Source: Alphaproteobacteria bacterium
Lineage (GTDB): Bacteria > Pseudomonadota > Alphaproteobacteria > UBA7985 > JAUIBT01
DNA length: 64,000 bases
Direction: 5' to 3'
Assembly: GCA_030428255.1 (NCBI GenBank)
Contig: JAUIBT010000014.1
Span: 1 to 64,000, forward strand
The first letter of the stretch is position 1; the number at the start of each line of letters is the position of its first letter. Below are positions 1 through 64,000 of this stretch, piece by piece. A program made the position numbers and the translations under genes. The notes under the pieces were generated by a model. That model had not been told where the DNA came from and made no database searches. It saw only the letters and a program-made list of their open reading frames with translations.

Positions 1-198
1 GCCCAATCAACCACCCAAAACAGGAAAATCAGAGCCAATGCGCGCCCTGGCGTGGATGCCATAGAGCGCCAGAGCAAAAAACTTGCCACCGCGTGCTCAA
101 ATCAACCGTTGATGCGGGTGTCCAGCTGGCGGCCACCGCTGGCCGCAACTTGGCGGTCACCGCCCTGGCGGACACGCAAAGCGAACGCTTGGGTTGAT

Positions 199-244
199 CG
201 CAAATCCACCGTCGCCATTGACCTGCAATGGCTCGGGGTTTGCG
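199..244 (+). repeat. Structured repeat family 1, copy 1
   Basis: The outer arms CGCAAATCC and GGGGTTTGCG pair with each other. Inside is a hairpin GCCATTG-ACCTG-CAATGGC (214-232). The order is GCAAA, then CCACCGTC, then a variable hairpin, then TCGGGG-TTTGC. The same architecture recurs at 1036, 1089, 7992, 20406 and 27352. This copy lies inside the FHA remnant, directly after its reading frame breaks. Confidence 0.75.
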
Positions 245-284
245 AAGGCGCTCCGACTGGGGCGTGTCGTTGGCTTTGTGTTTG

Positions 285-378
285 AGCGCCGCGCCGCAGC
301 GAACAGCGGCTGGATTGGATGGGGGTTGCTCAGCTAGCAAAGTCCGGGCGTGTCTTTGCGAGGAGCGGCGCGGCTTTG
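285..378 (+). repeat. Repeat family 2 (about 96 bp), copy A
   Basis: The left end (AGCGCCGCGCCGCAGCGAACAG) and right end (GGAGCGGCGCGGCTTTG) carry a perfect 10-bp inverted pair, GCCGCGCCGC/GCGGCGCGGC. Related copies of the same length are at 840, 27075 and 27179; the interior differs between copies. It looks like a small non-coding palindrome-ended element inserted in the FHA remnant. Confidence 0.65.
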
Positions 379-839
379 GAGCAACGGCTCGGGCAGCTTT
401 ACCTTGGGCGCCAACGGCTCGCAGGCGCGCTCCAGCGCTATGCTGTTCCAGAACGCCGCCCTGACAGCGGGCGAGGGGGCTTACTTCCAGTCCGGCCAGG
501 ACATGCGCTTTGCCGGAGCCAACGTGAAGGCGGGGCGCCTGACCATCGATGCAGGCCGCGACCTGCTGATCTTGAGCCGCCAGAACCAGTCGGCCTCTAA
601 CTCCTACGGCTTCAACTTCTCCATCACCGCCACGCCCGGCACCGGCATCACTGGCATCGGTATCGGCGGCTCCTATGGCAAGTCCAACCGCAAGTACACC
701 GACACGCCGACCAGCCTGCTGGCGGACGAGGATGTCAGCGTCACCGTGGGACGCACCACCTACCTGCTGGGCGCAGTCCTGGCCTCGCGTTCGAACAAGC
801 TGAAGCTGGATACGGCCAACTTCATCTTCGACACCATTA

Positions 840-936
840 TGAGCGCCGCGCCGCAGCGAACAGCAGTCGGTTTGACGGTGCCTGCCAAAGCAAGTCGGCT
901 CCTGGCCTTTGAGGCGCATGGAGCGACGCGGCTTTG
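840..936 (+). repeat. Repeat family 2 (about 96 bp), copy B
   Basis: The first 21 bases after position 843 match copy A almost exactly (GCGCCGCGCCGCAGCGAACAG). The right end GGCGCATGGAGCGACGCGG plus CTTTG matches copies C and D. It interrupts the FHA remnant between two recognisable FHA segments. Confidence 0.65.
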
Positions 937-1035
937 AGTGCCAAGCGACAAGGACGCCAGCGGCCGCGTCGGGGTCAACCTCAACATCGGCGTCAATCCC
1001 TGCTCCTGGGACGGTACCGGCAGGTGTTTGCTTGC

Positions 1036-1078
1036 CGCAAAGCCACCGTCGCAGCCCTAAGGCTGCTCGGGTTTTGCG
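1036..1078 (+). repeat. Structured repeat family 1, copy 2
   Basis: CGCAAAGCCACCGTC is followed by the hairpin GCAGCC-CTAA-GGCTGC (1051-1066) and then TCGGGTTTTGCG. The outer CGCAAA/TTTGCG arms pair. The inner stem sequence differs from copy 1 but pairing is kept. Confidence 0.75.
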
Positions 1079-1088
1079 TGTTGGTCTC

Positions 1089-1130
1089 CGCAAAGCCACC
1101 GTCGCAGCCCTGAGGCTGCTCGGGTTTCGC
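1089..1130 (+). repeat. Structured repeat family 1, copy 3
   Basis: This is a near-identical tandem neighbour of copy 2, 10 bp downstream. It has the hairpin GCAGCC-CTGA-GGCTGC (1104-1119); the right arm is slightly changed (GGGTTTCGCG). Confidence 0.75.
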
Positions 1131-1452
1131 GGGCGCCTACCGCAATAAGCAAGGTCTGACCTACGCCACGCTGGGCCCCTTTTTCTGGTCGCATGTCTAA
1201 CCGGCGCGCTTAGAGGCTCGCAGCGCTCTGCTTGCTCACCGCAGGCCTAGAAATGCTCGTGTGACATCACCATCCGCAATCGCCCGAACCAGGACCTGTC
1301 CGGCCTCAATCGCGACCTGGGCACCATCCAGCGCGTCACCCGTGACATCGACTTTGATGTCCACATTCCAGCGCTCAACCTGGCCAAGCTGGCCGAAGAC
1401 CTGGAAGCCAGCCGCCTGTTCCTGATCGGCCTGACCTTGGACGAGGCGCTAG

Positions 1453-2889
1453 CACTACAGTTGCGTATTATTGCGTGTTTTGCGATGAGCAATGGCGGCG
1501 ACGACTTGATGCTCGCGTCGCCATCGCGACCAGTCCCATATAAAGGTGGCGGTGAGAATGGGGCGCGGCAGAAGGCGCGAGATCAGGTGGCGGAGGTCTG
1601 GAGTTGTCATGGTTTGTGCCATCCTTGCAATCATGCTGCTTCCGCTTGCCGCCTCGGACTCCTTTCGTTCCGTTTGCTGTATGCCGCGCGTCGTTGATCG
1701 GCGCTGACCCGGGCCAGAAAGGCGGCAGCCGCCATCACGAGGCTCATATGGCGGTGCCAGCCATGCCAGGAGCGGGCCTCGCAATGATCGAGGCCGAGAT
1801 CGTCTTTGGCGCGTAGGAAGCACTCCTCAATGGTCCAGCGCAGCCCGGCAGCCGCAGCAAGGTCTGCCAGAGTGGCTCCGGTGCGCGCGTGAACGAAGTA
1901 ATAGGCAATGTTTTGAGGGTCACGCAGGCTGCGATGCGCCAGCAGCCAGCGAGCAAACCCTTCTGCGGCCTGATGTTTGAGCGCGACCCAGGCCCAATCA
2001 TAGAGCCGCGGTCCCTTGGTGCCCTCGCCAGCACAAAGGGGGTGCCAAGCCTCGCTGGGCAGATTGGAAATCACCGTTGCAGGATCGGTCTGCACCAGCG
2101 CTGTGTCCTCCAGAAATCGGAAGGTATGGTTTGAGCGCACCGCCAGCACATAGGGCTGACCACGCTCTTCCAACATGCGCCGGAACCGATGGTCCGAGCC
2201 ATAAACCGCATCGGCGAGCACAAAGGCGCAAGGCGTTCCCTCATCCAGCAGTCGCGCAACCATCTCGCGGGCTAGGGCCGGTTTGGTAGCGAAGGCAACA
2301 TCTTCCGGCACATGCGCCTTTGCGCGCCTCTCCTGGTCATTGGCCCAGGCCTTCGGCAAGTAGAGTTGTCGATCAATCAGCGCGTGGCCAAAGCGGCTCG
2401 CATAGGCAGCGAACACGCCGATCTGGCAGTTCTCGATCCGACCCGCCGTACCGGAATACTGTCGGCCAACACCGACGGAATGAACGCCCTTCTTCAAAAA
2501 ACCGGTCTCATCCACGACCAGTACGCCGTCCGGATCGCCAAGAGCCTCAATCGCGTAGCTGCGAACCCGCTCGCAGAGCGTATCGGCTGACCAGGATGAT
2601 CGGCCCAGCAAAGACTGAATTCGATAAAAACGCGCCAGTCCGGCTTCCTCTGCCAACATCCAGCCGGTCTTGCGTTCAACCCCGGATAACAACCCGTCAA
2701 TAAAAGCTCTGCCGGACACCCGCTGCTCGGACCTCTTAAAGGCAGGCGCAATATAGGCCATCATGCCTTCAAGACCAGCCCGCCAATCTGAAATCGACCC
2801 CGCCCAATCTGAAACAGCCATGAACCAACCCTCCTCCTATGACGGAGAGAGGGTTGAATCACAAATCGCAATAATACGCAACTGTAGTG
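1453..2889 (-). mobile_element. IS701-family insertion sequence, complete, 1437 bp
   Basis: Both ends carry perfect 23-bp terminal inverted repeats. The left end starts CACTACAGTTGCGTATTATT at 1453 and the right end is its exact complement finishing at 2889. The element is flanked by the 4-bp direct repeat CTAG (1449-1452 and 2890-2893), the YTAR-type target duplication known for IS701. A single intact transposase is encoded on the minus strand. It interrupts the FHA/CdiA remnant. Intact ends, intact transposase and intact duplication imply a fairly recent insertion. Confidence 0.95.
1631..2821 (-). CDS. IS701-family DDE transposase
   Basis: A 396-residue transposase of the IS701 (DDE_5) type. 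The first catalytic Asp sits in LVVDETGFLKKG (about residue 104), the second in FVLADAVYGSD (about 205) and the Glu in WTIEECFLRAKDDLGLDH (about 335). The N-terminal region before the catalytic domain has the family's normal length. The gene fills most of the element and reads from the right end towards the left, ending about 180 bp inside the left inverted repeat. No frameshift or missing catalytic residue is seen, so it may still be active. The ATG at 2821 lies about 70 bp inside the right inverted repeat. Confidence 0.93.
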   Translation of the reverse strand: MAVSDWAGSISDWRAGLEGMMAYIAPAFKRSEQRVSGRAFIDGLLSGVERKTGWMLAEEAGLARFYRIQSLLGRSSWSADTLCERVRSYAIEALGDPDGVLVVDETGFLKKGVHSVGVGRQYSGTAGRIENCQIGVFAAYASRFGHALIDRQLYLPKAWANDQERRAKAHVPEDVAFATKPALAREMVARLLDEGTPCAFVLADAVYGSDHRFRRMLEERGQPYVLAVRSNHTFRFLEDTALVQTDPATVISNLPSEAWHPLCAGEGTKGPRLYDWAWVALKHQAAEGFARWLLAHRSLRDPQNIAYYFVHARTGATLADLAAAAGLRWTIEECFLRAKDDLGLDHCEARSWHGWHRHMSLVMAAAAFLARVSADQRRAAYSKRNERSPRRQAEAA

Positions 2890-3002
2890 CTAGTCCCTTG
2901 TTTTTGGCCACAAATCCGCAGCGAACTCAGCCAAGTTCCTTTGATGGTCTTGTTGGGCCAAGGGCAAAGCTGCCTTAGGACAGATAAGGCGCAAGGGGGC
3001 TG
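2890..3002 (+). pseudogene. FHA/CdiA remnant, 3' tail beyond the IS
   Basis: If the insertion sequence and one CTAG copy are removed, the frame at 1440-1452 continues as DEALVPCFWPQIRSELSQV and runs to a TGA at 3000-3002. This tail overlaps the 3' end of the oppositely oriented DUF442 gene. Whether it is the original C-terminus or chance open frame cannot be decided. Confidence 0.4.
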
Positions 3003-3382
3003 ACATCGAAGCCTGCGTTGCGACAGCAAGCCAATATTTCGTCCGCGCTGGCCTCGCCCTTTTTGCTCAAGGCCCACAGCATGGACGCCCGCATGCCAGA
3101 GCGGCAAAAGGCCAAAACCTTGCCATCACAGTCTTGGGTCACTTGCTTGAAGTTGGCCACATCGGCAGGCGTGACCTGCCCCGGAACCACGGGAATATGA
3201 TGGGCGCTCAAGCCACGCGCTTCCGCTTCTGCTTTCAGCGTCTCAAAGCTCATTTGGTTGGGTTCTTCGCCGTCTGGGCGGTGAGAAATAATGGTGGTAA
3301 TGCCCGCAGCCTTGGCGGTGTCGAGGTGATCCAAAGTGATCTGGGGAGCCACCTGTACGGTATCGTCGAGGGATTTAAACAT
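2975..3382 (-). CDS. DUF442 (TIGR01244-type) sulfur transferase / phosphatase-like protein
   Basis: A 135-residue protein of the DUF442 family, a small PTP/rhodanese-like fold. The active loop is AFCRSGMRA near residue 95, with the catalytic Cys and the Arg of a CRSGxR loop. In many proteobacteria this domain is fused to, or encoded beside, a persulfide dioxygenase of the Blh/ETHE1 type, where it is thought to handle sulfane sulfur; here the two are separate genes of one cluster. The ATG at 3382 is chosen because the homologous region starts there (MFKSLDDTVQVAPQ); the 16 extra codons upstream look unconserved. It follows the two YeeE/YedE-type genes on the same strand and may be their third cistron, although 160 bp separate them. 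Confidence 0.8.
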   Translation of the reverse strand: MFKSLDDTVQVAPQITLDHLDTAKAAGITTIISHRPDGEEPNQMSFETLKAEAEARGLSAHHIPVVPGQVTPADVANFKQVTQDCDGKVLAFCRSGMRASMLWALSKKGEASADEILACCRNAGFDVSPLAPYLS

Positions 3383-3543
3383 AAGTAGATGTCCGTTGGA
3401 ATGAGTGAGAGGGCGCCGGGCGCACTGCAATCTGAGGGCCGCGCGAGCGGCCGCTGCGTTGTCGCGATTAGGTCGCCAACGTCGTGTGTGTTCGGGTGAT
3501 GGATTGGAGCAATCCCTAGCGAGGCGACAGGTCGCGTGCTGCC

Positions 3544-4011
3544 TTAGGACTTCATCAAGCGGCCGACAAACATGCCAGCCAGCATCATGCCAAGGAAGCC
3601 AAAGGCCAACAGGCCGTTGCCTGCTAGCAAGGTGAGCGCTGGCCCCGGACAGATACCGGTCAGTGCCCAGCCCAAGCCAAAGGCGGCGGCACCCGGCAAG
3701 ATTTTGCGATCTATGACGCCGCAGTTGGTCGGCAGCTCAAAGCTTTCGGTTAGCAGGGGCTTCAAGCGCCGTTGGACGAACCAAAACCCAGGGACGCCAA
3801 CCGCGATGGCGCCGCCCATAACGAAAGCCAAGCTGGGGTCCCAAGGACCAAAGATGTCCAAGAAGTTGCGAACCTTGGCGGGGTTCGACATACCGGATAT
3901 GATGAGGCCAAGGCCAAAGACCAAACCCACAGCCAGGCCCAGGGCAAGTGTTAGAGCAAGTGTGAGAGCTTGGGAGGAGGCTGGCGAAACCGTAGAATTA
4001 GCGCTGCGCAT
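3544..4011 (-). CDS. YeeE/YedE-family (DUF6691) sulfur transporter half, second gene
   Basis: About 155 residues with four hydrophobic segments and the family signature GWALTGICPGPALT (about 115-128). In this family two half-size membrane proteins together make a thiosulfate or sulfane-sulfur channel, and the conserved Cys in GICPGPA is expected to carry sulfur along the pore. The ATG at 4011 starts two bases after the stop of the upstream half (TAA-G-ATG), so the two are co-translated. The 3' end reads TCCTAAGGCAGC, the same 13-bp end (GTCCTAAGGCAGC on this strand) as the DUF442 gene. Confidence 0.85.
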   Translation of the reverse strand: MRSANSTVSPASSQALTLALTLALGLAVGLVFGLGLIISGMSNPAKVRNFLDIFGPWDPSLAFVMGGAIAVGVPGFWFVQRRLKPLLTESFELPTNCGVIDRKILPGAAAFGLGWALTGICPGPALTLLAGNGLLAFGFLGMMLAGMFVGRLMKS

Positions 4012-4012
4012 C

Positions 4013-4456
4013 TTAGATAAATCCTCCGAAGACAAGGCGAACCAGAGCTGCGGTGCCAAAGGCCACCGCCATGAAGGTAAGGGTTGCGCCTAGCGAGCGC
4101 AGTGACAGGCGTGAAAGGCCGCACACGCCGTGGCCCGATGTACAGCCATTGCCAAGGACCGATCCCAGGCCAACGAAGAAGGCGCCGATCAACAGCACCG
4201 GTGTGCTGGAGACGAACTGCGCCGTCACGCCCGATCCGGTCGTGAGCTGCCAGATCAGCGGCGCGACAACCACGCCAACGATGAAGGCCAGGGTCCATTG
4301 CTGGTTCCAGCCCGACGCACGCGGCGGCAACAGGCGCGATACAAGACCCGAAACGCCCATAATGCGGCCATAGAACAGAGCGGTCATCACAGCGGACAAA
4401 CCGATAAGGATACCTCCGAACAAGGAAGCGAGGGGTGTGAAGCTGGTCTCTATCAT
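4013..4456 (-). CDS. YeeE/YedE-family sulfur transporter half, first gene
   Basis: A 147-residue membrane protein with four to five hydrophobic segments and the diagnostic GNGCTSGHGVCGLSRLS motif (about 103-119), whose Cys residues are the sulfur-relay positions in YeeE-type thiosulfate transporters. It is the first gene of the minus-strand unit and is coupled to the second half-transporter. An ATTC-N8-GAAT palindrome lies a few bases upstream of its start, suggesting repression by a persulfide-sensing SqrR/BigR-type regulator. Gene order (half transporters, DUF442, divergent persulfide dioxygenase) matches known sulfide-detoxification regulons. Confidence 0.88.
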   Translation of the reverse strand: MIETSFTPLASLFGGILIGLSAVMTALFYGRIMGVSGLVSRLLPPRASGWNQQWTLAFIVGVVVAPLIWQLTTGSGVTAQFVSSTPVLLIGAFFVGLGSVLGNGCTSGHGVCGLSRLSLRSLGATLTFMAVAFGTAALVRLVFGGFI

Positions 4457-4461
4457 TGTGT

Positions 4462-4477
4462 ATTCGCATGTTTGAAT
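4462..4477. promoter_or_regulatory. ATTC-N8-GAAT operator, YeeE side
   Basis: ATTCGCATGTTTGAAT is a spaced palindrome of the form reported for the persulfide-responsive ArsR-family repressors SqrR/BigR. It lies 6 bp upstream of the YeeE/YedE start. A second site of exactly the same form is at 4989. The regulator is inferred; no bigR/sqrR gene is in this cluster. Confidence 0.6.
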
Positions 4478-4988
4478 ATGAATTGATCTGCCGCAAATAA
4501 ACAGACCGCGACGTTATTTCAAGGGCATACCGACAGAAAAATGTAGTGGCTTAAGAAGGGGCGGTGCTTGAGCGCCGCAAATCTCCCCAAACCACAAACC
4601 CTTTAAGGCAAGCCCCATGGCGCGCAAAGGATCGCAATCATATGCCGCGCGCCATCGCGCCGATCGCCCAAGCTGCAATCCTGACAGGCGTGGCTCATAA
4701 ATGAGCGTTCGCGCGCAGAGCGTCAAGCATGCTGCGCGCCTTGCAGTGGTTGTCGTGAGCCAGGGAGCCGTCGTGCAGCGGCCCTGCTGTTTGGGCTGCT
4801 GCGGCGTAAGCCTCTATTTACGCGCGAAACGGCCATGGTTTGAAGCGGCTGCTTCGCGCTGTCACATCTTTGCGATCACTACTATGTGTTCATTATGGCG
4901 CGCGGGCATACGGGTTAGCAGAGGGCGGGGCAAAAAATCACTCTCGTCCCCTTGTAACCCAATTCACGAAGCTCTATCTGGCTAACAT
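4478..4988. other. Long divergent intergenic region, no gene recognised
   Basis: Five hundred bases between two divergent sulfur genes. Open frames on both strands (4514-4726, 4701-4985) have no recognisable domain, poor starts and arginine/cysteine-rich composition typical of shadow frames. It may hold promoters or a decayed gene; nothing more can be supported. Confidence 0.4.
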
Positions 4989-5004
4989 ATTCAGTTATTC
5001 GAAT
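4989..5004. promoter_or_regulatory. ATTC-N8-GAAT operator, persulfide dioxygenase side
   Basis: ATTCAGTTATTCGAAT is the second copy of the spaced palindrome, 136 bp upstream of the dioxygenase start. Both ends of the divergent region therefore carry the same operator-like site, which points to joint control of both directions by one repressor. Confidence 0.6.
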
Positions 5005-5139
5005 GTAACAGTCTGATCTTCGCTCTGGCTCCTGTCTGTGCTAGGCTCCATGCCAAGGGGGGGCGGCTCTCGAGCCTGCGAAGACACAGACCTTCATTCG
5101 CGTACTTCGACCTCAGTTCTTTATGTATGGAGACCTTCC

Positions 5140-6024
5140 ATGGATTATCCCGTCAACATGGCCATCGTGCCTGACGTAAAAGCCTTCTTCGACGATGACT
5201 CGAACACGATTTCCTATGTCGTATCCGATCCGGCAACCAAGAAAGCGGCGGTCATCGATTCGGTGATGGATTTCGACTATGCCGCCGGGCGAACCAGCTT
5301 TGAAAGTGCGGACGCCATCATAGCCTATGTGCAGGACCAGGGCTTGACCGTTGATTGGTTGATCGAAACCCATGCGCACGCAGATCACCTGTCGGCTGCA
5401 CCCTATCTGCAGAACAAGTTGGGCGGCAAGATCGGCATTGGTCGCGAGATCATTACGGTGCAAAACGTCTTCGGCAAGATTTTCAACGAAGGCACCGAAT
5501 TCCAGCGCGACGGCAGCCAATTTGACCGCCTGTTTGACGATGGAGACACCTACCAGATTGGCAACATGACCGCCTTTGCCATGCACACACCCGGCCACAC
5601 CCCAGCCGACATGGTGCATGTTGTCGGCAACGCGGCCTTTGTCGGCGATACCCTGTTCATGCCCGATGGCGGCACCGCGCGCGCCGACTTCCCCGGTGGG
5701 GATGCGGGTATCTTGTACGACAGCATCCAGCGCTTGCTGGATTTACCCGAAGATATGCGCCTGTTCATGTGCCACGATTACGGCCCCAACGGTCGCGATA
5801 TCCGCTGGGAAACTACGGTCGGTGAAGAGAAAGAGCACAACATTCACGTTGGCAAGAACGCGGATCGCCAGACCTTCGTCAAACTGCGCAGCGAGCGCGA
5901 CGCCACCTTGTCCATGCCGCGGTTGATCGTGCCCTCGATCCAGGTGAACACCCGCGCAGGCAAGCTGCCCAAAGAAGAGGACAATGGTACAGCCTATTTG
6001 AAGGTGCCGTTGAACACGCTCTAG
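5140..6024 (+). CDS. Persulfide dioxygenase, ETHE1/Blh-type metallo-beta-lactamase fold
   Basis: A 294-residue metallo-beta-lactamase-fold protein. The metal motif THAHADH is at residues 77-83, HTPGHTPADM near 147 supplies a further ligand, and CHDYGPNGRD occurs near 205. This arrangement is that of ETHE1-like persulfide dioxygenases, which oxidise glutathione persulfide to sulfite and glutathione using mononuclear iron in the cytoplasm. The ATG at 5140 follows GGAGACC and gives the normal family length; an upstream in-frame start at 5038 would add an unconserved 34 residues. The ATTC-N8-GAAT operator upstream and the divergent YeeE/DUF442 genes support a sulfide-detoxification role. Confidence 0.88.
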   Translation: MDYPVNMAIVPDVKAFFDDDSNTISYVVSDPATKKAAVIDSVMDFDYAAGRTSFESADAIIAYVQDQGLTVDWLIETHAHADHLSAAPYLQNKLGGKIGIGREIITVQNVFGKIFNEGTEFQRDGSQFDRLFDDGDTYQIGNMTAFAMHTPGHTPADMVHVVGNAAFVGDTLFMPDGGTARADFPGGDAGILYDSIQRLLDLPEDMRLFMCHDYGPNGRDIRWETTVGEEKEHNIHVGKNADRQTFVKLRSERDATLSMPRLIVPSIQVNTRAGKLPKEEDNGTAYLKVPLNTL

Positions 6025-6223
6025 ATTTTGGGCCTTCTGCTCGCTCTCACCATTGGCCGCGCCCCGGGTTGGGCGTCACGGGAGCCGCTTAGATTGAGAT
6101 CTTGGCGGCCTTCCAAGTGCTGCGCTTCAAGTCCCTGGTCGGCCTCCGCCGGGCGTGGGCTTTTTGGCCCTGGTCGTGGCGAGTGGCAAATTAAAAACAT
6201 AATCGACACTCTGGACATCCCCC

Positions 6224-7936
6224 GTGCCTTCTTTCTTGCGCTCTTACTTCCCCATTCTCGATTGGTCGCGCTCATATAACTCGACGACCTTCACCAACGA
6301 TCTGGTGGCGGCCATCATCGTCACCATCATGCTGATCCCCCAGAGTCTGGCCTACGCCTTGTTGGCGGGGCTGCCTGCCGAGGTCGGCCTCTATGCCTCT
6401 ATCTTGCCGCTGGTGGCCTATGCGGTATTTGGCACCAGCCGGGCGCTGGCCGTAGGGCCTGTGGCGGTGGTCTCCTTGATGACAGCCGCCGCGATTGCCA
6501 ACCTTGGCATCACCGATCCCGGTCACATGGTGGTGGCGGCCATCACGCTGGCCTTTATCTCGGGGCTCATGCTGATGCTGATGGGCGTTTTGAAGCTGGG
6601 CTTCTTGGCGAATTTCCTCAGCCACCCCGTGATTGCGGGCTTCATCACCGCCTCGGGCATGATCATTGCCGCCAGCCAGGTCAAGCACCTCTTGGGCGTC
6701 CAGGCCCATGGCCACAATCTTTATGAGCTGCTGATCTCGCTGGTTCGCGAGCTGCCTAACACTTCGCTGTGGACCTTGGCCGTTGGCTTGCCGGCGCTGG
6801 TGTTTTTGTTCTGGGTGCGCAAGAGCCTCAAGCCGAGCCTGATCAAGCTGGGCTTGCCTGCGCGGGCTGCGGATATCATGGCGAAGGCAGGTCCGGTGGC
6901 CGCGGTGGCTGCGACCACCATTGCAACGGCGGTCTTCCAGCTTGACACCAAAGGGGTGGCGACCGTGGGCTCCGTGCCGCAAGGTATCCCCCCGCTGAGC
7001 TTGCCCAGCGGAGATTGGGGGCTCTGGACCTCGCTTGCGGGCTCGGCTTTCCTGATTTCGGTCATTGGCTTTGTGGAGTCGGTGTCGGTGGCCCAGACCT
7101 TGGCCGCCAAGCGCCGCCAGCGGATCGACCCGGATCAGGAGCTCGTCGGCTTGGGGGCTTCGAACATCGCCTCGGGCCTGTCTGGTGGCTATCCCGTCAC
7201 TGGCGGCTTTGCGCGCTCGGTGGTCAACTTCGATGCTGGTGCAGAGACCCCGGCTGCCGGAGCCTTCACCGCCATCGGCATCGGTCTTGCGACCCTGTTC
7301 TTGACGCCGCTGTTGTTCTTTTTACCGAAGGCGACCTTGGCGGCGACCATCATCGTTGCGGTGCTGTCCTTGGTAGACTTCTCTGTTCTGGCCCGAACCT
7401 GGCGTTATTCGAAAGCTGATTTCCTGGCGGTTTTCGCGACGATCTTGGTCACCTTGGGCTTTGGCGTGGAGTTGGGCGTCAGCGCGGGCGTGGGTCTGTC
7501 GATCGCTCTGTTCTTGTACAAGACCAGCCGCCCGCACATGGCGGTGGTCGGCCAAGTCGGCGATACCGAGCATTTCCGCAACGTCGAGCGCCACTCGGTC
7601 GTGACCTGCCCCAAGGTCATATCGCTGCGGGTGGATCGCAGCCTCTATTTCGCCAATGCGCGCGCGCTTGAGAATAAGATCTATGACCTGGTTGCCCGCC
7701 AACGCGAGGCCAAGCATGTGGTTCTCATGTGCTCGGCGGTCAATGAGATCGACGCCTCGGCGCTGGAATCCCTGGAGGCGATCAATCAGCGCTTGGCAGA
7801 CTTCGGGGTCAAGTTTCACCTGTCGGAGGTCAAGGGGCCGGTGATGGATCGCTTGCGCCGCAGCCATTTTTTGCAGCAGTTGACGGGCCGGGTCTTCTTG
7901 TCCCAGTTTGACGCCTTTGCAGCTTTGAGGGCATAG
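6224..7936 (+). CDS. SulP-family anion (sulfate) permease with STAS domain
   Basis: A 570-residue SLC26/SulP transporter. The N-terminal core has the signature ending IPQSLAYALLAGLPAEVGLY (about 38-57), then 10-12 hydrophobic segments including the FVESVSVAQTLAAKRRQ region (about 286-302). A C-terminal STAS domain follows from about residue 450 (VISLRVDRSLYFANA, VNEIDASALESLE). Members import sulfate, bicarbonate or other anions; the substrate cannot be read from sequence. It starts with GTG at 6224 with a weak GGA 8 bases upstream. It lies 200 bp downstream of the persulfide dioxygenase in the same orientation, so sulfate or sulfite traffic linked to sulfide oxidation is a reasonable inference. 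Confidence 0.88.
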   Translation: MPSFLRSYFPILDWSRSYNSTTFTNDLVAAIIVTIMLIPQSLAYALLAGLPAEVGLYASILPLVAYAVFGTSRALAVGPVAVVSLMTAAAIANLGITDPGHMVVAAITLAFISGLMLMLMGVLKLGFLANFLSHPVIAGFITASGMIIAASQVKHLLGVQAHGHNLYELLISLVRELPNTSLWTLAVGLPALVFLFWVRKSLKPSLIKLGLPARAADIMAKAGPVAAVAATTIATAVFQLDTKGVATVGSVPQGIPPLSLPSGDWGLWTSLAGSAFLISVIGFVESVSVAQTLAAKRRQRIDPDQELVGLGASNIASGLSGGYPVTGGFARSVVNFDAGAETPAAGAFTAIGIGLATLFLTPLLFFLPKATLAATIIVAVLSLVDFSVLARTWRYSKADFLAVFATILVTLGFGVELGVSAGVGLSIALFLYKTSRPHMAVVGQVGDTEHFRNVERHSVVTCPKVISLRVDRSLYFANARALENKIYDLVARQREAKHVVLMCSAVNEIDASALESLEAINQRLADFGVKFHLSEVKGPVMDRLRRSHFLQQLTGRVFLSQFDAFAALRA

Positions 7937-7943
7937 AGCATGT

Positions 7944-8046
7944 GTCGTTGAATTGCATTCACTCAACACGGTCTAACTATTTGATTTTAAGGCAAATGTG
8001 CCTTTCCGATCTTTGGCACAATCGGGGGCGATTGCTCGGGCTTTGC
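7944..8046 (+). repeat. Structured repeat family 1, copy 4, long form
   Basis: The 5' part TGTCGTTGAATTGCAT (from 7944) matches TTTCGTTGAATTGCAT at 27304. The 3' part GGCAAATGTGCC...CAATCG-GGGG-CGATTG-CTCGGGCTTTGC (7992-8046) matches 27352-27407. It sits immediately downstream of the SulP gene. The inner stem is 8019-8034. Confidence 0.7.
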
Positions 8047-8141
8047 TCTATCGCAAACTGCAGACGCGCGGGCTCACGCCAGAGCAGGTTCACGGCACAG
8101 CGGGGGCGCCAGTTAGCGATACTCTGGCTTGTTGAGGGGAG

Positions 8142-8390
8142 TTACTGCGAGCCAGCCGGCACGCAGAAGGGGTTAACGCCCGCGGTTTGGGGGCGGCAAG
8201 GCACTGGAGGGTTCTGCCCGTTGGAGCCGTTGTTTGAACCGCCGCCGCCATCGCCGCTTCCGACCACTTGCGCGCTGGCTTGGCCAGCGCCGCCGAGGGT
8301 CGCAACAACCGGCAAGGAGAACAAGGCGCCTCCAGCAAGAACCGTTGCCATTAAGGAGCGACGGCGTGCGCTAATTTCTTGTTCAGTCAT
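8142..8390 (-). CDS. Small exported Gly/Asn-rich peptide of unknown function (82 aa)
   Basis: The N-terminus has twin arginines followed by a hydrophobic stretch (RRRSLMATVLAGGALFSLP) and an ASAQ cleavage-like site near residue 40, suggesting Tat or Sec export. The mature part is only about 40 residues: a GSGDGGGGSNNGSNG linker and a tail with PPVPCRPQ and PFCVPAG, giving two Cys nine residues apart. A strong ribosome site, GGAGGA, precedes the ATG at 8390. It is divergent from a LicD-like gene and close to PqqD-like and cytidylyltransferase genes, so it could be the substrate of a modification system. No known family is recognised. Confident that it is a gene; its role is open. Confidence 0.65.
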   Translation of the reverse strand: MTEQEISARRRSLMATVLAGGALFSLPVVATLGGAGQASAQVVGSGDGGGGSNNGSNGQNPPVPCRPQTAGVNPFCVPAGSQ

Positions 8391-8450
8391 GCTCTACTTC
8401 CTCCAGATTTTAACCTGACATCCTGGGTGATCGGTGCCAGACTGGACGCT

Positions 8451-9098
8451 ATGCAATCTGAACTTTACAACCCTGAAGTAGAAAGAATAGACCATTATGG
8501 ACGTCCATCCAAATGGTTTGTTGACTACCCGACTGACTACCTTGATGACCTGGCTGCATCGCTCAAAGAAATCGAGCTTGTCTTGCAGTTGGAGTTCGGC
8601 GTCAGCATGTACCTGACCTGGGGCAGTCTGTTGGGGGCGATCCGCGAGGGGGATTTTATTCCTCACGACTTCGACATCGACGTTTCTTATGTCAGTCGCG
8701 CGCGCAGTCCGGTTGGGATTCAAAAGGAATTTCATCGCATTCAGGAACACTTTCGGCGCTTTAAGCGCCTCTTGAAGCCCGCGCCGTCCGGCAAATTTAT
8801 GATCGGCGGTGCCCTGGCACCCAGCGGACTTTATGAGCACGGAATAGAGATTTGGACCAGCTTTGTTGTCGGCCAAGACTTCTACGCCTACCCCACAATT
8901 CCGGGCTGGTTGCCTGCGCGCGCTGTTCGTCCCTTTCGTACCGCCTATCTGCGTGGTCTGCCCTTCTCGGTTCCCAATCAAGCTGAGCTGTTCCTTGACC
9001 GCTACCTGGGCAGCGATTGGCGCAGCCCCAAACTTCCCAAGGATCATACCGAAAAGACCGGGCGCTACGCCTGCTTTGACTTCCTCTATCCCGATTGA
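8451..9098 (+). CDS. LicD/fukutin-like nucleotidyltransferase-fold protein
   Basis: About 215 residues. The LicD-like core is at roughly residues 49-75: YLTWGSLLGAIREGDFIPHD followed by FDIDVSY. The Gly-Ser pair and the hD-hD acidic motif match the NTase-fold phosphotransferases that move phosphocholine or similar groups from a CDP-activated donor onto glycans or other acceptors. The ATG at 8451 is favoured over the open frame beginning at 8379, because the latter runs into the divergent peptide gene's ribosome site. The 3' end overlaps the convergent PqqD-like gene by 13 bp. With the nearby cytidylyltransferase it forms a plausible CDP-donor synthesis and transfer pair. Confidence 0.7.
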   Translation: MQSELYNPEVERIDHYGRPSKWFVDYPTDYLDDLAASLKEIELVLQLEFGVSMYLTWGSLLGAIREGDFIPHDFDIDVSYVSRARSPVGIQKEFHRIQEHFRRFKRLLKPAPSGKFMIGGALAPSGLYEHGIEIWTSFVVGQDFYAYPTIPGWLPARAVRPFRTAYLRGLPFSVPNQAELFLDRYLGSDWRSPKLPKDHTEKTGRYACFDFLYPD

Positions 9099-9364
9099 AG
9101 CAAGCCTCTGTCCGTTAGCAATTGCAAAGCCCGATTGACCTCGTCAGAGGGCGTTTGCTCTAAGCCGAATTCAGCGCAGACCGCGCGTTCGATTTCCCGG
9201 ATCGTCCGGCTGCCGTCGCAAAGCAACAGCACCACGGCCGCCGATTGATTTAGGTAGTGCAGATGACCTTTGGCGTCCTGGACCTTTAGGCCGCCCTTGG
9301 AGGGTGTCATGGGCAAGGTGAGATCGGCAAAGGGACGCTCGGGGATCGGTGTATCTTGGGGCAT
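9086..9364 (-). CDS. PqqD-like (RRE-fold) protein
   Basis: A 92-residue PqqD-family protein. After a lead of about 35 residues come the family's typical features: HYLNQSAAVVLLLCDGSRTI, then a helix and winged segment (EIERAVCAEFGL, ALQLLTDRGLL). PqqD-like domains bind leader peptides of ribosomally made, modified peptides. The ATG at 9364 is chosen; the frame is open to a TTG at 9418, but that would run through a repeated palindromic sequence better read as promoter. Its neighbours are a cytidylyltransferase upstream and a convergent LicD-like gene; a short exported peptide is 700 bp away. Confidence 0.75.
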   Translation of the reverse strand: MPQDTPIPERPFADLTLPMTPSKGGLKVQDAKGHLHYLNQSAAVVLLLCDGSRTIREIERAVCAEFGLEQTPSDEVNRALQLLTDRGLLQSG

Positions 9365-9400
9365 ATCTTTCGCTCGCTTTGGGGCTACCAACCTGGGGCT

Positions 9401-9425
9401 CTCAATTTGAGCGCTCAATTTGAGC
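9401..9425. promoter_or_regulatory. Direct repeat of CTCAATTTGAGC upstream of the PqqD-like gene
   Basis: CTCAATTTGAGC occurs at 9401-9412 and again at 9414-9425. Each copy is close to a palindrome (CTCAA-TTTGAG). The pair lies in the 78-bp gap between the cytidylyltransferase stop and the PqqD-like ATG, where an operator would be expected. Confidence 0.4.
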
Positions 9426-9442
9426 TCTCAAGCCAAACAAAT

Positions 9443-9853
9443 CTAGAGATCCTCGCGCGACAGGACGCGGTCGATGATGGTCGATGTGTTGATGCCGGGC
9501 TGATAGGGCAGGCGCTTGAAGATGCCGTGCGCAATCGCGACGCGATAGAATTCCTCCCAGCCCTGGCCAGCGTAGACCACAAGGCCTATGTCGTGTTCGT
9601 CCAGGAAGGCCTCGGTCAAATAAGCGCCAAACATGGTCGGGCAAGCCAGAACCGTGTCCGCCAAGCCCGTGGCTCGCACCGCATCCATGCGCTCGTCAAG
9701 GGTCAAGATGGGACGGCGCTTATAAGCCGCTGCGTCTTCGTCGGGCGTGACGCCAACAATGAGCCGGTCGCCCAGGCTGCGCGCTTTGCGCAAGAGCCGC
9801 AGATGATTGGCATGCAGAAGGTCAAAGACCCCTTCGGCGAATACCGTCGTCAC
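9443..9853 (-). CDS. Cytidylyltransferase-like (TagD/LicC-type) nucleotidyltransferase
   Basis: A 136-residue HxGH-superfamily protein. The nucleotide motif GVFDLLHANHLRLL (residues 8-21) contains HANH in place of the usual HxGH, and the C-terminal INTSTIIDRV matches the ISTS motif. The family makes CDP- or ADP-activated compounds such as CDP-glycerol, CDP-ethanolamine or CDP-choline; the substrate cannot be read here. The start is GTG at 9853, since no other start lies before an upstream in-frame stop. It is 33 bp downstream of fixJ on the same strand and upstream of the PqqD-like gene. The Gly-to-Asn change in the HxGH motif (HANH) deserves attention. Confidence 0.75.
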   Translation of the reverse strand: MTTVFAEGVFDLLHANHLRLLRKARSLGDRLIVGVTPDEDAAAYKRRPILTLDERMDAVRATGLADTVLACPTMFGAYLTEAFLDEHDIGLVVYAGQGWEEFYRVAIAHGIFKRLPYQPGINTSTIIDRVLSREDL

Positions 9854-9886
9854 TGTTCGTCTAGCACAGCAATTGGGCGGCCCACG

Positions 9887-10492
9887 CTAGCTCGCCTGCG
9901 CGGACATGAGGCGCACCAGGCCAGCGACGTTTTTGACCTTCAATTTTTCAAAGATGCGGGCGCGGTGGCTCTCGACCGTGCGCGGGCTGAGGTCCAGGTT
10001 ACGGGCGATTTCTTTGTTGGTATGGCCAAAGGTCAGTTGCTCGGCGATGGTGGCCTCTCGCGGCGTCAACACCGACAGATCAGCAGCCATTGCTATGCCT
10101 TGCGATTCGGTGCGCGCGCGCTCAACCACATCAAACAGCTTTTCCAGCAAGGCGGTGGGCGAGACGGGCTTTTCCACGAAATCGTAAGCACCCAGTCGCA
10201 CAGCTTGCACCGCTGAGCTGATGTCGCCGTGGGCGCTCATCATGACGATGGGAAAGCGCGTTTGCGACTTGAGTTGTTGCAGGACCTGCATGCCGGACAG
10301 GCCGGGCATCAAGAGGTCGAGCAAAGCCACATCGATATCCAGGTGCTTGGCGCGATCCAGGAATTGCTGGCCTTCCATGAAGGCCGACACAAAGTGGCCC
10401 TCCAAACTCAGGTATGCAGTCAAAGCATCGCGCACGGACGCGTCGTCGTCCACGATGGCGATCTTTAAACTCTTGTTTTCTGCCCCATTCAT
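9887..10492 (-). CDS. fixJ: FixJ-type response regulator
   Basis: A 201-residue two-domain regulator: receiver domain with IVDDD at 13-17 and phospho-acceptor Asp59 (VALLDLLMPG), then a LuxR-type helix-turn-helix (LTPREATIAEQL, NKEIARNLDLSPRTVESHRA) from about residue 140. FixJ is phosphorylated by FixL under low oxygen and activates fixK and, through it, microaerobic respiration genes. Its ATG overlaps the fixL stop by two bases, so the two are coupled. fixK and the cbb3 oxidase genes lie within 7 kb, which fits the assignment. Confidence 0.9.
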   Translation of the reverse strand: MNGAENKSLKIAIVDDDASVRDALTAYLSLEGHFVSAFMEGQQFLDRAKHLDIDVALLDLLMPGLSGMQVLQQLKSQTRFPIVMMSAHGDISSAVQAVRLGAYDFVEKPVSPTALLEKLFDVVERARTESQGIAMAADLSVLTPREATIAEQLTFGHTNKEIARNLDLSPRTVESHRARIFEKLKVKNVAGLVRLMSAQAS

Positions 10493-11709
10493 GCGTCGTC
10501 TCTAACCGGCCCCTCGTCTAGCGGTAAACTGACATGGAAACGCGCGCCGCCCAATGTGGGGGATTGTCCCGCTTCGATGTGCCCATTGAAGGACTGGATT
10601 ATACCCTTTGACACCGACAAGCCAATCCCTAAGCCGTCTGGTTTGGTGGTTTGGAAGGCATCAAACATCTTTTCCAAGATCGATGCGTCGATTCCAGGGC
10701 CCGAGTCCTCCACCGTAATCTCGACATGGCGCGTGCCAAGCCTAAAGGCCTCGTTGTCGTGCGCGTCCTCGCTGTCTGCGGGCAGCAAGGGGGTGTCTTT
10801 TTCGCTCACATCTACGCGGATTTGCGGTCCTACGATTTGCGCTTCGATCATGGCGTCGATGGCGTTCTTAAAGATATTCGTGAAGACTTGCCCCAAGCCA
10901 ACGCGGTCGCCAAACAGGTTCAAGTGGGGCATGTCGTGTTCAAAACTGACCGCCACGTTGTGACGCTTGCCGACAAACGAGACCATGTCCAAGGCTTCAT
11001 CAATTACAGCAATCAGGTCGAAGGAGCAGTTTTCAACCGGGCGATTTTCGACCATTTGGCGGATGCGCTTGATGATGGCCGACGCGCGCATGGCTTCTTC
11101 GCTGGCTTTATCAAACAGCGTCTTCAGCGTGGCACTGGAGGACTCCTCAACCGTCTTGCTGGCGGCTGACAGATAAAGCATGAGCGCGGTCAGTGGCTGG
11201 TTCAGCTCGTGCGCAAGGGCGGAGCCCATCTCGGTCACTGCGCCGACCCGTGCAACGTGGTGCAGTTGGGCCTGCAGGTCTCGCGAGCGCGACTCGGCTT
11301 CCTTTTCGCGTGAGATATCGCTCAAAATGCCGATGAATTGGTCGGCGCCATCCACCACGGCGTGGCCAACCGACAAGCGCGCGGGGAAGTGACTGCCGTC
11401 CTTGCGGCGTCCCATGACTTGGCGGCCAATACCAATGATCTTGGCCTTGCCAGTGTCCATGTAGGACTCGACGTAGTCGGCATGGCGCATGGCGTGGCTG
11501 GTCGGCATCAAGATGCTGACATCCTTGCCCAACAGCTCGTCGCGCTCAAACCCAAAGATGGCGGTCGTTGCGCCGTTGACGTCCAAGATCACAGACCGTT
11601 GGTCCATGATGATGGTCGCATCCACCATGGTGTCAAAGAGCGTACGGAAGTTCAAATTCGTGTCCAAGGTTCTTGGCCTAGCTTGCGGTGAGGTCGAAGG
11701 AGTTTCCAC
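10489..11709 (-). CDS. fixL: FixL-type haem-PAS oxygen-sensor histidine kinase
   Basis: A 406-residue soluble kinase. One PAS domain (about 18-135) keeps the FixL haem signature: His76 in RHADYV is in the position of the proximal haem ligand, and Arg96 in IIGIGR is the oxygen-interacting Arg. HisKA follows with phospho-acceptor His167 in ALAHELNQPL, then an HATPase domain with FTNIFKNAIDAM, DSGPGID and GIGLSVSKGI. Unlike rhizobial membrane FixL there is no transmembrane N-terminus. GTG at 11709 is used as start, preceded by a poor ribosome site. Low oxygen should release inhibition and allow FixJ phosphorylation. Confidence 0.9.
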   Translation of the reverse strand: METPSTSPQARPRTLDTNLNFRTLFDTMVDATIIMDQRSVILDVNGATTAIFGFERDELLGKDVSILMPTSHAMRHADYVESYMDTGKAKIIGIGRQVMGRRKDGSHFPARLSVGHAVVDGADQFIGILSDISREKEAESRSRDLQAQLHHVARVGAVTEMGSALAHELNQPLTALMLYLSAASKTVEESSSATLKTLFDKASEEAMRASAIIKRIRQMVENRPVENCSFDLIAVIDEALDMVSFVGKRHNVAVSFEHDMPHLNLFGDRVGLGQVFTNIFKNAIDAMIEAQIVGPQIRVDVSEKDTPLLPADSEDAHDNEAFRLGTRHVEITVEDSGPGIDASILEKMFDAFQTTKPDGLGIGLSVSKGIIQSFNGHIEAGQSPTLGGARFHVSLPLDEGPVRDDA

Positions 11710-11762
11710 CGCCGTTGCGCACTCTAGGCAGAGCTTTTACTGCCTGTCTAACACGGTAGGGT

Positions 11763-13142
11763 TCAAACTGCATTGGAAAACCGCTCGGTCACGGGATTGT
11801 AGTAACGGTCGATGCGCGAGGCCACCACGCGGGCCACAAAGCCATCGTGCTGGGTCAGTGCCAGGCCTTGGTCGTCCAGGCGGCACAAGCTCGACAGCTC
11901 GCCCCGGGCCAGATCGTCAAGGCGCGCAATCAAGGGTTGAGCCTCAGCGCCAAAGGCCTCCGTCAGACCTGAATACGAAAGCTTCATATCGCACATGAGG
12001 CGCTCGATGGCCCAGCCGTAGAGGCGGTCATTAGCGCTCAGCGGCAGGCCGCGGCTGCTGGCAAGTTGGCCCGCGTCGATCGCACGGGTGTAGGCATCGG
12101 TGGCCGGGTTGTTTTGCACATAGCCCTGTGCGAAGCGGCTGATGGCCGAAGGACCGAGTCCGATCAGGGTCGGGCAGGGATCGGTGGTATAGCCCTGAAA
12201 ATTGCGATAGACGCGACCGGCGCGCGCCGCTTGCGCCAGGCTGTCGCCGGGCAAAGCAAAGTGATCGATACCAATGGCCTGGTAGCCTGTATCAATCAAG
12301 CGTTGGCGGGCAAGGCGCGCTTCGGCCAGGCGCTCTTCGGGCGAGGGCAGGGTCTCTTCTGGGATCAAGCGCTGATGCTTCTTGACCCAAGGCACATGCG
12401 CATAGCCGAACAAAGCGATGCGCTCCGGGCGCAGGCTGATGATTTGCTCCAATGTAGCGGCAAAGCGGTCCTGGCTTTGGTATGGCAGGCCATAGAGCGC
12501 GTCGATATTGACCGAGGGGATGCCCAGGCTACGCAGGTGATCAATGACCGCTTTGGTGTCTTCAAAGCTTTGCGGGCGATTGATGGCCGTTTGCACAAGC
12601 GGATCAAAATCTTGGACGCCAAGGCTGGCGCGGTTGAGGCCCAGCGCCACCAGGCCGTCGTAACTGGCCGGTGTCATGTCCACAGGGTCAAGCTCGACGC
12701 TGATTTCGGCGCCGTCATCAAAGTCAAAGTGGCGATCCAGGCAAGCACGAAGGGCGCGCATATCCTCAGCGCGCAGCAAGCTGGGTGAGCCGCCGCCCAG
12801 GTGCAACCGGGCGATGCGCGGCTTGCGATTATCGTTGGCGGCTTGCTGTCGCCCCAGATGTTTGGCGACCAAAGCGATTTCTTTATACAGCACCTGAAGG
12901 TAAGCCGCCACCGGCTCATAGCGCCGTGTCTGCTTGGTCGTGCAGCCACAAAACCAGCACAAGCGGTCGCAATAGGGGATGTGGATATAGAGCGACAGCG
13001 CTTGATCGGACGGCACTTGCGCCAGCCAGGCGGCATGCGCAGCCGGATCAAAGGCAGCTTGAAACTCCGTGGCTGGAGGGTAACTGGTATAGCGGGGCAC
13101 GGCTTCATGGATAAAGGCCGTTGCCTGGTTAGCGCTTTGCAT
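11763..13142 (-). CDS. hemN: Oxygen-independent coproporphyrinogen III oxidase
   Basis: A 459-residue radical SAM enzyme of normal HemN length. The cluster motif CDRLCWFCGC (about 56-65) has the CxxxCxxC spacing plus the extra Cys typical of HemN, and LHLGGGSPSLL (about 113-123) is the SAM-binding Gly motif. It converts coproporphyrinogen III to protoporphyrinogen IX without oxygen, supplying haem for the cbb3 oxidase under microaerobic growth. An FNR/FixK-type box (TTGATCTTGCTCAA) lies 112 bp upstream. The gene sits between fixL and an Hsp20-like gene on the same strand. Confidence 0.93.
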   Translation of the reverse strand: MQSANQATAFIHEAVPRYTSYPPATEFQAAFDPAAHAAWLAQVPSDQALSLYIHIPYCDRLCWFCGCTTKQTRRYEPVAAYLQVLYKEIALVAKHLGRQQAANDNRKPRIARLHLGGGSPSLLRAEDMRALRACLDRHFDFDDGAEISVELDPVDMTPASYDGLVALGLNRASLGVQDFDPLVQTAINRPQSFEDTKAVIDHLRSLGIPSVNIDALYGLPYQSQDRFAATLEQIISLRPERIALFGYAHVPWVKKHQRLIPEETLPSPEERLAEARLARQRLIDTGYQAIGIDHFALPGDSLAQAARAGRVYRNFQGYTTDPCPTLIGLGPSAISRFAQGYVQNNPATDAYTRAIDAGQLASSRGLPLSANDRLYGWAIERLMCDMKLSYSGLTEAFGAEAQPLIARLDDLARGELSSLCRLDDQGLALTQHDGFVARVVASRIDRYYNPVTERFSNAV

Positions 13143-13253
13143 AAGGTGCTGCTGCCTGTCTCGGGGTTACGCCGCCCAACGGGCAAGCGTAAAACGGGGC
13201 GTGACTCGAAAACGAGTGTTGGCCAACGCTAGCAAACCACGCCGTGCAGCTCT

Positions 13254-13267
13254 TTGATCTTGCTCAA
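13254..13267. promoter_or_regulatory. FNR/FixK-type anaerobox upstream of hemN
   Basis: TTGATCTTGCTCAA keeps the TTGA-N6-TCAA half sites. It overlaps the last codons of the Hsp20-like gene and lies 112 bp before the hemN ATG. It is placed as expected for control by the FixK-like protein encoded at 15569. Confidence 0.6.
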
Positions 13268-13971
13268 GCCTTGGGGCGGCTGGAACGCAGGAGGTCGGTG
13301 TCTGTTTCGCGTTCTGCTGAACGGCTGGCTCCGCAGGCCTTCGGGCCATGTTTGGGAACCCGAACCGCGAGCGAGCCACGGTGAAAGGATGCGCTCAAAT
13401 TCGGCAGATCCGCATCACCCGGCAAGGTGAGGCTGGTCATAAGCTGTCCTGCCTCGCAGCCGGTGCATCCGCTGGTGTCGTCGCAGGTGGGCGTTGGGGC
13501 GGGCGTTGGGGCGGTGGCATACGCGCGAAGGCGCCGCTGCACCGCGTCATCGTCGCGCGCAGGTTGCTGGCCGCAGACCAACAAGCGCTGTCCACGCGCA
13601 AAGACCGATATTTGTTTGGCATCAAAGCCCGAAAGCTCGACCTCGAAGCCATAGCAACCGCCTTCGTCGCGGACGTTCAGCGGGGCGGCAAAGCAGGACA
13701 ACAGAGGGTTGTCGGGGCAGTGGTCGGGGGCTGGCTGGCACAGGCCCGTCAACCGTCGGCGAATCCCGCCAGAAATGGCCTTGAGCGGCGTTTCAGGGCT
13801 GACCTTGGGCGGCACTCTTGCGTAGTGAATGGCAGTGGGGCAGGCGAGGCCCGAATGAGCGAGCTGGGGATCTGGCGCGCTGGTCTCGCGCTGCCAGGGA
13901 AGTCGTCCCAGGCGAAGTCGTCCCAGGGGGAGTCGTCGAAAAGGGTGTCGTTGCCAGGGAAGCAAAGGCAT
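13264..13971 (-). CDS. Hsp20/alpha-crystallin-like protein with unusual basic N-terminus
   Basis: About 235 residues. The C-terminal half carries an alpha-crystallin-like domain (GGCYGFEVELSGFDAKQISV, RLLVCGQQP, LPGDADLPNLSASFHRGSLAVRVP). The first 35 residues are rich in Pro, Leu and Arg (RRLPLGRLRLGRLPWQ) and do not resemble known small heat-shock N-termini. The ATG at 13971 follows GGAGCTTCATC; the frame is open further upstream but without coding character. A Cys-containing insert (CDDTSGCTGCEAG) interrupts the domain and could bind metal or form disulfides. It is upstream of hemN and downstream of a universal stress protein, in a FixK-controlled neighbourhood, so expression under low oxygen is plausible. 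Confidence 0.6.
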   Translation of the reverse strand: MPLLPWQRHPFRRLPLGRLRLGRLPWQRETSAPDPQLAHSGLACPTAIHYARVPPKVSPETPLKAISGGIRRRLTGLCQPAPDHCPDNPLLSCFAAPLNVRDEGGCYGFEVELSGFDAKQISVFARGQRLLVCGQQPARDDDAVQRRLRAYATAPTPAPTPTCDDTSGCTGCEAGQLMTSLTLPGDADLPNLSASFHRGSLAVRVPKHGPKACGASRSAERETDTDLLRSSRPKA

Positions 13972-14300
13972 GATGAAGCTCCAAAGCGGCCAACACCCTG
14001 CGGGAGAGAGAGTGGGGTGCGAGCCGAAGCAAGTGGAAGAGGCGGCAGCGGGTCTCGCAAACACGGCCGGCGGTCCAAAGCAGATCAGGGGCAGAGATCT
14101 GATCGGACGCCCTGGGCCGGCTTGTCGAGCCCGCTGCCAGACACCACCCAGCAAGCGCTGAACGGATTGGCTGAGAGTGAGAGGGTTTTTAGAACCCGAA
14201 GTGACATAGCGCTGAGAAGGTGAAAGGCCAGACCCGGTAGGCGGTGGGGTAAGTTGGTCCCGCCCTTCTAAACGGCGCACGCTATATCGGACTGCGCCGC
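13972..14300. other. Intergenic, no gene recognised
   Basis: GC-rich 330 bp between the Hsp20-like gene and the universal stress gene. Frames are open on both strands but none has a plausible start or domain. It must contain the promoter of the Hsp20-like gene unless that is read through from the stress gene. Confidence 0.4.
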
Positions 14301-15152
14301 TTATCTTGCCAGCAGGACTGGAACTTGAGTCTGGGCCACTAAGGTCTGTGTCACCCCGCCGAACACCAGTTCGACCCAACGCTTGCGGCCGTATCCCCCG
14401 GCGACAATCAGGCTCGCGTCGACATCACTTGCATGTTCGACCAAGGCCTGACCGATGGTGGAATTGGCAGTATGGATCAGCGAGTCTGTCACCTGGAAGC
14501 CTTGGCGCGCGATGTAGGCGCACATGTCGGCAGCGCTCGGCTGGCTAATCCCATCATCATTGAACTGGCGGTGGGCGTAGGCCACGTCGATCGTACCACC
14601 GGCGGGCATGAGGCGCATGAGCGAACGCGCGGCGCGGGCCGCCTCGGGACACTCCTTCCAGGCCAAGACCGGCTTGGCGAATAAGGGCTGCAGCTTGGCC
14701 TCAAGTGGCAGCAGCAGAACCGGAGTGGGCGACTGATCGGATACGTGCAGCGCCAACAACTCGTCGTAAAAGGCGTGCTCCATGTGCGGCTGTGAGGGCA
14801 AAACCGTCAGGTCGGCGTACAGCGCTTGGGCTGAGATGTGGTCGAAGGCATTGCCGGTGACCGCGCGCCACTCCTTGACGAACGTGTGCGGCAAAGCACA
14901 GGCCTCAAAGGCAGCCTTAACTTTGGCGGTGGCCTCCTTGGACTGGGCTGACAGGTCCTCAATCACGTCGGCGGGCAGAGCATAGCCGTGCGCGGAGTAG
15001 CCAGCATAGCCGAGGCTGTAGTCCATGATGTCTTTGACGTAAAGGCCGATAAGATGCACTTCTTGCCCCTCAAAGGCCTCAGCGATCTTGGTTAGTGTGG
15101 CTTCGACCTGACTGGTGTCAAACAGCGGTGAAAGCACCGTGATGCGGGCCAT
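14301..15152 (-). CDS. Tandem-domain universal stress protein (UspA family)
   Basis: About 283 residues with two Usp domains. The second is clearest (SLIVAGGYGRKRWVELVFGG near 250-270), the G-x(2)-G-x(9)-G-like ATP motif of Usp proteins. The first domain begins MARITVLSPLFDTSQVEAT. The ATG at 15152 is preferred over one six bases earlier because GGGAG is then at a normal distance. Such proteins occur near fixK and cbb3 genes in many proteobacteria and help survival under oxygen limitation. A TTGA-N6-TCAA box in the divergent promoter could serve this gene, the fixK-like gene, or both. Confidence 0.85.
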   Translation of the reverse strand: MARITVLSPLFDTSQVEATLTKIAEAFEGQEVHLIGLYVKDIMDYSLGYAGYSAHGYALPADVIEDLSAQSKEATAKVKAAFEACALPHTFVKEWRAVTGNAFDHISAQALYADLTVLPSQPHMEHAFYDELLALHVSDQSPTPVLLLPLEAKLQPLFAKPVLAWKECPEAARAARSLMRLMPAGGTIDVAYAHRQFNDDGISQPSAADMCAYIARQGFQVTDSLIHTANSTIGQALVEHASDVDASLIVAGGYGRKRWVELVFGGVTQTLVAQTQVPVLLAR

Positions 15153-15417
15153 GTCCATCTCCCATTAATTCTGCGTTGGGTGAGCGCAGCAATCGTTGCT
15201 GCACTTCATAGCTTATAGGATGGCAAGACCTGCCTCTTCGCACCATTCGCACTACTACTGCGGCGTAATTTTGCCAGCCAGGTATGTAAGGTAAATCGAA
15301 CGGTTTAGGTGGATGGTGGATTGTAACGTATTGATAATAGACAATTAATTTCCGAATTTGCGTAAAACTACCCTACCGTAGTTGCGCGTCTACCGCCTCC
15401 GCCGCTTGTATGAGACT

Positions 15418-15431
15418 TTGAGGTAGATCAA
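15418..15431. promoter_or_regulatory. FNR/FixK-type anaerobox between uspA-like and fixK-like genes
   Basis: TTGAGGTAGATCAA (TTGA-N6-TCAA) lies in the AT-rich 416-bp divergent region, 138 bp before the FixK-like start and 266 bp before the stress gene. It suggests autoregulation of the FixK-like protein and/or control of the stress gene. Confidence 0.6.
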
Positions 15432-15568
15432 GCGGTTGAAAATGGGCGGATTGACCCTGCTTTTAGCGTGTTTTGAAGTGAGCGACACTTCGCAGTTCGC
15501 AGCGCTTTATTCGACAACTTTCGCTTGGAAACAAAAGACCCTCTTGGACCTGAATAGGACATGCAAAG

Positions 15569-16405
15569 GTGACAGATTCTTACGAAGCCCTCCAGGCGCG
15601 CGACCATGACTTAGAGCTGGCGAACCTTGGTTATAGCGGTGCTTATGAAAGCCCCAGCCACGGACAGACCGCACAGGCTTGGCGCGGCCTCGCCTCGGCG
15701 CGGTCGGCACGGCACCTGGCACCACGTCCGAGCGCGGCACGAGACGCAGATGAAAGCCAGACCTTAGACACGCTGTGGCGCCGTCTTGGCAGTTGTAAAC
15801 GCTTGGTGCGTGGCGAATTCTTGTACCAGCAAGGCGATGCCATCGAGCGCTTTTATATAGTTGAAGCGGGTGTGGTGTTGCTCAAACGCTTTACCAGCGA
15901 CGGCCGCGAGCAGGTTTTAGAAATGGTGGGGACGAACGAGCCGACGGATCTGGCCTTTGCTGGGCTCTATGATCACAGCGCCGAGGCGGCAAATGACGTG
16001 GTGGTTCGCGTCATTTCCCTGGCCGAGCTGCAACGCTCCCCCGAGATGATGCGCTTCTTGCTCACCGCGGCCCAAGATCGCGCGCGCAACGACCGTGACC
16101 ACATCTTTATGTTGGGACGTCTGAGCGCTGAGCAGCGTCTTGCGCGCTTCTTGCTGCACTTGGTTGCGAAGCTGGCGACGCCGCTGGAAGGCGGTGAGCC
16201 AACCGCAAAACCCGGAGCGTCGGAGCGGGCGGTTTTGCGGTTTATTCCCTCCCGTCAGCAGGTTGCGGATTTTACGGGTTTGACGCTGGAAACGGTGTCA
16301 CGCCAACTATCCCAGTGGCGCAAAGATGGCCGCTTGGAGGAGCAGCGCGGCAAGTCACTTCGGCTCACCGACCTAGAATTCTTTCAAGGTCTGGCCAACG
16401 CCTAG
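15569..16405 (+). CDS. fixK: FixK/FNR-type Crp-family transcription regulator
   Basis: A 278-residue Crp/Fnr regulator. There is a non-conserved lead of about 70 residues, then the cyclic-nucleotide-like domain (RGEFLYQQGDAIERFYIVEAG) and a C-terminal helix-turn-helix SRQQVADFTGLTLETVSRQL. The recognition helix carries E-T-V-S-R, the pattern of FNR proteins that read TTGA-N6-TCAA. The four Cys of oxygen-sensing FNR are absent from the N-terminus, so a FixK-type protein controlled by FixLJ is more likely. GTG at 15569 has AGGA eight bases before it. A good terminator follows and the cbb3 operon starts next, with an anaerobox. Confidence 0.85.
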   Translation: MTDSYEALQARDHDLELANLGYSGAYESPSHGQTAQAWRGLASARSARHLAPRPSAARDADESQTLDTLWRRLGSCKRLVRGEFLYQQGDAIERFYIVEAGVVLLKRFTSDGREQVLEMVGTNEPTDLAFAGLYDHSAEAANDVVVRVISLAELQRSPEMMRFLLTAAQDRARNDRDHIFMLGRLSAEQRLARFLLHLVAKLATPLEGGEPTAKPGASERAVLRFIPSRQQVADFTGLTLETVSRQLSQWRKDGRLEEQRGKSLRLTDLEFFQGLANA

Positions 16406-16515
16406 CGACTCATGGCAAGTCGAGAGCTCACAGATATTTTCTTTTTCTAAGATAATAATTGCAGAGTTTAAGTATAAATCAACTCTTTGCGATAAATAAA
16501 CTGAAAGACAATGCA

Positions 16516-16547
16516 GTCGGTCCATTCTATTTTGGATCGGCTTTTTT
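16516..16547 (+). terminator. Rho-independent terminator after fixK
   Basis: The stem GTCGGTCC/GGATCGGC (two G-U pairs in RNA, 10-base loop) is followed by six T residues at 16542-16547. Confidence 0.7.
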
Positions 16548-16636
16548 GTACTTAAAGCTTAGGTATTTATGCTGAGACAAAGTGATCGATCAGGGTTTTT
16601 ACGGTGACAACTTTGTTCAGCATTCCAAACCAGCGA

Positions 16637-16650
16637 TTGACTTAAATCAA
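16637..16650. promoter_or_regulatory. FNR/FixK-type anaerobox upstream of ccoN
   Basis: TTGACTTAAATCAA is a perfect TTGA-N6-TCAA site 164 bp upstream of the chosen ccoN start. This is the usual control element of cbb3 oxidase operons. Confidence 0.8.
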
Positions 16651-16813
16651 ATCTGTGATCAGCGCTCGCAATTAGTCTGGCGTTAAACCGGGCTAGTCGA
16701 GCGCGGTGCCCCTTGCTTCGCCGCCTTCACCATGCGGACGGCGGAGCCAACCGGTCGCGCTAGCGTGTCTGGAGAAACGAAGGGTTTCAAACGAAAACAG
16801 AAAGGTTAGGCGC

Positions 16814-18517
16814 GTGAAATCAGGCTTCTTAACACTTTTGATCGCCGCCTTGGCGGTCATCGCGCTGGGGGCGATCGCCAGGAGTAGCGATCCCCTGTTG
16901 GTGCAACAGGCCTATATCGTTGGGGCGGTGCTGGTGTTGGCACTGCTGTTTGCGGTGCGGGGCACGGCCAAGGAATTGGCCAACGACACTCTAGCCCGCT
17001 CAGGCTGGCAAGGCGTGTCGGCCAAGAACAAGCCCTTGTGGGTTGATGAAAAATACAACGATACCATCGTGCGCTATGGCGTGGTCGCCATCGTCTTTTG
17101 GGGCGTTGTAGGCCTGCTGGTCGGCGTCGTGGTAGCGCTGCAAATGGCCTGGCCACAGTTCAATATCGAGCCCTGGCTCAGCTTTGGTCGCTTGCGCCCT
17201 CTGCACACCTCGGCGGTGATTTTCGCCTTTGGTGGCAACGCCTTGCTGACCACCAGCTTCTATGTCGTTCAGCGCACCACCGGCGCACGTCTGTTTGGCG
17301 GCGCGCTGCCTTGGTTCGTGTTCTGGGGCTACCAGTTCTTCTTGCTGCTGGCTGCCAGCGGCTATGTGGTGGGCATCACCCAAGGCCGCGAGTACGCGGA
17401 ACCCGAGTGGTACACCGACATCTGGATCACCATCGTTTGGGTGGCCTACCTGTTGGTTTTCCTGGGCACGCTGTTCAAGCGCAAAGAGCCCCACATCTAT
17501 GTGGCCAACTGGTTCTATCTGGCCTTTATCGTCACCGTGGCCATGCTGCACTTGGTCAACAACCTGGCGGTTCCGGTCTCTTTGACTGGGATTAAGTCCT
17601 ATTCGGCCTTTTCTGGCGTGCAAGACGCGCTGGTCCAGTGGTGGTACGGCCACAACGCGGTTGGCTTCTTCTTGACCGCCGGCTTCCTGGGCATGATGTA
17701 CTATTTCGTGCCCAAGCAAGCAGGCCGTCCGGTCTACTCCTACCGCTTGTCGATCATCCACTTCTGGGCGCTGATTTTCCTGTATATCTGGGCGGGACCG
17801 CACCACCTGCACTATACCGCTCTGCCGGACTGGGCACAGACCCTAGGCATGGTCTTCTCGATCATGCTGTGGATGCCCTCTTGGGGTGGCATGGTGAACG
17901 GCCTGATGACGCTGTCTGGCGCTTGGCACAAGCTGCGCACCGATCCGATCTTGCGGATGTTCGTTCTGGCGATTGCTTTTTATGGCATGTCCACCTTTGA
18001 GGGCCCGGTCATGTCCATCAAGTCTGTGAATGCGCTGTCGCACTACACCGATTGGACCATTGGCCACGTTCACTCTGGCGCTTTGGGCTGGGTTGGCATG
18101 ATCTCCTTTGCGGCGGTCTACTACCTTACGCCGCGTCTGTGGCGCCGCTCCAGCCTCTATTCCACCCGCCTGGTCAACTGGCACCTGTGGTTGGCGACGC
18201 TGGGCATCGTGATCTACGCGTCTGTCATGTGGGTGGCTGGTATCACCCAAGGCTTGATGTGGCGTGAATACGATCCGCAAGGCTTCTTGGTGAACAGCTT
18301 CATCGACACTGTGTCTGCGCTGCACCCTGAGTACGTCATGCGGGTTGCTGGTGGTGCCTTGTACCTGCTGGGCGCTCTGCTGATGGCCTTCAACGTCTAC
18401 AAGACGATCCGTGGCGGTGCCTGGGATCGCAAGGCCGAAAGCGACCCCACCCCAACTCGTGATGCTGAGCAGGCTGGCGCTAGTGCCGCGCCCGCTGGCA
18501 CCGCAGCGACTGCATAA
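16814..18517 (+). CDS. ccoN: cbb3-type cytochrome c oxidase subunit I
   Basis: About 567 residues, 12 or more membrane helices, the catalytic haem-copper subunit of the high-affinity terminal oxidase. Ligand regions include [14 protein letters not shown] (low-spin haem His), [15 protein letters not shown] (copper His pair) and [16 protein letters not shown] (haem His cluster). GTG at 16814 with AAAGGTTAGG upstream is preferred to an earlier GTG at 16706, which would add 36 unconserved residues. It is the first gene of ccoNOQP, 164 bp after a perfect anaerobox. The C-terminus ends in an Ala/Thr-rich cytoplasmic tail. Confidence 0.95.
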
Positions 18518-18529
18518 AGGAGCGCTCAT

Positions 18530-19261
18530 ATGTCTTTTCTTGACAAACACAAAATCCTTGAGCGGCGTGCAACCTTGCTCTTGGTGGTCTCGCTGCTGGT
18601 GGTCACCATTGGTGGCATCGTGGAGATCGTGCCTCTGTTCTATTTGAAGAACACCATTGAAAAGGTGGAGGGCATGCGGCCCTACACCCCCTTGGAGCTG
18701 GCAGGACGCAACGTCTACATTCGTGAGGGCTGCTATGTCTGTCACTCGCAGATGATCCGCCCCTTCCGGGACGAGGTGGCGCGCTATGGCCACTACTCGC
18801 TGGCGGCTGAATCCATGTACGACCATCCCTTCCAGTGGGGCTCAAAGCGTACCGGGCCTGATCTGGCGCGTGTGGGCGGGCGCTATTCGGACGAATGGCA
18901 TGTCCAGCACCTGATCGAGCCGACCCAGGTGGTGCCCGAGAGCATCATGCCCTCCTACAGCTTCTTGGCCAAAACCCCGCTGAACTACGCGAATATTGCG
19001 GGGCACCTGAAGGCCAACACTGTCGTGGGTGTGCCCTACAGCCAGGACATGATCGACAATGCCAAGGCTGATCTGGAAGCGCAAGCGAACCCAGACTCCG
19101 ACTACGACGCCTTCCAAGAGCGCTACGCCAAAGCAGGTGTGCGCGACTTTGACGGCAATCCTGAGCAAGTCACCGAAATGGACGCCCTAGTCGCTTATTT
19201 GCAGATGCTGGGCACCCTGGTTGATTTCAACTTGTACAACGAAGCAGAAAATCTGCGCTAG
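18530..19261 (+). CDS. ccoO: cbb3-type cytochrome c oxidase subunit II, monohaem cytochrome c
   Basis: A 243-residue protein: one N-terminal membrane anchor (about 16-38) and a periplasmic cytochrome domain with the haem motif CYVCH at 68-72 and distal Met in [10 protein letters not shown]. It passes electrons from CcoP to the CcoN active site. The ATG at 18530 follows AAGGAG and lies 12 bp after ccoN, so the genes are one transcript. Confidence 0.95.
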
Positions 19262-19269
19262 GAGGCACC

Positions 19270-19431
19270 ATGACTTACGAAGCCTTACGGCACTTTGCGG
19301 ATAGCTGGGGATTACTATTCCTGTTTCTGTTTTTTGTTGGCGTTGTTGTCCTGACTCTTTGGCCAGGACGGCAACAGCAGTTCGACGATGCCGCCCAAAT
19401 CCCCTTAAGGAAGGATGATGACCATGAGTGA
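19270..19431 (+). CDS. ccoQ: cbb3 oxidase small subunit CcoQ
   Basis: A 53-residue single-span protein: a short N-terminus (MTYEALRHFADSWG), one very hydrophobic helix (about 15-30) and a charged tail. CcoQ stabilises the cbb3 complex. GGAGG precedes the ATG by 6 bases. Its stop overlaps the CcoP start (ATGAGTGA). It is identified by its position between ccoO and ccoP and its single membrane span. Confidence 0.88.
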   Translation: MTYEALRHFADSWGLLFLFLFFVGVVVLTLWPGRQQQFDDAAQIPLRKDDDHE

Positions 19432-20296
19432 GAAGAGCCACATTGACCAGGTCTCTGGTGTCGAAACCACTGGTCATGAGTGGGACGGCATCCGCGAGCT
19501 GAATAATCCCCTGCCGCGTTGGTGGCTGTGGATTTTCTACGCGACCATCGTCTATTCCATCGGCTACATGATCTGGTTCCCTGCCATTCCGCTGTTGAAC
19601 GGCAACACGCCCGGTTTGTCGGGTGAGACCAATCGCGGCAAGCTGCAAGCCGAGCTGGCAGCGGTCGCACAAGAGCGCGAAGCCATCACGGCCCAGATCA
19701 GCGCCTCAAGCCTTGAGGAGATCCGCGACAATCCTGAGTTACAGCGCTTTGCGGCGGCGAGTGGCAGCTCGCTGTTCAAGGTCAACTGCTCGCAGTGTCA
19801 TGGGTCTGGCGCCCAAGGTGGTCCGGGCTACCCCAACCTGAACGACGATGACTGGATCTGGGGCGGCAGCTTGGAGGCCATCCATCAAACCATCGCCCAC
19901 GGCGTCCGGTTCGAAGAGGATGATGACACTCGCTTTGGTGAAATGCCCGCCTTTGGCCGCGACGAGCTGTTGGAGCGCGATGAGATGACCCAAACCGCTG
20001 AGTTTGTGCTCAAGCTGTCCGGTCAAAGCCATGATCCGGCGGCGGCGGAGGCTGGCCAGGTCTTGTTCGAGGAGAACTGTGCGGCCTGCCACGGTGAAGC
20101 CGGCGGTGGCGACGTTGAAGCTGGCGCGCCAGCGCTCAATGATACCTTGTGGCTCTATGGCGGCGCAAAGGATCAGATCTTGGCGCAGCTCAACCAGCCC
20201 AAACACGGCGTCATGCCCGCCTGGCAACAGCGCCTGGGCGAGGTCGCGGTCAAAGAGCTGGCGATCTACGTCCACTCCCTGGGCGGCGGCCAATAG
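19424..20296 (+). CDS. ccoP: cbb3-type cytochrome c oxidase subunit III, dihaem cytochrome c
   Basis: About 290 residues: an N-terminal domain with one clear membrane helix (WWLWIFYATIVYSIGYMIW) and two cytochrome c domains with haem motifs CSQCH (about 123-127) and CAACH (about 219-223). It takes electrons from soluble or membrane cytochromes. ATG at 19424 overlaps the ccoQ stop and is followed by MSEKSHIDQVSG, the usual CcoP start. Confidence 0.95.
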   Translation: MSEKSHIDQVSGVETTGHEWDGIRELNNPLPRWWLWIFYATIVYSIGYMIWFPAIPLLNGNTPGLSGETNRGKLQAELAAVAQEREAITAQISASSLEEIRDNPELQRFAAASGSSLFKVNCSQCHGSGAQGGPGYPNLNDDDWIWGGSLEAIHQTIAHGVRFEEDDDTRFGEMPAFGRDELLERDEMTQTAEFVLKLSGQSHDPAAAEAGQVLFEENCAACHGEAGGGDVEAGAPALNDTLWLYGGAKDQILAQLNQPKHGVMPAWQQRLGEVAVKELAIYVHSLGGGQ

Positions 20297-20345
20297 CCCG
20301 CCGCTTGCAAGGGCGGTCGCCAAGCGCGGTCGCCCCTTGGGGTCC

Positions 20346-20389
20346 CTAGAGCGTCTGCCGCTGGCCTGGTGCCACATCCATCGCTCTAG
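20346..20389. repeat. Inverted repeat CTAGAGCG/CGCTCTAG downstream of ccoP
   Basis: CTAGAGCG (20346-20353) and CGCTCTAG (20382-20389) are perfect complements 28 bp apart, between ccoP and the structured repeat. There is no T run, so it is not a classical terminator. Confidence 0.4.
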
Positions 20390-20405
20390 CGTCTGGCTTT
20401 TAAAG

Positions 20406-20448
20406 GCAAATCCATGGTCGAAAGTCGCACGACTTTCTCGCGGTTTGC
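20406..20448 (+). repeat. Structured repeat family 1, copy 5, between ccoP and ccoG
   Basis: GCAAATCCATGGTC is followed by an 8-bp hairpin GAAAGTCG-CA-CGACTTTC (20420-20437) and TCGCGGTTTGC. The outer arms GCAAATCC/GCGGTTTGC pair as in the other copies. The inner stem is unlike any other copy, yet perfectly paired. Confidence 0.75.
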
Positions 20449-20464
20449 TCCAAGCCCCGCAATC

Positions 20465-20493
20465 AAAGCGCCGCCGTTGGAAGGGGGCGCTTT
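20465..20493 (+). terminator. Probable terminator after ccoNOQP
   Basis: The stem AAAGCGCC (20465) / GGCGCTTT (20486) has a 13-base loop and is followed by a short T run. It lies between ccoP and ccoG and should separate ccoNOQP from ccoGHIS transcription at least partly. Confidence 0.55.
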
Positions 20494-20570
20494 TCCCTGT
20501 TCCTACCGCTTAAGACAACCGCCCTCTCTCTTCTTTCGGCATCTTGAGCGTTCAGATAAGGAGTAGACCC

Positions 20571-22184
20571 TTGTCAGATCCACAATCCGCTGCTGAGCTT
20601 GCTGCCCAGCGGCCCAAAAAAACAACCGGAATTCCGGCGGGCCCGCCCTATGAGGTGCCGCTTTATGCCCCGCGTGAGAAGATCTATGCCAGGCGGGTGC
20701 GCGGCTTCTATCGCAGTCTCAAGTGGTGGATCATGGGCCTCACCCTGGGCATCTATTACCTGACGCCCTGGCTGCGCTGGGATCGGGGCTCATATGCGCC
20801 CGACCAAGCGGTGTTGGTCGATCTGGTCAACCGCCGCTTCTTTTTCTTCACCATCGAGATTTGGCCGCAAGAATTCTTTTTCGTTGCCGGCATGCTGGTC
20901 ATGGCCGGGGTAGGGCTGTTCCTGGTGACCTCGGTCGCAGGGCGGGCCTGGTGCGGTTACACGTGTCCGCAGACGGTCTGGGTTGATCTCTTCTTGTCGA
21001 TCGAGCGCTTTGTCGAGGGCGATCGCAACGCGCGCATCAAGCTGGATAAGGCCCCGAACTCGGCGGCGAAGATCACCAAGAAGGTCATCAAGCACAGCAT
21101 CTTCTTGATGATTTCTGTTGCCACTGGCGGCGCTTGGGTCTTCTATTTCGCCGATGCTCCGCAATTAGCCGCCGACATCTTCACTGGCCAGGCCGCCTGG
21201 GCCGCCTATGGCACCATCGCCGTTTTGACCGGCACCACCTACGGCCTGGGCGCACTGATGCGCGAGCAGGTCTGCACCTACATGTGCCCTTGGCCACGCA
21301 TTCAGGCCGCCATGCTGGACGACAAGTCCCTAATTGTGACCTACAACGACTGGCGCGGCGAGCCACGCGGCAAGCATCGCAAGCGCGCCGAGCCCGGCAC
21401 TTTGGGCGACTGCATCGACTGCAACGCTTGCGTGGCGGTCTGCCCGCAGGGCATCGACATACGCGACGGCTTGCAGTTGGAGTGCATCACCTGTGCGCTG
21501 TGTATCGACGCCTGCAATGGCATTATGGACAAGCTGGACAAGCCGCGGGGCCTGATCTCCTATGCCACACAAGAATCCTACAACGCCAATATGGAATTGG
21601 CGGGCGCGCGCCAGATTGAGGACCGGGGGGACAGTCACGGCTGGGATATGTCGGGCATCAATCCTTTGCAGGTGCTGGACGATAAGGGCGGACAGAACCC
21701 GGCGCTGGCTCATACCACGCTGCGCAGCTTCTTCCGGCTGCGGACCTTGATTTATATGGCGGTCTATGGGGCGATAGGCTTGGGGCTTCTGGGCGCTTTG
21801 GCGACGCGCGATCGTTTGGATCTGAACGTCAACCACGACCGCAACCCCTTGTTCGTCACGCTGTCCGACGGCTCGATCCGCAACGGATACGAGGTCAAGG
21901 TCGCCAACATGCTGGCCTCGCCGCGCCGTTTCACCATTCGCGCCGATGGCTTGCAAGGTGCTGAGCTGTATGCGCCGCTGCTCTCTGGCTCACAGGAACC
22001 AAGCTGGGCCCAGAGCCTGAGCGTGGAGGTGCCGGCTGATGAAACGCTGACCTTCCATATGTTCTTACGTCTGGACGGCCAAGCCGCCGCCGCTGCGCCC
22101 GAGCGCTTCAATTTTGTGCTGCAAGACGCGGGCAGTGACGAGCACATGCTCGAAGCCGCCAAGTTTGAGCGCCCCACCCCCTGA
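20571..22184 (+). CDS. ccoG: cbb3 oxidase assembly protein CcoG (FixG/RdxA), polyferredoxin
   Basis: About 537 residues. Several membrane helices are followed by two 4Fe-4S ferredoxin clusters (CIDCNACVAVCP near 281 and CITCALCIDAC near 309), and a C-terminal Ig-like domain ends the protein. A further Cys motif CGYTCPQTVW is near 127. CcoG is proposed to reduce copper for CcoN assembly. The start is TTG at 20571, since AAGGAG is then seven bases upstream; an earlier TTG at 20544 lacks a ribosome site. It is the first gene of ccoGHIS. Confidence 0.92.
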   Translation: MSDPQSAAELAAQRPKKTTGIPAGPPYEVPLYAPREKIYARRVRGFYRSLKWWIMGLTLGIYYLTPWLRWDRGSYAPDQAVLVDLVNRRFFFFTIEIWPQEFFFVAGMLVMAGVGLFLVTSVAGRAWCGYTCPQTVWVDLFLSIERFVEGDRNARIKLDKAPNSAAKITKKVIKHSIFLMISVATGGAWVFYFADAPQLAADIFTGQAAWAAYGTIAVLTGTTYGLGALMREQVCTYMCPWPRIQAAMLDDKSLIVTYNDWRGEPRGKHRKRAEPGTLGDCIDCNACVAVCPQGIDIRDGLQLECITCALCIDACNGIMDKLDKPRGLISYATQESYNANMELAGARQIEDRGDSHGWDMSGINPLQVLDDKGGQNPALAHTTLRSFFRLRTLIYMAVYGAIGLGLLGALATRDRLDLNVNHDRNPLFVTLSDGSIRNGYEVKVANMLASPRRFTIRADGLQGAELYAPLLSGSQEPSWAQSLSVEVPADETLTFHMFLRLDGQAAAAAPERFNFVLQDAGSDEHMLEAAKFERPTP

Positions 22185-22203
22185 TCCAGAAGGAGACTCC
22201 CTC

Positions 22204-22737
22204 ATGGCACAGTCACACAAGCCGCAAGCCATGGATTTCGACCTGGCCGCAGAAAATCGTCGCATGGGGCGCTGGGTCTTGGTCCTGGTCCTCAGCTTTT
22301 TCACCGTAATCATCGCTGTCAACGTCACCATGGCGGTGCTGGCCAATCGCAACTGGACGGGCTTGGTGGTCAAGTCGGCTTACGTCGAAGGCCAGGCCTT
22401 CAATCAAAAAGTGGCCGACGCACGGGCCCAGGCCGAACGCAACTGGCACAGCGCGCTCAGCTTTGACCAGGGCGTGTTGCGGTTTCAGATCTCTGATGCC
22501 CAGGGCCAAGCCTTGGACTTCCAGCGCGCGCGCGTAGAGATCGGCCGCCCGGCCTTTGAGCAGCAAGATGTCGTGCTGGAGCTGACCCAAGACGCCAGCG
22601 GTGGCTTGTCGGCACAACAAGACCTGCTGCCGGGTCTTTGGGCGGTGTCCATCGAAGCCTTTGATGCGCAAGGGCAAACCTATCGCCGCCAGGCGCGTCT
22701 GTTTGTGCGCGATGATGGCAAAGGGGTGCTGCAATGA
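22204..22737 (+). CDS. ccoH: cbb3 oxidase assembly protein CcoH (FixH)
   Basis: A 177-residue protein with one N-terminal membrane helix (WVLVLVLSFFTVIIAVNVTM) and a periplasmic beta-rich domain; FixH family by position and layout. GGAG precedes the ATG at 22204, 19 bp after ccoG. It is needed for assembly of the oxidase. The stop overlaps the next start by four bases (ATGA). Confidence 0.9.
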   Translation: MAQSHKPQAMDFDLAAENRRMGRWVLVLVLSFFTVIIAVNVTMAVLANRNWTGLVVKSAYVEGQAFNQKVADARAQAERNWHSALSFDQGVLRFQISDAQGQALDFQRARVEIGRPAFEQQDVVLELTQDASGGLSAQQDLLPGLWAVSIEAFDAQGQTYRRQARLFVRDDGKGVLQ

Positions 22738-25124
22738 CCTGTTGTGCGCTGAAACCCACAACACTAGAGCTGGACGCGCTGGCCTCTGGCGATGGACTGA
22801 GCCAAGAACGCAACCAAGCGCTGATGGCTCAAGCGCGTCGCCTGGAAACAGAGCAGACCGGCGGCGAACCCGCCGCTGAGCGCTGGCAACTCGATCTGTT
22901 GGTGCCGGGCATGCACTGCGCTGCCTGCATTCAAACTCTGGAGCGCGGCCTTGGCCAGTTTGAGGGCGTTGAGAGCGCGCGGGCCAACTTGTCGCTCAAG
23001 CGTTTGCGGCTGGTCTGGCAACCGGACAGGCTGTCGGCCCTAACTTTGGTCCAGGCCGTCGAGGCACTGGGCTATGAAGTGCAGGCCTTGGATCTAGAGG
23101 GCGAAGCAGGGAGCCAAGACAAAGAGGGCCGCAATCTGCTGATTGCCTTGGGCGTGGCGGGTTTTGCGGCCTCGAATGTCATGCTGATGTCGGTGGCCAA
23201 TTGGTCGGGCACCGATGCAGCCACCAACCAGCTCTTCCATCTCATTTCGGGTTTGATTGCGGTTCCAGCAGCAGCGGTGGCGGGGCGGGTCTTCTTCGCC
23301 TCGGCCTGGCGGACCCTGCGCAAGGCTCAGCTCAACATGGACGTGCCGATCAGCCTGGCGATCCTTCTGGCCCTGGGGCTCAGCTTGTACGAGGCTTTGA
23401 CCGGCGGTCAGCACGCCTATTTTGACGCTGCACTCAGCCTCATGTTCTTTTTGCTGGTGGGCCGCTATCTGGACCACCTGATGCGCAGGCGCGCTTTGGG
23501 TGCGGTCTCCACCCTATCGCGCATGGCTGCCCGCACTGCGCGGCTGGTCGATGCAGGCGGCCAAGTGACCGTTGTCCCGGTTGACGAAGTGCAGCCTGGA
23601 CAGCGCTTGCGGGTGAGGGCAGGTGATCGCGTGCCGGTTGATGCGCGCGTGATCAGTGGGGCGAGCGATCTGGATCTATCGATCGTCACCGGCGAGAGCG
23701 AGCCGATCGCCGCGGCGCCTGGCCAAAGCCTGCAAGCGGGGGTCTTGGTGCTCAACGGCACCTTGGATTTGGAAGCGGCGAGTACCGCCCAAAGCTCCTA
23801 TATGGCCGAGATTTTGTCCATGATGGAGGCCGCCGAGCAGGGCAAGGGGGCCTATGTGCGCCTGGCTGACCGTGTGGCCCGGCTCTATGCGCCTGCCGTG
23901 CATGCCCTGGCAGCAGGGGCCTTTGTGGCTTGGCTGATTGCCACGCAGGGCGACTGGTATCAGGCCTTGTATGTCGCCATCGCGGTGCTGATTATCACCT
24001 GCCCCTGTGCGCTGGGCTTGGCGGTGCCGGTGGCGCAAGTGGTGGCCTCGGCGCGTTTGTTTAAGAACGGCGTCATGGTCAAGGAGGGCTCGGCCATCGA
24101 GCGGCTGGCGGAGGTGGATCGCATCGTGTTGGATAAGACCGGCACGCTGACCAAACCGGACCCACGCGCTTCGGTTCTGGCGCAAGAGCCAGGCCATGGG
24201 CCCTTGATCAAAGCGCTGGCTGAGGCTTCCCACCACCCGGCAGCGCGGGCAGTGGCCCGGTTGCTGGAGGGCCAGGACAGCGAGCCCCTGCAAGACCTGC
24301 GCGAAGTGCCAGGGCTGGGCATGGAGGCGCGCTGGCAAGATCAGCGCTTGCGTCTTGGGCGTCCGGCTTGGGTGGGAGACCTTGCGGCCGGTGGCGGGCC
24401 GCAGGCGGCCTTGCTGGAACGGGCTCAGTTGGCCTTTGGCGTCGAGGGGCAGGCGGTCAGTGCCTTTACGCTGGATCAAGACTTGGCCGACGGTGCCCAT
24501 GAAGCGACGACCTGGCTGGCCGCGCGCGGCTATGCGCCTGCGATCTTGTCGGGTGACCGGGACTTTGCCGCTCAGGCGGTGGCCCAGGCGCTGGGCCTCA
24601 GCGATTGGCGCGGGCAACTCAGCCCCGCCGAAAAGGCCGAGGCCATCGACGCGCTCAGCGCTGAAGGACACCGCGTTCTGATGGTGGGCGACGGCTTGAA
24701 CGATGCGCCTGCCTTGGCACGCGGACATGCTTCTATCGCCGCTGCGGCGGCCAGCGACGTGGGGCGCGCGGCGGCGGATGTCGTGCTGACCCGCCAAGGC
24801 CTGGCCAGTTTGCCCATGGTGCTGGAGCTGTCGCGCAAAACGCGCCGCGTCATCGCGCAGAATTTCATGATTGCTCTGGCCTATAACTGTGTGGCGGTAC
24901 CCTTGGCGGTCCTGGGGTTGGTGACGCCCTTAATCGCGGCGGTGGCCATGTCCAGCTCCTCGATTGTGGTGGTGGCCAACGCCATGCGCCTGTCGTGGAT
25001 GGCTGCGGGCCTACAGACATCCAAACCGGTGCTCGAGCCTCGCCAGCGCAGATCATCAACCCGAAGCACGCGCCCAGATGCGCGCGGATTGGGGCCGCGC
25101 TTGGCCGGGCAGGTCAGCTCATGA
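22734..25124 (+). CDS. ccoI: Copper-transporting P1B-type ATPase CcoI (FixI)
   Basis: A 796-residue heavy-metal ATPase. The N-terminal metal domain has GMHCAACI (CxxC at 62-65), the membrane metal motif CPC is near 422-424, the phosphorylation motif DKTGT is near 466 and GDGLNDAPAL near 655. This is the exporter that supplies copper to the cbb3 oxidase. It starts by overlapping ccoH and ends overlapping ccoS (ATGA). Two additional Cys (MTCC) open the protein. Confidence 0.93.
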   Translation: MTCCALKPTTLELDALASGDGLSQERNQALMAQARRLETEQTGGEPAAERWQLDLLVPGMHCAACIQTLERGLGQFEGVESARANLSLKRLRLVWQPDRLSALTLVQAVEALGYEVQALDLEGEAGSQDKEGRNLLIALGVAGFAASNVMLMSVANWSGTDAATNQLFHLISGLIAVPAAAVAGRVFFASAWRTLRKAQLNMDVPISLAILLALGLSLYEALTGGQHAYFDAALSLMFFLLVGRYLDHLMRRRALGAVSTLSRMAARTARLVDAGGQVTVVPVDEVQPGQRLRVRAGDRVPVDARVISGASDLDLSIVTGESEPIAAAPGQSLQAGVLVLNGTLDLEAASTAQSSYMAEILSMMEAAEQGKGAYVRLADRVARLYAPAVHALAAGAFVAWLIATQGDWYQALYVAIAVLIITCPCALGLAVPVAQVVASARLFKNGVMVKEGSAIERLAEVDRIVLDKTGTLTKPDPRASVLAQEPGHGPLIKALAEASHHPAARAVARLLEGQDSEPLQDLREVPGLGMEARWQDQRLRLGRPAWVGDLAAGGGPQAALLERAQLAFGVEGQAVSAFTLDQDLADGAHEATTWLAARGYAPAILSGDRDFAAQAVAQALGLSDWRGQLSPAEKAEAIDALSAEGHRVLMVGDGLNDAPALARGHASIAAAAASDVGRAAADVVLTRQGLASLPMVLELSRKTRRVIAQNFMIALAYNCVAVPLAVLGLVTPLIAAVAMSSSSIVVVANAMRLSWMAAGLQTSKPVLEPRQRRSSTRSTRPDARGLGPRLAGQVSS

Positions 25125-25267
25125 ACGGCTTGCTGATCTTGGTGCCTATTGCTCTGTTCCTTGGTGGCTTGGGGCTGGCGGCCTTTATCTGGAGCCTGAA
25201 ATCGGGCCAGTACGAGGACCTGGAAGGCGCTGCCGAGCGCATCTTGTTCGATGAGGACGAGGGCTAG
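25121..25267 (+). CDS. ccoS: cbb3 oxidase assembly protein CcoS
   Basis: A 48-residue single-span protein (MNGLLILVPIALFLGGLGLA) followed by WSLKSGQYEDLEGAAERIL, the typical CcoS tail that keeps the YEDL pattern. It is required for cofactor insertion into the oxidase. ATG overlaps the ccoI stop. Confidence 0.92.
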   Translation: MNGLLILVPIALFLGGLGLAAFIWSLKSGQYEDLEGAAERILFDEDEG

Positions 25268-25279
25268 GGACAGGCGCTA

Positions 25280-25307
25280 GGAGTCGCCCAGGGTGGCCCG
25301 CGACTCC
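25280..25307. terminator. Hairpin after ccoS
   Basis: GGAGTCGC (25280-25287) and GCGACTCC (25300-25307) form a perfect 8-bp stem 13 bp downstream of ccoS. There is no T run, so it may be an RNA-stabilising or weak termination structure. Confidence 0.4.
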
Positions 25308-25495
25308 GGATGCATCCTGCGGCCTCGCGGCCAGGTGTTGGGCGCGGACCGTGGGGCGCTTTTGACCGATGTCGCGAACACGCCTGGCCTAAGTCGCACC
25401 TGGTTCAAATGGCCAGAGTTGGCTTGACCCTCCAAAAGTTCCTTGATCCTGTCGAGAAGTAACCAGGATGCAGGGTTTGGGAGGACGCGCGTTTC

Positions 25496-27094
25496 ATGGC
25501 ACTTCGAACTACGCTCGGTGAGCTGTTGCACGACTGTGCGCGGCGCTTTGGCGACCGGCCTTTTGTGACCATGGCCCCCAGCGGTGAAACCATCAGCTAT
25601 GTGGGACTTGAGCGCCTGACCAACCGCCTGGGACACGGCCTTATGCGCCAGTTCGCCTTGGCCCCCCAAAATGGGCTGGGTCACGTTGCGATCATGCTGG
25701 AAAACTCCATCGCCTACCTGGCTATGTCCTATGCGCTGAAGAAACTGGATGCCGTTGAAGTCTCGGTCAACCGCGCCTTCAAAGGCCCAGCGCTGAGCCG
25801 CATGATCAACCTGACCGCCTGCAAAATCATGCTGACCTCACAGGCTCACTTTGAGGCTCTTGCAGCGGTGATCCATGACCTGCCACACCTGCAAACCTTG
25901 ATCGTCACCGACGCGGTTGAGGACGCGCGCCAGCGTTTCCCCAATCTGACAATCCTAGCCTATGAGGCGCTGCTGTCTGACCGCGAGGACCATATCCAGA
26001 GCCAGGCTGCTGATACCGCGCCCGCCGTGGTCATGTTCACTTCTGGCACAACCGGCGTGTCTAAGGGCTGCTTGCTGTCGCATCGTTGCGCCGTGCGCAC
26101 GGCTGAAAATATGATCGCGCCCTTCCGCTTGACCGCTGATGATGTGAACTACAGCCCCTATCCGCTATCGCACCCTGGCCCGGCCTTCTATGACATTTTG
26201 CCGATGATGCTGGTGGGCGGGCGCGTGGTGTTGCGCGACGGCTTCAGCCTGGCGCGGTTTTGGCCCGAAGTGGCCGAGTTTGGCGCGACTTGGTTCATGT
26301 GTCTGGGGTCCGTGCAGCAGTTGCTTTACGCAGCTCCGCCATGCCCGCAAGAGCGTCAGCACCGCGTGACCCGCTGTTGGGCGACCCCGGCACCAGTGCC
26401 TAAGGCTGACTTTGATGCGCGCTTTGGTCTGCATCTTCTGCCTGGTGGCGGTTATGGATCCACCGATGCGGGCTGGGTGGTGGTGCCGCAGTGGGATCAT
26501 CCGGGCGGCATCGTGTTGCCGCACTACGAGCTGGCCATTGTTGACGACAACGACGAGGTGTTGCCGCCAGGCAAGGATGGGGAGATCGTCATTCGCCCGC
26601 GCGAGCCGGGCGTCATGTCAGACGAGTATGTCGGCATGCCGGATAAGACCATGGAATCGCGCCGAAACCTGTGGTTCCACACCGGCGACATTGGCCGTTT
26701 GGACGAAGAAGGCCGCTTCTATTTCCGCTATCGCAAGGCCGAGCGCATCCGGGTGCGCGGAGAGATGGTCTCCGGTTACGAGGTCGAAGAAGGCGCGCTC
26801 AGTCACCCTTTAATCGAGGACGCTGCGGCAGTGGCTATCCCTGCGCCGTTGGGCGAAGAGGACATCCGCTTGTTCGTGACCCTGAGACCGGGAGCGGTGC
26901 TGACGCCTGAGGAGATTCGCCAGCACTGCGCAGGTGTTATGGCGAAGTTCATGGTGCCTGCGGTGGTGACGATTTTGCCTGAGATGCCACGCACGCCGAC
27001 CGGCAAGCCAGAGAAAGGCAAGCTGGCGGCCATGCCACTCGATCAGCACCTTGAAGGATTTGTACCAACTTATGCAAACGCCACGACGCAGTGA
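25496..27094 (+). CDS. AMP-forming acyl-CoA ligase-like protein (ANL superfamily, CaiC-like)
   Basis: A 532-residue adenylating enzyme. Motifs: phosphate loop MFTSGTTGVSKGCLLSHR (about 179-196), GGGYGSTDAG (about 316-325), WFHTGDIGRLDEEG (about 393-406), YRKAERIRVRGE (about 411-422) and the catalytic Lys region TPTGKPEKGKL near 506. Resemblance is to crotonobetaine/carnitine-CoA ligase-type enzymes, but the substrate cannot be read. GGGAGGA lies nine bases before the ATG. The last codons (TYANATTQ) and the stop are made of repeat family 2 copy C, so the native C-terminus has probably been changed by the repeat. Confidence 0.8.
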   Translation: MALRTTLGELLHDCARRFGDRPFVTMAPSGETISYVGLERLTNRLGHGLMRQFALAPQNGLGHVAIMLENSIAYLAMSYALKKLDAVEVSVNRAFKGPALSRMINLTACKIMLTSQAHFEALAAVIHDLPHLQTLIVTDAVEDARQRFPNLTILAYEALLSDREDHIQSQAADTAPAVVMFTSGTTGVSKGCLLSHRCAVRTAENMIAPFRLTADDVNYSPYPLSHPGPAFYDILPMMLVGGRVVLRDGFSLARFWPEVAEFGATWFMCLGSVQQLLYAAPPCPQERQHRVTRCWATPAPVPKADFDARFGLHLLPGGGYGSTDAGWVVVPQWDHPGGIVLPHYELAIVDDNDEVLPPGKDGEIVIRPREPGVMSDEYVGMPDKTMESRRNLWFHTGDIGRLDEEGRFYFRYRKAERIRVRGEMVSGYEVEEGALSHPLIEDAAAVAIPAPLGEEDIRLFVTLRPGAVLTPEEIRQHCAGVMAKFMVPAVVTILPEMPRTPTGKPEKGKLAAMPLDQHLEGFVPTYANATTQ

Positions 27095-27170
27095 CGGCAG
27101 GGCTGTTTGATAGATCGTTGTACTGCAAGTCCAATCAGAGCTTTGCAGGGCATGGAGCGACGCGGCTTTG
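27075..27170 (+). repeat. Repeat family 2 (96 bp), copy C
   Basis: It begins CAAACGCCACGACGCAGTGA and ends GGCATGGAGCGACGCGG plus CTTTG; the two ends are imperfect inverted repeats (CAAACGCCACGACGC against GCGACGCGGCTTTG). It overlaps the end of the ligase gene and provides its TGA. Confidence 0.75.
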
Positions 27171-27178
27171 GGCTTATG

Positions 27179-27274
27179 CAAACGCCACGACGCAGTGACG
27201 GCAGGGCTGTTTGTTTCGTCGGTGTGATGCAACTCGGATCATGGCTATGCAGGGCATGGAGCGACGTGGCTTTG
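27179..27274 (+). repeat. Repeat family 2 (96 bp), copy D
   Basis: A tandem neighbour of copy C, separated by GGCTTATG; its first 34 bases repeat those of copy C exactly. The right end has GCGACGTGGC in place of GCGACGCGGC, which pairs better with its own left end GCCACGACGC. The interior differs from copy C. Confidence 0.75.
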
Positions 27275-27303
27275 GGCTTATGCGAGCCGCTCCCAAGTGC
27301 ACG

Positions 27304-27407
27304 TTTCGTTGAATTGCATACAGTTTACATGCTCTATCTCTTTGGTAGTGGCGCAAATGCACCCCAAGCAGATGAGGCGCAATCGAGGGCGATTGCTCGG
27401 GCTTTGC
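27304..27407 (+). repeat. Structured repeat family 1, copy 6, long form
   Basis: It starts TTTCGTTGAATTGCAT and ends with the hairpin GCAATCG-AGGG-CGATTGC (27379-27396) and TCGGGCTTTGC. It is the closest relative of the copy at 7944. It follows copies C and D of family 2 directly and lies just downstream of the YigZ stop on the opposite strand. Confidence 0.75.
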
Positions 27408-27431
27408 TTTTGGCTACCTAATATTGCGCAT

Positions 27432-28052
27432 CTAGGTCTTGGTCGAGCTGCCTTCGTCCGCTTCGGGCCAGAAGTCGGCCAGCGCTGCGCGGCTGTCTTG
27501 CAGCGCGCCTTGCAGGTGCAGGCGCACGCCCTGTTCATCATAGGCGCGGTCCAGCACCTCCAGCCCTTGATCGGCGACCAGCCGCTCCAGATCAGATTGG
27601 CGGTCAAACCCCGCGCTGAGCCAGACCCGCTCGATCTTGCGCCAGGTCTCCAGCGCACCTGCGGCCTCGGCCTCTTGAATGGCCAGATTGGCGGCCCCCG
27701 AATAGGCCCGCGCCAAGCCGCCGGTGCCCAGTTTGGTGCCACCAAAATAGCGCACAGTGATCAGCCCGACATCGACCAAGCCCGCGCCCATCAAGCTGCG
27801 CAGGCTGGGCATGCCGCTGGTGCCGCCGGGCTCGCCGTCGTCCTTGGCCCCTTCCTCAATGCGGCCCTCGGGCAGCATACGGCGAAAGGCCGTGACATGG
27901 TGGACGGCCTTGGGGTGCAGGGCGCGCAGCGCTGCCAAGCGCGGCTCAAAGTCCGCGATCGGCACCAGGTGAGCAAGGAAGATTGACTTCTTTTCTTCCA
28001 GCTCACCCAGCACTTCGCGGCTTGGGAAGCGCAGGGCTTTGAGGTTGGACAT
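27432..28052 (-). CDS. YigZ/IMPACT-family protein
   Basis: A 206-residue protein with the UPF0029 signatures DDGEPGGTSGMP (about 71-82) and VRYFGGTKLGTGGLARAY (about 101-118). The family is conserved from bacteria to eukaryotic IMPACT; the bacterial role is unclear, with proposals in translation control or peptidase regulation. The C-terminal ferredoxin-like domain is present. It lies 27 bp after the DoeA-like gene on the same strand, probably one unit. Confidence 0.88.
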   Translation of the reverse strand: MSNLKALRFPSREVLGELEEKKSIFLAHLVPIADFEPRLAALRALHPKAVHHVTAFRRMLPEGRIEEGAKDDGEPGGTSGMPSLRSLMGAGLVDVGLITVRYFGGTKLGTGGLARAYSGAANLAIQEAEAAGALETWRKIERVWLSAGFDRQSDLERLVADQGLEVLDRAYDEQGVRLHLQGALQDSRAALADFWPEADEGSSTKT

Positions 28053-28079
28053 GGGCCTGCCGCCAGCTCAGCGATTGGC

Positions 28080-29282
28080 CTAGGCCTTGACCACCAGATC
28101 GCGCGGCAGATCAGCGAACAGCTCTGGCGCGCCGTCGGTAATCGCCAAGCTCTCGGTGATCTCAAAGCCCCAATCGTCCATCCACAAGCCGGTCATAAAG
28201 TGCATGGTCATACCAGGCTGCAAAACGGTCTCATCGCCGCGACGCAGGCTATAGGTGCGCTCGCCCCAATCCGGCGGATAGGAAATGCCGATGGGATAGC
28301 CGGTGCGGCTGTCTTTATGGATGCCGTACTTAGCCAGCGTGTCGAACAGCGCAATGGCGATATCCTGCACCTGGTTGCCCGCGCGCGCTTGCTCCAAGCC
28401 CGCAGCCAGGCCCTCTTGCACGGCTTTTTCCGCGTCCAAGAAGGTCTGCGATGGCTTGCCCAAAAAGACCGTCCGCGACAGGGGGCAGTTATAGCGCTTA
28501 TAACAGCCGGCCAGCTCATAAAAGGTGCCTTCGCCGCTCTTAAACGGCTGATCGTCCCAGGTCAGGTGAGGGGCCGCCGCGTCCGAGCCCGAGGGCAACA
28601 GCGGGACAATGGCGGCGTAGTCGCCGCCAAACGCGCCGGACTCATCTTCTGCACCCTGGCATGCCAGGTTTTGGATCGCGCCCACCAGTTGGCTCTTGGG
28701 CAAACCGGGCTCGACCATCTCCCAGACCTTGCGGTGCATGCGCTCAACGATCTTGCCCGCCCGGCGCATATAGGACAGCTCGCGCGGTGATTTAACCGCG
28801 CGCTGCCAATTGACCAAGCCGGTTGCATCAACCAGCGTGGCGTTGGCCAGCCCGCTGACCAGGGTCGCATGGGCCTTGGCGGAATAATAGTAGTTGTCCA
28901 GCTCGACCCCGATGCGCCCTTTGGCGATGCCGTGATCGGCCAGGTGCTGGGTCAGCACCTCCATGGGGTGCTTGTCAGGGTTTTGGACATAGATATCGTC
29001 ATAGGACAGCACGCGGGCATGATCCATATAGACCGTGCGCACTGCACCGTTGGCGTCTTGGCGGCGTCCGAACCAGAAGGGTTCGCCGTCGGGGCCAACG
29101 ACCACGGCCTGGTGGACATAGAAGGACCAGCCATCATATCCAGTCAGCCAGGCCATGTTCGAAGGATCGCTGACGATCAAAGTATCCAGGCCCGCAGCCG
29201 CCATAGCTTTACGGGTCTTGTCCAGGCGCTGCTGGTATTCGTCTAAGCTGAAGTTCAGCTTATCAGCGGACAGTCGCGACAT
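28080..29282 (-). CDS. doeA: M24-family peptidase, DoeA-type ectoine hydrolase-like
   Basis: A 400-residue pita-bread fold enzyme. The N-terminal creatinase domain is followed by the M24 catalytic domain. The region DSRTGYPIGISYPPDWGE (about 322-339) and RRGDETVLQPGMTMHFMTGLW is characteristic of ectoine hydrolase DoeA, which opens the ectoine ring as the first step of ectoine use. Some aminopeptidase metal ligands are replaced, as is known for DoeA/EutD. AAGGAAGAG precedes the ATG. Other doe genes (doeB, doeX, doeC) are absent here, so the function stays probable. Confidence 0.75.
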   Translation of the reverse strand: MSRLSADKLNFSLDEYQQRLDKTRKAMAAAGLDTLIVSDPSNMAWLTGYDGWSFYVHQAVVVGPDGEPFWFGRRQDANGAVRTVYMDHARVLSYDDIYVQNPDKHPMEVLTQHLADHGIAKGRIGVELDNYYYSAKAHATLVSGLANATLVDATGLVNWQRAVKSPRELSYMRRAGKIVERMHRKVWEMVEPGLPKSQLVGAIQNLACQGAEDESGAFGGDYAAIVPLLPSGSDAAAPHLTWDDQPFKSGEGTFYELAGCYKRYNCPLSRTVFLGKPSQTFLDAEKAVQEGLAAGLEQARAGNQVQDIAIALFDTLAKYGIHKDSRTGYPIGISYPPDWGERTYSLRRGDETVLQPGMTMHFMTGLWMDDWGFEITESLAITDGAPELFADLPRDLVVKA

Positions 29283-29458
29283 AGGCTCTTCCTTTCCTCA
29301 AGGTTCGGGGCGGGCTGTTGTGTGGCCCGCACTTGTGTCTGGCTCACCCTTGGGGCAAGCTGGCCAAGCTAGCACTCATGCCGGGCTCAGCGTCCAGCAA
29401 ATTCGCACGCCAAGGCAGGTCTGACTAGTCTGTTACCGTCAAAAAAAGGGTGTTGGCT

Positions 29459-30871
29459 ATGGCCTTTAGCGCACTGCTTCGCGCAGAGTTTGAGTCGATC
29501 GTTGGCGCGCGTCATGTCCTGGGCCGCGAGCAGGACCTTGCGCACTACAACAACGACAATCGCGGTCTGTATTTTGGCGACGCAGAGCTGGTGATTCGTC
29601 CCGGTTCGACCGTCGAGGCCAGCGCGGTCATGGCTTTGGCCTACAAGAACGACATCGCGGTGGTGCCTCAGTCGGGCCACACTGGGCACGCGGCGGGCGG
29701 GGTGCCTGCCAAGGGGCAGATCGTCGTCACGACTGAACGCATGACCAAGCTACGCGCCATCGACCTGGACAATAACGCCATGACGGTCGATGCGGGTATG
29801 ATCTTGGAACAGCTGCACGCGATCGCTGACCAGCATGACCGCCTTTATCCGGTCTCGCTGGCGGCCAAGGGATCGTGCAGGATCGGTGGCAATGTCGCCA
29901 CCAACGCGGGCGGTACGGCGGTGCTGGCCCATGGCAACACCCGCGACAATATTCTGGGCCTCGAGGTGGTGCTGCCCGACGGGCGCATTTGGGACGGCCT
30001 GCGCGCGCTGCGCAAGGACAACACCGGCTATGACCTGAAGCACCTGTTCATCGGTTCAGAAGGCACATTGGGCCTGGTGACTGGTGTGGTGGTCAAGCTG
30101 GCACCCAAGCCCAAAGGGCGCGAAGTGGCCTTTGTGGGGCTAGAGAGCCCGGCGCAAGCGCTGGCGCTTTTGATGCATTTGAAAGGGGCCCTGGGGATGG
30201 CGCTGACGGCCTTTGAAATCATGCCGCGGGTGCCGCTGGAATTTACTCTGGCCTATCAGGACAGCCTGCGCGACCCCTTTGCCGAGCCCTATCCTTGGTA
30301 CGCGCTGGTCGAAATTTCCAGCACCCAGTCCGCCGAACACGCCCAAGAACAGAGCGAAGCAGCCTTGGGCGCGGCGCTGGAGGGGGAGTTGGCGCTGGAT
30401 ATCATGCTGGCGCAGTCCGAGGCGCAGCGCGCCGATCTCTGGGCTCTGCGCGAGACCATGCCGCCCGCACAGGCCCCGCATGGCTGGTCGATCAAGCACG
30501 ACATCGCCTTGCCCGTACACCGCGTGCCCGAGTTCTATGAACGCGCCGATGCGCTGGTCTATGAGGCTCTGCCGGGCGCTCGCATTTGCGGTTTTGGTCA
30601 TATGGGCGACGGCAACATCCACTATAACATCACCCAGCCAGCGGGTGCCGCGCCCGAGCTGTTCGCGCCCAAACGTCACGAGATTAACGCCAAGGTCCAC
30701 GCGCTGGTTAGTGCCATGGGCGGCAGCGTATCGGCCGAACACGGCATTGGACTGGCCAAAAAGGCGCTGCTGGCGGAGGTCAAGTCACCGGTCGAACTGG
30801 CGATGATGAAGGCGGTTAAGGCGGCGCTGGACCCCAAGGGGCTGATGAACCCCGGCAAGATATTTGACTAA
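29459..30871 (+). CDS. FAD-linked 2-hydroxyacid dehydrogenase, GlcD / D-2-hydroxyglutarate type
   Basis: About 470 residues. The VAO-type FAD domain includes VVPQSGHTGHAAGGVP (about 76-91), KGSCRIGGNVATNAGGTAVL (about 138-157) and GSEGTLGLVTGV (about 197-208). The C-terminal substrate and metal region has HMGDGNIHYN (about 380-389) and EHGIGLAKKALL. The layout fits D-lactate, glycolate or D-2-hydroxyglutarate dehydrogenase; the exact acid is not decidable. ATG at 29459 is used, nine bases inside an open frame that starts with TTG. Divergent from the DoeA-like gene across 176 bp. Confidence 0.85.
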   Translation: MAFSALLRAEFESIVGARHVLGREQDLAHYNNDNRGLYFGDAELVIRPGSTVEASAVMALAYKNDIAVVPQSGHTGHAAGGVPAKGQIVVTTERMTKLRAIDLDNNAMTVDAGMILEQLHAIADQHDRLYPVSLAAKGSCRIGGNVATNAGGTAVLAHGNTRDNILGLEVVLPDGRIWDGLRALRKDNTGYDLKHLFIGSEGTLGLVTGVVVKLAPKPKGREVAFVGLESPAQALALLMHLKGALGMALTAFEIMPRVPLEFTLAYQDSLRDPFAEPYPWYALVEISSTQSAEHAQEQSEAALGAALEGELALDIMLAQSEAQRADLWALRETMPPAQAPHGWSIKHDIALPVHRVPEFYERADALVYEALPGARICGFGHMGDGNIHYNITQPAGAAPELFAPKRHEINAKVHALVSAMGGSVSAEHGIGLAKKALLAEVKSPVELAMMKAVKAALDPKGLMNPGKIFD

Positions 30872-30873
30872 CT

Positions 30874-31764
30874 TTAAGCACACGGGATGTCGGCCATCAC
30901 CGCGCGCGCCAACCGGGCCGGTTGATCCAGCAACAGGTGGTGGTAGGCGTCATCGACGCTGACCAAGGGCGTGTCCGGTCCCAAACGCTGGCGAAAATCC
31001 TGAGCCCAAGCGCGTGAGCACAACGCCGACAGGTCGCCACGAATAAACAAGGGGCGCTGGGGCAGCGCCTCATAGACCGTGATCAGTTGGTTCCAAAAGT
31101 CACGGTTGGATTCTGGGCCCGAGATGCGGCTGGGATCAAAGACCCAGGACCAGCCTTGCTGGTATTGGCGGATCGAATGGTGGGCCACATAGTCCTTAAC
31201 CCAAGGCTTTTGCGCGGGCTGTTCGGGCATGTAGCGAAAGCGCGCCTCGGCGGTGGCACGATCAGGATAGTACTTGCGGGTGCCACGCCAAGGGTTGCCC
31301 ATGGGTGCGGGCGACAGGCGCATGGCGGTATCGCAGACAATCAGGCGGGCAAAGGCCGCAGGCGCTTGCGCCATGGCGTGAATGGCAACCGCACCGCCAA
31401 AGCTGTGCCCCAGCAGAACGGGGGCGGCGTGAAAGCCGATCCCTTGGGCCACTGCTACCACGTCTTGCCAATCCTGTTCGCGGGTATAGTGGGAGCGCCA
31501 ATCGCTTTGACCCATGCCCGAAAAGCTCAAGGCCGCTACTTCCCAGTCGTCGGGCAGGCAGGCCATCAAGGGATCAAACCAGTGCGCGTGCGCCAAAAAC
31601 CCATGCAAACACAGCAGTGAGACCGCCGGGGTCTGGCCCGCCTCTAGCTTGGCGGGCTTCCAGCGCAAGTGCAGCTTGCAGCCTTGGTGATCGAAACTGC
31701 GGTCTTGAACGGCCAGGCCGTCGAGCAGGCGCGGGCTGGTGTCGTCGGGCAATACAAAGGGCAT
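30874..31764 (-). CDS. Alpha/beta-hydrolase fold protein
   Basis: A 296-residue hydrolase. Oxyanion region LCLHGFLAHAHWFDP (about 51-65), nucleophile elbow LLGHSFGGAV (Ser near 123) and catalytic His in DAYHHLLLDQP near 278. The substrate is unknown; lipases, haloperoxidase-like and esterase-like proteins share this plan. It converges on the FAD dehydrogenase with only 2 bp between the stops, and has a LysR regulator upstream on the same strand. Confidence 0.82.
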   Translation of the reverse strand: MPFVLPDDTSPRLLDGLAVQDRSFDHQGCKLHLRWKPAKLEAGQTPAVSLLCLHGFLAHAHWFDPLMACLPDDWEVAALSFSGMGQSDWRSHYTREQDWQDVVAVAQGIGFHAAPVLLGHSFGGAVAIHAMAQAPAAFARLIVCDTAMRLSPAPMGNPWRGTRKYYPDRATAEARFRYMPEQPAQKPWVKDYVAHHSIRQYQQGWSWVFDPSRISGPESNRDFWNQLITVYEALPQRPLFIRGDLSALCSRAWAQDFRQRLGPDTPLVSVDDAYHHLLLDQPARLARAVMADIPCA

Positions 31765-31813
31765 GGCGATCCGGGTCTGGCAGGAATAGGGGCGGTAGCA
31801 GCGGAGTGGTGGC

Positions 31814-32698
31814 TCACCGTGCCGCTGACACCAGGAAGTCTATAAAGACCCGCGCTTTACGCGACAAGTAGCGTGTCGCGGGATAGACCGCTACCAGCGT
31901 CAGGTCGGGCGGGTTGTACTCGCTCACCAGGGAAACTAGGCGACCATCGGCCAACGCAGCTTCGACAAAAAAGCGCGGTACGGCAGCAATGCCCAGCCCT
32001 TGCAGCGCGGCCTCGACCAAGATATCGCCGTTGTTGCTGGCCAGCCGTGGTTTGGGCGTCACCGTCAGCCGCTCGCCACCCGCAGCGCGAAAGCTCCAAC
32101 GCGGGCTGGAATCGCGCTGGGTGTAGACCAAAGCGGCGTGCTGGCTCAGGTCGCCGGGCTGTGAAATGGGCGGGTTATGGGCCAGATAGTCTGGGCTGGC
32201 GACATAGACAAAGGGCAGGCGCGCAAGCTGGCGTTGGATCAAGCTGGAATCCTCCAGCGCACCGATCCGCAAGGCCAAGTCATAGCCTGCTTGCACCAGA
32301 TCTTCATACCGATCACTCAGGTCCAGTTCCAGCGCGATGCCGGGGTAGATCTGGCAAAAGCGCCCGATCAAGGGCGATAGGCAGCGCGTGCCGTAAGAAA
32401 CCGGCGCGGTGACCCGCAAGCGCCCTTGGGCCACGCTGGCTTGGTCGCGGGCCTCGTCTTCCACCTCGCGCAGATTGTCCAGGATTAAACGCACCTGCTG
32501 GTAGTAGTCCTGGCCGGCTTGACTCACCGCAAGCTGTCGCGTCGAGCGCTGGAGGAGTTGCAAGCCCAAGGACTGCTCTAGGGCGGAAACCTGCTTAGAA
32601 ATCTGTGACTTGCTGCGCCCCAGTGTGTCAGCGGCTGCGGTGAAGCTGCCCGCCTCGACGACGGCAACAAAGGCTTGCATGGCTTGTAAGCGATCCAC
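31814..32698 (-). CDS. LysR-family transcription regulator
   Basis: A 294-residue regulator. The N-terminal winged helix-turn-helix reads SFTAAADTLGRSKSQISKQV (about 18-37) and the substrate-binding domain starts near 90. Closest in style to the CrgA/DmlR-like group. It sits upstream of the hydrolase gene on the same strand, and is divergent from a small gene at 32747; either could be its target. Confidence 0.85.
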   Translation of the reverse strand: MDRLQAMQAFVAVVEAGSFTAAADTLGRSKSQISKQVSALEQSLGLQLLQRSTRQLAVSQAGQDYYQQVRLILDNLREVEDEARDQASVAQGRLRVTAPVSYGTRCLSPLIGRFCQIYPGIALELDLSDRYEDLVQAGYDLALRIGALEDSSLIQRQLARLPFVYVASPDYLAHNPPISQPGDLSQHAALVYTQRDSSPRWSFRAAGGERLTVTPKPRLASNNGDILVEAALQGLGIAAVPRFFVEAALADGRLVSLVSEYNPPDLTLVAVYPATRYLSRKARVFIDFLVSAAR

Positions 32699-32746
32699 TA
32701 GCCTAATCCTTCGATTCGAACCTCAATGCCCAAGTGATAGCACGCC

Positions 32747-32995
32747 ATGGACCAGCAAGAGCTGAAAACCTACCTTGAGTCTGCCAACGCAGACCAACGC
32801 CTGGCCCTGGCTAAGGCTGGGGTCATTATGGCCATCATGCAAGAAAAGTTGCGCATGGGCTTCACCAACGACGAGGTGGCGACCATCTTGGCAATGGATG
32901 ATGCAAACCAGGTGGACCCGGACATGCTGGAATCCTGGAAGCGCCAGCTTGAGCGCTTTGAGGACGCGCTGGGCGACGAAATTCGCCAGGGCTAG
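32747..32995 (+). CDS. Small protein of unknown function (82 aa)
   Basis: An acidic, helical, 82-residue protein (MDQQELKTYLESANADQRLA) with no signal peptide and no recognised domain. The ATG lies 48 bp from the divergent LysR gene. Codon use matches the neighbours, so it is probably real. It is followed after 160 bp by a Sel1-repeat gene. Confidence 0.55.
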   Translation: MDQQELKTYLESANADQRLALAKAGVIMAIMQEKLRMGFTNDEVATILAMDDANQVDPDMLESWKRQLERFEDALGDEIRQG

Positions 32996-33155
32996 ATCGC
33001 GAGCAATCTTGGCACGCATACTGCAATAAGCGCGCGCGGACAAACTGGGCTCTGGGTCTTCCACTGGGCCAATGATGTTGGTGTTTGCGCCAGGGCGTGC
33101 TGTGGCCGGCCTGTATGGGCGCAGGCATTTGGTTTCTTGTCTGTGAGGCTGCTCT

Positions 33156-35597
33156 ATGTCCGTTGTCCCCTTGCTGTCCCCCGATAGCCCTTCACCCAGA
33201 AGACTGCCCATTAGAACGCCCAATAACAAGCGCCCTTGGCTCCGCAAAGGCCTGTTACTCGGCGGCCTGCTGGCCGCGGGTCTCAGCACGACCTCTTGGG
33301 CGCAGACCTGTCAGGCGCTGGCCGATCACCCCGAGCTGGGCGGACCCGCGCAGGTGGACACCAAGGGCGGCACCGCCAGCCAGATCTGCCTTGACGAGCT
33401 GCGTCGCGATCCCTTCAGCGCCCGCCTGATGGGCCTGGCCGCGCGTGCTTTGCAGGCTGAAGGCGCGCTGGAGCAAGCCTTTGGCCAAGCCAGCAAGGCC
33501 GCGCTGTTGGGCGATGCTTCGGCCATGAACACCTTAGGGCTGTTGTATCTAGAAGGTGGAGCCGCAAGTCCGGGCTCGCTCCCCGATTATTTCCTGGCGC
33601 GCATATGGTTTGAAAAGGCCGGCCGCGCCGGACTGGGTGAGGGCTACTATAACTTGGCCCAGCTCTATCGCGACGGCAAGGGTGTGGCTGCCTCGCAGGA
33701 ACGCGCCGACGAATTTTTGGCCGAGGCGGTGGCACTGGGCAACAAGGCCGCGCAGGCTATGCTGAGCTCTGGCGATCTTCAGGCCTCCGCTGAACGGCGG
33801 GTGGCCATGCTGGAGGCTCTGAGCGATGAAAACCACCCTGCTTCCTTGTTTGAACTGGGAAAGGCCTACTATTTTGGCGAGCTAGGCTTGCCGGTCGATT
33901 ACGACTTGGCGGTCGGCTACCTGCAGCGCGCCAGCGACGAGTACCACGTTCCAGCCTTCTATTACCTCGGCCTGGCTTACGAGCAGGGCAACGGCGTGCG
34001 CCAGGATACGGCCAAGGCGGCCTATTTCTATGAACGCGGCACGCGCTACGATGACCCGCAGGCTATGCTGGCGCTGGGGCAGTTCTATCGCGATGGCAAG
34101 GGCGTGGGGCGCAACGATGACAAAGCCTTTGAGCTGTTGGAGCGCGCGGCTGACGCAGGTTTGGCGGCCGGTCTGACGGACTTCGGCTTTCTCTATTATG
34201 ACGGCCAAGGGGTTGTCCAAGACCGCCAGCGCGCCTTGTACTTCTTTGAACGCGGCGAAGCCGAGGGCGACGCTCTGGCGGGCGCACAGCTTGGCTATAT
34301 GTACGAAAACGGCGTTGAGGTCACAGCCGATCTCGCGCGCGCCCGTGGGTATTATGAGGCCAGTGCCGAGCGCGGTAATACCTATTCACAAGTCCAACTC
34401 GGCTTTCTGCTGCGCGATGGCGATGGCGGGCCAGCCGACCCACAGCGGTCCTTCCAGCTCTTCAGTCGTGCGGCTGAAGCGGGTAATGATGACGCGTTGG
34501 CGGCGGTGGCTTTTGCCTATGAGCGCGGCCTGGGCGTTGAGGCCGACATGAGCGAAGCCATGGCTTGGTACGAGCGCGCCGCACAAGCCGACAGCAACTG
34601 GGGCACCTTCAATCTTGCCTGGCTGCTGCTTTATGGCGATGAGGATAAGCGCGACATCAAACGCGGTCTTCGGGTCATGCACAAGGCTGCAGAGCTGGAG
34701 TACTCCAGAGCCTACACCGAACTCGGATATATCTATTCAGAGGGCTATGCAGGATTGCCGCTGGACCACGATGAGGCCGTGCGCTGGTACATCAAGGGCG
34801 TCGAGCGTGGTCGTGCAGATGCCATGAACGGCCTGGCCTTGCAGTACGATTTTGGCTGGGGCGTCGAGCGCAACCACGTTAAGGCCGTCGAGCTCTACCA
34901 TCAGGCTGCCGAACAGAACAATGCCCGCGCTTTGGTCAACCTGGGATTTGCCTACCATGTGGGCCTGGGCGTCGCACGGGATGACACCAAAGCGATTGAT
35001 TTCTTTGAACGTTCGCTGGTTCTTGATGACCGCGATACCGTGGCCTTGACCAACCTGGCCTGGGCTTATGAGCAAGGCCAAGGTACCGCGCAAGACCATG
35101 ATAAGGCGCGCGGCCTTTATCAGCAGGCGATTGAATTGGGATCGTCACAGGGCCGCTTTGCCCTGGCGCGTTGGCAGCACTATGGCATTGATGGGCTTAT
35201 CGACCTGGACGCGGCGCGTGCGGTTTATGAGGAAATCGCTGACTATTCGCGCCCGGTGCGCCTTGAGTTGGCGCGGGTGACCGAGGACGCCGATCTCCAG
35301 CTCAAGCGGTATAAGGCGCTGGCCGATGATACCTTGGGGCCCAACGACTTTGACCGTCTTTCGACCTTTGCCAACAACTTGGGCGGGGTCGAGTGCGAGC
35401 TTGCAACCGCGATTGCTCCAGAGGTTGCGCGGGCCGAATTGGGCTTTTTGAAGCAAGATCGCAAGCTGATCGCGCACGCGGTTGAGAACGGCTACACCGC
35501 TGCAGCCTTCCTGCTGGGTGAGGAGGATGGCCTGGGAAGCTGGCAGGAATACCAGCGCGCCTATGTGCTGGGCTGCCCCGACCTGGAGCTGGAATAG
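33156..35597 (+). CDS. Large exported Sel1-repeat protein
   Basis: An 813-residue protein built mostly of Sel1-like (TPR-type) repeats from about residue 85 to 690, each about 36 residues, with patterns such as AYYFGELGLPVDYDLAVGYL and GLAYEQGNGVRQDTAKAAYF. An N-terminal hydrophobic stretch (GLLLGGLLAAGLSTTSWAQ, about 31-49) looks like a signal peptide after a long basic lead. Sel1 proteins act as scaffolds for envelope and signalling complexes. The last 130 residues lack clear repeats. No partner is identifiable from context. Confidence 0.82.
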   Translation: MSVVPLLSPDSPSPRRLPIRTPNNKRPWLRKGLLLGGLLAAGLSTTSWAQTCQALADHPELGGPAQVDTKGGTASQICLDELRRDPFSARLMGLAARALQAEGALEQAFGQASKAALLGDASAMNTLGLLYLEGGAASPGSLPDYFLARIWFEKAGRAGLGEGYYNLAQLYRDGKGVAASQERADEFLAEAVALGNKAAQAMLSSGDLQASAERRVAMLEALSDENHPASLFELGKAYYFGELGLPVDYDLAVGYLQRASDEYHVPAFYYLGLAYEQGNGVRQDTAKAAYFYERGTRYDDPQAMLALGQFYRDGKGVGRNDDKAFELLERAADAGLAAGLTDFGFLYYDGQGVVQDRQRALYFFERGEAEGDALAGAQLGYMYENGVEVTADLARARGYYEASAERGNTYSQVQLGFLLRDGDGGPADPQRSFQLFSRAAEAGNDDALAAVAFAYERGLGVEADMSEAMAWYERAAQADSNWGTFNLAWLLLYGDEDKRDIKRGLRVMHKAAELEYSRAYTELGYIYSEGYAGLPLDHDEAVRWYIKGVERGRADAMNGLALQYDFGWGVERNHVKAVELYHQAAEQNNARALVNLGFAYHVGLGVARDDTKAIDFFERSLVLDDRDTVALTNLAWAYEQGQGTAQDHDKARGLYQQAIELGSSQGRFALARWQHYGIDGLIDLDAARAVYEEIADYSRPVRLELARVTEDADLQLKRYKALADDTLGPNDFDRLSTFANNLGGVECELATAIAPEVARAELGFLKQDRKLIAHAVENGYTAAAFLLGEEDGLGSWQEYQRAYVLGCPDLELE

Positions 35598-35607
35598 CTC
35601 GCACGGC

Positions 35608-35823
35608 TTAAGCCAGCTTGGGTTCGGTTGCGCGCAGACCCGCTAAGGTCCAACGGCGCAGGCTTGCTGGGGCCGGTTGCGGGCTCGTCGTATGGGGTTG
35701 GGATGGTTGCTGGATTGATCGCCGGATTGATCGCTGGATAGACCGGCCAGCGCCAGGGCGCAGGCGCCCACTGGCATCGTGGTCTGTTACCGCACGTAAC
35801 AGGTCTGTGTTGGGAACCATCAT
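35608..35823 (-). CDS. Possible small basic protein (71 aa)
   Basis: Reads MMVPNTDLLRAVTDHDASGR and continues with an Arg/Ser/Gln repeat SIQRSIRRSIQQ. AAAGGA lies six bases before the ATG, and the gene would be divergent from the LysR gene at 35925. The repeat comes from a short DNA tandem (GGATTGATCGC twice, near 35711-35735). There is no homologue known to me; it could be non-coding. Confidence 0.35.
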   Translation of the reverse strand: MMVPNTDLLRAVTDHDASGRLRPGAGRSIQRSIRRSIQQPSQPHTTSPQPAPASLRRWTLAGLRATEPKLA

Positions 35824-35924
35824 GGCTGTATCCTTTCATAAGTTAAAAACACTGGAAATATAGGCTGCTTTCGGGCCTAATCAGAGTCAGCGATTCTTTT
35901 CAGTTGAAAGGTGAGCTATCATCT

Positions 35925-36812
35925 ATGGCGATCGATTGGACCAAGCTTCCGTCGCTAACCGCGTTACGGGCCTTCGAAGCAGCGGCGCAAACGGGCAGCT
36001 TTTCCCAAGCCGCGCGCTCTTTCAACGTTACCCACGCAGCCGTGGCCCAGCAGGTGCGCGCCCTAGAAGAGCATCTGGGTTTGAAGCTTTTTGAGCGCTC
36101 TGCGCGTGGCGTCCAACTCACGGCCGAAGGCAGTGAACTGGCCCGCACTTTGGTGACCGGCTTCGCTTTGATCGCCCAAGGCGTCGAGGCCTTACAAGAC
36201 AAGAACCGCAACCGTCCACTTCGCGTGACCACGACAGCCTTTTTTGCTGAGTCGGTCATCTTCCCGAGAATCACAGACTTCTGGAAGCAGCATTCCGATA
36301 TTGAGATTTCCTTTACCCCCTCGGACGAGCCCATCGATTTGGTGGCGCAGGGCATGGATATCGGAATTCGTGCCGGGCGCGGGCCTTGGCCGGGGTTGCG
36401 CTGTTTAGATTTTGTTCAAAGCCCAACGCGGGCCTTGGCCGCGCCATCGCTGGTGGATGATCCTGGTGTTGATTGGTCCCAAGTGCCCTGGCTCATCCCA
36501 GACAGCAGCACCTGGGAGCGCGAAGCTCTGAGCCAATCAGGCATTGACGCGCGCCAGATCAAGACCGTGGATTTGGGCAACCCGGCGCTTGAAATCCGCG
36601 CGGGAGAGGAAGGCATGGGCCTGGTGCTTGAGGCTGAGATCGATGTTCGTGCGCAACTGGCCGCGGGCAGTTTGAAGATCGCGCCAATCCCCATTGCGCA
36701 CGTGTCGCGCTTCTTCATTGTGACGCCGCCTTGGACGCCCCGCCCGCCCGTTGCAGCCTTTATCGCCTGGCTGCGGGCCTTGGCGCCTCAGCTCAGCGCG
36801 ACAGGCGATTGA
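35925..36812 (+). CDS. LysR-family regulator, GcvA-like
   Basis: A 295-residue LysR regulator of the GcvA/AmpR style. The start MAIDWTKLPSLTALRAFEAA is typical, with the helix-turn-helix SFSQAARSFNVTHAAVAQQV near 25-44. ATG at 35925 is chosen for the family's standard N-terminus, with AAAGGTGAG about 11 bases upstream. It does not lie next to an obvious target except the doubtful small gene at 35608. The IS5-family remnant downstream may have removed its old neighbour. Confidence 0.85.
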   Translation: MAIDWTKLPSLTALRAFEAAAQTGSFSQAARSFNVTHAAVAQQVRALEEHLGLKLFERSARGVQLTAEGSELARTLVTGFALIAQGVEALQDKNRNRPLRVTTTAFFAESVIFPRITDFWKQHSDIEISFTPSDEPIDLVAQGMDIGIRAGRGPWPGLRCLDFVQSPTRALAAPSLVDDPGVDWSQVPWLIPDSSTWEREALSQSGIDARQIKTVDLGNPALEIRAGEEGMGLVLEAEIDVRAQLAAGSLKIAPIPIAHVSRFFIVTPPWTPRPPVAAFIAWLRALAPQLSATGD

Positions 36813-36839
36813 CTGGTCCTGCGGGCCTATCGCCGGGCG

Positions 36840-37097
36840 ATGGCCGACAAAGCCCATGATAGCAATGCCTTGCATGCGCTGATCGCCACCATGGGCGCCG
36901 AAGCGGTGTTCCCCTGCAATCCGACACAGGGGCTTTCGATCCCTTACGGTTTTGAAGCCTGCAAGGGGCGCAGCACCATCGGGCGCTGCTCTAACAGGCA
37001 CACGCATGTCAGGCGCGCTGCAACTCGCTTCGCCAGACAGGCTGCACACTTGCTTGGCTCTCTGTATCGCGCCGCTGCTCTGCTATGGATGCGGTGA
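36840..37097 (+). pseudogene. IS5-family transposase remnant (C-terminal part)
   Basis: The frame reads ADKAHDSNALHALIATMGAE, then NPTQGLSIPYGFEACKGRS, and ends AAHLLGSLYRAAALLWMR. This is the C-terminal third of an IS5/IS427-group transposase, including the conserved DKAYDS-like Asp. The expected catalytic Glu in the ERCFNKLKHFRR-like block is replaced (TIGRCSNRHTHVRR has Gly), and the N-terminal two thirds are missing. No inverted repeats were found. A dead IS scar between the LysR gene and the hpa operon. Confidence 0.75.
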
Positions 37098-37179
37098 AAC
37101 TCGAACCTTCACAGCATTCGACGTGTTTTTCCGCATCTTCGCATATCTGCAGGCGGCCGCTGTGGCGCGGTATTAGATA

Positions 37180-37986
37180 TTAAGCGAAATCAATCGCCAC
37201 CTCGCCAAAGGGGCCAAAGTCAGCGTGGAAGCTTGAGCCCGACGGGGCTTCAATCGGACGGATGAAGGAGCCCGACAGCACCACTTGACCCGCTTTCAGG
37301 CCCTGGCCGATGGTCGCCAAGCGCTGGACCAACCAGACCATCGAGGTGACGGGATCGTTCAAAACGCCCGCGCCCAGTCCGGTTTCTTCAACCGTGCCGT
37401 CGCGCTTCACGATGGCGCCGATCCAGCGCAGGTCAAAGGCATCGACCGCGTGGCGCGTGTCGCCCAGCACCACGCCCGCGTTGGCGGCGTTGTCAGAGAT
37501 GGTATCAAAGATCTTGCGCGCCACACCGCTGGCCGGGTCCTTGCGAACAATGCGTGTGTCGAGGATCTCCAGGCAGGGCGTCAGGTAGTCGGTGGCGGCG
37601 ATGACCTGCTCGCGGGTCACGGTGTCGCCTGCCAGGTCCGCCGACATGACAAAGGCGATCTCGGCCTCTATGCGCGGCTCGATAAAGGTGCCAGCAGGCA
37701 CGCTTGAGCCGTGAGCGAAATCCATCGACTTCAGCAAATAGCCCGAGTCCGGCGTGGTGATGTTGAGCGCCATCTGCATGGCCCGCGAGGTCAGACCGAT
37801 CTTCCAGCCGATCTGTGGGTCGCCCTGGGCCATCTTGGCGGCCACCACGGCGTCTTGGATCTGGTAGGCCTCGGCCAAGGTGATGTCAGGGTGTTCCAGC
37901 GAAATCAGCCCGGTTTGTACGCCGGTCTTCTCGGCCGCCAGCAGACGGGCAGCGGCCGCTTGCACTTGGTCTTGCGTCAAAGCCAT
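37180..37986 (-). CDS. hpaH: 2-oxo-hept-3-ene-1,7-dioate hydratase (HpaH)
   Basis: A 268-residue hydratase of the HpaH/MhpD/XylJ family: GWKIGLTSRAMQMALNI (about 61-77), FIEPRIEAEIAFVM (about 102-115) with the metal-binding Glu pair, and GSFIRPIEAP near 240. In homoprotocatechuate breakdown it hydrates the dienoate made after OPET decarboxylation. It is the last gene of the minus-strand hpaFEDGH unit, 4 bp from the upstream FAH-family gene. Confidence 0.88.
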   Translation of the reverse strand: MALTQDQVQAAAARLLAAEKTGVQTGLISLEHPDITLAEAYQIQDAVVAAKMAQGDPQIGWKIGLTSRAMQMALNITTPDSGYLLKSMDFAHGSSVPAGTFIEPRIEAEIAFVMSADLAGDTVTREQVIAATDYLTPCLEILDTRIVRKDPASGVARKIFDTISDNAANAGVVLGDTRHAVDAFDLRWIGAIVKRDGTVEETGLGAGVLNDPVTSMVWLVQRLATIGQGLKAGQVVLSGSFIRPIEAPSGSSFHADFGPFGEVAIDFA

Positions 37987-37989
37987 GGC

Positions 37990-38850
37990 TCAGGCCTCGT
38001 CGGCGACGGTGTTGCGCAGTTCGCCTATGCCTTCAGCGGCAATGACGATCTCATCGCCCGGCTTCAAGAAGATCGGCGGATCAAAGCGCGCGCCAGCCCC
38101 GGTCGGTGTGCCGGTGACGATCACATCGCCGGGCACCAGCGTGGTGAAGGTCGAAATGTAGGCGATCTGAAAGTCGATCGGAAAGATCATGCGGCCGGTG
38201 CGGTCCTTCTGGCGCAGCTCTCCATTGACGTGGGTGGTCAGCTCGATGTCCTGCAGCTGCGACTTGTCCTTGAAGGGCACCAGGTAGGGGCCAATCGCGC
38301 CCGATTGATCGAAGTTCTTGCCCTGGGTGACGTTGAACTTGGCGTGGCGCACCCAATCGCGCAGGGTGCCTTCGTTGCACAGGGTCATGGCTGCGATGTG
38401 GTTCCAGGCATCGTCGCGCGCGATGTGGCGGCCGCCTTTGCCGATGACGATCGCAATCTCGCCCTCATAGTCGAGCTGGTCGGAGGCCTTAGGGCGGATC
38501 AGCGGCTGGTTGTGGCCGGTGAAGCTGCGAGCAAAGCGCGGGAACAGCGAGGGGTTGGGCGGCAGGTCTTTGCCGTCCTTGTACTCTTCGTTGCGCGAGG
38601 GGAAGTTGACGCCAACGCAGATGATTTTTTCCGGGCGCGGCACGGGAATGTCATAGCTGAAGCTGCCGTTGGGATGGGTCGCGGCCTTGCCGTTCGCCGC
38701 CGCCTCAAGCTGGTCAAAGCCGCCGGCTTCAACGACTTCGCGCAGGCTAAGCCATTGGGGGAAATCGGGAGACAGGGCGATCATGCCGTCGTCGGTCGCG
38801 AGGCCGTAAAACTGCTGGCCGTTGGCGCTGAAGGTGGCGAACTTGCTCAT
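37990..38850 (-). CDS. hpaG: FAH-family isomerase/decarboxylase, HpaG-like
   Basis: A 286-residue fumarylacetoacetase-fold protein. Metal-binding Glu pair region LDYEGEIAIVIGKGG, then KNFDQSGAIGPYLVP and VIVTGTPTGAGARFDPP near the C-terminus. In this operon it should act as 5-oxopent-3-ene-1,2,5-tricarboxylate decarboxylase. The E. coli HpaG is a double-domain protein; this one has a single FAH domain. The ATG at 38850 (MSKFATFSANG) is preferred to an upstream frame opening at 38889. Confidence 0.75.
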   Translation of the reverse strand: MSKFATFSANGQQFYGLATDDGMIALSPDFPQWLSLREVVEAGGFDQLEAAANGKAATHPNGSFSYDIPVPRPEKIICVGVNFPSRNEEYKDGKDLPPNPSLFPRFARSFTGHNQPLIRPKASDQLDYEGEIAIVIGKGGRHIARDDAWNHIAAMTLCNEGTLRDWVRHAKFNVTQGKNFDQSGAIGPYLVPFKDKSQLQDIELTTHVNGELRQKDRTGRMIFPIDFQIAYISTFTTLVPGDVIVTGTPTGAGARFDPPIFLKPGDEIVIAAEGIGELRNTVADEA

Positions 38851-38935
38851 GGAGCGGCTCCTTTGCCGAAATAATTTGCGGGTCGTCAAAAAAAAGCAGG
38901 GCCGAGGCCTGGTGTCCTCGACCCCTTTAGCCTGG

Positions 38936-39916
38936 TTAAGGCGCGATGATGGGCGTGGCGTTCAGCTCTGCCGGGCGAGGCTCTACGCCCTCGAACAGCG
39001 AGCCGTGCTCAAACCAAGAGCGGGGAGCGGGCGCGCCCCACAGGGTCTGACGCTGTGGGTCCTTCAGGTCCCACTTGATCGGCTCCAGGTCGGGGTCGAT
39101 GGTCTGGTAGTCCGAGCAGTAGATCTCAATCCGGTGGCCGTCGGGGTCCAGGATATAGAGGAAGAATGCGTTGGAAATGCCGTGACGACCCGGGCCGCGC
39201 TCGATATTGGCGATGTAGCCCGAGGTGGACATGAGGTCCAGCAAGTTGATGATGTCCAGCGGGGTCGGCACCCAGAAGGCCGTGTGGTGCAGGCGCGGGC
39301 CCAAGCCGTTGGTGAAGGCCATGTCGTGCACGCCGCCCTTGCGGTGCATCCAAGCAGCCCACAGTTTTTGCGTGTCCTCGTCCTCGGTGTACTCGGTGAC
39401 GCGGAAGCCCATTTCGTTATAGAAGGCCACGCTCTCGTCAACGTTGGGCGAGAAGCAGTTGAAGTGGTCGATGCGCAGCGGCTTGACGCCTTTGTAGAGC
39501 GCGTACTGCTGGTGGATGTGAGGCAGGCGTTCCATCTTGAAATAGAACTCCAGCGGGATGCCGTGGCAGTCTTCGGTCAGCAGCGTGCGGCCTTGATAGG
39601 GGCGCTCGATCCAGCTTGTGGGCTTGCCGCGCGCTTGGAACCAAGCTTCGGCTTTGTCCAGCTCTTCTTCGGCAAAAACCTTGAAGCCCAGCGCGCCGGC
39701 TCGGGCTTCCTCAGCCTGTTGCAGCACGATGCAGTGGTGGCCGCGCTCTTCCATAGCACGCAGGTAGACGCGCTCGTCGGTCTCGTCGGTGACCTGCAAG
39801 CCGATCATGTCGGTATAGAACTTTTTGGACGCGGCCAGGTCCGTGACCTTGAACTCAACATGGCTCAGTCGCAGGACGTTGAAATCCGGGTAGAGATTAT
39901 AGGCGGGTACAGGCAT
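38936..39916 (-). CDS. hpaD: Homoprotocatechuate 2,3-dioxygenase, VOC-type extradiol
   Basis: A 326-residue type I extradiol dioxygenase with two vicinal-oxygen-chelate halves. Metal ligands appear in the second half: His in IDHFNCFSPNV (about 150-160), His in GPRLHHTAFWV (about 206-216) and Glu in HRIEIYCSDY (about 262-271). It resembles the Brevibacterium/Arthrobacter homoprotocatechuate dioxygenases and not the LigB-type HpaD of E. coli. GGAGGATAAGAC precedes the ATG. It opens the ring to 5-carboxymethyl-2-hydroxymuconate semialdehyde. Confidence 0.85.
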   Translation of the reverse strand: MPVPAYNLYPDFNVLRLSHVEFKVTDLAASKKFYTDMIGLQVTDETDERVYLRAMEERGHHCIVLQQAEEARAGALGFKVFAEEELDKAEAWFQARGKPTSWIERPYQGRTLLTEDCHGIPLEFYFKMERLPHIHQQYALYKGVKPLRIDHFNCFSPNVDESVAFYNEMGFRVTEYTEDEDTQKLWAAWMHRKGGVHDMAFTNGLGPRLHHTAFWVPTPLDIINLLDLMSTSGYIANIERGPGRHGISNAFFLYILDPDGHRIEIYCSDYQTIDPDLEPIKWDLKDPQRQTLWGAPAPRSWFEHGSLFEGVEPRPAELNATPIIAP

Positions 39917-39919
39917 GTC

Positions 39920-41434
39920 TTATCCTCCCAGTTTGGGCACAGAGCGAGGCGCGGTCGCAAAGGCGATGTTTTTGGTTTCCATGTAGAAATCGAACGACCA
40001 GTCGCCGCCGTCGCGGCCGATGCCGGAGGCTTTGACGCCGCCAAAGGGCGAAGGCAGGTGGCGAATGTTCTCTGAGTTGACCCAGATCATGCCCGCTTCC
40101 ATGCGCTCGGTAAAGCGCAGGGCGCGGCCCAGATCGGCGGTCCAAACGTAGCCCGCCAGGCCATAGGCAACATCGTTAGAGATGGCCAGGGCCTCGTCTT
40201 CGCTATCGAAGGGAATGGCGGTTAGCACGGGACCAAAGATTTCTTCTTGGGCAATGCGCATGTCGTTGGTGGCGTTGGTAAACAGGGTTGGCTCAACATA
40301 GCAGCCGTCCAGGCCCTCGACCTTCTTGCCGCCAACAGCGATGGTCGCGCCGTCTTGGCGGGCGATATCCATATAGGACAGCACCTTGGCCTCGTGGGTC
40401 GGGTGGATCAACGGGCCGATGACCGTGCTGGGGTCCAGCGGGTGTCCCACTTTGATATTGGCAGCCTTCTTGGCCACCATGGCGATAAACTCGTCGTGGA
40501 TCGAGCGTTCGACCAGCACACGGCTGGAGGAAGTGCAACGCTCGCCGTTCAAAGAATAGATCATGAAGACAGCAGCATCCGCGGCGCGTTCCAGGTCCGC
40601 GTCGGCAAAGACCACCACCGGGTTCTTGCCGCCCAGCTCGAAGTGGACGCGCTTGAGGGTATCAGCGCCCTGGCGCATGATGTGCGAGCCGGTCTGAGAT
40701 TCGCCAACAAAGGCAATTGCCTTGATGTCGGGGTGCTCGGTCAGCGCTTTGCCAGCGTCTTCGCCAAAGCCGTTGACCAGGTTCCAAACGCCTGGGGGCA
40801 AACCAGCCTCTTCGGCGATCTCAATCAGCAGGCGAGCGGTCAGGGGCGACAGCTCGGCGGGCTTGTGAACCACGGTGCAACCAGCCGCCAGCGCCGGTGC
40901 TATCTTCCAAGTGGACAGCATGAAGGGGGTGTTCCAGGGCGTGATGATGCCCACGGGCCCCAGCGGGTAGCGGGTGGTAATGTTGAGCTGGTCGGGGCCT
41001 GCAAGTTGCTGTCCGTCGCGCGCGGTCGGCGCTTGATCGGCGAAAAACCGGAAGTTGGCAGCCCCGCGCAGGGCAGCTTTGGACATGAAACGCAGAGCCT
41101 GGCCGGTGTCCATACACTCGGTGAAGGCGATTTCTTCGGCGCGCGCTTCAATCGCGTCGGCAACTTTATGCAACAGGGCCTTGCGCTGTTTGCCGGGCAT
41201 GGCCGCCCAAGCGGGGAAGGCCGCCTTGGCTGCCTTTGCGGCGCGGTCGATATCCTCAGCGCCCCCCTTGGCGACTTTGGCAAGATGGCGAAAATCAATC
41301 GGTGAGCTGGTATCGAAGGTCTCGCCGCTGGCCGCTGCAACAGCTTGGCCTGCAATGTGGTTCAGGACGCCGTCGCCCTCCCATCGCTTGAGGTAGTCCT
41401 GCGCTTTTGCGAGGTTGGTTTGTAAATCAGACAT
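39920..41434 (-). CDS. hpaE: 5-carboxymethyl-2-hydroxymuconate semialdehyde dehydrogenase
   Basis: About 504 residues, aldehyde dehydrogenase fold. NAD region GIITPWNTPFMLSTWK, Glu in FELGGKNPVVVF (about 266-277) and catalytic Cys in LNGERCTSSSRV near 304. It oxidises the ring-fission semialdehyde to the muconate. The ATG at 41434 is used since GGAG is at a proper distance; an upstream in-frame start at 41458 has none. It is the second gene of the unit, 3 bp from hpaD. Confidence 0.9.
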   Translation of the reverse strand: MSDLQTNLAKAQDYLKRWEGDGVLNHIAGQAVAAASGETFDTSSPIDFRHLAKVAKGGAEDIDRAAKAAKAAFPAWAAMPGKQRKALLHKVADAIEARAEEIAFTECMDTGQALRFMSKAALRGAANFRFFADQAPTARDGQQLAGPDQLNITTRYPLGPVGIITPWNTPFMLSTWKIAPALAAGCTVVHKPAELSPLTARLLIEIAEEAGLPPGVWNLVNGFGEDAGKALTEHPDIKAIAFVGESQTGSHIMRQGADTLKRVHFELGGKNPVVVFADADLERAADAAVFMIYSLNGERCTSSSRVLVERSIHDEFIAMVAKKAANIKVGHPLDPSTVIGPLIHPTHEAKVLSYMDIARQDGATIAVGGKKVEGLDGCYVEPTLFTNATNDMRIAQEEIFGPVLTAIPFDSEDEALAISNDVAYGLAGYVWTADLGRALRFTERMEAGMIWVNSENIRHLPSPFGGVKASGIGRDGGDWSFDFYMETKNIAFATAPRSVPKLGG

Positions 41435-41465
41435 GCTGAGCTCCAGGGGTTGGGGCAAAAAAGGT

Positions 41466-41861
41466 TTAGGCGGCGCTTTCTTGTTTCAAGCGCGCGTGAA
41501 CGGTGTTGGTCTTCCAGCTCAAAGCCGGGTTGTTTTCGACGATATCCAAGGACAGCATGAAGTAGCCGTCGGCCAGAAGGGGCGCAAAGTGCGCCTCAGC
41601 AGCAGCCATGATGGCGGCACCGGCTTCGTGCTTGGTGTCATCGCTGCGCCCGGCACCCATGCGGATCAGCAGGGCCGCAAAAGCATTGTCGGGGTGATCA
41701 TCGGCGATGGCGACATGGGCGCAGGAAACGCAGCGCACGCGAATGCCGCCGTATGGGAAAACGCCGGTTTCCAGCATGACGTCACGCAAGCGCTTACACA
41801 GCGCGTCCAAATCGCTTTTGTCTGCCAAATTGGCCGAATGCTCGATCGTGAGATGCGGCAT
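41466..41861 (-). CDS. hpaF: 5-carboxymethyl-2-hydroxymuconate delta-isomerase
   Basis: A 131-residue tautomerase-fold protein starting MPHLTIEHS, with the catalytic Pro2 expected for 4-oxalocrotonate tautomerase relatives, and a C-terminus matching HpaF (ALSWKTNTVHARLK). GGAGGAAGGC precedes the ATG at 41861. It is the first gene of the operon, 19 bp before the HpaR-type operator. It isomerises 5-carboxymethyl-2-hydroxymuconate before decarboxylation. Confidence 0.88.
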   Translation of the reverse strand: MPHLTIEHSANLADKSDLDALCKRLRDVMLETGVFPYGGIRVRCVSCAHVAIADDHPDNAFAALLIRMGAGRSDDTKHEAGAAIMAAAEAHFAPLLADGYFMLSLDIVENNPALSWKTNTVHARLKQESAA

Positions 41862-41879
41862 GCCTTCCTCCGTGTTTTT

Positions 41880-41895
41880 ATTTAACTTGTTAAAT
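41880..41895. promoter_or_regulatory. Palindromic operator between hpaF and hpaR
   Basis: ATTTAAC-TT-GTTAAAT is a perfect 7-bp inverted repeat in the divergent promoter, 19 bp from the hpaF start. Size and place fit a MarR-family (HpaR) binding site. Confidence 0.7.
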
Positions 41896-41993
41896 GTCGG
41901 GAGATTTGTCAACGTAAAATCGACATAGCTTGCAGGATCGCCGCTCTTTTCATAACAAAGAGGGGTAATTGCACTCCCAACATAGGACATGGC

Positions 41994-42449
41994 ATGGCTT
42001 CTACGGCGCAAGACGCCCCTTTGGCACCCATTCACACCAGCCGTTCGCTGCCGATTCTCTTGTTGCGCACGCGTGAAGCGGTGATGCGCCATTTTCGCCC
42101 TATGCTGGCTGAGCACGGCCTAACGGAGCAACAATGGCGGGTGCTACGCGTTCTGGACGAACAGGCGACCTTAGATGTCACCCAAGTCGCCGAGCTGTCT
42201 TGTTTGCTGCGTCCCAGCCTGACGCGCATCTCGCGAACCTTGCAGGAAGAAGGGCTGATCGAAGCCTTTCACGATCCCAAGGATCGCAGGCGGACTTTGC
42301 TGCGCATCTCGAACGCTGGGCGCGCGTTGGTGCAAAAACTTACGCCGCGCAGCCAGGCTATCTACAGCGAACTGGATGGCGTCATTGGCGAGGGTAAGGT
42401 GTCAGAGACGGTTGAGATGCTGGAAGCTGTTTTGAAAAAACTCAGCTAA
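41994..42449 (+). CDS. hpaR: HpaR-type MarR-family regulator
   Basis: A 151-residue MarR protein. Core LTEQQWRVLRVLDEQATLDV (about 42-61), wing DPKDRRRTLLRIS (about 90-102). It matches the homoprotocatechuate operon repressor HpaR, and is divergent from hpaFEDGH with a perfect palindrome between. It is expected to release DNA when aromatic substrate binds. The second missing element of the pathway is the aldolase HpaI, not seen in the window. Confidence 0.87.
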   Translation: MASTAQDAPLAPIHTSRSLPILLLRTREAVMRHFRPMLAEHGLTEQQWRVLRVLDEQATLDVTQVAELSCLLRPSLTRISRTLQEEGLIEAFHDPKDRRRTLLRISNAGRALVQKLTPRSQAIYSELDGVIGEGKVSETVEMLEAVLKKLS

Positions 42450-42563
42450 ATCATTCGATTATCGGCCTGCGGGGCATTGCGCAACGTGGAATCCCCTATC
42501 GCCAGTGGCTCTGATTTGGTCTAGCCTTACGCTGGAACTTGCAAACTATGGAAGGACGGCGTC

Positions 42564-43013
42564 ATGCAAAATCAGCGTTTATCTGGGCTTCTTGCCGGAG
42601 CGGTTGGGGCGGTTCTGTCCGCACTCAGCAGCACAGCAACAGCGCAATCGATCTCAGTGGCCTACGACGGCAGTTTTGATGACGCCACCTTTGGCGTGGA
42701 AAACGCCATCGTCGATAAGGGGCTGGTGATCGATTATGTGTCTCATGTCGGCGACATGCTCAATCGCACCGGGGCTGATTTGGGCAGCGATGTCGTGATC
42801 TTTGATTCCGCGCGCATCTACCTGTTTTGCTCGGCCGTCGTATCGCGCAAAGTCATGGAGGCCAACCCCGACAACGTGGCCTTCTGCCCCTACAGCGTCT
42901 ATGTGACCGACAAGAACGGTCTGGTCGAGATCGGCTATCAAGACTACCCGGACGGCCCCATGGATATGGTTGAGGAACTGTTGGGCGATATCGTCGAAGC
43001 GGCGATGGAATAG
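42564..43013 (+). CDS. Exported DUF302 protein
   Basis: A 149-residue protein with a signal peptide (LLAGAVGAVLSALSSTATA, about 9-27) and a DUF302 domain (FDDATFGVENAIVDKGLVID, then VVIFDSARIYLFCSAVVSRKV and FCPYSVYVTDKNG). The family's role is unknown; members are found in envelopes and near redox or sulfur genes. AAGGA precedes the ATG. A strong terminator follows at 43038. Confidence 0.82.
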   Translation: MQNQRLSGLLAGAVGAVLSALSSTATAQSISVAYDGSFDDATFGVENAIVDKGLVIDYVSHVGDMLNRTGADLGSDVVIFDSARIYLFCSAVVSRKVMEANPDNVAFCPYSVYVTDKNGLVEIGYQDYPDGPMDMVEELLGDIVEAAME

Positions 43014-43037
43014 CGCGGCCGCAAACCGACACCGAAC

Positions 43038-43071
43038 AACAGGGAGCCCCGCGGCTCCCTGTTTTGTTTTT
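43038..43071 (+). terminator. Rho-independent terminator after the DUF302 gene
   Basis: An 11-bp perfect stem AACAGGGAGCC/GGCTCCCTGTT with loop CCGC is followed by TTGTTTTT. The stem also lies downstream of the convergent bacterioferritin gene. Confidence 0.88.
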
Positions 43072-43115
43072 CGCTTGGGTTGCGCCTGTGAGCGCGCATT
43101 CGTGGCTGCTAGCCC

Positions 43116-43613
43116 CTAGGCGCCAGCGCTGCCGGTCGCGCCTGCATCGGCCAAGTGGTGGGCCATATAGAGCCCTTCGCCCATGCGCTCGATCAGTTTG
43201 AGCTGATTGTCGAGCCAATCCATGTGGCCTTCTTCATCCAGCACGATATCCTCGAACAGCTTCTTGCTGCCGATGTCGCGGTCTTCGTCGGCCTGCCGTG
43301 CTGCCTGGGTATAGAAATCAATCGCGTCTTTTTCATCGCGCAAATCCGCTTCGAACAGATCTTTCAGGTTTTCGGCGGGCGCAATGGCGGACGCCAAGCT
43401 CAGGCGAGGCGCGCCGCCCAAAAAGATCAGCCTTGCAATGAAGCTGTCAGCGTGGGTCATCTCCTCCTGCACCTCTTCGCGCATTTTTTCCGCCAATTTG
43501 TCCATCCCCCAATCAGCCAAAACGTGAGAATGAAGCTGGTATTGGTGCATAGCTCCCAGCTCCATCATGATAGCTTTTTGCAGGTTTTCCATAGTCTTAG
43601 TGGTATTGGTCAT
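43116..43613 (-). CDS. bfr: Bacterioferritin
   Basis: A 165-residue four-helix protein with ferroxidase residues (Glu near 18, EEMTHAD near 49-55, EDIVLDEEGHMDWL near 121-134). The Met of EEMTHAD is at the haem-binding position that distinguishes bacterioferritin from other ferritins. It stores iron as a 24-mer. Placed alone on the minus strand; the upstream 220 bp is AT-rich in part but no Irr or Fur box is clear. Confidence 0.9.
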   Translation of the reverse strand: MTNTTKTMENLQKAIMMELGAMHQYQLHSHVLADWGMDKLAEKMREEVQEEMTHADSFIARLIFLGGAPRLSLASAIAPAENLKDLFEADLRDEKDAIDFYTQAARQADEDRDIGSKKLFEDIVLDEEGHMDWLDNQLKLIERMGEGLYMAHHLADAGATGSAGA

Positions 43614-43782
43614 GGTGCGTCTTTCTGATTGGTGGGCGCGCGTACCAAGCGTGGCAAATAATGCGGGCTCAAAGATATAAATAAGATCTGTGTATGCCCC
43701 CTATGGCGCGCAATAGGGAGCGACACCCTGTCGGGATCGCTGTTTTCAGCCCAGCGGGCGGGCACGACTTGGGCTTGACCTT

Positions 43783-43822
43783 CGTTAAATAACTAGATAG
43801 GTAGTGATATAGTTATTTAACG
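43783..43822. promoter_or_regulatory. ArsR-type operator, perfect 13-bp inverted repeat
   Basis: CGTTAAATAACTA (43783-43795) and TAGTTATTTAACG (43810-43822) are exact complements with a 14-bp spacer. A TTGACC -35-like element at 43775 sits just in front, so a bound dimer would cover the promoter. It lies 13 bp before the ArsR gene start. Confidence 0.85.
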
Positions 43823-43835
43823 AGAAGGACCCGCT

Positions 43836-44282
43836 ATGGCACAGCTCAGCACCTCTGCCGCCTCGTTGGAGGTCGCCCAACCCAGCGTGCGCATTCGGTC
43901 AGATCATAACGGCGGCCACCAGCACAGCCACCACAAGGGCTGCGCCTGCCTGGACCCGGAACACGCCGCATTGGGCTTCGCCGCCCTCGGCTCGCCGGCG
44001 CGTCTGCAAGTGCTGGGCGTCTTGGTCAAGGCGGGGCCGCCCGGCCTCAGCGTTGGTCAAATCGAGCAGCGCAGCGGCATCAAAGGCTCGACCCTGGCGC
44101 ACCATCTGCGCGCGCTGGTCGGCGCTGGCCTGGCCGAACAGGTCAAACAAGGCCGCGCCGTCGTCACCCGTGCCGCCTATCACCCGCTTGAGGCCCTGGC
44201 AGACTACATCTTGCAAGAGTGCTGCGCGGACCTGCGCTCCATCGAGCTGGCGGCAAACCCCACCAAGGAGGCCGATGTGTGA
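43836..44282 (+). CDS. ArsR/SmtB-family metal(loid)-responsive repressor
   Basis: A 148-residue repressor. N-terminal His/Cys-rich segment GGHQHSHHKGCAC (about 27-39) is a likely metal or metalloid site. The helix-turn-helix is SVGQIEQRSGIKGSTLAHHL near 72-91. Cys pair EECC... in LQECCADL near 130 may add ligands. It is followed by a permease whose GTG overlaps its stop, and preceded by a perfect palindromic operator. The ligand (arsenic, or another metal) is not certain. Confidence 0.85.
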   Translation: MAQLSTSAASLEVAQPSVRIRSDHNGGHQHSHHKGCACLDPEHAALGFAALGSPARLQVLGVLVKAGPPGLSVGQIEQRSGIKGSTLAHHLRALVGAGLAEQVKQGRAVVTRAAYHPLEALADYILQECCADLRSIELAANPTKEADV

Positions 44283-45331
44283 GCAGTTCAACCCTCGCCA
44301 AGCGCTTGCCCGCGGTCAAGCCAGCCGCGCTGCTAAAATCGCCCTGGACCTACAGCCTGCTGTTCTTGTTGCTCGTCGCCTTGCTGGATCGGGCCAGCTT
44401 CGCCACGGTGCTTGGTATATCGGCCAAAGCGCTCAGCGGCACCATTCCTTACATCGTCCTGGCCGTGGCGCTGGTCTCCTACCTGAAAGCGGCCGGAGCC
44501 GAAGCTATGATCGCCAAAGCTTTCGAGGGGCGCGAAGTGCGCATGATCGTGCTGGCGGCCCTGTTCGGGGGCCTTGCGCCCTTCTGCTCCTGCGAGGTTA
44601 TTCCCTTTGTCGCTGGTATGCTGGCCATGGGCACGCCGCTGTCGGCCATCATGGCGTTCTGGCTGTCCTCGCCCCTGATCGATCCAGCGACTTTGCTCAT
44701 CACCGCCAGCGCCTTGGGTTGGCCATTTGCGATCACAAAGGCCGTGGTGGCGGTGGGCTTGGGGCTACTGGGCGGGTTTTCCGTCAAGGCGGTGGGTGCG
44801 CTGGGGCTGTTGAAAGATCCTTTGCGGCCGCAAACGCCGCGCTCTTGCTGCGGTTGCGGTCCTGATCCCTTCGGCGGTCGCCCGGTTTGGGCCGTCTGGC
44901 GCTTTGCGGAGCGTCGGCAGCGCTTCGCAGAAGAAGGGCGGATTAACGGCTTGTTCTTGCTGAAATGGCTGACCCTGGCTTATGTGCTTGAGGGCCTGAT
45001 GATCCACTACGTTCCAGCGGGCTTGATTGCCAATGTTGTTGGCGGCGAGGGCCTGGGCTCGACCGTGCTTGCGGCGTTGGTGGGCATGCCTGCCTACCTC
45101 AACTCCTACGTTGCACCGCCCTTGGTTGCCAGCTTGGTGCAGCAGGGCATGAGCCCTGGCGCGGGCATGGCCTTTATCGTGGCCGGCGCGGTGTCTTGTG
45201 TGCCCGCAATGGCTGCCGTTTGGTCGCTGGTCAAGCCGCCGATCTTTGCGGCCTACATCGGTTTGGGACTGCTGGGAGCCGTGCTGGCAGGGCTTGGCTT
45301 CCAAGCGAGCCTGACGCTGGGGCTGTTTTAG
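44279..45331 (+). CDS. ArsP-like permease (DUF318 family)
   Basis: A 350-residue membrane protein with eight to ten helices. Signature PFCSCEVIPFVAGML (about 101-115) and VGMPAYLNSYVAPPLV (about 262-277), typical of the SO_0444/ArsP permeases that export organoarsenicals or other metalloids. A central loop carries RSCCGCGPDP. GTG at 44279 overlaps the ArsR stop, with AAGGAGG 8 bases upstream. A strong terminator follows. Confidence 0.82.
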   Translation: MSSSTLAKRLPAVKPAALLKSPWTYSLLFLLLVALLDRASFATVLGISAKALSGTIPYIVLAVALVSYLKAAGAEAMIAKAFEGREVRMIVLAALFGGLAPFCSCEVIPFVAGMLAMGTPLSAIMAFWLSSPLIDPATLLITASALGWPFAITKAVVAVGLGLLGGFSVKAVGALGLLKDPLRPQTPRSCCGCGPDPFGGRPVWAVWRFAERRQRFAEEGRINGLFLLKWLTLAYVLEGLMIHYVPAGLIANVVGGEGLGSTVLAALVGMPAYLNSYVAPPLVASLVQQGMSPGAGMAFIVAGAVSCVPAMAAVWSLVKPPIFAAYIGLGLLGAVLAGLGFQASLTLGLF

Positions 45332-45353
45332 GCATTCAGGCAGGTCAAAGCGA

Positions 45354-45382
45354 AAACGGAGCCTTTGGGCTCCGTTTTTTTG
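45354..45382 (+). terminator. Rho-independent terminator after the permease
   Basis: The stem ACGGAGCC/GGCTCCGT with loop TTTG is followed by seven T residues. Confidence 0.9.
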
Positions 45383-45459
45383 TGGTGCGTTGCCGCGTTG
45401 CTTGGTGCGTCAGGCACGGCGACCACGTGGCGCACCCTTGGTCTAAACCGCCCTTGGCC

Positions 45460-46185
45460 TTAGGGCATCAGCTTGTAAGCCGGTGTTCGCAGCAGCGCAT
45501 CAAGCTCGGGCAAGTGCTTGGCGAGTTTTTGGGGCGTATTCAGCGACCATTCGTGGCCAATGTCTCTGAAGCGACCAGGCCCAGCCTGCTGATCGCGCAG
45601 GCTGGTGATCGCCCAGTAGGTAAACTCAGTGATCATGCAGGCGTAATCACAGGTCGGGTCGTCGTAGTCGAAGTAGCCTCTGGCCTTGGCCTTGTCATGC
45701 AGGTGGGCAATGGCGCTGCCGCGAACTTCGCCAAAAATCGAAGGGTAGGCCAGCGCGTAGCCAAATTGAGTGACCAAATGCAGCGATTCCTCAATCGTTG
45801 GGTCGAACCTGGTGCCGCGCTTGACCATCTCCCCCTCAAACACGACGGTCAGCGATTTGTTGCCGCTGGCTTCGACGAACTGATCAACCTGCCGCTCACG
45901 GCGGACAACGACAAAAGTCGCGCCCTGCTGGGCCAACACAGCGGCGACTTTTGCATTATCCGGCGTTCCGTCATCGTTGAAGTCCAGGTTCCGCTTTAGG
46001 ACCCCGGTTGCGTGGCCCAGCGCCGCCTTTGACACGCCCCGAGCCGCACAGACATTAAGGCCAAAGACGACAGCGGCAGAAAACGAGGGTGGGCAAGCCG
46101 CCAAGGCTGTGCTGCTTAAACCCAAGGCGAGGACGATGAAGCTATTTGCGAGCCAGCTTAGGCGAAGAGAGAGCGTAGGAAGCAC
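45460..46185 (-). CDS. Exported protein of unknown function (241 aa)
   Basis: A signal peptide (WLANSFIVLALGLSSTALA, about 11-29) leads into a mature protein with paired Cys (ACPPSF, NVCAARG, DPTCDYACMI). A calcium-loop-like DFNDDGTPDNAKV (about 68-80) is followed by a globular part with IGHEW near the end. No family is recognised. GTG at 46185 is the start. It converges on the ArsR/permease terminator. Confidence 0.6.
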   Translation of the reverse strand: MLPTLSLRLSWLANSFIVLALGLSSTALAACPPSFSAAVVFGLNVCAARGVSKAALGHATGVLKRNLDFNDDGTPDNAKVAAVLAQQGATFVVVRRERQVDQFVEASGNKSLTVVFEGEMVKRGTRFDPTIEESLHLVTQFGYALAYPSIFGEVRGSAIAHLHDKAKARGYFDYDDPTCDYACMITEFTYWAITSLRDQQAGPGRFRDIGHEWSLNTPQKLAKHLPELDALLRTPAYKLMP

Positions 46186-46669
46186 TGTAAAACCATAAAA
46201 GCGTTGGAATAGACTTCAAGCGATCACAAGGTCGATTAGCGCGACATAGAATGTTCGGCATGTGACGCGCACTCTGGTGAGTAGAGTACGTCAGCGGCGA
46301 GCAACGGCATGAGGCAATCAGGGGATAGCAACCATATATCCGCTTAGCAATCAGCTTTGCCCGTGTCATGCCGCTGCTTCGCAGAATCACCCTGACGCGG
46401 ATGATGGCGGGTTCACGCACTTCTGGTCGGCGGTTTTTTGGGGAGCAAAACCCCGCCCTTGCCACCAATCGGCCTACGTCAGGTGAAGTCTAGAGCAAAT
46501 GCCCTGGTGCGCCACTGCGGTATGCGCTGCCCCCTTCTTGCGTCGCCCCGCCCTGGGGAAGCAAACAGCGGAGGCATTGCGGTTTGACCAAGGCTGGCGA
46601 AGATTTGAGCCAAACCGGACGCAGAATGCCCCTTGTTGCGCTGCGCTGACTTGTGTAGATAGAGGGCGT
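46186..46669. other. Intergenic, no gene recognised
   Basis: About 480 bp before the tRNA. Open frames on the minus strand (46479-46835, 46490-46747) are antisense artefacts of the tRNA gene. No repeat or hairpin with a T run was found. Confidence 0.5.
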
Positions 46670-46746
46670 GGTCCCGTAGCTCAGCTGGATAGAGTGTTGC
46701 CCTCCGAAGGCAAAGGTCGCGCGTTCGAATCGCGCCGGGACCGCCA
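46670..46746 (+). tRNA. tRNA-Arg (anticodon CCG)
   Basis: A 77-base cloverleaf: acceptor GGTCCCG/CGGGACC, D-arm GCTC-AGCTGGATA-GAGT, anticodon stem TTGCC/GGCAA with loop CTCCGAA (anticodon CCG, reading CGG), T-arm GCGCG-TTCGAAT-CGCGC, discriminator G and encoded CCA (46744-46746). Such tRNA genes are common integration sites; a tyrosine integrase lies 11 kb downstream. Confidence 0.95.
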
Positions 46747-47191
46747 TCCTCCAGATTGACCTTTGTAAGCATTTGATGTTGAGCGGTTTTATTTTGGGCG
46801 CGGGCGAGACTGTTCGTCGGTATCGAGGTCTGCAATTCCAGAAAGCGCTCGTTTCATTCGCTCGGCAGATCGGGGGTAGAGAGATGCCCTGCCTCCTCGA
46901 AGCCAGCGGATCATTGCCTCAGGCGGTGCAATCGCAGCACCGGATTGGTCGCATGCGTTTTGGAACTGTCGCCTCAGCGCTGATTCGGGCCTTTGGAGAC
47001 GCCTTCGCAATCCTGATCCGACCATCTGGCTCGATTGGAAAGACGGCGTTGAGTGGCTCGGCGGCGATCAACTATGGATCAATAGAAACGCTTGCTATAT
47101 CGTCAGAGCGGGGCTATTTCCACCATAAGGTGCAATTGAACAGGCCGAGCTGCGAAGGCTGCTCAATGGCTTAGGCTTCAAGAGGGTGTGT
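46747..47191. other. Intergenic, no gene recognised
   Basis: Frames are open on both strands (46773-47174, 46789-47025), but none has a clear ribosome site, domain or known homologue. It may be the scar of an older insertion next to the tRNA. Confidence 0.4.
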
Positions 47192-49072
47192 GTGACAAAC
47201 GTATCGCTTCAATCGTTGCTGAAGAAAGCCGAGGCCGCCCTCAAATCAGGCGACGCCCGCACCGCGACTATGCATTACCAAGAGATTTTGCGACAATACC
47301 CGTCCAATCAGAGGGCACAAACGGCGCTGCTAAAGCTGTCCAAGCAGCCCCAGACTAAGGCCCAGGGCAGCTTGCCCGACCCTATCGCCAAGCGCATTAT
47401 GCAAGCGCTGTCGTCAGGATTGATAGCGGAAGCCGCTGACTTGGCGACGAAGGCTACCTTCGCGCATCCACAGGCATTCCAGGGTTGGTTGTTACGCGGT
47501 GTAACTTTGCAAGTTGCTGGGGATTTTGCACGGGCCGAGCGGGCCTTCGACAAGGCTGCTCGTTTGAACCCGCGCAGTGCCATTTCATATTATAATCGTG
47601 GTTTGATGCAACAGCATCTGCGAAAACTAGGTGAAGCTCAAACAAGTTACGAGCTTTGCTTGCGCTTGGACCCCAAGATGTTGGACGCGCTAAATAATTT
47701 GGGCGTCATCCTGCGCGATCGCGGGCAGCCCATGCAGGCGCGTGTACGCTGGCAACAGGTCTTAGATATTGACCCCGATCATGCCGATGCGCTGATAAAC
47801 TGGGGAAATACCTGCGTCGATGAGCGTGATATGGAGACGGGCATCGACTACTATCGCCGCGCTGTGGCGGCACAACCTGCACATAAGCTCGCATTGGCTA
47901 ACCTGTGCGAGGCCTATGAAAAGTCGAACTTATTAGAGGAACTTGATACTCTCCTGTTGTCTTTAGACGCTGAGCTCGTTGCCCAGACACCGGCGTTAGG
48001 CCTCCAACTGGCTAGCCTTTACTTTCGCCAAAAGGACTATGCTGCTTGCTGCAAGCAGCTCGAGGGCATAGACGCTGAACGTGAGTCGCTGGAGTTTGGT
48101 TCAAAGTACTATGAGCTGATGGGCAAAGCGCGGGAAAAGCTGAACGATTTTGGCTCGGCGTTTGAGGCATATCGAAAGCTTAACCTTGTGGTGGCAAGTA
48201 ACCATAAGTCCTATCTTGAAGGTGCTTCCAGCTATCTCAGACGGACACAGCAAAGGGCCAACGAAGATTGGACAGAGTTTGGGGATTGGGTCAAAGCAGA
48301 GGTGGAAAATTGCGAGGAAGCCCCCGTGTTCCTAGTCGGCTTCCCGCGGTCAGGCACAACCCTGCTCGACACCTTTTTGCGGGGGCATCCCGAAGTACAG
48401 GTGTTTGAAGAAGTCGACGCAGTAGCCCAAATGATGGGAGTGTTGCCCGACCACCGAACTCTAGGAGAGTTGCTGAGCACCGAAGAGAGCACCAAGCAGG
48501 CCATGCGATCAGCGTATCAGCGTGCGCTAGCGCAGCATAGTACTGTTGAAGGGCGACGGGTTTGGATTGATAAACTTCCGCTAAACATGGTCAATGTAGC
48601 TGAAATTCAAACCGCATTTCCCAGAGCTAAATATATTCTAGCACTGCGCCATCCGTTAGATTGTATACTTAGCTGCTACAAACAGAATTTTGTAATAAAT
48701 ACTGCGATGTACATCATGACTGATCTGGTCATGGCTGCAGAATTATATAGCAACAGCTTTGATGTTTTTACCAAGGCAATTGAGGCTAGTGGTGCTTCTT
48801 GCCTTAACATTCGGTACGAAGATTTATTAGTGAACCCGCAGAGCTCTTTGCAAGATGCTTTAACGTTTTTGGATCTGCCTTGGGATGAACGCGTCTTGGA
48901 GCACGAAAAAACCGCAAAGGGCAGGGGTAAAATCAATACTCCTAGCTATTCACAAGTAACGCAGCCCCTATATACTGAATCAGTATATCTCTGGCGCAAC
49001 TATGAGACAGAGCTGGCTGATGTCAAATCCCTTATCGAGCCTTGGGTCAAGCGATTTGGTTATACGCTCTAG
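47192..49072 (+). CDS. TPR-sulfotransferase fusion
   Basis: About 626 residues. The N-terminal half (about 10-300) carries tetratricopeptide repeats (for example ARAERAFDKAARLNPRSA, SYYNRGLMQQHLRKLGEAQT, ALNNLGVILRDRGQPMQARV). The C-terminal half is a sulfotransferase domain with the PAPS 5'-phosphosulfate loop VGFPRSGTTLLDT (about 381-393) and the 3'-phosphate region ALRHPLDCILSCYK near 490. Such proteins transfer sulfate to glycans or proteins. GTG at 47192 with GAGGG six bases upstream is preferred to an overlapping GTG at 47186. From about 48550 the DNA becomes AT-richer, a hint of mosaic origin. Confidence 0.82.
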   Translation: MTNVSLQSLLKKAEAALKSGDARTATMHYQEILRQYPSNQRAQTALLKLSKQPQTKAQGSLPDPIAKRIMQALSSGLIAEAADLATKATFAHPQAFQGWLLRGVTLQVAGDFARAERAFDKAARLNPRSAISYYNRGLMQQHLRKLGEAQTSYELCLRLDPKMLDALNNLGVILRDRGQPMQARVRWQQVLDIDPDHADALINWGNTCVDERDMETGIDYYRRAVAAQPAHKLALANLCEAYEKSNLLEELDTLLLSLDAELVAQTPALGLQLASLYFRQKDYAACCKQLEGIDAERESLEFGSKYYELMGKAREKLNDFGSAFEAYRKLNLVVASNHKSYLEGASSYLRRTQQRANEDWTEFGDWVKAEVENCEEAPVFLVGFPRSGTTLLDTFLRGHPEVQVFEEVDAVAQMMGVLPDHRTLGELLSTEESTKQAMRSAYQRALAQHSTVEGRRVWIDKLPLNMVNVAEIQTAFPRAKYILALRHPLDCILSCYKQNFVINTAMYIMTDLVMAAELYSNSFDVFTKAIEASGASCLNIRYEDLLVNPQSSLQDALTFLDLPWDERVLEHEKTAKGRGKINTPSYSQVTQPLYTESVYLWRNYETELADVKSLIEPWVKRFGYTL

Positions 49073-49805
49073 GGGTTGCGGACAAGTGACGGTGGCGGTC
49101 AAAAGATGGCCTTTGTTGTTGAGCGCGCTTGGCCGTCCCTGGGATTGGCCAGGCAAGGCACCCCAGGGTCGGCCTTGATATGACGTGCGCGTCATCGCCT
49201 GCGCTCTGTTGTTAGTTTGTCGATGGCGCATCGTGGTTTGCCAAGAAGTCTAACCACCCTGCCTTGCTTTTGTCGCTTTGGACATCACGCGCGACGAAAC
49301 CCGCTTGGCGCAAGGGCCAAGCCAGGCTGAAAGCCGGGGCGCCAGTGGCTGTGTGTCTCCGACCTCGTGCGGGTGCTTGATTGTCGCAAAGCCAGGCAGA
49401 TCCACTATGGAGGGCCGTGGTATTCAAGGTATTTGCCAGCTTCCTGAACAAGCGGGTTTTTGACTTCCCTTGCGTGTCTCCTCCACGCAAAGCGGGAAGA
49501 AATAATGGGCGAGAGAACCGACATCGGAACGAAAAGACGGCATCTGCGGCACTCGAGCATCTGGAAAGCCATTTTGGCTCAGCAGACTGCCAAACCAGAG
49601 CGTCGTCAAAGGCCCACCAGGGTCTAACGCCTGGCGCCTGCATCCTGGTCTGATGCAAGTCCGGTAGATGTCGCAACGTGGCAGGGGCGAGGCAGCCCGC
49701 GGCCAACTCATAAGAAACTTGCACGTCTTTGGGGGGCATGGTCTTTATGCAGCCTGAAGGTCAGTTGCTGGCAATCGGGCCGCAACAAGCAGAGGGAAGA
49801 AGCCA
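49073..49805. other. Intergenic region at the start of the accessory DNA, no gene recognised
   Basis: About 730 bp. Long frames on both strands (49212-49739 minus, 49381-49653 plus) have unlikely composition and no domain. A short palindrome ATGACG-TGCG-CGTCAT lies near 49180. The region probably holds the promoter of the following four-gene operon. Confidence 0.4.
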
Positions 49806-52550
49806 ATGAACGCTGTAGAAATCGAAGAAGCCATTTCGGAGCTTGCCGAACAGCCTTTCGATGCCGACGACTTCCCCTTCGCTTTTCTTGAGGCATTTGG
49901 CAACAAAGCCACCACCATCAAAAAGCTGCGCAGCGGGGCGAGCAACAAGTCCGATCTGGGCGGTGTCCTGCAAACCAACAACATCCATATCAAGGTCTGT
50001 GAGCCGGGGCTGGTCAGCCAAACCCTGCTAGCACTGCGCGAAAGCCCCGCGACCACCAAGGCCAAAGCCAAGTTCATTTTGGCCACCGACGGAGAAGAGT
50101 TTCAGGCCGAAGTGCTGGCTGGTGGCGAGGCGGCGATTTGTGCCTACCGCGACTTTCCCGATCACTTTGGGCTTTTCTTGCCCTTGGCGGGCATATCCAC
50201 CGTTCAGCAAATCCGGGAAAGCGCCTTTGATATCAAGGCCACCGGCCGCCTCAACCGCTTATATGTTGAACTGCTCAAGCAAAACCCCGACTGGGGAACC
50301 GCCGAACGCCGGGCAGACATGAACCACTTCATGGCCCGCTTGATCTTCTGTTTTTTTGCCGAAGATACCGATATCTTTAACGGCAGCGGGCTGTTGACCA
50401 AGACCGTCGAGCAAATGAGTGCTTCGGATGCCTCGGACACCCACACGGTGATCAGTGCGATCTTCCAGGCCATGAATCTGCCAGTTGGTCAGCGCGCGGA
50501 GGCCAAGTTGCGGCCCTGGGCTGACCAGTTTCCTTATGTCAACGGCGGGCTGTTTTCGGGATCGACTGAGGTGCCGCGCTTTTCCAAGATTGCGCGCTCC
50601 TACCTGATCAACATCGGCAATTTGGATTGGCAAAAGATCAACCCGGATATTTTCGGCTCGATGATCCAGGCGGTGGCTGACGACGAGGAACGCAGCGCTC
50701 TGGGGATGCACTACACATCCGTGCCGAACATACTGAAGGTGCTGAACCCGCTCTTTTTGGACGACTTGCGCGAAAAGCTGGCCGAGGCGGGCGATAATCC
50801 GCGCAAGCTGCTGAATTTGCGCGGCCGCATGGCGCGCATTCGGGTGTTTGACCCGGCCTGTGGTTCGGGCAACTTTCTGGTTATCGCTTACAAGGAAATG
50901 CGGGCGATTGAGGCCGAGATCAACCAACGGCGCAACGAAGCCCATCGGCGCAGCGATATTCCGCTGACCAACTTTCGCGGCATCGAGCTGCGCGACTTCC
51001 CCGCCGAGATCGCGCGGTTGGCGCTGATCATCGCCGAGTATCAATGCGACGTAACCTATCGCGGTCAACAGGAAGCGCTGGCCGAGTTTCTGCCGCTCGA
51101 TGCCAAGAACTGGATCACCTGCGGCAACGCCCTGCGGCTCGACTGGCTGAGCATTTGTCCGCCGACAGGAACGGCGGTAAAAATGCACGGAGACGACCTG
51201 TTTGCCACCCCGTTGGATCAGTCCGAAATCGATTTCGAAAACGAAGGCGGGGAGACCTACATTTGCGGCAACCCGCCGTATCTTGGTTCGACTTGGCAGA
51301 GCAAAGAGCAGAAAGAAGACTTGCGGCACATTTTCGAGGGGCGCGCGACGAGCTGGAAGTCGCTTGACTATGTTGCTGGGTGGTTCATGAAAGCTGCGGA
51401 CTATGGGCAGCACACGCCAACGGTAGCAGCGTTCGTTGCAACCAACTCTATATGCCAAGGGCAACAGGTCCCCTTCTTATGGCCAATCATCCTCAGAACG
51501 GGACACAGAATTAGTTTTGCCCATACAAACTTCAAATGGGCGAACCTAGCAAGCCAGAATGCGGGCGTAACAGTTGTGATTGTCGGCATTTCAAAGCAGA
51601 GCGGTGGCGCGGTTCTTTTCTCAGAGAATGAGAACAGTGCGAATATCCGAAAAGATGTCGATAACATAAATCCATATTTGATAGCTGGCGACAACGTGAT
51701 TGTTGAGAAGGCGATGAAGCCTCTCACGCAAGTGAGTTTGATGGAATTTGGGAACAAAGCAGACGATGGCGGTCATCTTACACTAACTCCATCTGAGGTT
51801 GAAAATCTCGAGCTGACCGACCAGCAAAGGAAGGATTTCGTCAGGCGTTTTCTAGGTTCCAGAGAGCTGATTAACGGTGAAACTCGCTACTGTCTCTGGG
51901 TAAAAGATGACATGTTGGATGATGCGAAACGCATTCCAACTGTTGCACTGCAAATAGAAAAAGTCCGCACCGCTCGTTTGAATAGCAAGGACGCCTATGC
52001 ACGTAGCCTCGCCAAACGAGCCCACCAGTTCAAGACACCTCGTGCGGCCAAATCCACTGTCATTGTGACACCGCGGGTTAGCTCAGAAAATCGACCGTTT
52101 CTCCCGGTCGAGTATTTGAGCGACGTAGCAATAATCGGGGATCGCAACTTTGCCCTCTACGATGCCCCACTATGGAACATGGCGCTGATTGCATCACGCC
52201 TGCATTGGGTCTGGATCGGGACGGTTTGCGTGCGGATGCGCACCGACTTCAGCTATTCCAACACCCTCGGATGGAACACCTTCCCCGTCCCGAAGCTGAC
52301 CGAAAAAAACAAGGCTGACCTGACCCGCTGCGCCGAGGACATCCTTCTGGCGCGCGAAGCGCATTTTCCCGCGACCATCGCTGACCTCTACGACCCCGAG
52401 AAGATGCCCGCCGACCTGCGCGCCGCCCACGACCGCAACGACGAAACGCTGGAGCGCATCTACATCGGCCGCCGCTTCAAGAACGACACCGAACGCCTGG
52501 AGAAGCTGTTTGAGCTCTACACCAAAATGACCCAGAAGGTGGCGGCATGA
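49806..52550 (+). CDS. Large MmeI/PglX-like adenine-specific DNA methyltransferase
   Basis: A 914-residue protein. Regulatory or helical N-terminus (1-330), SAM motif I RVFDPACGSGNFLVIAYK (about 347-364), catalytic motif IV GNPPYLGS (about 487-494), then a target-recognition region (about 530-800) and a helical C-terminus (ADLYDPEKMPADLRAAHDRN). The arrangement is that of MmeI-type and BREX/DISARM-type N6-adenine methyltransferases; no PD-(D/E)xK motif was identified at the N-terminus. GAGGGAAGAAG precedes the ATG. The stop overlaps the next start by four bases (ATGA). The DNA from about 51370 to 52190, which encodes the recognition region, is clearly AT-richer than the flanks. Confidence 0.85.
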   Translation: MNAVEIEEAISELAEQPFDADDFPFAFLEAFGNKATTIKKLRSGASNKSDLGGVLQTNNIHIKVCEPGLVSQTLLALRESPATTKAKAKFILATDGEEFQAEVLAGGEAAICAYRDFPDHFGLFLPLAGISTVQQIRESAFDIKATGRLNRLYVELLKQNPDWGTAERRADMNHFMARLIFCFFAEDTDIFNGSGLLTKTVEQMSASDASDTHTVISAIFQAMNLPVGQRAEAKLRPWADQFPYVNGGLFSGSTEVPRFSKIARSYLINIGNLDWQKINPDIFGSMIQAVADDEERSALGMHYTSVPNILKVLNPLFLDDLREKLAEAGDNPRKLLNLRGRMARIRVFDPACGSGNFLVIAYKEMRAIEAEINQRRNEAHRRSDIPLTNFRGIELRDFPAEIARLALIIAEYQCDVTYRGQQEALAEFLPLDAKNWITCGNALRLDWLSICPPTGTAVKMHGDDLFATPLDQSEIDFENEGGETYICGNPPYLGSTWQSKEQKEDLRHIFEGRATSWKSLDYVAGWFMKAADYGQHTPTVAAFVATNSICQGQQVPFLWPIILRTGHRISFAHTNFKWANLASQNAGVTVVIVGISKQSGGAVLFSENENSANIRKDVDNINPYLIAGDNVIVEKAMKPLTQVSLMEFGNKADDGGHLTLTPSEVENLELTDQQRKDFVRRFLGSRELINGETRYCLWVKDDMLDDAKRIPTVALQIEKVRTARLNSKDAYARSLAKRAHQFKTPRAAKSTVIVTPRVSSENRPFLPVEYLSDVAIIGDRNFALYDAPLWNMALIASRLHWVWIGTVCVRMRTDFSYSNTLGWNTFPVPKLTEKNKADLTRCAEDILLAREAHFPATIADLYDPEKMPADLRAAHDRNDETLERIYIGRRFKNDTERLEKLFELYTKMTQKVAA

Positions 52551-53554
52551 GCGATCTGATCCTTTACACCACCGAGGACGGCAAAGCGCGGATCACCTTG
52601 CAGGCCGAAGGTGGGACCGTTTGGCTTACGCAAGTACAGATTGCTGAGCTGTTTGCCACAACCAAACAGAACGTTTCGCTGCATATCAAGAACATCCTAT
52701 TCGATGGCGAACTGAGCGCGGCGGCAACTGTCAAGGAATCCTTGACAGTTCAGACCGAGGGCGAGCGGCAGGTCGAGCGACAGGTAATCCACTATAATCT
52801 CGATATGATCCTTGCTGTCGGCTACCGCGTCCGCTCCCCCCGTGGGGCGCAGTTTCGACGTTGGGCTAGCACGATTTTACGTGAGTATCTGGTCAAGGGC
52901 TTCGTCATGGATGATGCCCGTCTCAAGCAGCCAGATTTCGATTATTTCGATGAACTTCTTGAACGCATCCGCGACATTCGTGCCTCCGAGGCGCGGTTCT
53001 ACAGGAAGGTCCGCGATCTCATGGCGCTAAGCGACGACTATGACGGGTCGAGCGCGGCGGCCCAGACCTTCTTTGCCAAGGTCCAAAACAAGATGCTGTT
53101 TGCGGTCACCGGCCACACCGCCGCCGAGTTGATCTCCGCGCGTGCTGACGCCTCGGCCCCGAACATGGGCCTGACATCATGGAAGGGCGCGCGGGTGCGC
53201 AAAGGGGATGTGATGACGGCAAAGAACTATCTGGCCGATGGCGAGATTTCTGATCTGAACCTGATCGTGACCATGTTCCTTGATACGGCAGAGCTGCGCG
53301 CCAGGCGTAGGCAAACCATGCGGCTCGCTGAATGGGAGACCGTTCTTGACGGATTCTTAGCGTCAAACGAACTGCCCAAGCTCGACAATGCAGGCAGTAT
53401 TTCACACCAGCGCGCCCTAGGCATTGCCGAACAGCACTATGAGAATTTCGACAAGGCGCGCAGAATGGCTGAACTCGAAGCTGACCGAAGCACGAGCGAA
53501 CTTGAGGAGCTTGAAAAAATCGCGAAGTCGGCGAAGAAAGGCGATCCGAAATGA
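52547..53554 (+). CDS. RhuM-family protein
   Basis: A 335-residue protein of the virulence-RhuM family: LILYTTEDGKARITLQAEGG, then VWLTQVQIAELFATTKQNVS (a helix-turn-helix-like segment, about 26-45), and RVRSPRGAQFRRWASTILRE (about 94-113). The C-terminal half has GLTSWKGARVRKGDVMTAKN. The biochemical role is unknown; relatives occur beside restriction systems and toxin modules. It overlaps the methyltransferase and the helicase by four bases each, so it is an integral part of the operon. Confidence 0.85.
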   Translation: MSDLILYTTEDGKARITLQAEGGTVWLTQVQIAELFATTKQNVSLHIKNILFDGELSAAATVKESLTVQTEGERQVERQVIHYNLDMILAVGYRVRSPRGAQFRRWASTILREYLVKGFVMDDARLKQPDFDYFDELLERIRDIRASEARFYRKVRDLMALSDDYDGSSAAAQTFFAKVQNKMLFAVTGHTAAELISARADASAPNMGLTSWKGARVRKGDVMTAKNYLADGEISDLNLIVTMFLDTAELRARRRQTMRLAEWETVLDGFLASNELPKLDNAGSISHQRALGIAEQHYENFDKARRMAELEADRSTSELEELEKIAKSAKKGDPK

Positions 53555-55599
53555 AAACCGTACCCTCCGTTTCTGTCACCTACGCTCAAACCGGCGGCTC
53601 GACCAAATCGAACGAGCTCGGCATGCGGGCCATGCAGGAGCGCGCCTTTGAGAAGCGGGGCGAGCAGTACCTCTTGATCAAATCGCCGCCCGCCTCGGGC
53701 AAGAGCCGCGCGCTCATGTTCATCGCGCTCGATAAGCTGCACAACCAGGGTCTCAAGCAGGCAATCGTGGTGGTGCCCGAGAAGTCGATCGGATCCAGCT
53801 TTAACGACGAACCGCTAAGCAAATTCGGGTTTTGGGCGGATTGGAGCGTCGCTCCGAAATGGAACCTTTGCAACTCGCCCGGCACCGATGGCGGCAAGGT
53901 CAAGTCGGTGGGGGCCTTTTTGCAAAGTAGCGACCGGGCGTTGGTCTGCACCCACGCCACTTTTCGCTTTGCTGTCGAACACTTGGGTATCGAGGCTTTC
54001 GACGATCGCCTGATTGCCGTCGATGAATTTCACCACGTCTCGGCCAGCGATGACAACATTCTGGGCGCCCAGCTCAACGAGCTCATCGCGCGTGATCGTG
54101 TGCATCTCGTGGCCATGACGGGCAGCTATTTTCGCGGCGATGCGGTGCCGATTTTGCTGCCGGAAAATGAAGCCAAGTTCGACACGGTCACCTATACCTA
54201 CTACGAGCAGCTCAACGGTTACACCTATTTGAAATCGCTCGATATCGGCTACTTCTTCTATTCCGGTTCGTATGCAGACGACATTTTGAAGGTGCTCGAT
54301 CCCAACGAAAAAACAATTGTCCATATTCCAAGCGTCAACTCGCGTGAAAGCACCAAGGACAAGCACCGCGAGGTTGAGCATATCATCGATGCCCTTGGCG
54401 ATTGGCAGGGCTCGGATCCCATGACGGGGTTCCAGCTCGTTAAGTCTTCGACGGGGCGGCTGTTGAAAATTGCTGATTTGGTGGACGACGAAGGAGCCAA
54501 GCGCGACCGTGTGTCCGCAGCCCTGAAAGATCCCGCCCGCAAAAACGATCGCGATCATGTGGACATCATCATCGCCTTGGGCATGGCCAAAGAAGGCTTT
54601 GACTGGATTTGGTGCGAGCACGCCCTGACCGTCGGCTATCGCGCTAGCTTGACCGAGGTGGTGCAGATCATCGGCCGGGCGACTCGCGATGCGAAGGGAA
54701 AGTCCCGTGCGCGCTTCACAAACCTGATCGCCGAGCCCGATGCGTCGGAGCTGGCCGTCACTGAGGCCGTGAACGACACGTTGAAGGCCATCGCGGCAAG
54801 CTTGCTCATGGAGCAAGTGCTTGCGCCCCGGTTCAATTTCACGCCGAAGACGGCAGCGAGCGGGCCGGTGGAGGGCTTTGACTATGGCGAAGGCGGCTAT
54901 GACCCGAACAAGGAGAACGTCGGATTTAGAGAGGAAAGCGGCCAATTCCAGATCGAAATCAAAGGGCTCGCCATGCCTAAAAGCGAGGAGGCCGGGCGCA
55001 TTTGCAGAGAAGATCTGACCGAGGTCATCACCGCTTTCGTCCAAGACAAAACAGCAATTGAACGCGGGCTTTTCGATGACGAACTGGTTCCCGAAGAACT
55101 GACACAAGTCCGCATGGGCAAGATTGTCAGTACCAAGTTCCCTGAGCTCGATGCGCAGGATCAGGAGGCAGTGCGCCAACACGCAATCGCCGCCCTCAAC
55201 CTGACACAAGAGGCGAAGAGGGCCGCGCTTTTGGGTACAGATGATGCAGCGAATGTGAGCGGCAACACGGCACTGATAGATGGGGTGCGAAAGTTCGCGA
55301 TGGACGTGCGAGAGCTCAATATCGACCTGATCGATCGCATCAATCCTTTCGGTGAAGCGTATTCGATCTTGGCCAAGACCATGAGCGAGGAGAGCCTGAA
55401 GCAGGTAGCGGCGGTCATATCGGCGAAGAAAATTAAGCTTACGCCGGACGAAGCTCGTGAACTGGCCAGACGGGCGCTCAAATTCAAGCAAGAACGAGGC
55501 CGCCTGCCATCTGACAAATCAGCCGACGCCTGGGAGAGAAAAATGGCGGAAGGTGTGGCATTTTTGGCCCGTATGAAGCAAGAGGCGGCGAATGGCTAA
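53551..55599 (+). CDS. SF2 DEAD/DEAH-type helicase / restriction-type ATPase
   Basis: A 682-residue superfamily 2 ATPase. Walker A SPPASGKS (about 45-52), Walker B VDEFHH (about 157-162), motif III AMTGSY (about 188-193) and motif VI QIIGRATRD (about 371-379) are all present. The overall plan resembles the R subunits of type III restriction enzymes, but no PD-(D/E)xK nuclease is evident in the C-terminal 300 residues. Cleavage would then rest with the GIY-YIG protein encoded next. Start overlaps the RhuM stop (ATGA). Confidence 0.85.
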   Translation: MKTVPSVSVTYAQTGGSTKSNELGMRAMQERAFEKRGEQYLLIKSPPASGKSRALMFIALDKLHNQGLKQAIVVVPEKSIGSSFNDEPLSKFGFWADWSVAPKWNLCNSPGTDGGKVKSVGAFLQSSDRALVCTHATFRFAVEHLGIEAFDDRLIAVDEFHHVSASDDNILGAQLNELIARDRVHLVAMTGSYFRGDAVPILLPENEAKFDTVTYTYYEQLNGYTYLKSLDIGYFFYSGSYADDILKVLDPNEKTIVHIPSVNSRESTKDKHREVEHIIDALGDWQGSDPMTGFQLVKSSTGRLLKIADLVDDEGAKRDRVSAALKDPARKNDRDHVDIIIALGMAKEGFDWIWCEHALTVGYRASLTEVVQIIGRATRDAKGKSRARFTNLIAEPDASELAVTEAVNDTLKAIAASLLMEQVLAPRFNFTPKTAASGPVEGFDYGEGGYDPNKENVGFREESGQFQIEIKGLAMPKSEEAGRICREDLTEVITAFVQDKTAIERGLFDDELVPEELTQVRMGKIVSTKFPELDAQDQEAVRQHAIAALNLTQEAKRAALLGTDDAANVSGNTALIDGVRKFAMDVRELNIDLIDRINPFGEAYSILAKTMSEESLKQVAAVISAKKIKLTPDEARELARRALKFKQERGRLPSDKSADAWERKMAEGVAFLARMKQEAANG

Positions 55600-56785
55600 A
55601 GACTTTAACGACGACGACGATGCGCTGCTGGCTGAGCTTGGGGTGGAGGTCGAGGCGAAGAAGGTTGCCGCTCGCACCCCTCGCCAAGAACGCATCATTG
55701 CGGGTTTCGAGGAAATCCAGAGGTTTTTAGCAGAAAACGGCCGCGCACCGCAGCACGGCGAAGATCGGGACATCTTTGAGCGCTTGTACGCTGTTCGCTT
55801 GGACCGCATCCGCGAGCTGCAGGAATGCCGGGAGTTGGTCGAACCTTTGGATAAAGAAGGGCTTCTGAAAGGAGCGAAACAAGCGGCGGAGCTGGACTTA
55901 GAAAATCTTGATGATGATGCGCTTTTAGCCGAGCTCGGCGTCGAGACCGATGGGCGGCAGCTCACAGAACTGAAGCACGTCCGATCGACCGCAGACAAAA
56001 AGGCGGCCGAAGAGGTCGCTAACCGCGAGCGGTGCGAGGACTTCGAGACTTTCAAGCCGTTCTTCGAGCAGGTTCAAAAGGAGCTCGATAGCGGTCAGCG
56101 TGAAACGCGGCCATTCGAAATGAAGGCTGAGATTGAGAAAGGGCGTTTGTTTATTGTGGGTGGTCAGAAAGCCTATGTTGCTGAGAAGGGAGAAACAACG
56201 ATCACAGACCATGGGCGCACCGATGCCCGCCTGCGCGTTATCTTCGATAATGGCACTGAGAGCAATATGCTCATGCGATCGCTCCAGCGGGCCTTGAACA
56301 GGGATGAGGCAGGCCGTCGGATTACCGAGCCGACCGCCGGTCCCTTGTTTTCAGATCAGACTATCGACGGAGATGAGGCAAGTGGTACGATTTATGTCCT
56401 GCGCAGCATGTCAGATCACCCGTTGGTCGCCGCTAACCGTGAGCTCGTGCACAAGATCGGCGTGACCAACATGAGCGTTGAGAAGCGCATCGCAGGCGCG
56501 CATCTTCAGCCGACTTTCCTGATGGCCAATGTCGAAATCGTGGCGACCTACGAGCTTTACAACATCAGCCGCAGCAAGCTGGAGAAACTGATCCATCGCG
56601 TCTTCGAACCCGCGCGACTTGAGATTGAGATCATGGATCGGTTTGGGCGGCCGGTTGTTCCGCGCGAATGGTTCCTCGTGCCCCTATTTGCGATTCAAGA
56701 CGCTGTAGAAAGGATCAAGGAGGGATCGATTGCAGACTATCGGTATGATCCACAAGAGGCCAATTTGAAGAAACATTCGCAATGA
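55592..56785 (+). CDS. GIY-YIG nuclease-family protein (T5orf172/MUG113-like)
   Basis: A 397-residue protein. The C-terminal GIY-YIG-type domain (about 268-375) has TIYVLRSM, VHKIGVTNMSVEKRIAGAH (the Arg-containing core), ANVEIVATYELY, and the Glu-bearing LEKLIHRVF. The N-terminal half is acidic and contains DDALLAELGVE twice (residues 9-19 and 108-118). It starts 8 bases before the helicase stop, so it is coupled. In this operon it is the most likely DNA-cutting subunit. Confidence 0.82.
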   Translation: MAKDFNDDDDALLAELGVEVEAKKVAARTPRQERIIAGFEEIQRFLAENGRAPQHGEDRDIFERLYAVRLDRIRELQECRELVEPLDKEGLLKGAKQAAELDLENLDDDALLAELGVETDGRQLTELKHVRSTADKKAAEEVANRERCEDFETFKPFFEQVQKELDSGQRETRPFEMKAEIEKGRLFIVGGQKAYVAEKGETTITDHGRTDARLRVIFDNGTESNMLMRSLQRALNRDEAGRRITEPTAGPLFSDQTIDGDEASGTIYVLRSMSDHPLVAANRELVHKIGVTNMSVEKRIAGAHLQPTFLMANVEIVATYELYNISRSKLEKLIHRVFEPARLEIEIMDRFGRPVVPREWFLVPLFAIQDAVERIKEGSIADYRYDPQEANLKKHSQ

Positions 56786-56818
56786 TGAAGGTCTGATGAG
56801 TTTGCCAGCACGGTTGCT

Positions 56819-57301
56819 TTGCGTTTGTGTCTGGAGAGCATAGCGCCGCCCAGGAAGGGCGCTCCCGTTGATTTTGACCTGCCGGGTATGAAAACCGCTG
56901 CATTCGGTGCAAAGATGGCCGGTTTGGTTTTGGTGGCGTTGGAACACGGGTGCCGCAAACAACGGCCCGAAGGCTTGCTTTTAATTCTGGGGATCGTGCG
57001 CTCCAGGCAGCCCGACGGCAGCTATTGCGAGCGGTATTGGAACGAAGACGGCAAACCAACAGGGACGTTCGTTGAGGAGCCAGTCAAAGCCTACGTCCAG
57101 ACCGCTGAAGGCATTGAGGTCGTCTCGCGCGAAAAAGGCGAAAGCGAAGAGGCCTTTTTGGGGCGCTTGCCCGACCAAGTGGCTGCATGTGGCTTCCAAA
57201 AGCTCGCAAAGTCAACACCGCGAGCAGACCAAGACAATCTAGAGTTGATCTCTAGCTATTGCTGCGAGGAAGGTGGATTGATATCTATAGCTATGCGGTA
57301 A
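56819..57301 (+). CDS. Possible small protein of unknown function downstream of the defence operon
   Basis: An open frame from the TGA at 56786 with a TTG at 56819 and the first ATG at 56886. The central part (GMKTAAFGAKMAGLVLVALE, then GSYCERYWNEDGKPTGTFVE) looks protein-like, but no family is recognised. No good ribosome site precedes any start, so it could be a decayed fifth gene of the operon. Confidence 0.35.
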   Translation: MRLCLESIAPPRKGAPVDFDLPGMKTAAFGAKMAGLVLVALEHGCRKQRPEGLLLILGIVRSRQPDGSYCERYWNEDGKPTGTFVEEPVKAYVQTAEGIEVVSREKGESEEAFLGRLPDQVAACGFQKLAKSTPRADQDNLELISSYCCEEGGLISIAMR

Positions 57302-57506
57302 CATTCTGATATAAAACAAAAAATCAAGATAGCTGGTGTCCCCGACAGGAACCAAACCATTGTCCAAGGCCATCTATAGACATTCAAGCAGCAATTTTAT
57401 ATATATGATAATGCTCACTAAATTGCAAGCTACGTCCATTTAGATGTGCTGACGTGTAGCGTGAGCCGCACACTGATTTGTCTCTGGAATGTCTCTGAGG
57501 GTATCT

Positions 57507-58760
57507 ATGTCAACTGAAAGGCAAAGGTTTAGCACTGTCCGTGAAATTGAGGCCTGGAAGCCCAAGCAGAACAATGACACCAAATCCATTTCGATTTGCA
57601 AAGGTTTGTACGTCCGTGGGCAGTTGACGGGTTTGAAGTCATTTTATACCAGGCCCAAAGGTACTTGGCTTAAGATCGGCGACTTTGGGGCCATCACGCT
57701 AAAACAAGCTGTGGAAATGGTCACTCACGTTAGATCAGGTTTGCGAAAGGGGGGAGACTTGGACGTTGTGCGTGAGGCTCTGAGAGTCTGCCACAATCCA
57801 GACGATTTCCAATCGTGTGTAGCAAGCATTGGCAAGAAGCGTAATGAGGCTGCTAGCCCCACGGTTGATGACCTAGTAGAGCCCTTCCTCGCAAAGCTTG
57901 AGCCCAACCTAGCAATCGGCGGGAGTCGTAGAAGGTACCGTTCTATGTACAACCACCATTTTAGGAGTGAATTCGGTCAAACCACATTAGCGGAAATGAC
58001 ACGGAAGGATGTCTATGAACACTTATGTGAAGTGTATCGTACTTGTCACCCTACAGCGGTAAAGCTGAGCGCTTTTTTAAGACGAGTGTTCAAGGAGGCA
58101 ATATCTCTTGAATTAATTTCTACCAGCCCGATTCCCGACCAAGAAGTTTTCGTGTCATTTCGGCACGTTCCCAAGAGCCACCCGACGATTGACCACCACC
58201 GACTACCTTTGCTGTGGGAACGAGTAAGACACTCTGGGGCATCAGCATCTACTAAGGGAGTAATTTTGCTCGGCTTGACCACTGCGATGCGACTAGGCGT
58301 AATAAGAAAAACCCGCCAAAATCATATAGACTTTGAATCAGGGCTGTGGGTTATACCAGCTGCCGCTAATCAAGATGTCGATTACCGAATGAAAAGTGGG
58401 CGCGAATTTCAAATAGGACTACCAACGACGATATTGCACGCCCTGAGAGAACTGTTGAAACTGGATTCTGAAGAGACCCCAGAGCAGCTTCTCTTTCCTG
58501 GGGCAAGGGCAACCAATTCTCCGATAACAGATGTCGCGGTTAATAAGCTCATCAAGAAATATGAACCGAATTTGACGTTTCACGGTCTACGAAATTCTAT
58601 TAAAATCTGGGGTAGAGACAATGGTTTCCAAGACTACATAATGGACGCCTATTGCGACCACGAACTCACCGGATTGGACAAAGCATATAGGCGAGAAAAC
58701 ACCTTTCAAAAAAGATTGGCTGTGGCTGAGGCTTTGAGCCAATATATTTTGCGATCATAA
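57507..58760 (+). CDS. Tyrosine recombinase / phage-type integrase
   Basis: A 417-residue site-specific recombinase. Core-binding domain near 118-210 (VDDLVEPFLAKLEPNLA). Catalytic Arg in TTAMRLGVIRKTR (about 263), HGLRNSIKIWG (His-x-x-Arg, about 359-362), and the C-terminal DHELTGLDKAYRRE with the nucleophile Tyr near 395. ATG at 57507 has GAGGG before it, and is preferred over the ATG at 57489. It sits between the defence operon and the array of exported proteins in AT-rich DNA, the usual sign of a genomic island. Its attachment sites were not found. Confidence 0.88.
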   Translation: MSTERQRFSTVREIEAWKPKQNNDTKSISICKGLYVRGQLTGLKSFYTRPKGTWLKIGDFGAITLKQAVEMVTHVRSGLRKGGDLDVVREALRVCHNPDDFQSCVASIGKKRNEAASPTVDDLVEPFLAKLEPNLAIGGSRRRYRSMYNHHFRSEFGQTTLAEMTRKDVYEHLCEVYRTCHPTAVKLSAFLRRVFKEAISLELISTSPIPDQEVFVSFRHVPKSHPTIDHHRLPLLWERVRHSGASASTKGVILLGLTTAMRLGVIRKTRQNHIDFESGLWVIPAAANQDVDYRMKSGREFQIGLPTTILHALRELLKLDSEETPEQLLFPGARATNSPITDVAVNKLIKKYEPNLTFHGLRNSIKIWGRDNGFQDYIMDAYCDHELTGLDKAYRRENTFQKRLAVAEALSQYILRS

Positions 58761-58777
58761 ATTTGCAAAAATCCAGC

Positions 58778-60592
58778 TCACTCACACATCGCAAATTCCT
58801 TGGAGTTCAAATTGCTTGCCGTTTCCGACAAGACGTACATGTGTTCAACATCATACTCGATCACAAGTTCGAATTTTACTTGTCTCTCAACTCGCATACA
58901 TTCACTTCTAAGAGTTTGTGCAACTTGGAACGAGATAGTCCCACTATGATCGCTTAATTCTGTAAATTCGATATCCACAGGATTATAGTAGGCGAGATCG
59001 TATCCCAATTCTCGTGGTAATAACTTGTTCGCTATGGCACTTTCTACCGATATGGTTCGTCCTAGATATCCTATCGTGCCATCATTTTTATAGAGTTTCG
59101 CAAAATTGTTATAAGTTCGCATAACTCGATGAAACGCGGGATCTGCATGCGATGTATTGTCACTTAATAAATACCTATTTGCCAAGAAATTGTAAATTCG
59201 ATACTTTGAAATTGTTGGCAATTTATCAGGTGGTTTGGAACTATCGTTGAAATTCCAGGGCACCCAACTTTCCTTAGGGTCACTGACGCAATCTTCATAT
59301 TGGTCTACCTCACGGTCATTTGCCTCACTTTGCCACAAGCAAGGGCTTCCCAGGTGATGTATGGACAGCTCAAGTGGTATATAATGTGATTTCATCATCG
59401 CATCCAGCGCATTGCTAAAAGACATACTCGTTAGGTCATGTAGGCCTCTACCCCGAAAAATATATACCGTTCCAATTCTTGCATTTTCAACCGCACATTC
59501 CAGTAGGAAGTAGTCGAGGTAAAAAGCAAACTCAGTAGCAGGATTGCAACGAATATCGCTATTATCAAAATGCAAATCTTCGTTATCTTCGATTGATTTG
59601 TCAGCAATTGCTCTAAAACTGTCAAGCCCAAGCCGAATGCCTATTTGGTCTATATCGATATACGTTCCGCTTCCGATATCGCTTGAAACAAGAGACTGCA
59701 ATTCAGAATATCCGAGTTGCGTTACGTCACGATCTACACTAAGTGACCACCGTTCGGTGTCCAACAATTCGTCTTTATAGAAATAATTGTATTGCCCGTC
59801 TTTAAAGGCAATCTCACCTCCTCCTGCTTTTCCCGCATTAGATGTGGATACCCCGTGTTGGGCAATTTCAGTCAACTGCTTGTGCGTCAATTGATATGCG
59901 ATTCTAACTGGTATCAATTTAGCAGCCCTTTTTATGTCCGGAGCTACCGTCAAAAGCAAATGTGCCTGTTCCAATGTGCGAATTTCTGATGCATCTTTGT
60001 CAACCTCAAAATTCGTATTACTAATGTCTACGTTCCCTGATCCAGTATTGCTCACGTCACCTTGTATGATGATACCGTTGTTTTCAGTGACTGTATTGAG
60101 ATCGGGGTCTTGATCAGCAAACAAAATAGTCCGCTTTAAGCAGGTTTGCTCTAAACTTCCGCCACGGTTTTCAAGCGTCCAGGCCTGTATCTCCAGCATC
60201 TCAGAACCATCGAGATTGCTAAAATCGGCATGGATATAGAGGCCAGGTTCATTTACTGCCTGGAGAGATGCCTCGATCATGTCCACGTACTGGTCAGAGC
60301 CACCTTGATCTAATTTCGCCAGCAAGCCCAAGCCAGAGACATCAAAGAATGATTGGTCAGGAAACACCTCTTGAATGCCTGACAAGACATCTTTCTCAAT
60401 TTGGTAGCTTGTGCGCGTCTTTGGGCCCTTGCGAAAATAGAAGAGTTTCTTCGCCTCCTCAGCGTTGCATGAACGGTCTATCCGAATTCCGTTCAGCTCA
60501 GAAAACAGCTCTGTGCGGTCAATGCCTTGTCCCAGGGCCGTGCTGGTGGTCAGCCACGCCATTCCCATCGTTAGGATTGTCAAAAGCTTCAT
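58778..60592 (-). CDS. Exported array protein L1 (unknown, NTF2-like C-terminus)
   Basis: About 604 residues. Signal peptide (MKLLTILTMGMAWLTTSTALG), then a first domain (about 20-175) shared almost unchanged with L2. A short Gly/Asn-rich link follows (NNGIIIQGDVSNTGSGNV, about 176-193), then a middle part unlike that of L2 or L3. The C-terminal about 130 residues have FAKLYKNDGTIGYLGRTISV, resembling the NTF2-like domain pattern LYxDxVxYYGxxxS found at the ends of other exported proteins. The ATG at 60592 starts the signal peptide; the frame is open seven codons more. No known family covers the whole. AT-rich, unlike the chromosome around it. Confidence 0.7.
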   Translation of the reverse strand: MKLLTILTMGMAWLTTSTALGQGIDRTELFSELNGIRIDRSCNAEEAKKLFYFRKGPKTRTSYQIEKDVLSGIQEVFPDQSFFDVSGLGLLAKLDQGGSDQYVDMIEASLQAVNEPGLYIHADFSNLDGSEMLEIQAWTLENRGGSLEQTCLKRTILFADQDPDLNTVTENNGIIIQGDVSNTGSGNVDISNTNFEVDKDASEIRTLEQAHLLLTVAPDIKRAAKLIPVRIAYQLTHKQLTEIAQHGVSTSNAGKAGGGEIAFKDGQYNYFYKDELLDTERWSLSVDRDVTQLGYSELQSLVSSDIGSGTYIDIDQIGIRLGLDSFRAIADKSIEDNEDLHFDNSDIRCNPATEFAFYLDYFLLECAVENARIGTVYIFRGRGLHDLTSMSFSNALDAMMKSHYIPLELSIHHLGSPCLWQSEANDREVDQYEDCVSDPKESWVPWNFNDSSKPPDKLPTISKYRIYNFLANRYLLSDNTSHADPAFHRVMRTYNNFAKLYKNDGTIGYLGRTISVESAIANKLLPRELGYDLAYYNPVDIEFTELSDHSGTISFQVAQTLRSECMRVERQVKFELVIEYDVEHMYVLSETASNLNSKEFAMCE

Positions 60593-61135
60593 ATGTAAGC
60601 AGTCCCGAGTCATGAAATCTTAACGAAGACAGACTGCCATGGCTGAATGACCTTTTCCAGACCTTCCGAGTTCTGTCACCTAGTAAGCCGATTTGGCTCA
60701 CGCACACCAAGCTCATCGTGTGCAAAGGAAGCCATTGCACAAGGATCGTTAATCCCAATGCTCGTAAGTAGGGCAATGTCGTAGTCAGTGCTGCTAATGA
60801 GCACGATGAGCGTGTCTTGGCAGCTGTTTGCGAATGCGGTGTTAGAAACAAACACAAAGAGAATCACAGTTGAAACCAAATTGAACATTTAGCAATACCT
60901 TTTCACGCTTTTGCTCAACACCTTGCTGCTTTCGGAGACGATCGCAATATCATCTCCGCTGCCAGTGAGTATGAGGCGATTCTGACTGACACCACTAATC
61001 CTTCGACAATTGTCGGAGACCTCAAAATTCAGGCGAAACACCGCTTCCACCGAATTCAACGAAATTGCAGCAATTTGCAAATCATCTATATTCCAATATT
61101 CAGCGCTCGTCCACTTCGCAAAATATGCCAACTTA
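60053..61135. repeat. Long direct repeat, left copy (about 1.08 kb)
   Basis: This stretch matches 62083-63165 at a constant offset of 2030 bp. It covers the C-terminal coding part of L2, the small ORF S1 and the N-terminal coding part of L1. Similarity is highest around 60520-60730, where I see no differences, and falls towards both ends. Confidence 0.8.
60676..60888 (-). CDS. Small exported protein S1 (70 aa) between array genes
   Basis: A signal peptide (MFNLVSTVILFVFVSNTAFA) is followed by NSCQDTLIVLISSTDYD and a charged tail ending EPNRLTR. Its ATG follows the L2 stop with no gap (TAAATG), so it is translationally coupled to L2. It is repeated between L3 and L2, where the start codon is lost. 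A chaperone, immunity-like or anchoring role could be imagined, but nothing in the sequence proves one. Confidence 0.6.
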   Translation of the reverse strand: MFNLVSTVILFVFVSNTAFANSCQDTLIVLISSTDYDIALLTSIGINDPCAMASFAHDELGVREPNRLTR

Positions 61136-62622
61136 TCTCTTACGATTCGATCAAGCGACATGCTTTTTCCATAGTAGCTAACTTTGCGATCGGCTCTGTA
61201 AAGAGACGCGAGATGGTCGGACGTGCGATCGGTTGACAGATATCTAGTTTGTAAGAAACTTAAGGCATCTGAAAATGTAATTTCTTCGATCGGTGTTGTT
61301 AGAAGCTCTTGTCCACTTTGTTTGAGAAACTGCGAAAGCTCCCCCGGTTCCATCAATTGACATATTTGCTTATCACCTTCGTTTCCGTGGAGGTCCGTCA
61401 CATAACAATCACCTGCCCAGGTGCTAATATGCACCATCATAGGGATTGCATCGAGCTCTTGGTTTTGATTTACCAACGTAGGCAAAGCGGAATATGGAAT
61501 TTCACCGAATATGAATCCATCATAATTTGAAAACTGGCCTTCCATATCACAAGCGTAAAGTAAAAAACGTCCCCCTCTTGGGCCATCGAAATTCGCATAT
61601 CGGCAATTTCTTCCTGCCTTTTCGAATTTTCGTTTAATTTCCGCAATGGTATCACGGCCAAGCTGAATTGAAACACGATTAAATCCCCCTGCATCAATCT
61701 GAATTGACGGTCCAGAATATGTCGGTCGTTGCCAGCTCCCATGGTACCAATGCCCTTTTATTCTATCTTCTAAAAAATATTGAGTTCTGTCATTTTGTGG
61801 ATCCCTCATAATTTGGCCGTCCGAAAATCTGTAACACTTGTATGAACTCGACTTGAAATTTGGCCAATCCATAACATACTTGCAATCATCGCTATCTTCT
61901 AATGTCGATAACACAGCATCGTCAAACTGTATTGCAACGTTTAACGGAATAATTCTCTGTGCTAGAAGTTTATCACTTCTTGTGACCAACAGAGAAATCG
62001 CGTCGCTAACGTTTTTTATGTCAAAAGCGTTTTGTTGAAGTAGATTTTGAATTATGTTTATCGTGCCCGCCCCAGAATTGTTCACGTCACCTTGTATGAT
62101 GATACCGTTGTTTTCAGTTACTGAATTAAGATCGTGTTCTTGATCAGCAAACAAAATAGTCCGCCTTAGACAGGCCTGCTCTAATTTCCCGCCAACCTGT
62201 TCAACTGTCCAGGCTTGTATCTCTAGCATCTCAGAATCTTCAAGGTTGCTATAATCGGCATGGATATAGAGGCCAGGTTCGTTTACTGCCTGGAGAGATG
62301 CCTTAATCATGTCCACGTACTGGTCAGATCCTCCTTGATCTAATTTGGCCAGCAAGCCCAAGCCAGAGACATCAAAGAATGATTGGTCAGGAAACACCTC
62401 TTGGAGGTTTGACAGAACGTCCTTCTCAATTTGGTAGCTTGTGTGCGTCTTTGGGCCCTTGCGAAAATAGAAGAGTTTCTTCGCGTCTTGGGCGTTGCAT
62501 GAACGGTCTGTCCGAATTGCGTTCAGCTCAGAAAACAGCTCTGTGCGGTCAATGCCTTGTCCCAGGGCCGTGCTGGTGGTCAGCCACGCCATTCCCATCG
62601 TTAGGATTGTCAAAAGCTTCAT
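60889..62622 (-). CDS. Exported array protein L2 (unknown, NTF2-like C-terminus)
   Basis: About 577 residues with the same signal peptide and first domain as L1, then the NNGIIIQGDVNNSGAGTINI link, an unrelated middle, and a C-terminal domain with SLYRADRKVSYYGKSMSLDR, KLAYFAKWTSAEYWNIDDLQ and VFRLNFEVSDNCRRISGV. The last about 85 residues are almost the same in L3. So L2 shares its start with L1 and its end with L3, as expected if recombination shuffles the middle parts. Several Cys in the mature part could form disulfides in the periplasm. Confidence 0.7.
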   Translation of the reverse strand: MKLLTILTMGMAWLTTSTALGQGIDRTELFSELNAIRTDRSCNAQDAKKLFYFRKGPKTHTSYQIEKDVLSNLQEVFPDQSFFDVSGLGLLAKLDQGGSDQYVDMIKASLQAVNEPGLYIHADYSNLEDSEMLEIQAWTVEQVGGKLEQACLRRTILFADQEHDLNSVTENNGIIIQGDVNNSGAGTINIIQNLLQQNAFDIKNVSDAISLLVTRSDKLLAQRIIPLNVAIQFDDAVLSTLEDSDDCKYVMDWPNFKSSSYKCYRFSDGQIMRDPQNDRTQYFLEDRIKGHWYHGSWQRPTYSGPSIQIDAGGFNRVSIQLGRDTIAEIKRKFEKAGRNCRYANFDGPRGGRFLLYACDMEGQFSNYDGFIFGEIPYSALPTLVNQNQELDAIPMMVHISTWAGDCYVTDLHGNEGDKQICQLMEPGELSQFLKQSGQELLTTPIEEITFSDALSFLQTRYLSTDRTSDHLASLYRADRKVSYYGKSMSLDRIVRDKLAYFAKWTSAEYWNIDDLQIAAISLNSVEAVFRLNFEVSDNCRRISGVSQNRLILTGSGDDIAIVSESSKVLSKSVKRYC

Positions 62623-63165
62623 ATGTAAGCAGTCCCGAGTCATGAAATCTTAACGAAGACAGACTGCCATGGCTGAATGACCTTTTCCAGACCTTCCGAG
62701 TTCTGTCACCTAGTAAGCCGATTTGGCTCACGCACACCAAGCTCATCGTGTGCAAAGGAAGCCATTGCATCAGGGTCGTTATACCAAATTCTCGTGAGGG
62801 GGGCATTGTCGTAGTCAGTGCTGCTAATGAGCACGATGAGCGTGTCTTGGCAGCTGTTTGCGAATGCGGTGCTAGAAACAAAAACGAGGAAACCAAAGTT
62901 GTGATTAAATCAGAAATTTAGCAATGCTTTTTCACGCTCTTGTTCAACACTTTGCTGCTTTCGGAGAAAATCACAATATCATCGCCGCTGCCATTGAGTA
63001 TGAGACGATTTTGACTGACGCCACTTATCTTTCGACAATTGTCGGAGACCTCAAAATTCAGGCGAAACACCACTTCAACCGAATTCGACGAAATTGCGGC
63101 AATTTGCAAATCATCTATATTCCAATATTCAGCGTTCGTCCATTTCGCAAAATACGCCATTTTAT
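62083..63165. repeat. Long direct repeat, right copy (about 1.08 kb)
   Basis: The counterpart of 60053-61135. It covers the L3 C-terminal coding part, the damaged small ORF S2 and the L2 N-terminal coding part. Confidence 0.8.
62706..62909 (-). pseudogene. Small exported ORF S2, start codon lost
   Basis: The frame reads NFGFLVFVSSTAFANSCQDT and ends EPNRLTR like S1, but where S1 has TAAATG this copy has TAA, then ATTTC, then an in-frame TGA (62910-62912) and no ATG. It therefore lacks a normal start. Differences from S1 cluster in DNAPLTRIWYNDPDA. Confidence 0.6.
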
Positions 63166-64000
63166 CGCTTACAATCTGAGAAACTGCTTTCTCCTCACCG
63201 TAATATTCAACTGATTTATCAGCTGGATAGAGTGAGCGAAAATGAGATGGCGTGCGTTCTTGCGATATGTAACTAAGTTTCAAAAATCGCGAAATATTTT
63301 CAGCGTCGATAGAAAGGTGCATTTGGTTTAAAGCAGGCATATTTGTCTGAACGGTACCCGAGGAATATTCTTCGTTAGTTATCCAACTACGATTAGGTTC
63401 GCTTACGCAATCAGGATGCAACCAGCCATATGTCATAGTAACTTGACTTCTGAAATTTTCCCATTCTTGAGCGACTTCCGCATTAGTTTTCCCGTCACCA
63501 TCGTAGCGAACCGGGACACTATCGAAGCATTCTGTGGGTCCAGAGAAGGTCAATAAAGAAAGCGGTATCTCATCTGAATTCATAAATTTAGCAAGTGTTT
63601 CCTCATTTATAGAATCAGATAAGAATGATCTACCGAAAACATAACTCGTAAACTGCGGCCGACCAGTATAGCAATCGACATACGCAACATCACCTGCATT
63701 TTCAAGCTCTGTGATCGCTTTGCAAGTTATCGGAATTTTAGCTTCTTGCTGCATATTTTCTCGGCGTGTTATGTCAGAATAGCTGCTCTTTCCTAACTCC
63801 AAAGACAGCTCTGGGATTTGCATTGTCGGCCCACCGTTATACCTTGTGATACTTGTGTAGGAATCTTCCCCTTCGATGTACGATAACGACCAAAGCTTCG
63901 CAGTTATGATACCCTGTTGAATGGCGTAAAACAGCCTACCATCTTTAAATTTCACTTGATAAACTAGAGCATTATTCGAGTTAGGATCGTTGTTTGTGCT
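62918..64000 (-). CDS. Exported array protein L3, partial (runs off the window)
   Basis: The frame is open to the right edge; about 360 C-terminal residues are visible, and the first ATG inside is at 63955 but is internal. The middle differs from L1 and L2; the end has SLYPADKSVEYYGEEKAVSQ, KMAYFAKWTNAEYWNIDDLQ and VFRLNFEVSDNCRKISGV, nearly that of L2. The N-terminus with signal peptide must lie beyond the window, so the array has at least three members. Confidence 0.7.
   Translation of the reverse strand, partial: STNNDPNSNNALVYQVKFKDGRLFYAIQQGIITAKLWSLSYIEGEDSYTSITRYNGGPTMQIPELSLELGKSSYSDITRRENMQQEAKIPITCKAITELENAGDVAYVDCYTGRPQFTSYVFGRSFLSDSINEETLAKFMNSDEIPLSLLTFSGPTECFDSVPVRYDGDGKTNAEVAQEWENFRSQVTMTYGWLHPDCVSEPNRSWITNEEYSSGTVQTNMPALNQMHLSIDAENISRFLKLSYISQERTPSHFRSLYPADKSVEYYGEEKAVSQIVSDKMAYFAKWTNAEYWNIDDLQIAAISSNSVEVVFRLNFEVSDNCRKISGVSQNRLILNGSGDDIVIFSESSKVLNKSVKKHC

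Follow-up and report, generated by a model that had tools for sequence, protein, structure and literature searches.

The known substrates of LicD/FKRP-type enzymes are glycans and lipids. In the ISPD/FKRP system, ribitol phosphate is transferred by FKRP from CDP-ribitol to its acceptor (PMC4873967), a glycan on the protein alpha-dystroglycan, and the LicC/LicD system serves the attachment of phosphocholine. Phosphate-linked tailoring of ribosomal peptides is also established, as shown by the lasso peptides, in which the peptide receives a phosphate-linked sugar through the joint action of an HPr-kinase homologue and a nucleotidyltransferase (pseudomycoidin; reviewed in PMC8498205).

Another system of similar plan is found in the HPr-rel-A loci of Alphaproteobacteria, which involve the families TIGR04352 (HprK_rel_A), TIGR04353 (PqqD_rel_X) and PF14907 (NTP_transf_5) and which we collected by a PqqD_rel_X search. 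All 10 uncut loci are four-gene cassettes encoding an exported small Cys protein, PqqD, the HprK_rel_A kinase and NTP_transf_5. The exported protein, which carries an RR signal, adjoins or lies near PqqD_rel_X in 11 of the 11 loci (L070-L080; e.g. L075:2679-5584). Its signal has the form RRxLLK..APVIxTL..AxA and its mature part contains Cys; the three proteins tested had no match among the models of Pfam or NCBIfam. An HMM of the peptide signal regained 9 of 10 members in leave-one-out runs and additionally the eleventh, untrained locus, and no peptide of this type was present at 40 other PqqD loci.

Here, we describe a compact four-gene block in a 64,000-bp stretch of alphaproteobacterial DNA (hereafter, the window). 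Like the HPr-rel-A cassettes, it combines a small RR-signal Cys peptide, a stand-alone PqqD and two enzymes of phosphate/nucleotide chemistry. However, the two enzymes are LicD/FKRP-like and PCYT-like rather than an HprK-like kinase and NTP_transf_5, the strands are mixed whereas the cassette genes run in one direction, and the peptide encoded in the block shows no significant relationship to those of HPr-rel-A. An assignment of the locus to HPr-rel-A itself was ruled out by the peptide HMM (-1.2 bits, unrecognised), by the score of its PqqD under the TIGR04353 cut-off, and by the lack of both the HprK_rel_A kinase and NTP_transf_5 in the block. By analogy with HPr-rel-A, we carry over the idea that a PqqD, an exported Cys peptide and phosphate chemistry may form a working combination.

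Gene organization and genomic setting

The original prediction placed four unusual small genes in this part of the window. All four ORFs were confirmed there, and three of the products could be assigned to families by Pfam matches over the curated cut-offs (LicD, 5e-6; PqqD, 4.2e-8; CTP_transf_like, 1.3e-12; Table 1). Codon-position GC supported these three genes as coding, and was uninformative for the Gly/Pro/Asn-rich peptide (0.66/0.60/0.65).

Table 1. Coordinates and identification of the features of the four-gene block
Feature	Position in window	Strand	Basis
Exported peptide (predicted), 82 aa	8142..8390	-	ORF and ribosome site GGAGGAAG; family-less
LicD/FKRP-like CDP-dependent phosphotransferase (putative)	8451..9098	+	Pfam LicD; FKRP profile and model
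PqqD-like (RRE-like) protein, 92 aa	9086..9364	-	Pfam PqqD; RRE-like model
Cytidylyltransferase, PCYT/TagD superfamily	9443..9853	-	Pfam CTP_transf_like; PDB profile matches
Two 13-bp direct repeats / 15-bp palindrome	9398..9423		GCTCTCAATTTGA GCGCTCAATTTGA; palindrome GCTCTCAATTTGAGCGCTCAATTTGA; between cytidylyltransferase and PqqD
Island with exactly four genes	7938..9885		blastn comparison with the two congeners at syntenic loci

Two of the start codons deserve comment. The LicD ORF is open from the listed TTG at 8379, a position that overlaps with the 5' end of the peptide gene, and ATG 8451 (215 aa) is the more likely start; that of PqqD is probably ATG 9364 rather than TTG 9418, where the ORF opens. 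Since the strands are mixed, only the LicD gene being on the plus strand, the four genes do not form one operon. The likely transcription units are cytidylyltransferase-PqqD, LicD alone, and the peptide gene alone and divergent from LicD. The cytidylyltransferase gene starts 33 bp downstream of the end of fixJ, and its unit is possibly transcribed by read-through from fixLJ. A promoter scan of the four-gene block yielded nothing exceeding chance; the repeat/palindrome is a possible operator.

In a blastn comparison with the syntenic loci of two congeners (L268 and L269), similarity ended at 7936/7937 and restarted at 9886/9894. The island thus defined is flanked on one side by the end of the SulP gene and on the other by that of fixJ, and it has no homology to the two congeners. 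In both of them, the gene order is fixL-fixJ-response regulator-BLH phosphatase-like-YeeE-type-MBL-SulP, so that a response regulator gene follows fixJ where the window has the island. In the window, the sulfur-gene block at 2975-7937, which encodes the BLH phosphatase-like protein, YeeE-type transporters, the MBL protein and the SulP transporter, is inverted relative to the congeners, and the island is situated at the new junction. A DDE transposase gene (1631-2821) flanks the inverted block at its opposite end, and still closer to the window start is a filamentous-haemagglutinin-type repeat ORF (350-937).

Because the island consists of exactly four genes, is absent from both congeners and is located at a rearrangement junction, the four genes appear to move or survive as a unit. 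They behave as one accessory island, which was either acquired here, probably horizontally, or lost in the two congeners.

The LicD/FKRP-like transferase and its cytidylyltransferase

Both its sequence and its predicted structure identify the LicD-like protein as a putative LicD/FKRP-type CDP-dependent phosphotransferase. When a profile built with its homologues was compared with PDB, FKRP alone was a convincing match (2.6e-23). The AlphaFold model, whose pLDDT averages 71 overall and 91-96 per 10-residue block in much of its core, likewise gave FKRP complexes with Mg, CMP and CDP-ribitol as the top Foldseek matches (E 5e-10). The family motif GxLLGAxR...DxDxD is present as GSLLGAIREGDFIPHDFDID at ~8622-8681, and in the alignment the invariant G and R and the three metal-site Asp (DxDxD) are kept, with the unusual residues HDFDID where WDDDID is the rule. 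FKRP is thus the closest solved structure, and the likeness to the ISPD/FKRP system extends to the predicted CDP-dependent transfer of a phospho-alcohol. The window protein differs from FKRP, which acts on a protein-borne glycan, in comprising the catalytic domain only, and the cytidylyltransferase belongs to another family than ISPD. A relationship between LicD and the NTP_transf_5 proteins of HPr-rel-A was considered and found no support in a profile comparison (prob 0.4).

The cytidylyltransferase is most like the ethanolamine- and choline-phosphate cytidylyltransferases (PCYT2/PCYT1) in sequence, its best profile matches in PDB being 3elb, an ethanolamine-phosphate cytidylyltransferase (1e-21), and choline-phosphate cytidylyltransferase (1e-13). 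TagD, which would point to glycerol phosphate, was rejected as the nearest relative (1e-7 vs 1e-21). The motifs of the PCYT/TagD family are present as HANH (HxxH type) and as GINTST in place of GISTT (GxSTT type), and the catalytic invariant positions are kept in the alignment. The original comparison with LicC/LicD holds as a functional analogy and fails as homology, since the enzyme encoded here belongs to the TagD/PCYT superfamily and is not of the LicC type. The best match in the genomes of 41 relatives reached 1.8e-10, and among the matches listed the best were LicD-adjacent genes of SAR202 (5.5e-22 and 2.8e-20; 38-39% identity).

We scanned ~85,000 species with a LicD alignment and took the best 80 LicD loci. 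Among the matches listed, 12 of 90 LicD loci have a cytidylyltransferase of the PCYT/TagD type no more than 200 bp away, and these include, again among the matches listed, several of the closest LicD homologues, from Alteromonadaceae (L109), a gammaproteobacterium (L110), SAR202 (L111 and L114), Pseudomonas (L117) and Kordiimonadaceae (L118). An alphaproteobacterial locus (L129) has the pair as well. LicD and the cytidylyltransferase are therefore a recurrent pair. This adjacency, together with the FKRP and PCYT2 relationships, supports the earlier suggestion that the cytidylyltransferase makes, and the LicD-like protein uses, a CDP-activated group. The pairs with clear context are in surface-polysaccharide loci, as indicated by sulfotransferases (L109), a flippase (L110) and dTDP-rhamnose genes (L117). 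As in these loci and in the LicC/LicD phosphocholine system, a putative CDP-alcohol maker adjoins a LicD-family transferase in the window; in contrast to them, the block has no glycan genes among the neighbours examined and contains a PqqD and an exported peptide.

LicD genes were also seen in four loci of SAR202/Dehalococcoidia (L111, L113, L114 and L115), whose LicD proteins are extended by an additional C-terminal region. In L111 and L114, the neighbouring cytidylyltransferase is PCYT2-like and the loci are outside obvious polysaccharide loci.

A PqqD-like protein and a predicted exported peptide

In this genome, the PqqD-like protein is the sole PqqD to exceed the cut-off. It scored below the cut-offs of both TIGR03859 and TIGR04353 (PqqD_rel_X; 25.2 bits, 2.5e-5, against a cut-off of 35 bits). 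A single-sequence model of low confidence (pLDDT 68) has an RRE-like fold, of the kind expected to grip a leader peptide, leader-bound RiPP proteins being the best structural matches. Foremost were complexes of the lasso-peptide B1 protein TbiB1 with its leader, together with MePqqD (E ~0.01-0.02, prob 1.00), and cyclodehydratase RREs matched as well (top set, E ~0.01-0.05, prob 0.99-1.00). The model thus fits a possible peptide-binding role. As noted from the start, no enzyme of a known RiPP class accompanies it: the block contains no radical SAM maturase, YcaO, LanM/LanB/C or lasso B/C, and the radical SAM protein encoded 2 kb away (11763-13142) is of the HemN type, not a RiPP enzyme. The four-gene set is also without a protease or a dedicated exporter.

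The 82-residue peptide and its strong ribosome site were confirmed, and the expected signal, linker and Cys tail are present as an RRRSLM n-region followed by a hydrophobic stretch and ASA, a Gly/Ser/Asn linker and a tail with two Cys. Cleavage is predicted after ASA, at about residue 40, which would leave a mature peptide of ~42 residues with two Cys (QVVGSGDGGGGSNNGSNGQNPPVPCRPQTAGVNPFCVPAGSQ). The signal suggests export via Tat rather than Sec. No Pfam or NCBIfam family matched the peptide. No relative was found, 10 other genomes of the order giving weak unrelated matches only. A regular expression, RR...PVxxTL...AxA, matches the window peptide and the HPr-rel-A peptides and otherwise noise; it was, however, written with knowledge of the window peptide, and since the HMM, made without that peptide, failed to recognise it, we rejected the match as a sign of homology. 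What ties the peptide to the enzymes is its position alone.

Possible function of the four genes

We tentatively propose that the block is a PqqD-guided cassette that decorates a peptide of Tat-type export with a phospho-alcohol, perhaps phosphoethanolamine or phosphocholine; we regard this reading as possible rather than probable. The cytidylyltransferase would form a CDP-alcohol, most likely CDP-ethanolamine or CDP-choline to judge from its relatives, and the LicD/FKRP-like enzyme would move the phospho-alcohol from CDP onto an acceptor hydroxyl, so that a phosphodiester results. The N-terminal part of the precursor would be held by the PqqD-like protein, which would offer the peptide to the transferase. 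The finished peptide would then leave the cytoplasm by its twin-arginine-like signal, which would allow modification before export. In this scheme, we infer the peptide as acceptor, its binding by PqqD and the identity of the alcohol. Attachment of a phospho-group to an exported peptide, as originally predicted, is supported in part: the enzyme pair, the RRE-like fold and the island speak for it; the single full set, the polysaccharide setting of the pairs with clear context elsewhere, the separate transcription units and the lack of a protease or dedicated exporter speak against it.

Conserved co-occurrence of the four families, which the original prediction had made its test, was not observed: no second full set turned up among the sampled genomes of the class or those of the order, among the best 80 LicD loci, or in plasmids or viral contigs. 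An HMM search detected no PqqD near LicD in the best 80 LicD loci or in 17 class-level LicD loci, and no relative of LicD or the cytidylyltransferase lies near 63 other PqqD loci. Among the 385 class genomes there was no LicD orthologue, one lone distant relative being matched, and no PqqD orthologue; the ORFs listed around the single weak PqqD match include neither LicD nor the cytidylyltransferase. PqqD was absent from the 10 other genomes of the order, and a literature search for PqqD with LicD or HPr-rel-A found no paper in the collection searched. Given the co-occurrence at the level of the pair and the boundaries of the island, the idea of peptide tagging stays alive despite the single full set.

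The main rival is surface decoration, in which the LicD-like protein and the cytidylyltransferase add phosphoethanolamine or phosphocholine (or glycerol phosphate) to a surface glycan or lipid, with the PqqD and the peptide as unrelated passengers. The close pairs in glycan-type contexts without PqqD (L109, L110 and L117), the separate strand of LicD and the single full set all agree with it. However, neither the island nor the neighbours examined contain a glycosyltransferase, flippase or polymerase gene, the PqqD gene is located between the two enzyme genes, the block holds exactly four genes, and the only over-cut-off PqqD of the genome would be left partnerless; we consider surface decoration a serious but somewhat doubtful explanation.

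It is improbable, in our judgement, that the four genes are a decaying or non-functional import, brought in by rearrangement near an IS transposase and not cooperating. The transposase close to the far end of the inversion, the single occurrence and the odd residues in the LicD-like protein (HDFDID) and the cytidylyltransferase (GINTST) would suit such an origin, but all four frames are open, the enzymes show codon bias, the alignment-invariant catalytic positions are kept and a strong ribosome site precedes the peptide gene. That the PqqD and the peptide are an HPr-rel-A or lasso-like remnant with its enzymes elsewhere in the genome, around which LicD and the cytidylyltransferase were later inserted, is decidedly improbable: the PqqD is weakly HPr-rel-A-like (profile comparison, 4.9e-5) and the peptide shares the general plan of the HPr-rel-A peptides, but the genome has no PqqD_rel_X match at E 0.001, the HPr-rel-A HMM misses the peptide, and none of the set occurs in any congener.

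Returning to the tagging of the peptide, the phosphorylated and phosphoglycosylated lasso peptides (paeninodin, pseudomycoidin) would share with it a PqqD-type leader binder and the phosphate-linked tailoring of a ribosomal peptide. The window differs in having no lasso cyclase or B2 protease, and its phosphate would derive from a CDP-alcohol, whereas that of the lasso peptides derives from ATP via the HprK homologue. It seems rather unlikely that the locus represents a new type of tailoring, namely a PqqD-guided PCYT-like and FKRP/LicD-like pathway by which an exported twin-Cys peptide is joined to an alcohol (ethanolamine, choline or a polyol) through a phosphodiester. If it did, a peptide-directed LicD/FKRP enzyme would extend ribosomal-peptide chemistry to phosphodiester-linked alcohols, and FKRP-like catalysis could be studied in a simple bacterial model with a short substrate. 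For HPr-rel-A, the recognisable exported Cys peptide as a fourth member makes this uncharacterised system testable.

What the first reader, a model, noticed from the sequence alone, without database searches (positions are those of the whole stretch)
58778..64000. Tandem array of exported proteins with shared ends and swapped middles
Seen: at least three consecutive genes (L1, L2, L3) on one strand. L1 and L2 share signal peptide, first domain and a Gly/Asn linker almost exactly. L2 and L3 share their last 85 or so residues. The middles are unrelated. The shared DNA repeats at a constant 2030-bp offset and is nearly identical in its core, while the middles are not alignable by eye. Inference: recombination between conserved flanks swaps central modules, which would diversify a surface or periplasmic binding or toxin protein. 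The C-terminal pattern (LY-x-D, YYGK-x-S, DK-x-x-YF-x-x-W) resembles NTF2-like domains. The array is in AT-rich DNA next to an integrase and a defence-like operon.
Basis: partly seen in the sequence, partly recalled or inferred. Interest (0 to 1): 0.85.

Follow-up and report, generated by a model that had tools for sequence, protein, structure and literature searches.

The report
Mosaic exported proteins beside caspase genes
In an uncultured alphaproteobacterium, three neighbouring genes for exported proteins keep nearly the same beginning but have very different middles; a fourth copy and a copy in another species show the same pattern beside an exported caspase-like protease gene, which suggests that recombination is reshuffling a variable recognition protein.

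Summary
Three intact exported proteins (L1-L3, about 600 aa) lie in tandem. L3 runs past the window to contig base 64738. A 1.1-kb block (3' end of one gene, spacer, 5' end of the next) repeats at 2030 bp with 91% identity.

A fourth copy (L4, another contig) and one in a same-genus genome (G1) are each followed, about 45 bp on, by an exported caspase-like protease gene. Both array spacers hold a 5' remnant of that caspase gene, so the ancestral unit was L plus caspase.

The middles are not unrelated. They form one fast-diverging family with shared cysteines, although L2 is weakly linked. Even divergence cannot explain the pattern, because silent sites are conserved in the ends and saturated in the middles. 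Between the two species, L4 and G1 share 99% identical 5' flanks and about 96% identical caspase starts, against 81-84% for housekeeping DNA, with dissimilar middles. In 6 of 7 pairs the best breakpoint falls at the Gly/Asn linker. Recombination between conserved ends is therefore well supported.

The C-terminus models as NTF2-like. The middle has no confident fold. Function is inferred: an envelope specificity protein partnered with a caspase. Only two of the genomes searched carry the family.

The parts
58778..60613 (-). L1: exported protein, 611 aa; array-type N-terminus, L4-like middle, own C-terminus
60889..62643 (-). L2: exported protein, 584 aa; same signal peptide and N-terminal domain as L1, C-terminus shared with L3
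62918..64000 (-). L3: 3' part of a 606-aa exported protein whose 5' end is at contig position 64738, outside the window
60014..60526 (-). L1 conserved N-terminal domain plus Gly/Asn linker (residues 30-200)
   Evidence: residue limits from the alignment
62044..62556 (-). L2 conserved N-terminal domain plus Gly/Asn linker (residues 30-200)
   Evidence: residue limits from the alignment
59201..60013 (-). L1 variable middle (residues 201-471)
61270..62043 (-). L2 variable middle (residues 201-458)
63299..64000 (-). L3 variable middle, part inside the window (whole: contig 63299-64159)
58781..59221 (-). L1 C-terminal NTF2-like domain (approximate; mapped from the L4 model by alignment)
60892..61293 (-). 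L2 C-terminal NTF2-like domain (approximate; mapped from the L4 model)
62921..63319 (-). L3 C-terminal NTF2-like domain (approximate; mapped from the L4 model)
60043..61147 (.). constant block copy 1: 5' end of L1, spacer, 3' end of L2
   Evidence: 91% identity to copy 2 at an offset of about 2030 bp
62072..63175 (.). constant block copy 2: 5' end of L2, spacer, 3' end of L3
60703..60888 (-). caspase-gene 5' remnant between L2 and L1 (signal peptide and start of caspase domain; the small ORF ends at 60676)
62733..62917 (-). caspase-gene 5' remnant between L3 and L2, without a usable start
57489..58760 (+). tyrosine integrase, convergent with L1 (Phage_integrase plus Arm-DNA-bind_3)

Best explanation
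L genes encode exported envelope proteins made of four parts: a signal peptide, a conserved N-terminal domain with a Gly/Asn linker, a fast-evolving middle of about 260-290 aa, and an NTF2-like C-terminal domain. The ancestral unit is a two-gene operon, L followed about 45 bp later by an exported caspase-type protease with a weak peptidoglycan-binding match. SHOWN: homologous recombination in the conserved ends and linker has brought different middles into the same frame, both between tandem copies and between species. In this genome the ancestral site has grown to three L genes whose caspase partners decayed, while one complete L-caspase pair sits at a second integrase-flanked site. INFERRED: the middle is the specificity region of an envelope recognition protein (for non-self cells, phage or an extracellular ligand), the conserved N-terminus contacts the shared machinery, and the caspase is the effector. 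In the array the L proteins would act alone or with the single intact caspase in trans.
For: Mosaicism: N-terminal dS is 0.20-0.40 between array members and 0.08 (first half) between L4 and G1, while the middles are saturated. Single-breakpoint scans on conserved-residue codons give p<1/1000 for all 7 pairs tested, 6 of them placed at alignment columns 190-206, the linker. L1 carries an array-type N-terminus but an L4-like start of the middle (M1 dS 0.52). Between species: about 530 of 535 bp identical across the upstream flank and the L 5' end, and 404 of 420 bp in the spacer and caspase 5' region, with the middle at about 40-50%. Housekeeping DNA is 81-84% and cysH next to L4 is 76%. L-caspase link: intact pair at L4, an L-caspase start at G1 and remnants after L2 and L3. 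The caspase has Peptidase_C14 above cut-off and the His106/Cys160 dyad. Retained function: the L ORFs are intact and N-terminal dN is 0.04-0.10 within the array, below dS.
Against: No experiment, no ligand and no defence-database hit. Only five L sequences exist from two genomes, so allelic diversity in a population is not shown. L1 has no caspase remnant and the genes after L2 and L3 are remnants, so L function need not depend on the caspase. Other exported caspases in these genomes have no L nearby. Both L-caspase loci lie near contig ends of draft assemblies, and the G1 caspase is cut by its contig end. Homogenisation of ends cannot be told apart from swapping of middles in most pairs.
Confidence: 0.45

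Rival explanations
1. Neutral tandem paralogues on a mobile island: the array arose by duplication of an L-caspase unit, gene conversion or unequal crossing-over keeps homogenising the ends, and the middles drift apart under weak constraint. There is no recognition function and the caspase link is historical.
For: Tandem copies with a constant offset, decayed caspases in the spacers, AT-rich island beside an integrase.
Against: All five ORFs are intact with N-terminal dN below dS. The L4/G1 pair shows near-identical ends around a divergent middle between species, where intragenomic conversion cannot act. Cysteines and motifs in the middles are conserved.
Confidence: 0.3
2. Surface antigen or receptor variation similar to Anaplasma Msp2/P44: L is a surface protein whose middle varies to escape phage, predators or host recognition; the caspase only matures or sheds it.
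For: Conserved 5' and 3' ends around a variable middle in an exported protein. The p44/msp2 expression cassette likewise has conserved ends and a central hypervariable region changed by gene conversion (PMC2789410).
Against: No archive of silent cassettes: only four L loci were found in this genome, all intact. No sequence match to known surface-antigen families.
Confidence: 0.15
3. L is a substrate or inhibitor (propeptide-like regulator) of the neighbouring caspase, and the middle diversifies because it is the cleaved or inhibitory segment.
For: Tight operon order L then caspase with both exported. The weak fold matches of the middle include BLIP, an inhibitor protein, at Z 2.9.
Against: The caspase 5' region is nearly identical where the middles differ, so no co-variation is visible there. 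The fold match is far below significance. Three L genes persist without a cis caspase.
Confidence: 0.1

Closest known systems
Anaplasma msp2/p44 variable surface proteins (Alphaproteobacteria; PMC2789410)
   Same: Conserved 5' and 3' gene ends flank a central variable region, changed by recombination; exported proteins.
   Different: Msp2/p44 uses one expression site and about 100 silent pseudogene donors with a hypervariable region of about 280 bp. Here there are four full-length genes, no silent archive was found, the middle is about 0.8 kb, there is no Pfam match, and a caspase gene is the partner.
TraA/TraB kin recognition of myxobacteria (PMC6372800)
   Same: Highly polymorphic variable domain joined to a conserved region in an envelope protein encoded beside a partner gene; recombination between alleles is proposed.
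   Different: TraA has a PA14-like N-terminal variable domain, Cys-rich repeats and MYXO-CTERM, and its partner is an outer-membrane barrel protein. None of these was recognised here.
DGR-diversified conflict sensors with peptidase effectors (PMC10907252)
   Same: A hypervariable sensor next to protease-type effectors (trypsin, caspase or CHAT).
   Different: DGRs substitute at adenine-matched positions within a variable repeat. The middles here differ by indels along their whole length, and no reverse transcriptase is in the listed neighbourhood.
Prokaryotic caspase homologues (orthocaspases/metacaspases) of Alphaproteobacteria (PMC3501461)
   Different: That survey's passages read here do not describe a mosaic variable partner; only selected passages were read.

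Membership tests
NTF2-like superfamily (C-terminal domain of L) | cone-like alpha+beta NTF2 fold | tested here: met
   AF2 domain pLDDT about 75-85; best VIA Z 13.1 to 3rob (rmsd 2.7, 122 aligned) and NTF2 itself Z 12.8
NTF2-like superfamily (C-terminal domain of L) | match to a curated NTF2/SnoaL-type sequence model | tested here: not met
   no Pfam or NCBIfam family for any L protein; membership rests on the predicted fold alone
Peptidase C14 (partner gene) | caspase domain with His/Cys dyad | tested here: met
   PF00656 35.5 bits against cut-off 21.4; His106 and Cys160 in SSHG and DACFSG
EACC1-type caspase conflict system | NCBIfam NF047832 cut-off | tested here: not met
   56 bits against a cut-off of 140
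Msp2/P44 antigenic variation | conserved 5' and 3' gene ends with a central variable region | tested here: met
Msp2/P44 antigenic variation | archive of silent donor pseudogenes for one expression site | tested here: not met
   only four intact loci found in the (draft) genome
Msp2/P44 antigenic variation | Pfam surface antigen family PF01617 | tested here: not met
   no Pfam hit
TraA-type recognition | PA14-like variable domain | tested here: not met
   no Pfam hit at E up to 1
DGR target | adenine-restricted substitutions in a fixed-length variable repeat | tested here: not met
   middles are 258-287 aa with many indels and saturated silent divergence
DGR target | cognate reverse transcriptase in the genome | not tested
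Known anti-phage defence system | PADLOC model match | tested here: not met
   no PADLOC hit for L1-L4 or the caspase
BLIP/SmpA-like or DUF4309-like fold (middle) | fold match well above background | tested here: inconclusive
   best VIA Z 5.7 (YfeY, YjgB), no Foldseek E<=0.001

The most novel reading that the evidence does not exclude
L and its caspase form an undescribed envelope recognition system in bacteria: a mosaic extracytoplasmic receptor whose central specificity domain is exchanged between strains and species through conserved ends, coupled to an exported caspase as effector (non-self recognition or periplasmic defence).
Probability: 0.2. Interest if true: 0.8.

Novelty: new variant of a known kind. 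Interest (0 to 1): 0.55.

Why it matters
Caspase homologues are frequent in Alphaproteobacteria (PMC3501461), but what the exported ones act with is poorly known. A mosaic, recombining partner encoded directly upstream gives such a caspase a testable specificity factor. The locus also shows the conserved-ends, variable-middle pattern known from antigenic variation and kin recognition, here in a family not covered by Pfam, NCBIfam or PADLOC, caught between two species with near-identical ends and dissimilar middles.

Tried and rejected
1) Middles as unrelated modules: rejected by profile comparison, although L2 is only weakly linked.

2) Ordinary evenly diverging paralogues: rejected by silent-site heterogeneity.

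3) N-terminal domain as a relative of the exported TSP3-repeat protein next to another exported caspase (contig C28): the secondary-structure order looked alike by eye, but hhalign found nothing.

4) An L remnant upstream of the orphan caspase in G001 C18: none found.

5) Fold of the middle: weak matches only (YfeY, YjgB/DUF4309, two CAP-domain secreted proteins; VIA Z 5.3-5.7), no Foldseek match at E<=0.001. A 'LG-motif' BLIP/SmpA-like fold remains a lead only.

6) Relatives: none in plasmids, phages or viral contigs. Among 385 Alphaproteobacteria sampled, full-length L occurs only in the two same-genus genomes; one weak C-terminal-domain hit is a 195-aa exported protein in G350 and another is at E 0.08.

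7) DGR-type diversification: the pattern does not fit.

8) Contamination of contig C36 as the reason for the near-identity with G001: cysH on C36 is only 76% identical to G001, so the contig is the genome's own. An assembly chimera near contig ends is unlikely, because identity declines gradually and both L ORFs stay open, but it is not excluded.

Full report
WHAT IS THERE. The window ends inside an array of three minus-strand genes: L1 (58778-60613), L2 (60889-62643) and L3 (62918 to contig position 64738). Each encodes an intact exported protein of 584-611 aa with a hydrophobic signal peptide by inspection. A repeat of about 1.1 kb, 91% identical, recurs at about 2030 bp and covers the 3' end of one gene, the spacer and the 5' end of the next. 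The non-repeated remainder is the middle of each gene. A fourth copy, L4, sits on contig C36. A fifth, G1, is in the same-genus genome G001, public record JAUIDR010000028.1, an Alphaproteobacteria MAG.

THE PARTNER GENE. L4 and G1 are each followed about 45 bp downstream by an exported caspase-like gene; the G1 one is cut by the contig end. The L4 partner (679 aa) matches Peptidase_C14 above cut-off, has a PG_binding_1 match just below cut-off and keeps His106 and Cys160. In the array, the spacers after L3 and L2 contain about 185 bp of the same caspase 5' end: P0006 is 45% identical to the start of the C36 caspase, and the L3-L2 spacer gives a 62% identical stretch at E 4e-10. So the repeated unit was once L plus caspase, and the caspases were truncated in the array. 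L1 has no caspase remnant before the integrase. The array occupies the site orthologous to G1: the flank on its right matches G001 contig C12 at 77-86% identity, including the same tRNA-Arg.

MOSAIC STRUCTURE. In sliding windows, L1 and L2 are 100% identical in the signal peptide and 70-98% through column 200, then drop to 10-33% in the middle. L2 and L3 rise again to 72-88% over the last roughly 100 residues. L1 and L4 stay similar into the start of the middle (90% then 66%) and then fall. Selection alone would not do this to silent sites. N-terminal dS is 0.20-0.40 within the array, whereas middles are saturated or not estimable, and the L2/L3 C-terminus has dS 0.65. A single-breakpoint scan restricted to codons that encode the same residue gives 0 of 1000 permutations reaching the observed value in all seven pairs tested, with the best breakpoint at alignment columns 190-206, the Gly/Asn linker, in six of them and at column 301 for L1/L4.

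BETWEEN SPECIES. The strongest case is L4 against G1. Counting the 60-bp blocks, about 530 of 535 bp are identical from 225 bp upstream of the longest ORF (TTG start) into the L coding sequence, and about 404 of 420 bp from the short spacer into the caspase 5' region, while the middle aligns at only about 40-50%. The upstream part is not coding for L, so its identity is not due to constraint on the protein. Housekeeping DNA between these genomes is 81-84% identical, and the cysH gene on the same C36 contig is 76%. The ends have therefore been shared recently between lineages and the middle has not. Identity declines gradually over about 350 bp at the 5' side, as expected if exchange points vary.

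ONE FAMILY OF MIDDLES. L3's middle matches a profile of L1, L4 and G1 at E 6e-15. L2 alone gives only E 5e-4, and L2 with L3 gives E 7e-18. Twenty columns are invariant in all five, including three cysteines.

FOLDS. The full-length L4 model is poor overall (mean pLDDT 50), but residues 490-615 reach about 75-85 and match NTF2-like structures with VIA Z 12-13. The middle alone reaches pLDDT 63 with no confident match. The N-terminal domain could not be assigned.

DISTRIBUTION. Full-length L was found in two of the three genomes held for the genus, in no other of the 11 held for the order, and in no other of 385 sampled from the class, and not in plasmids, phages or viral contigs. No Pfam, NCBIfam or PADLOC model matches L; the only PHROGs match is marginal (E 0.07, L4).

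INTERPRETATION. Shown: a mosaic exported family, recombination through conserved ends, ancestral pairing with an exported caspase, and retained open frames with N-terminal dN below dS. Inferred: the middle is a specificity region and the caspase an effector. Rivals are neutral tandem paralogues with homogenised ends, antigen-style variation, and a caspase substrate or inhibitor. The data do not separate these functions.

CAVEATS. There are five sequences from two draft genomes. Both L-caspase loci touch contig ends, and G001's contig has about 4.7-fold coverage according to its record title. NG86 dS values at this divergence are rough, and alignments of the middles are uncertain, especially for L2.

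Noticed in passing
window 49806-56785: MmeI-like Type IIG restriction-methyltransferase followed by RhuM-family protein, DEAD/ResIII-type helicase and T5orf172/GIY-YIG-type protein: a likely restriction/defence operon beside the integrase.
   Followed up: partly
L037 (G000 contig C28:72000-84000), L038 (C21), L039 (C6): Several further large exported caspase-like proteins (about 850-1000 aa) in the same genome, one with SH3_3, one ending in an FGE-sulfatase domain; two lie divergently on C28 next to an exported TSP3-repeat protein.
   Followed up: partly
L006:9711-14078 (contig C40:67710-72077): 1455-aa autotransporter-type protein with five DUF285 stretches and PKD/Ig-like domains close to the L array.
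   Followed up: no
L006:7175-7600 and L020:5265-5507: Truncated AAA/RepA-like fragment upstream of L3 and of G1, next to a 475-aa polymerase-like ORF without Pfam match: possibly remains of a mobile element at the L site.
   Followed up: no
L008:1994-3154 (contig C36): A second tyrosine integrase lies convergent to the L4-caspase pair, as one does to the array; both L loci of this genome abut an integrase.
   Followed up: partly
G350 contig C121 (L033:1489-2076): Exported 195-aa ORF near a weak match to the L C-terminal domain (E 1.4e-4), suggesting that this NTF2-like domain exists alone elsewhere.
   Followed up: no
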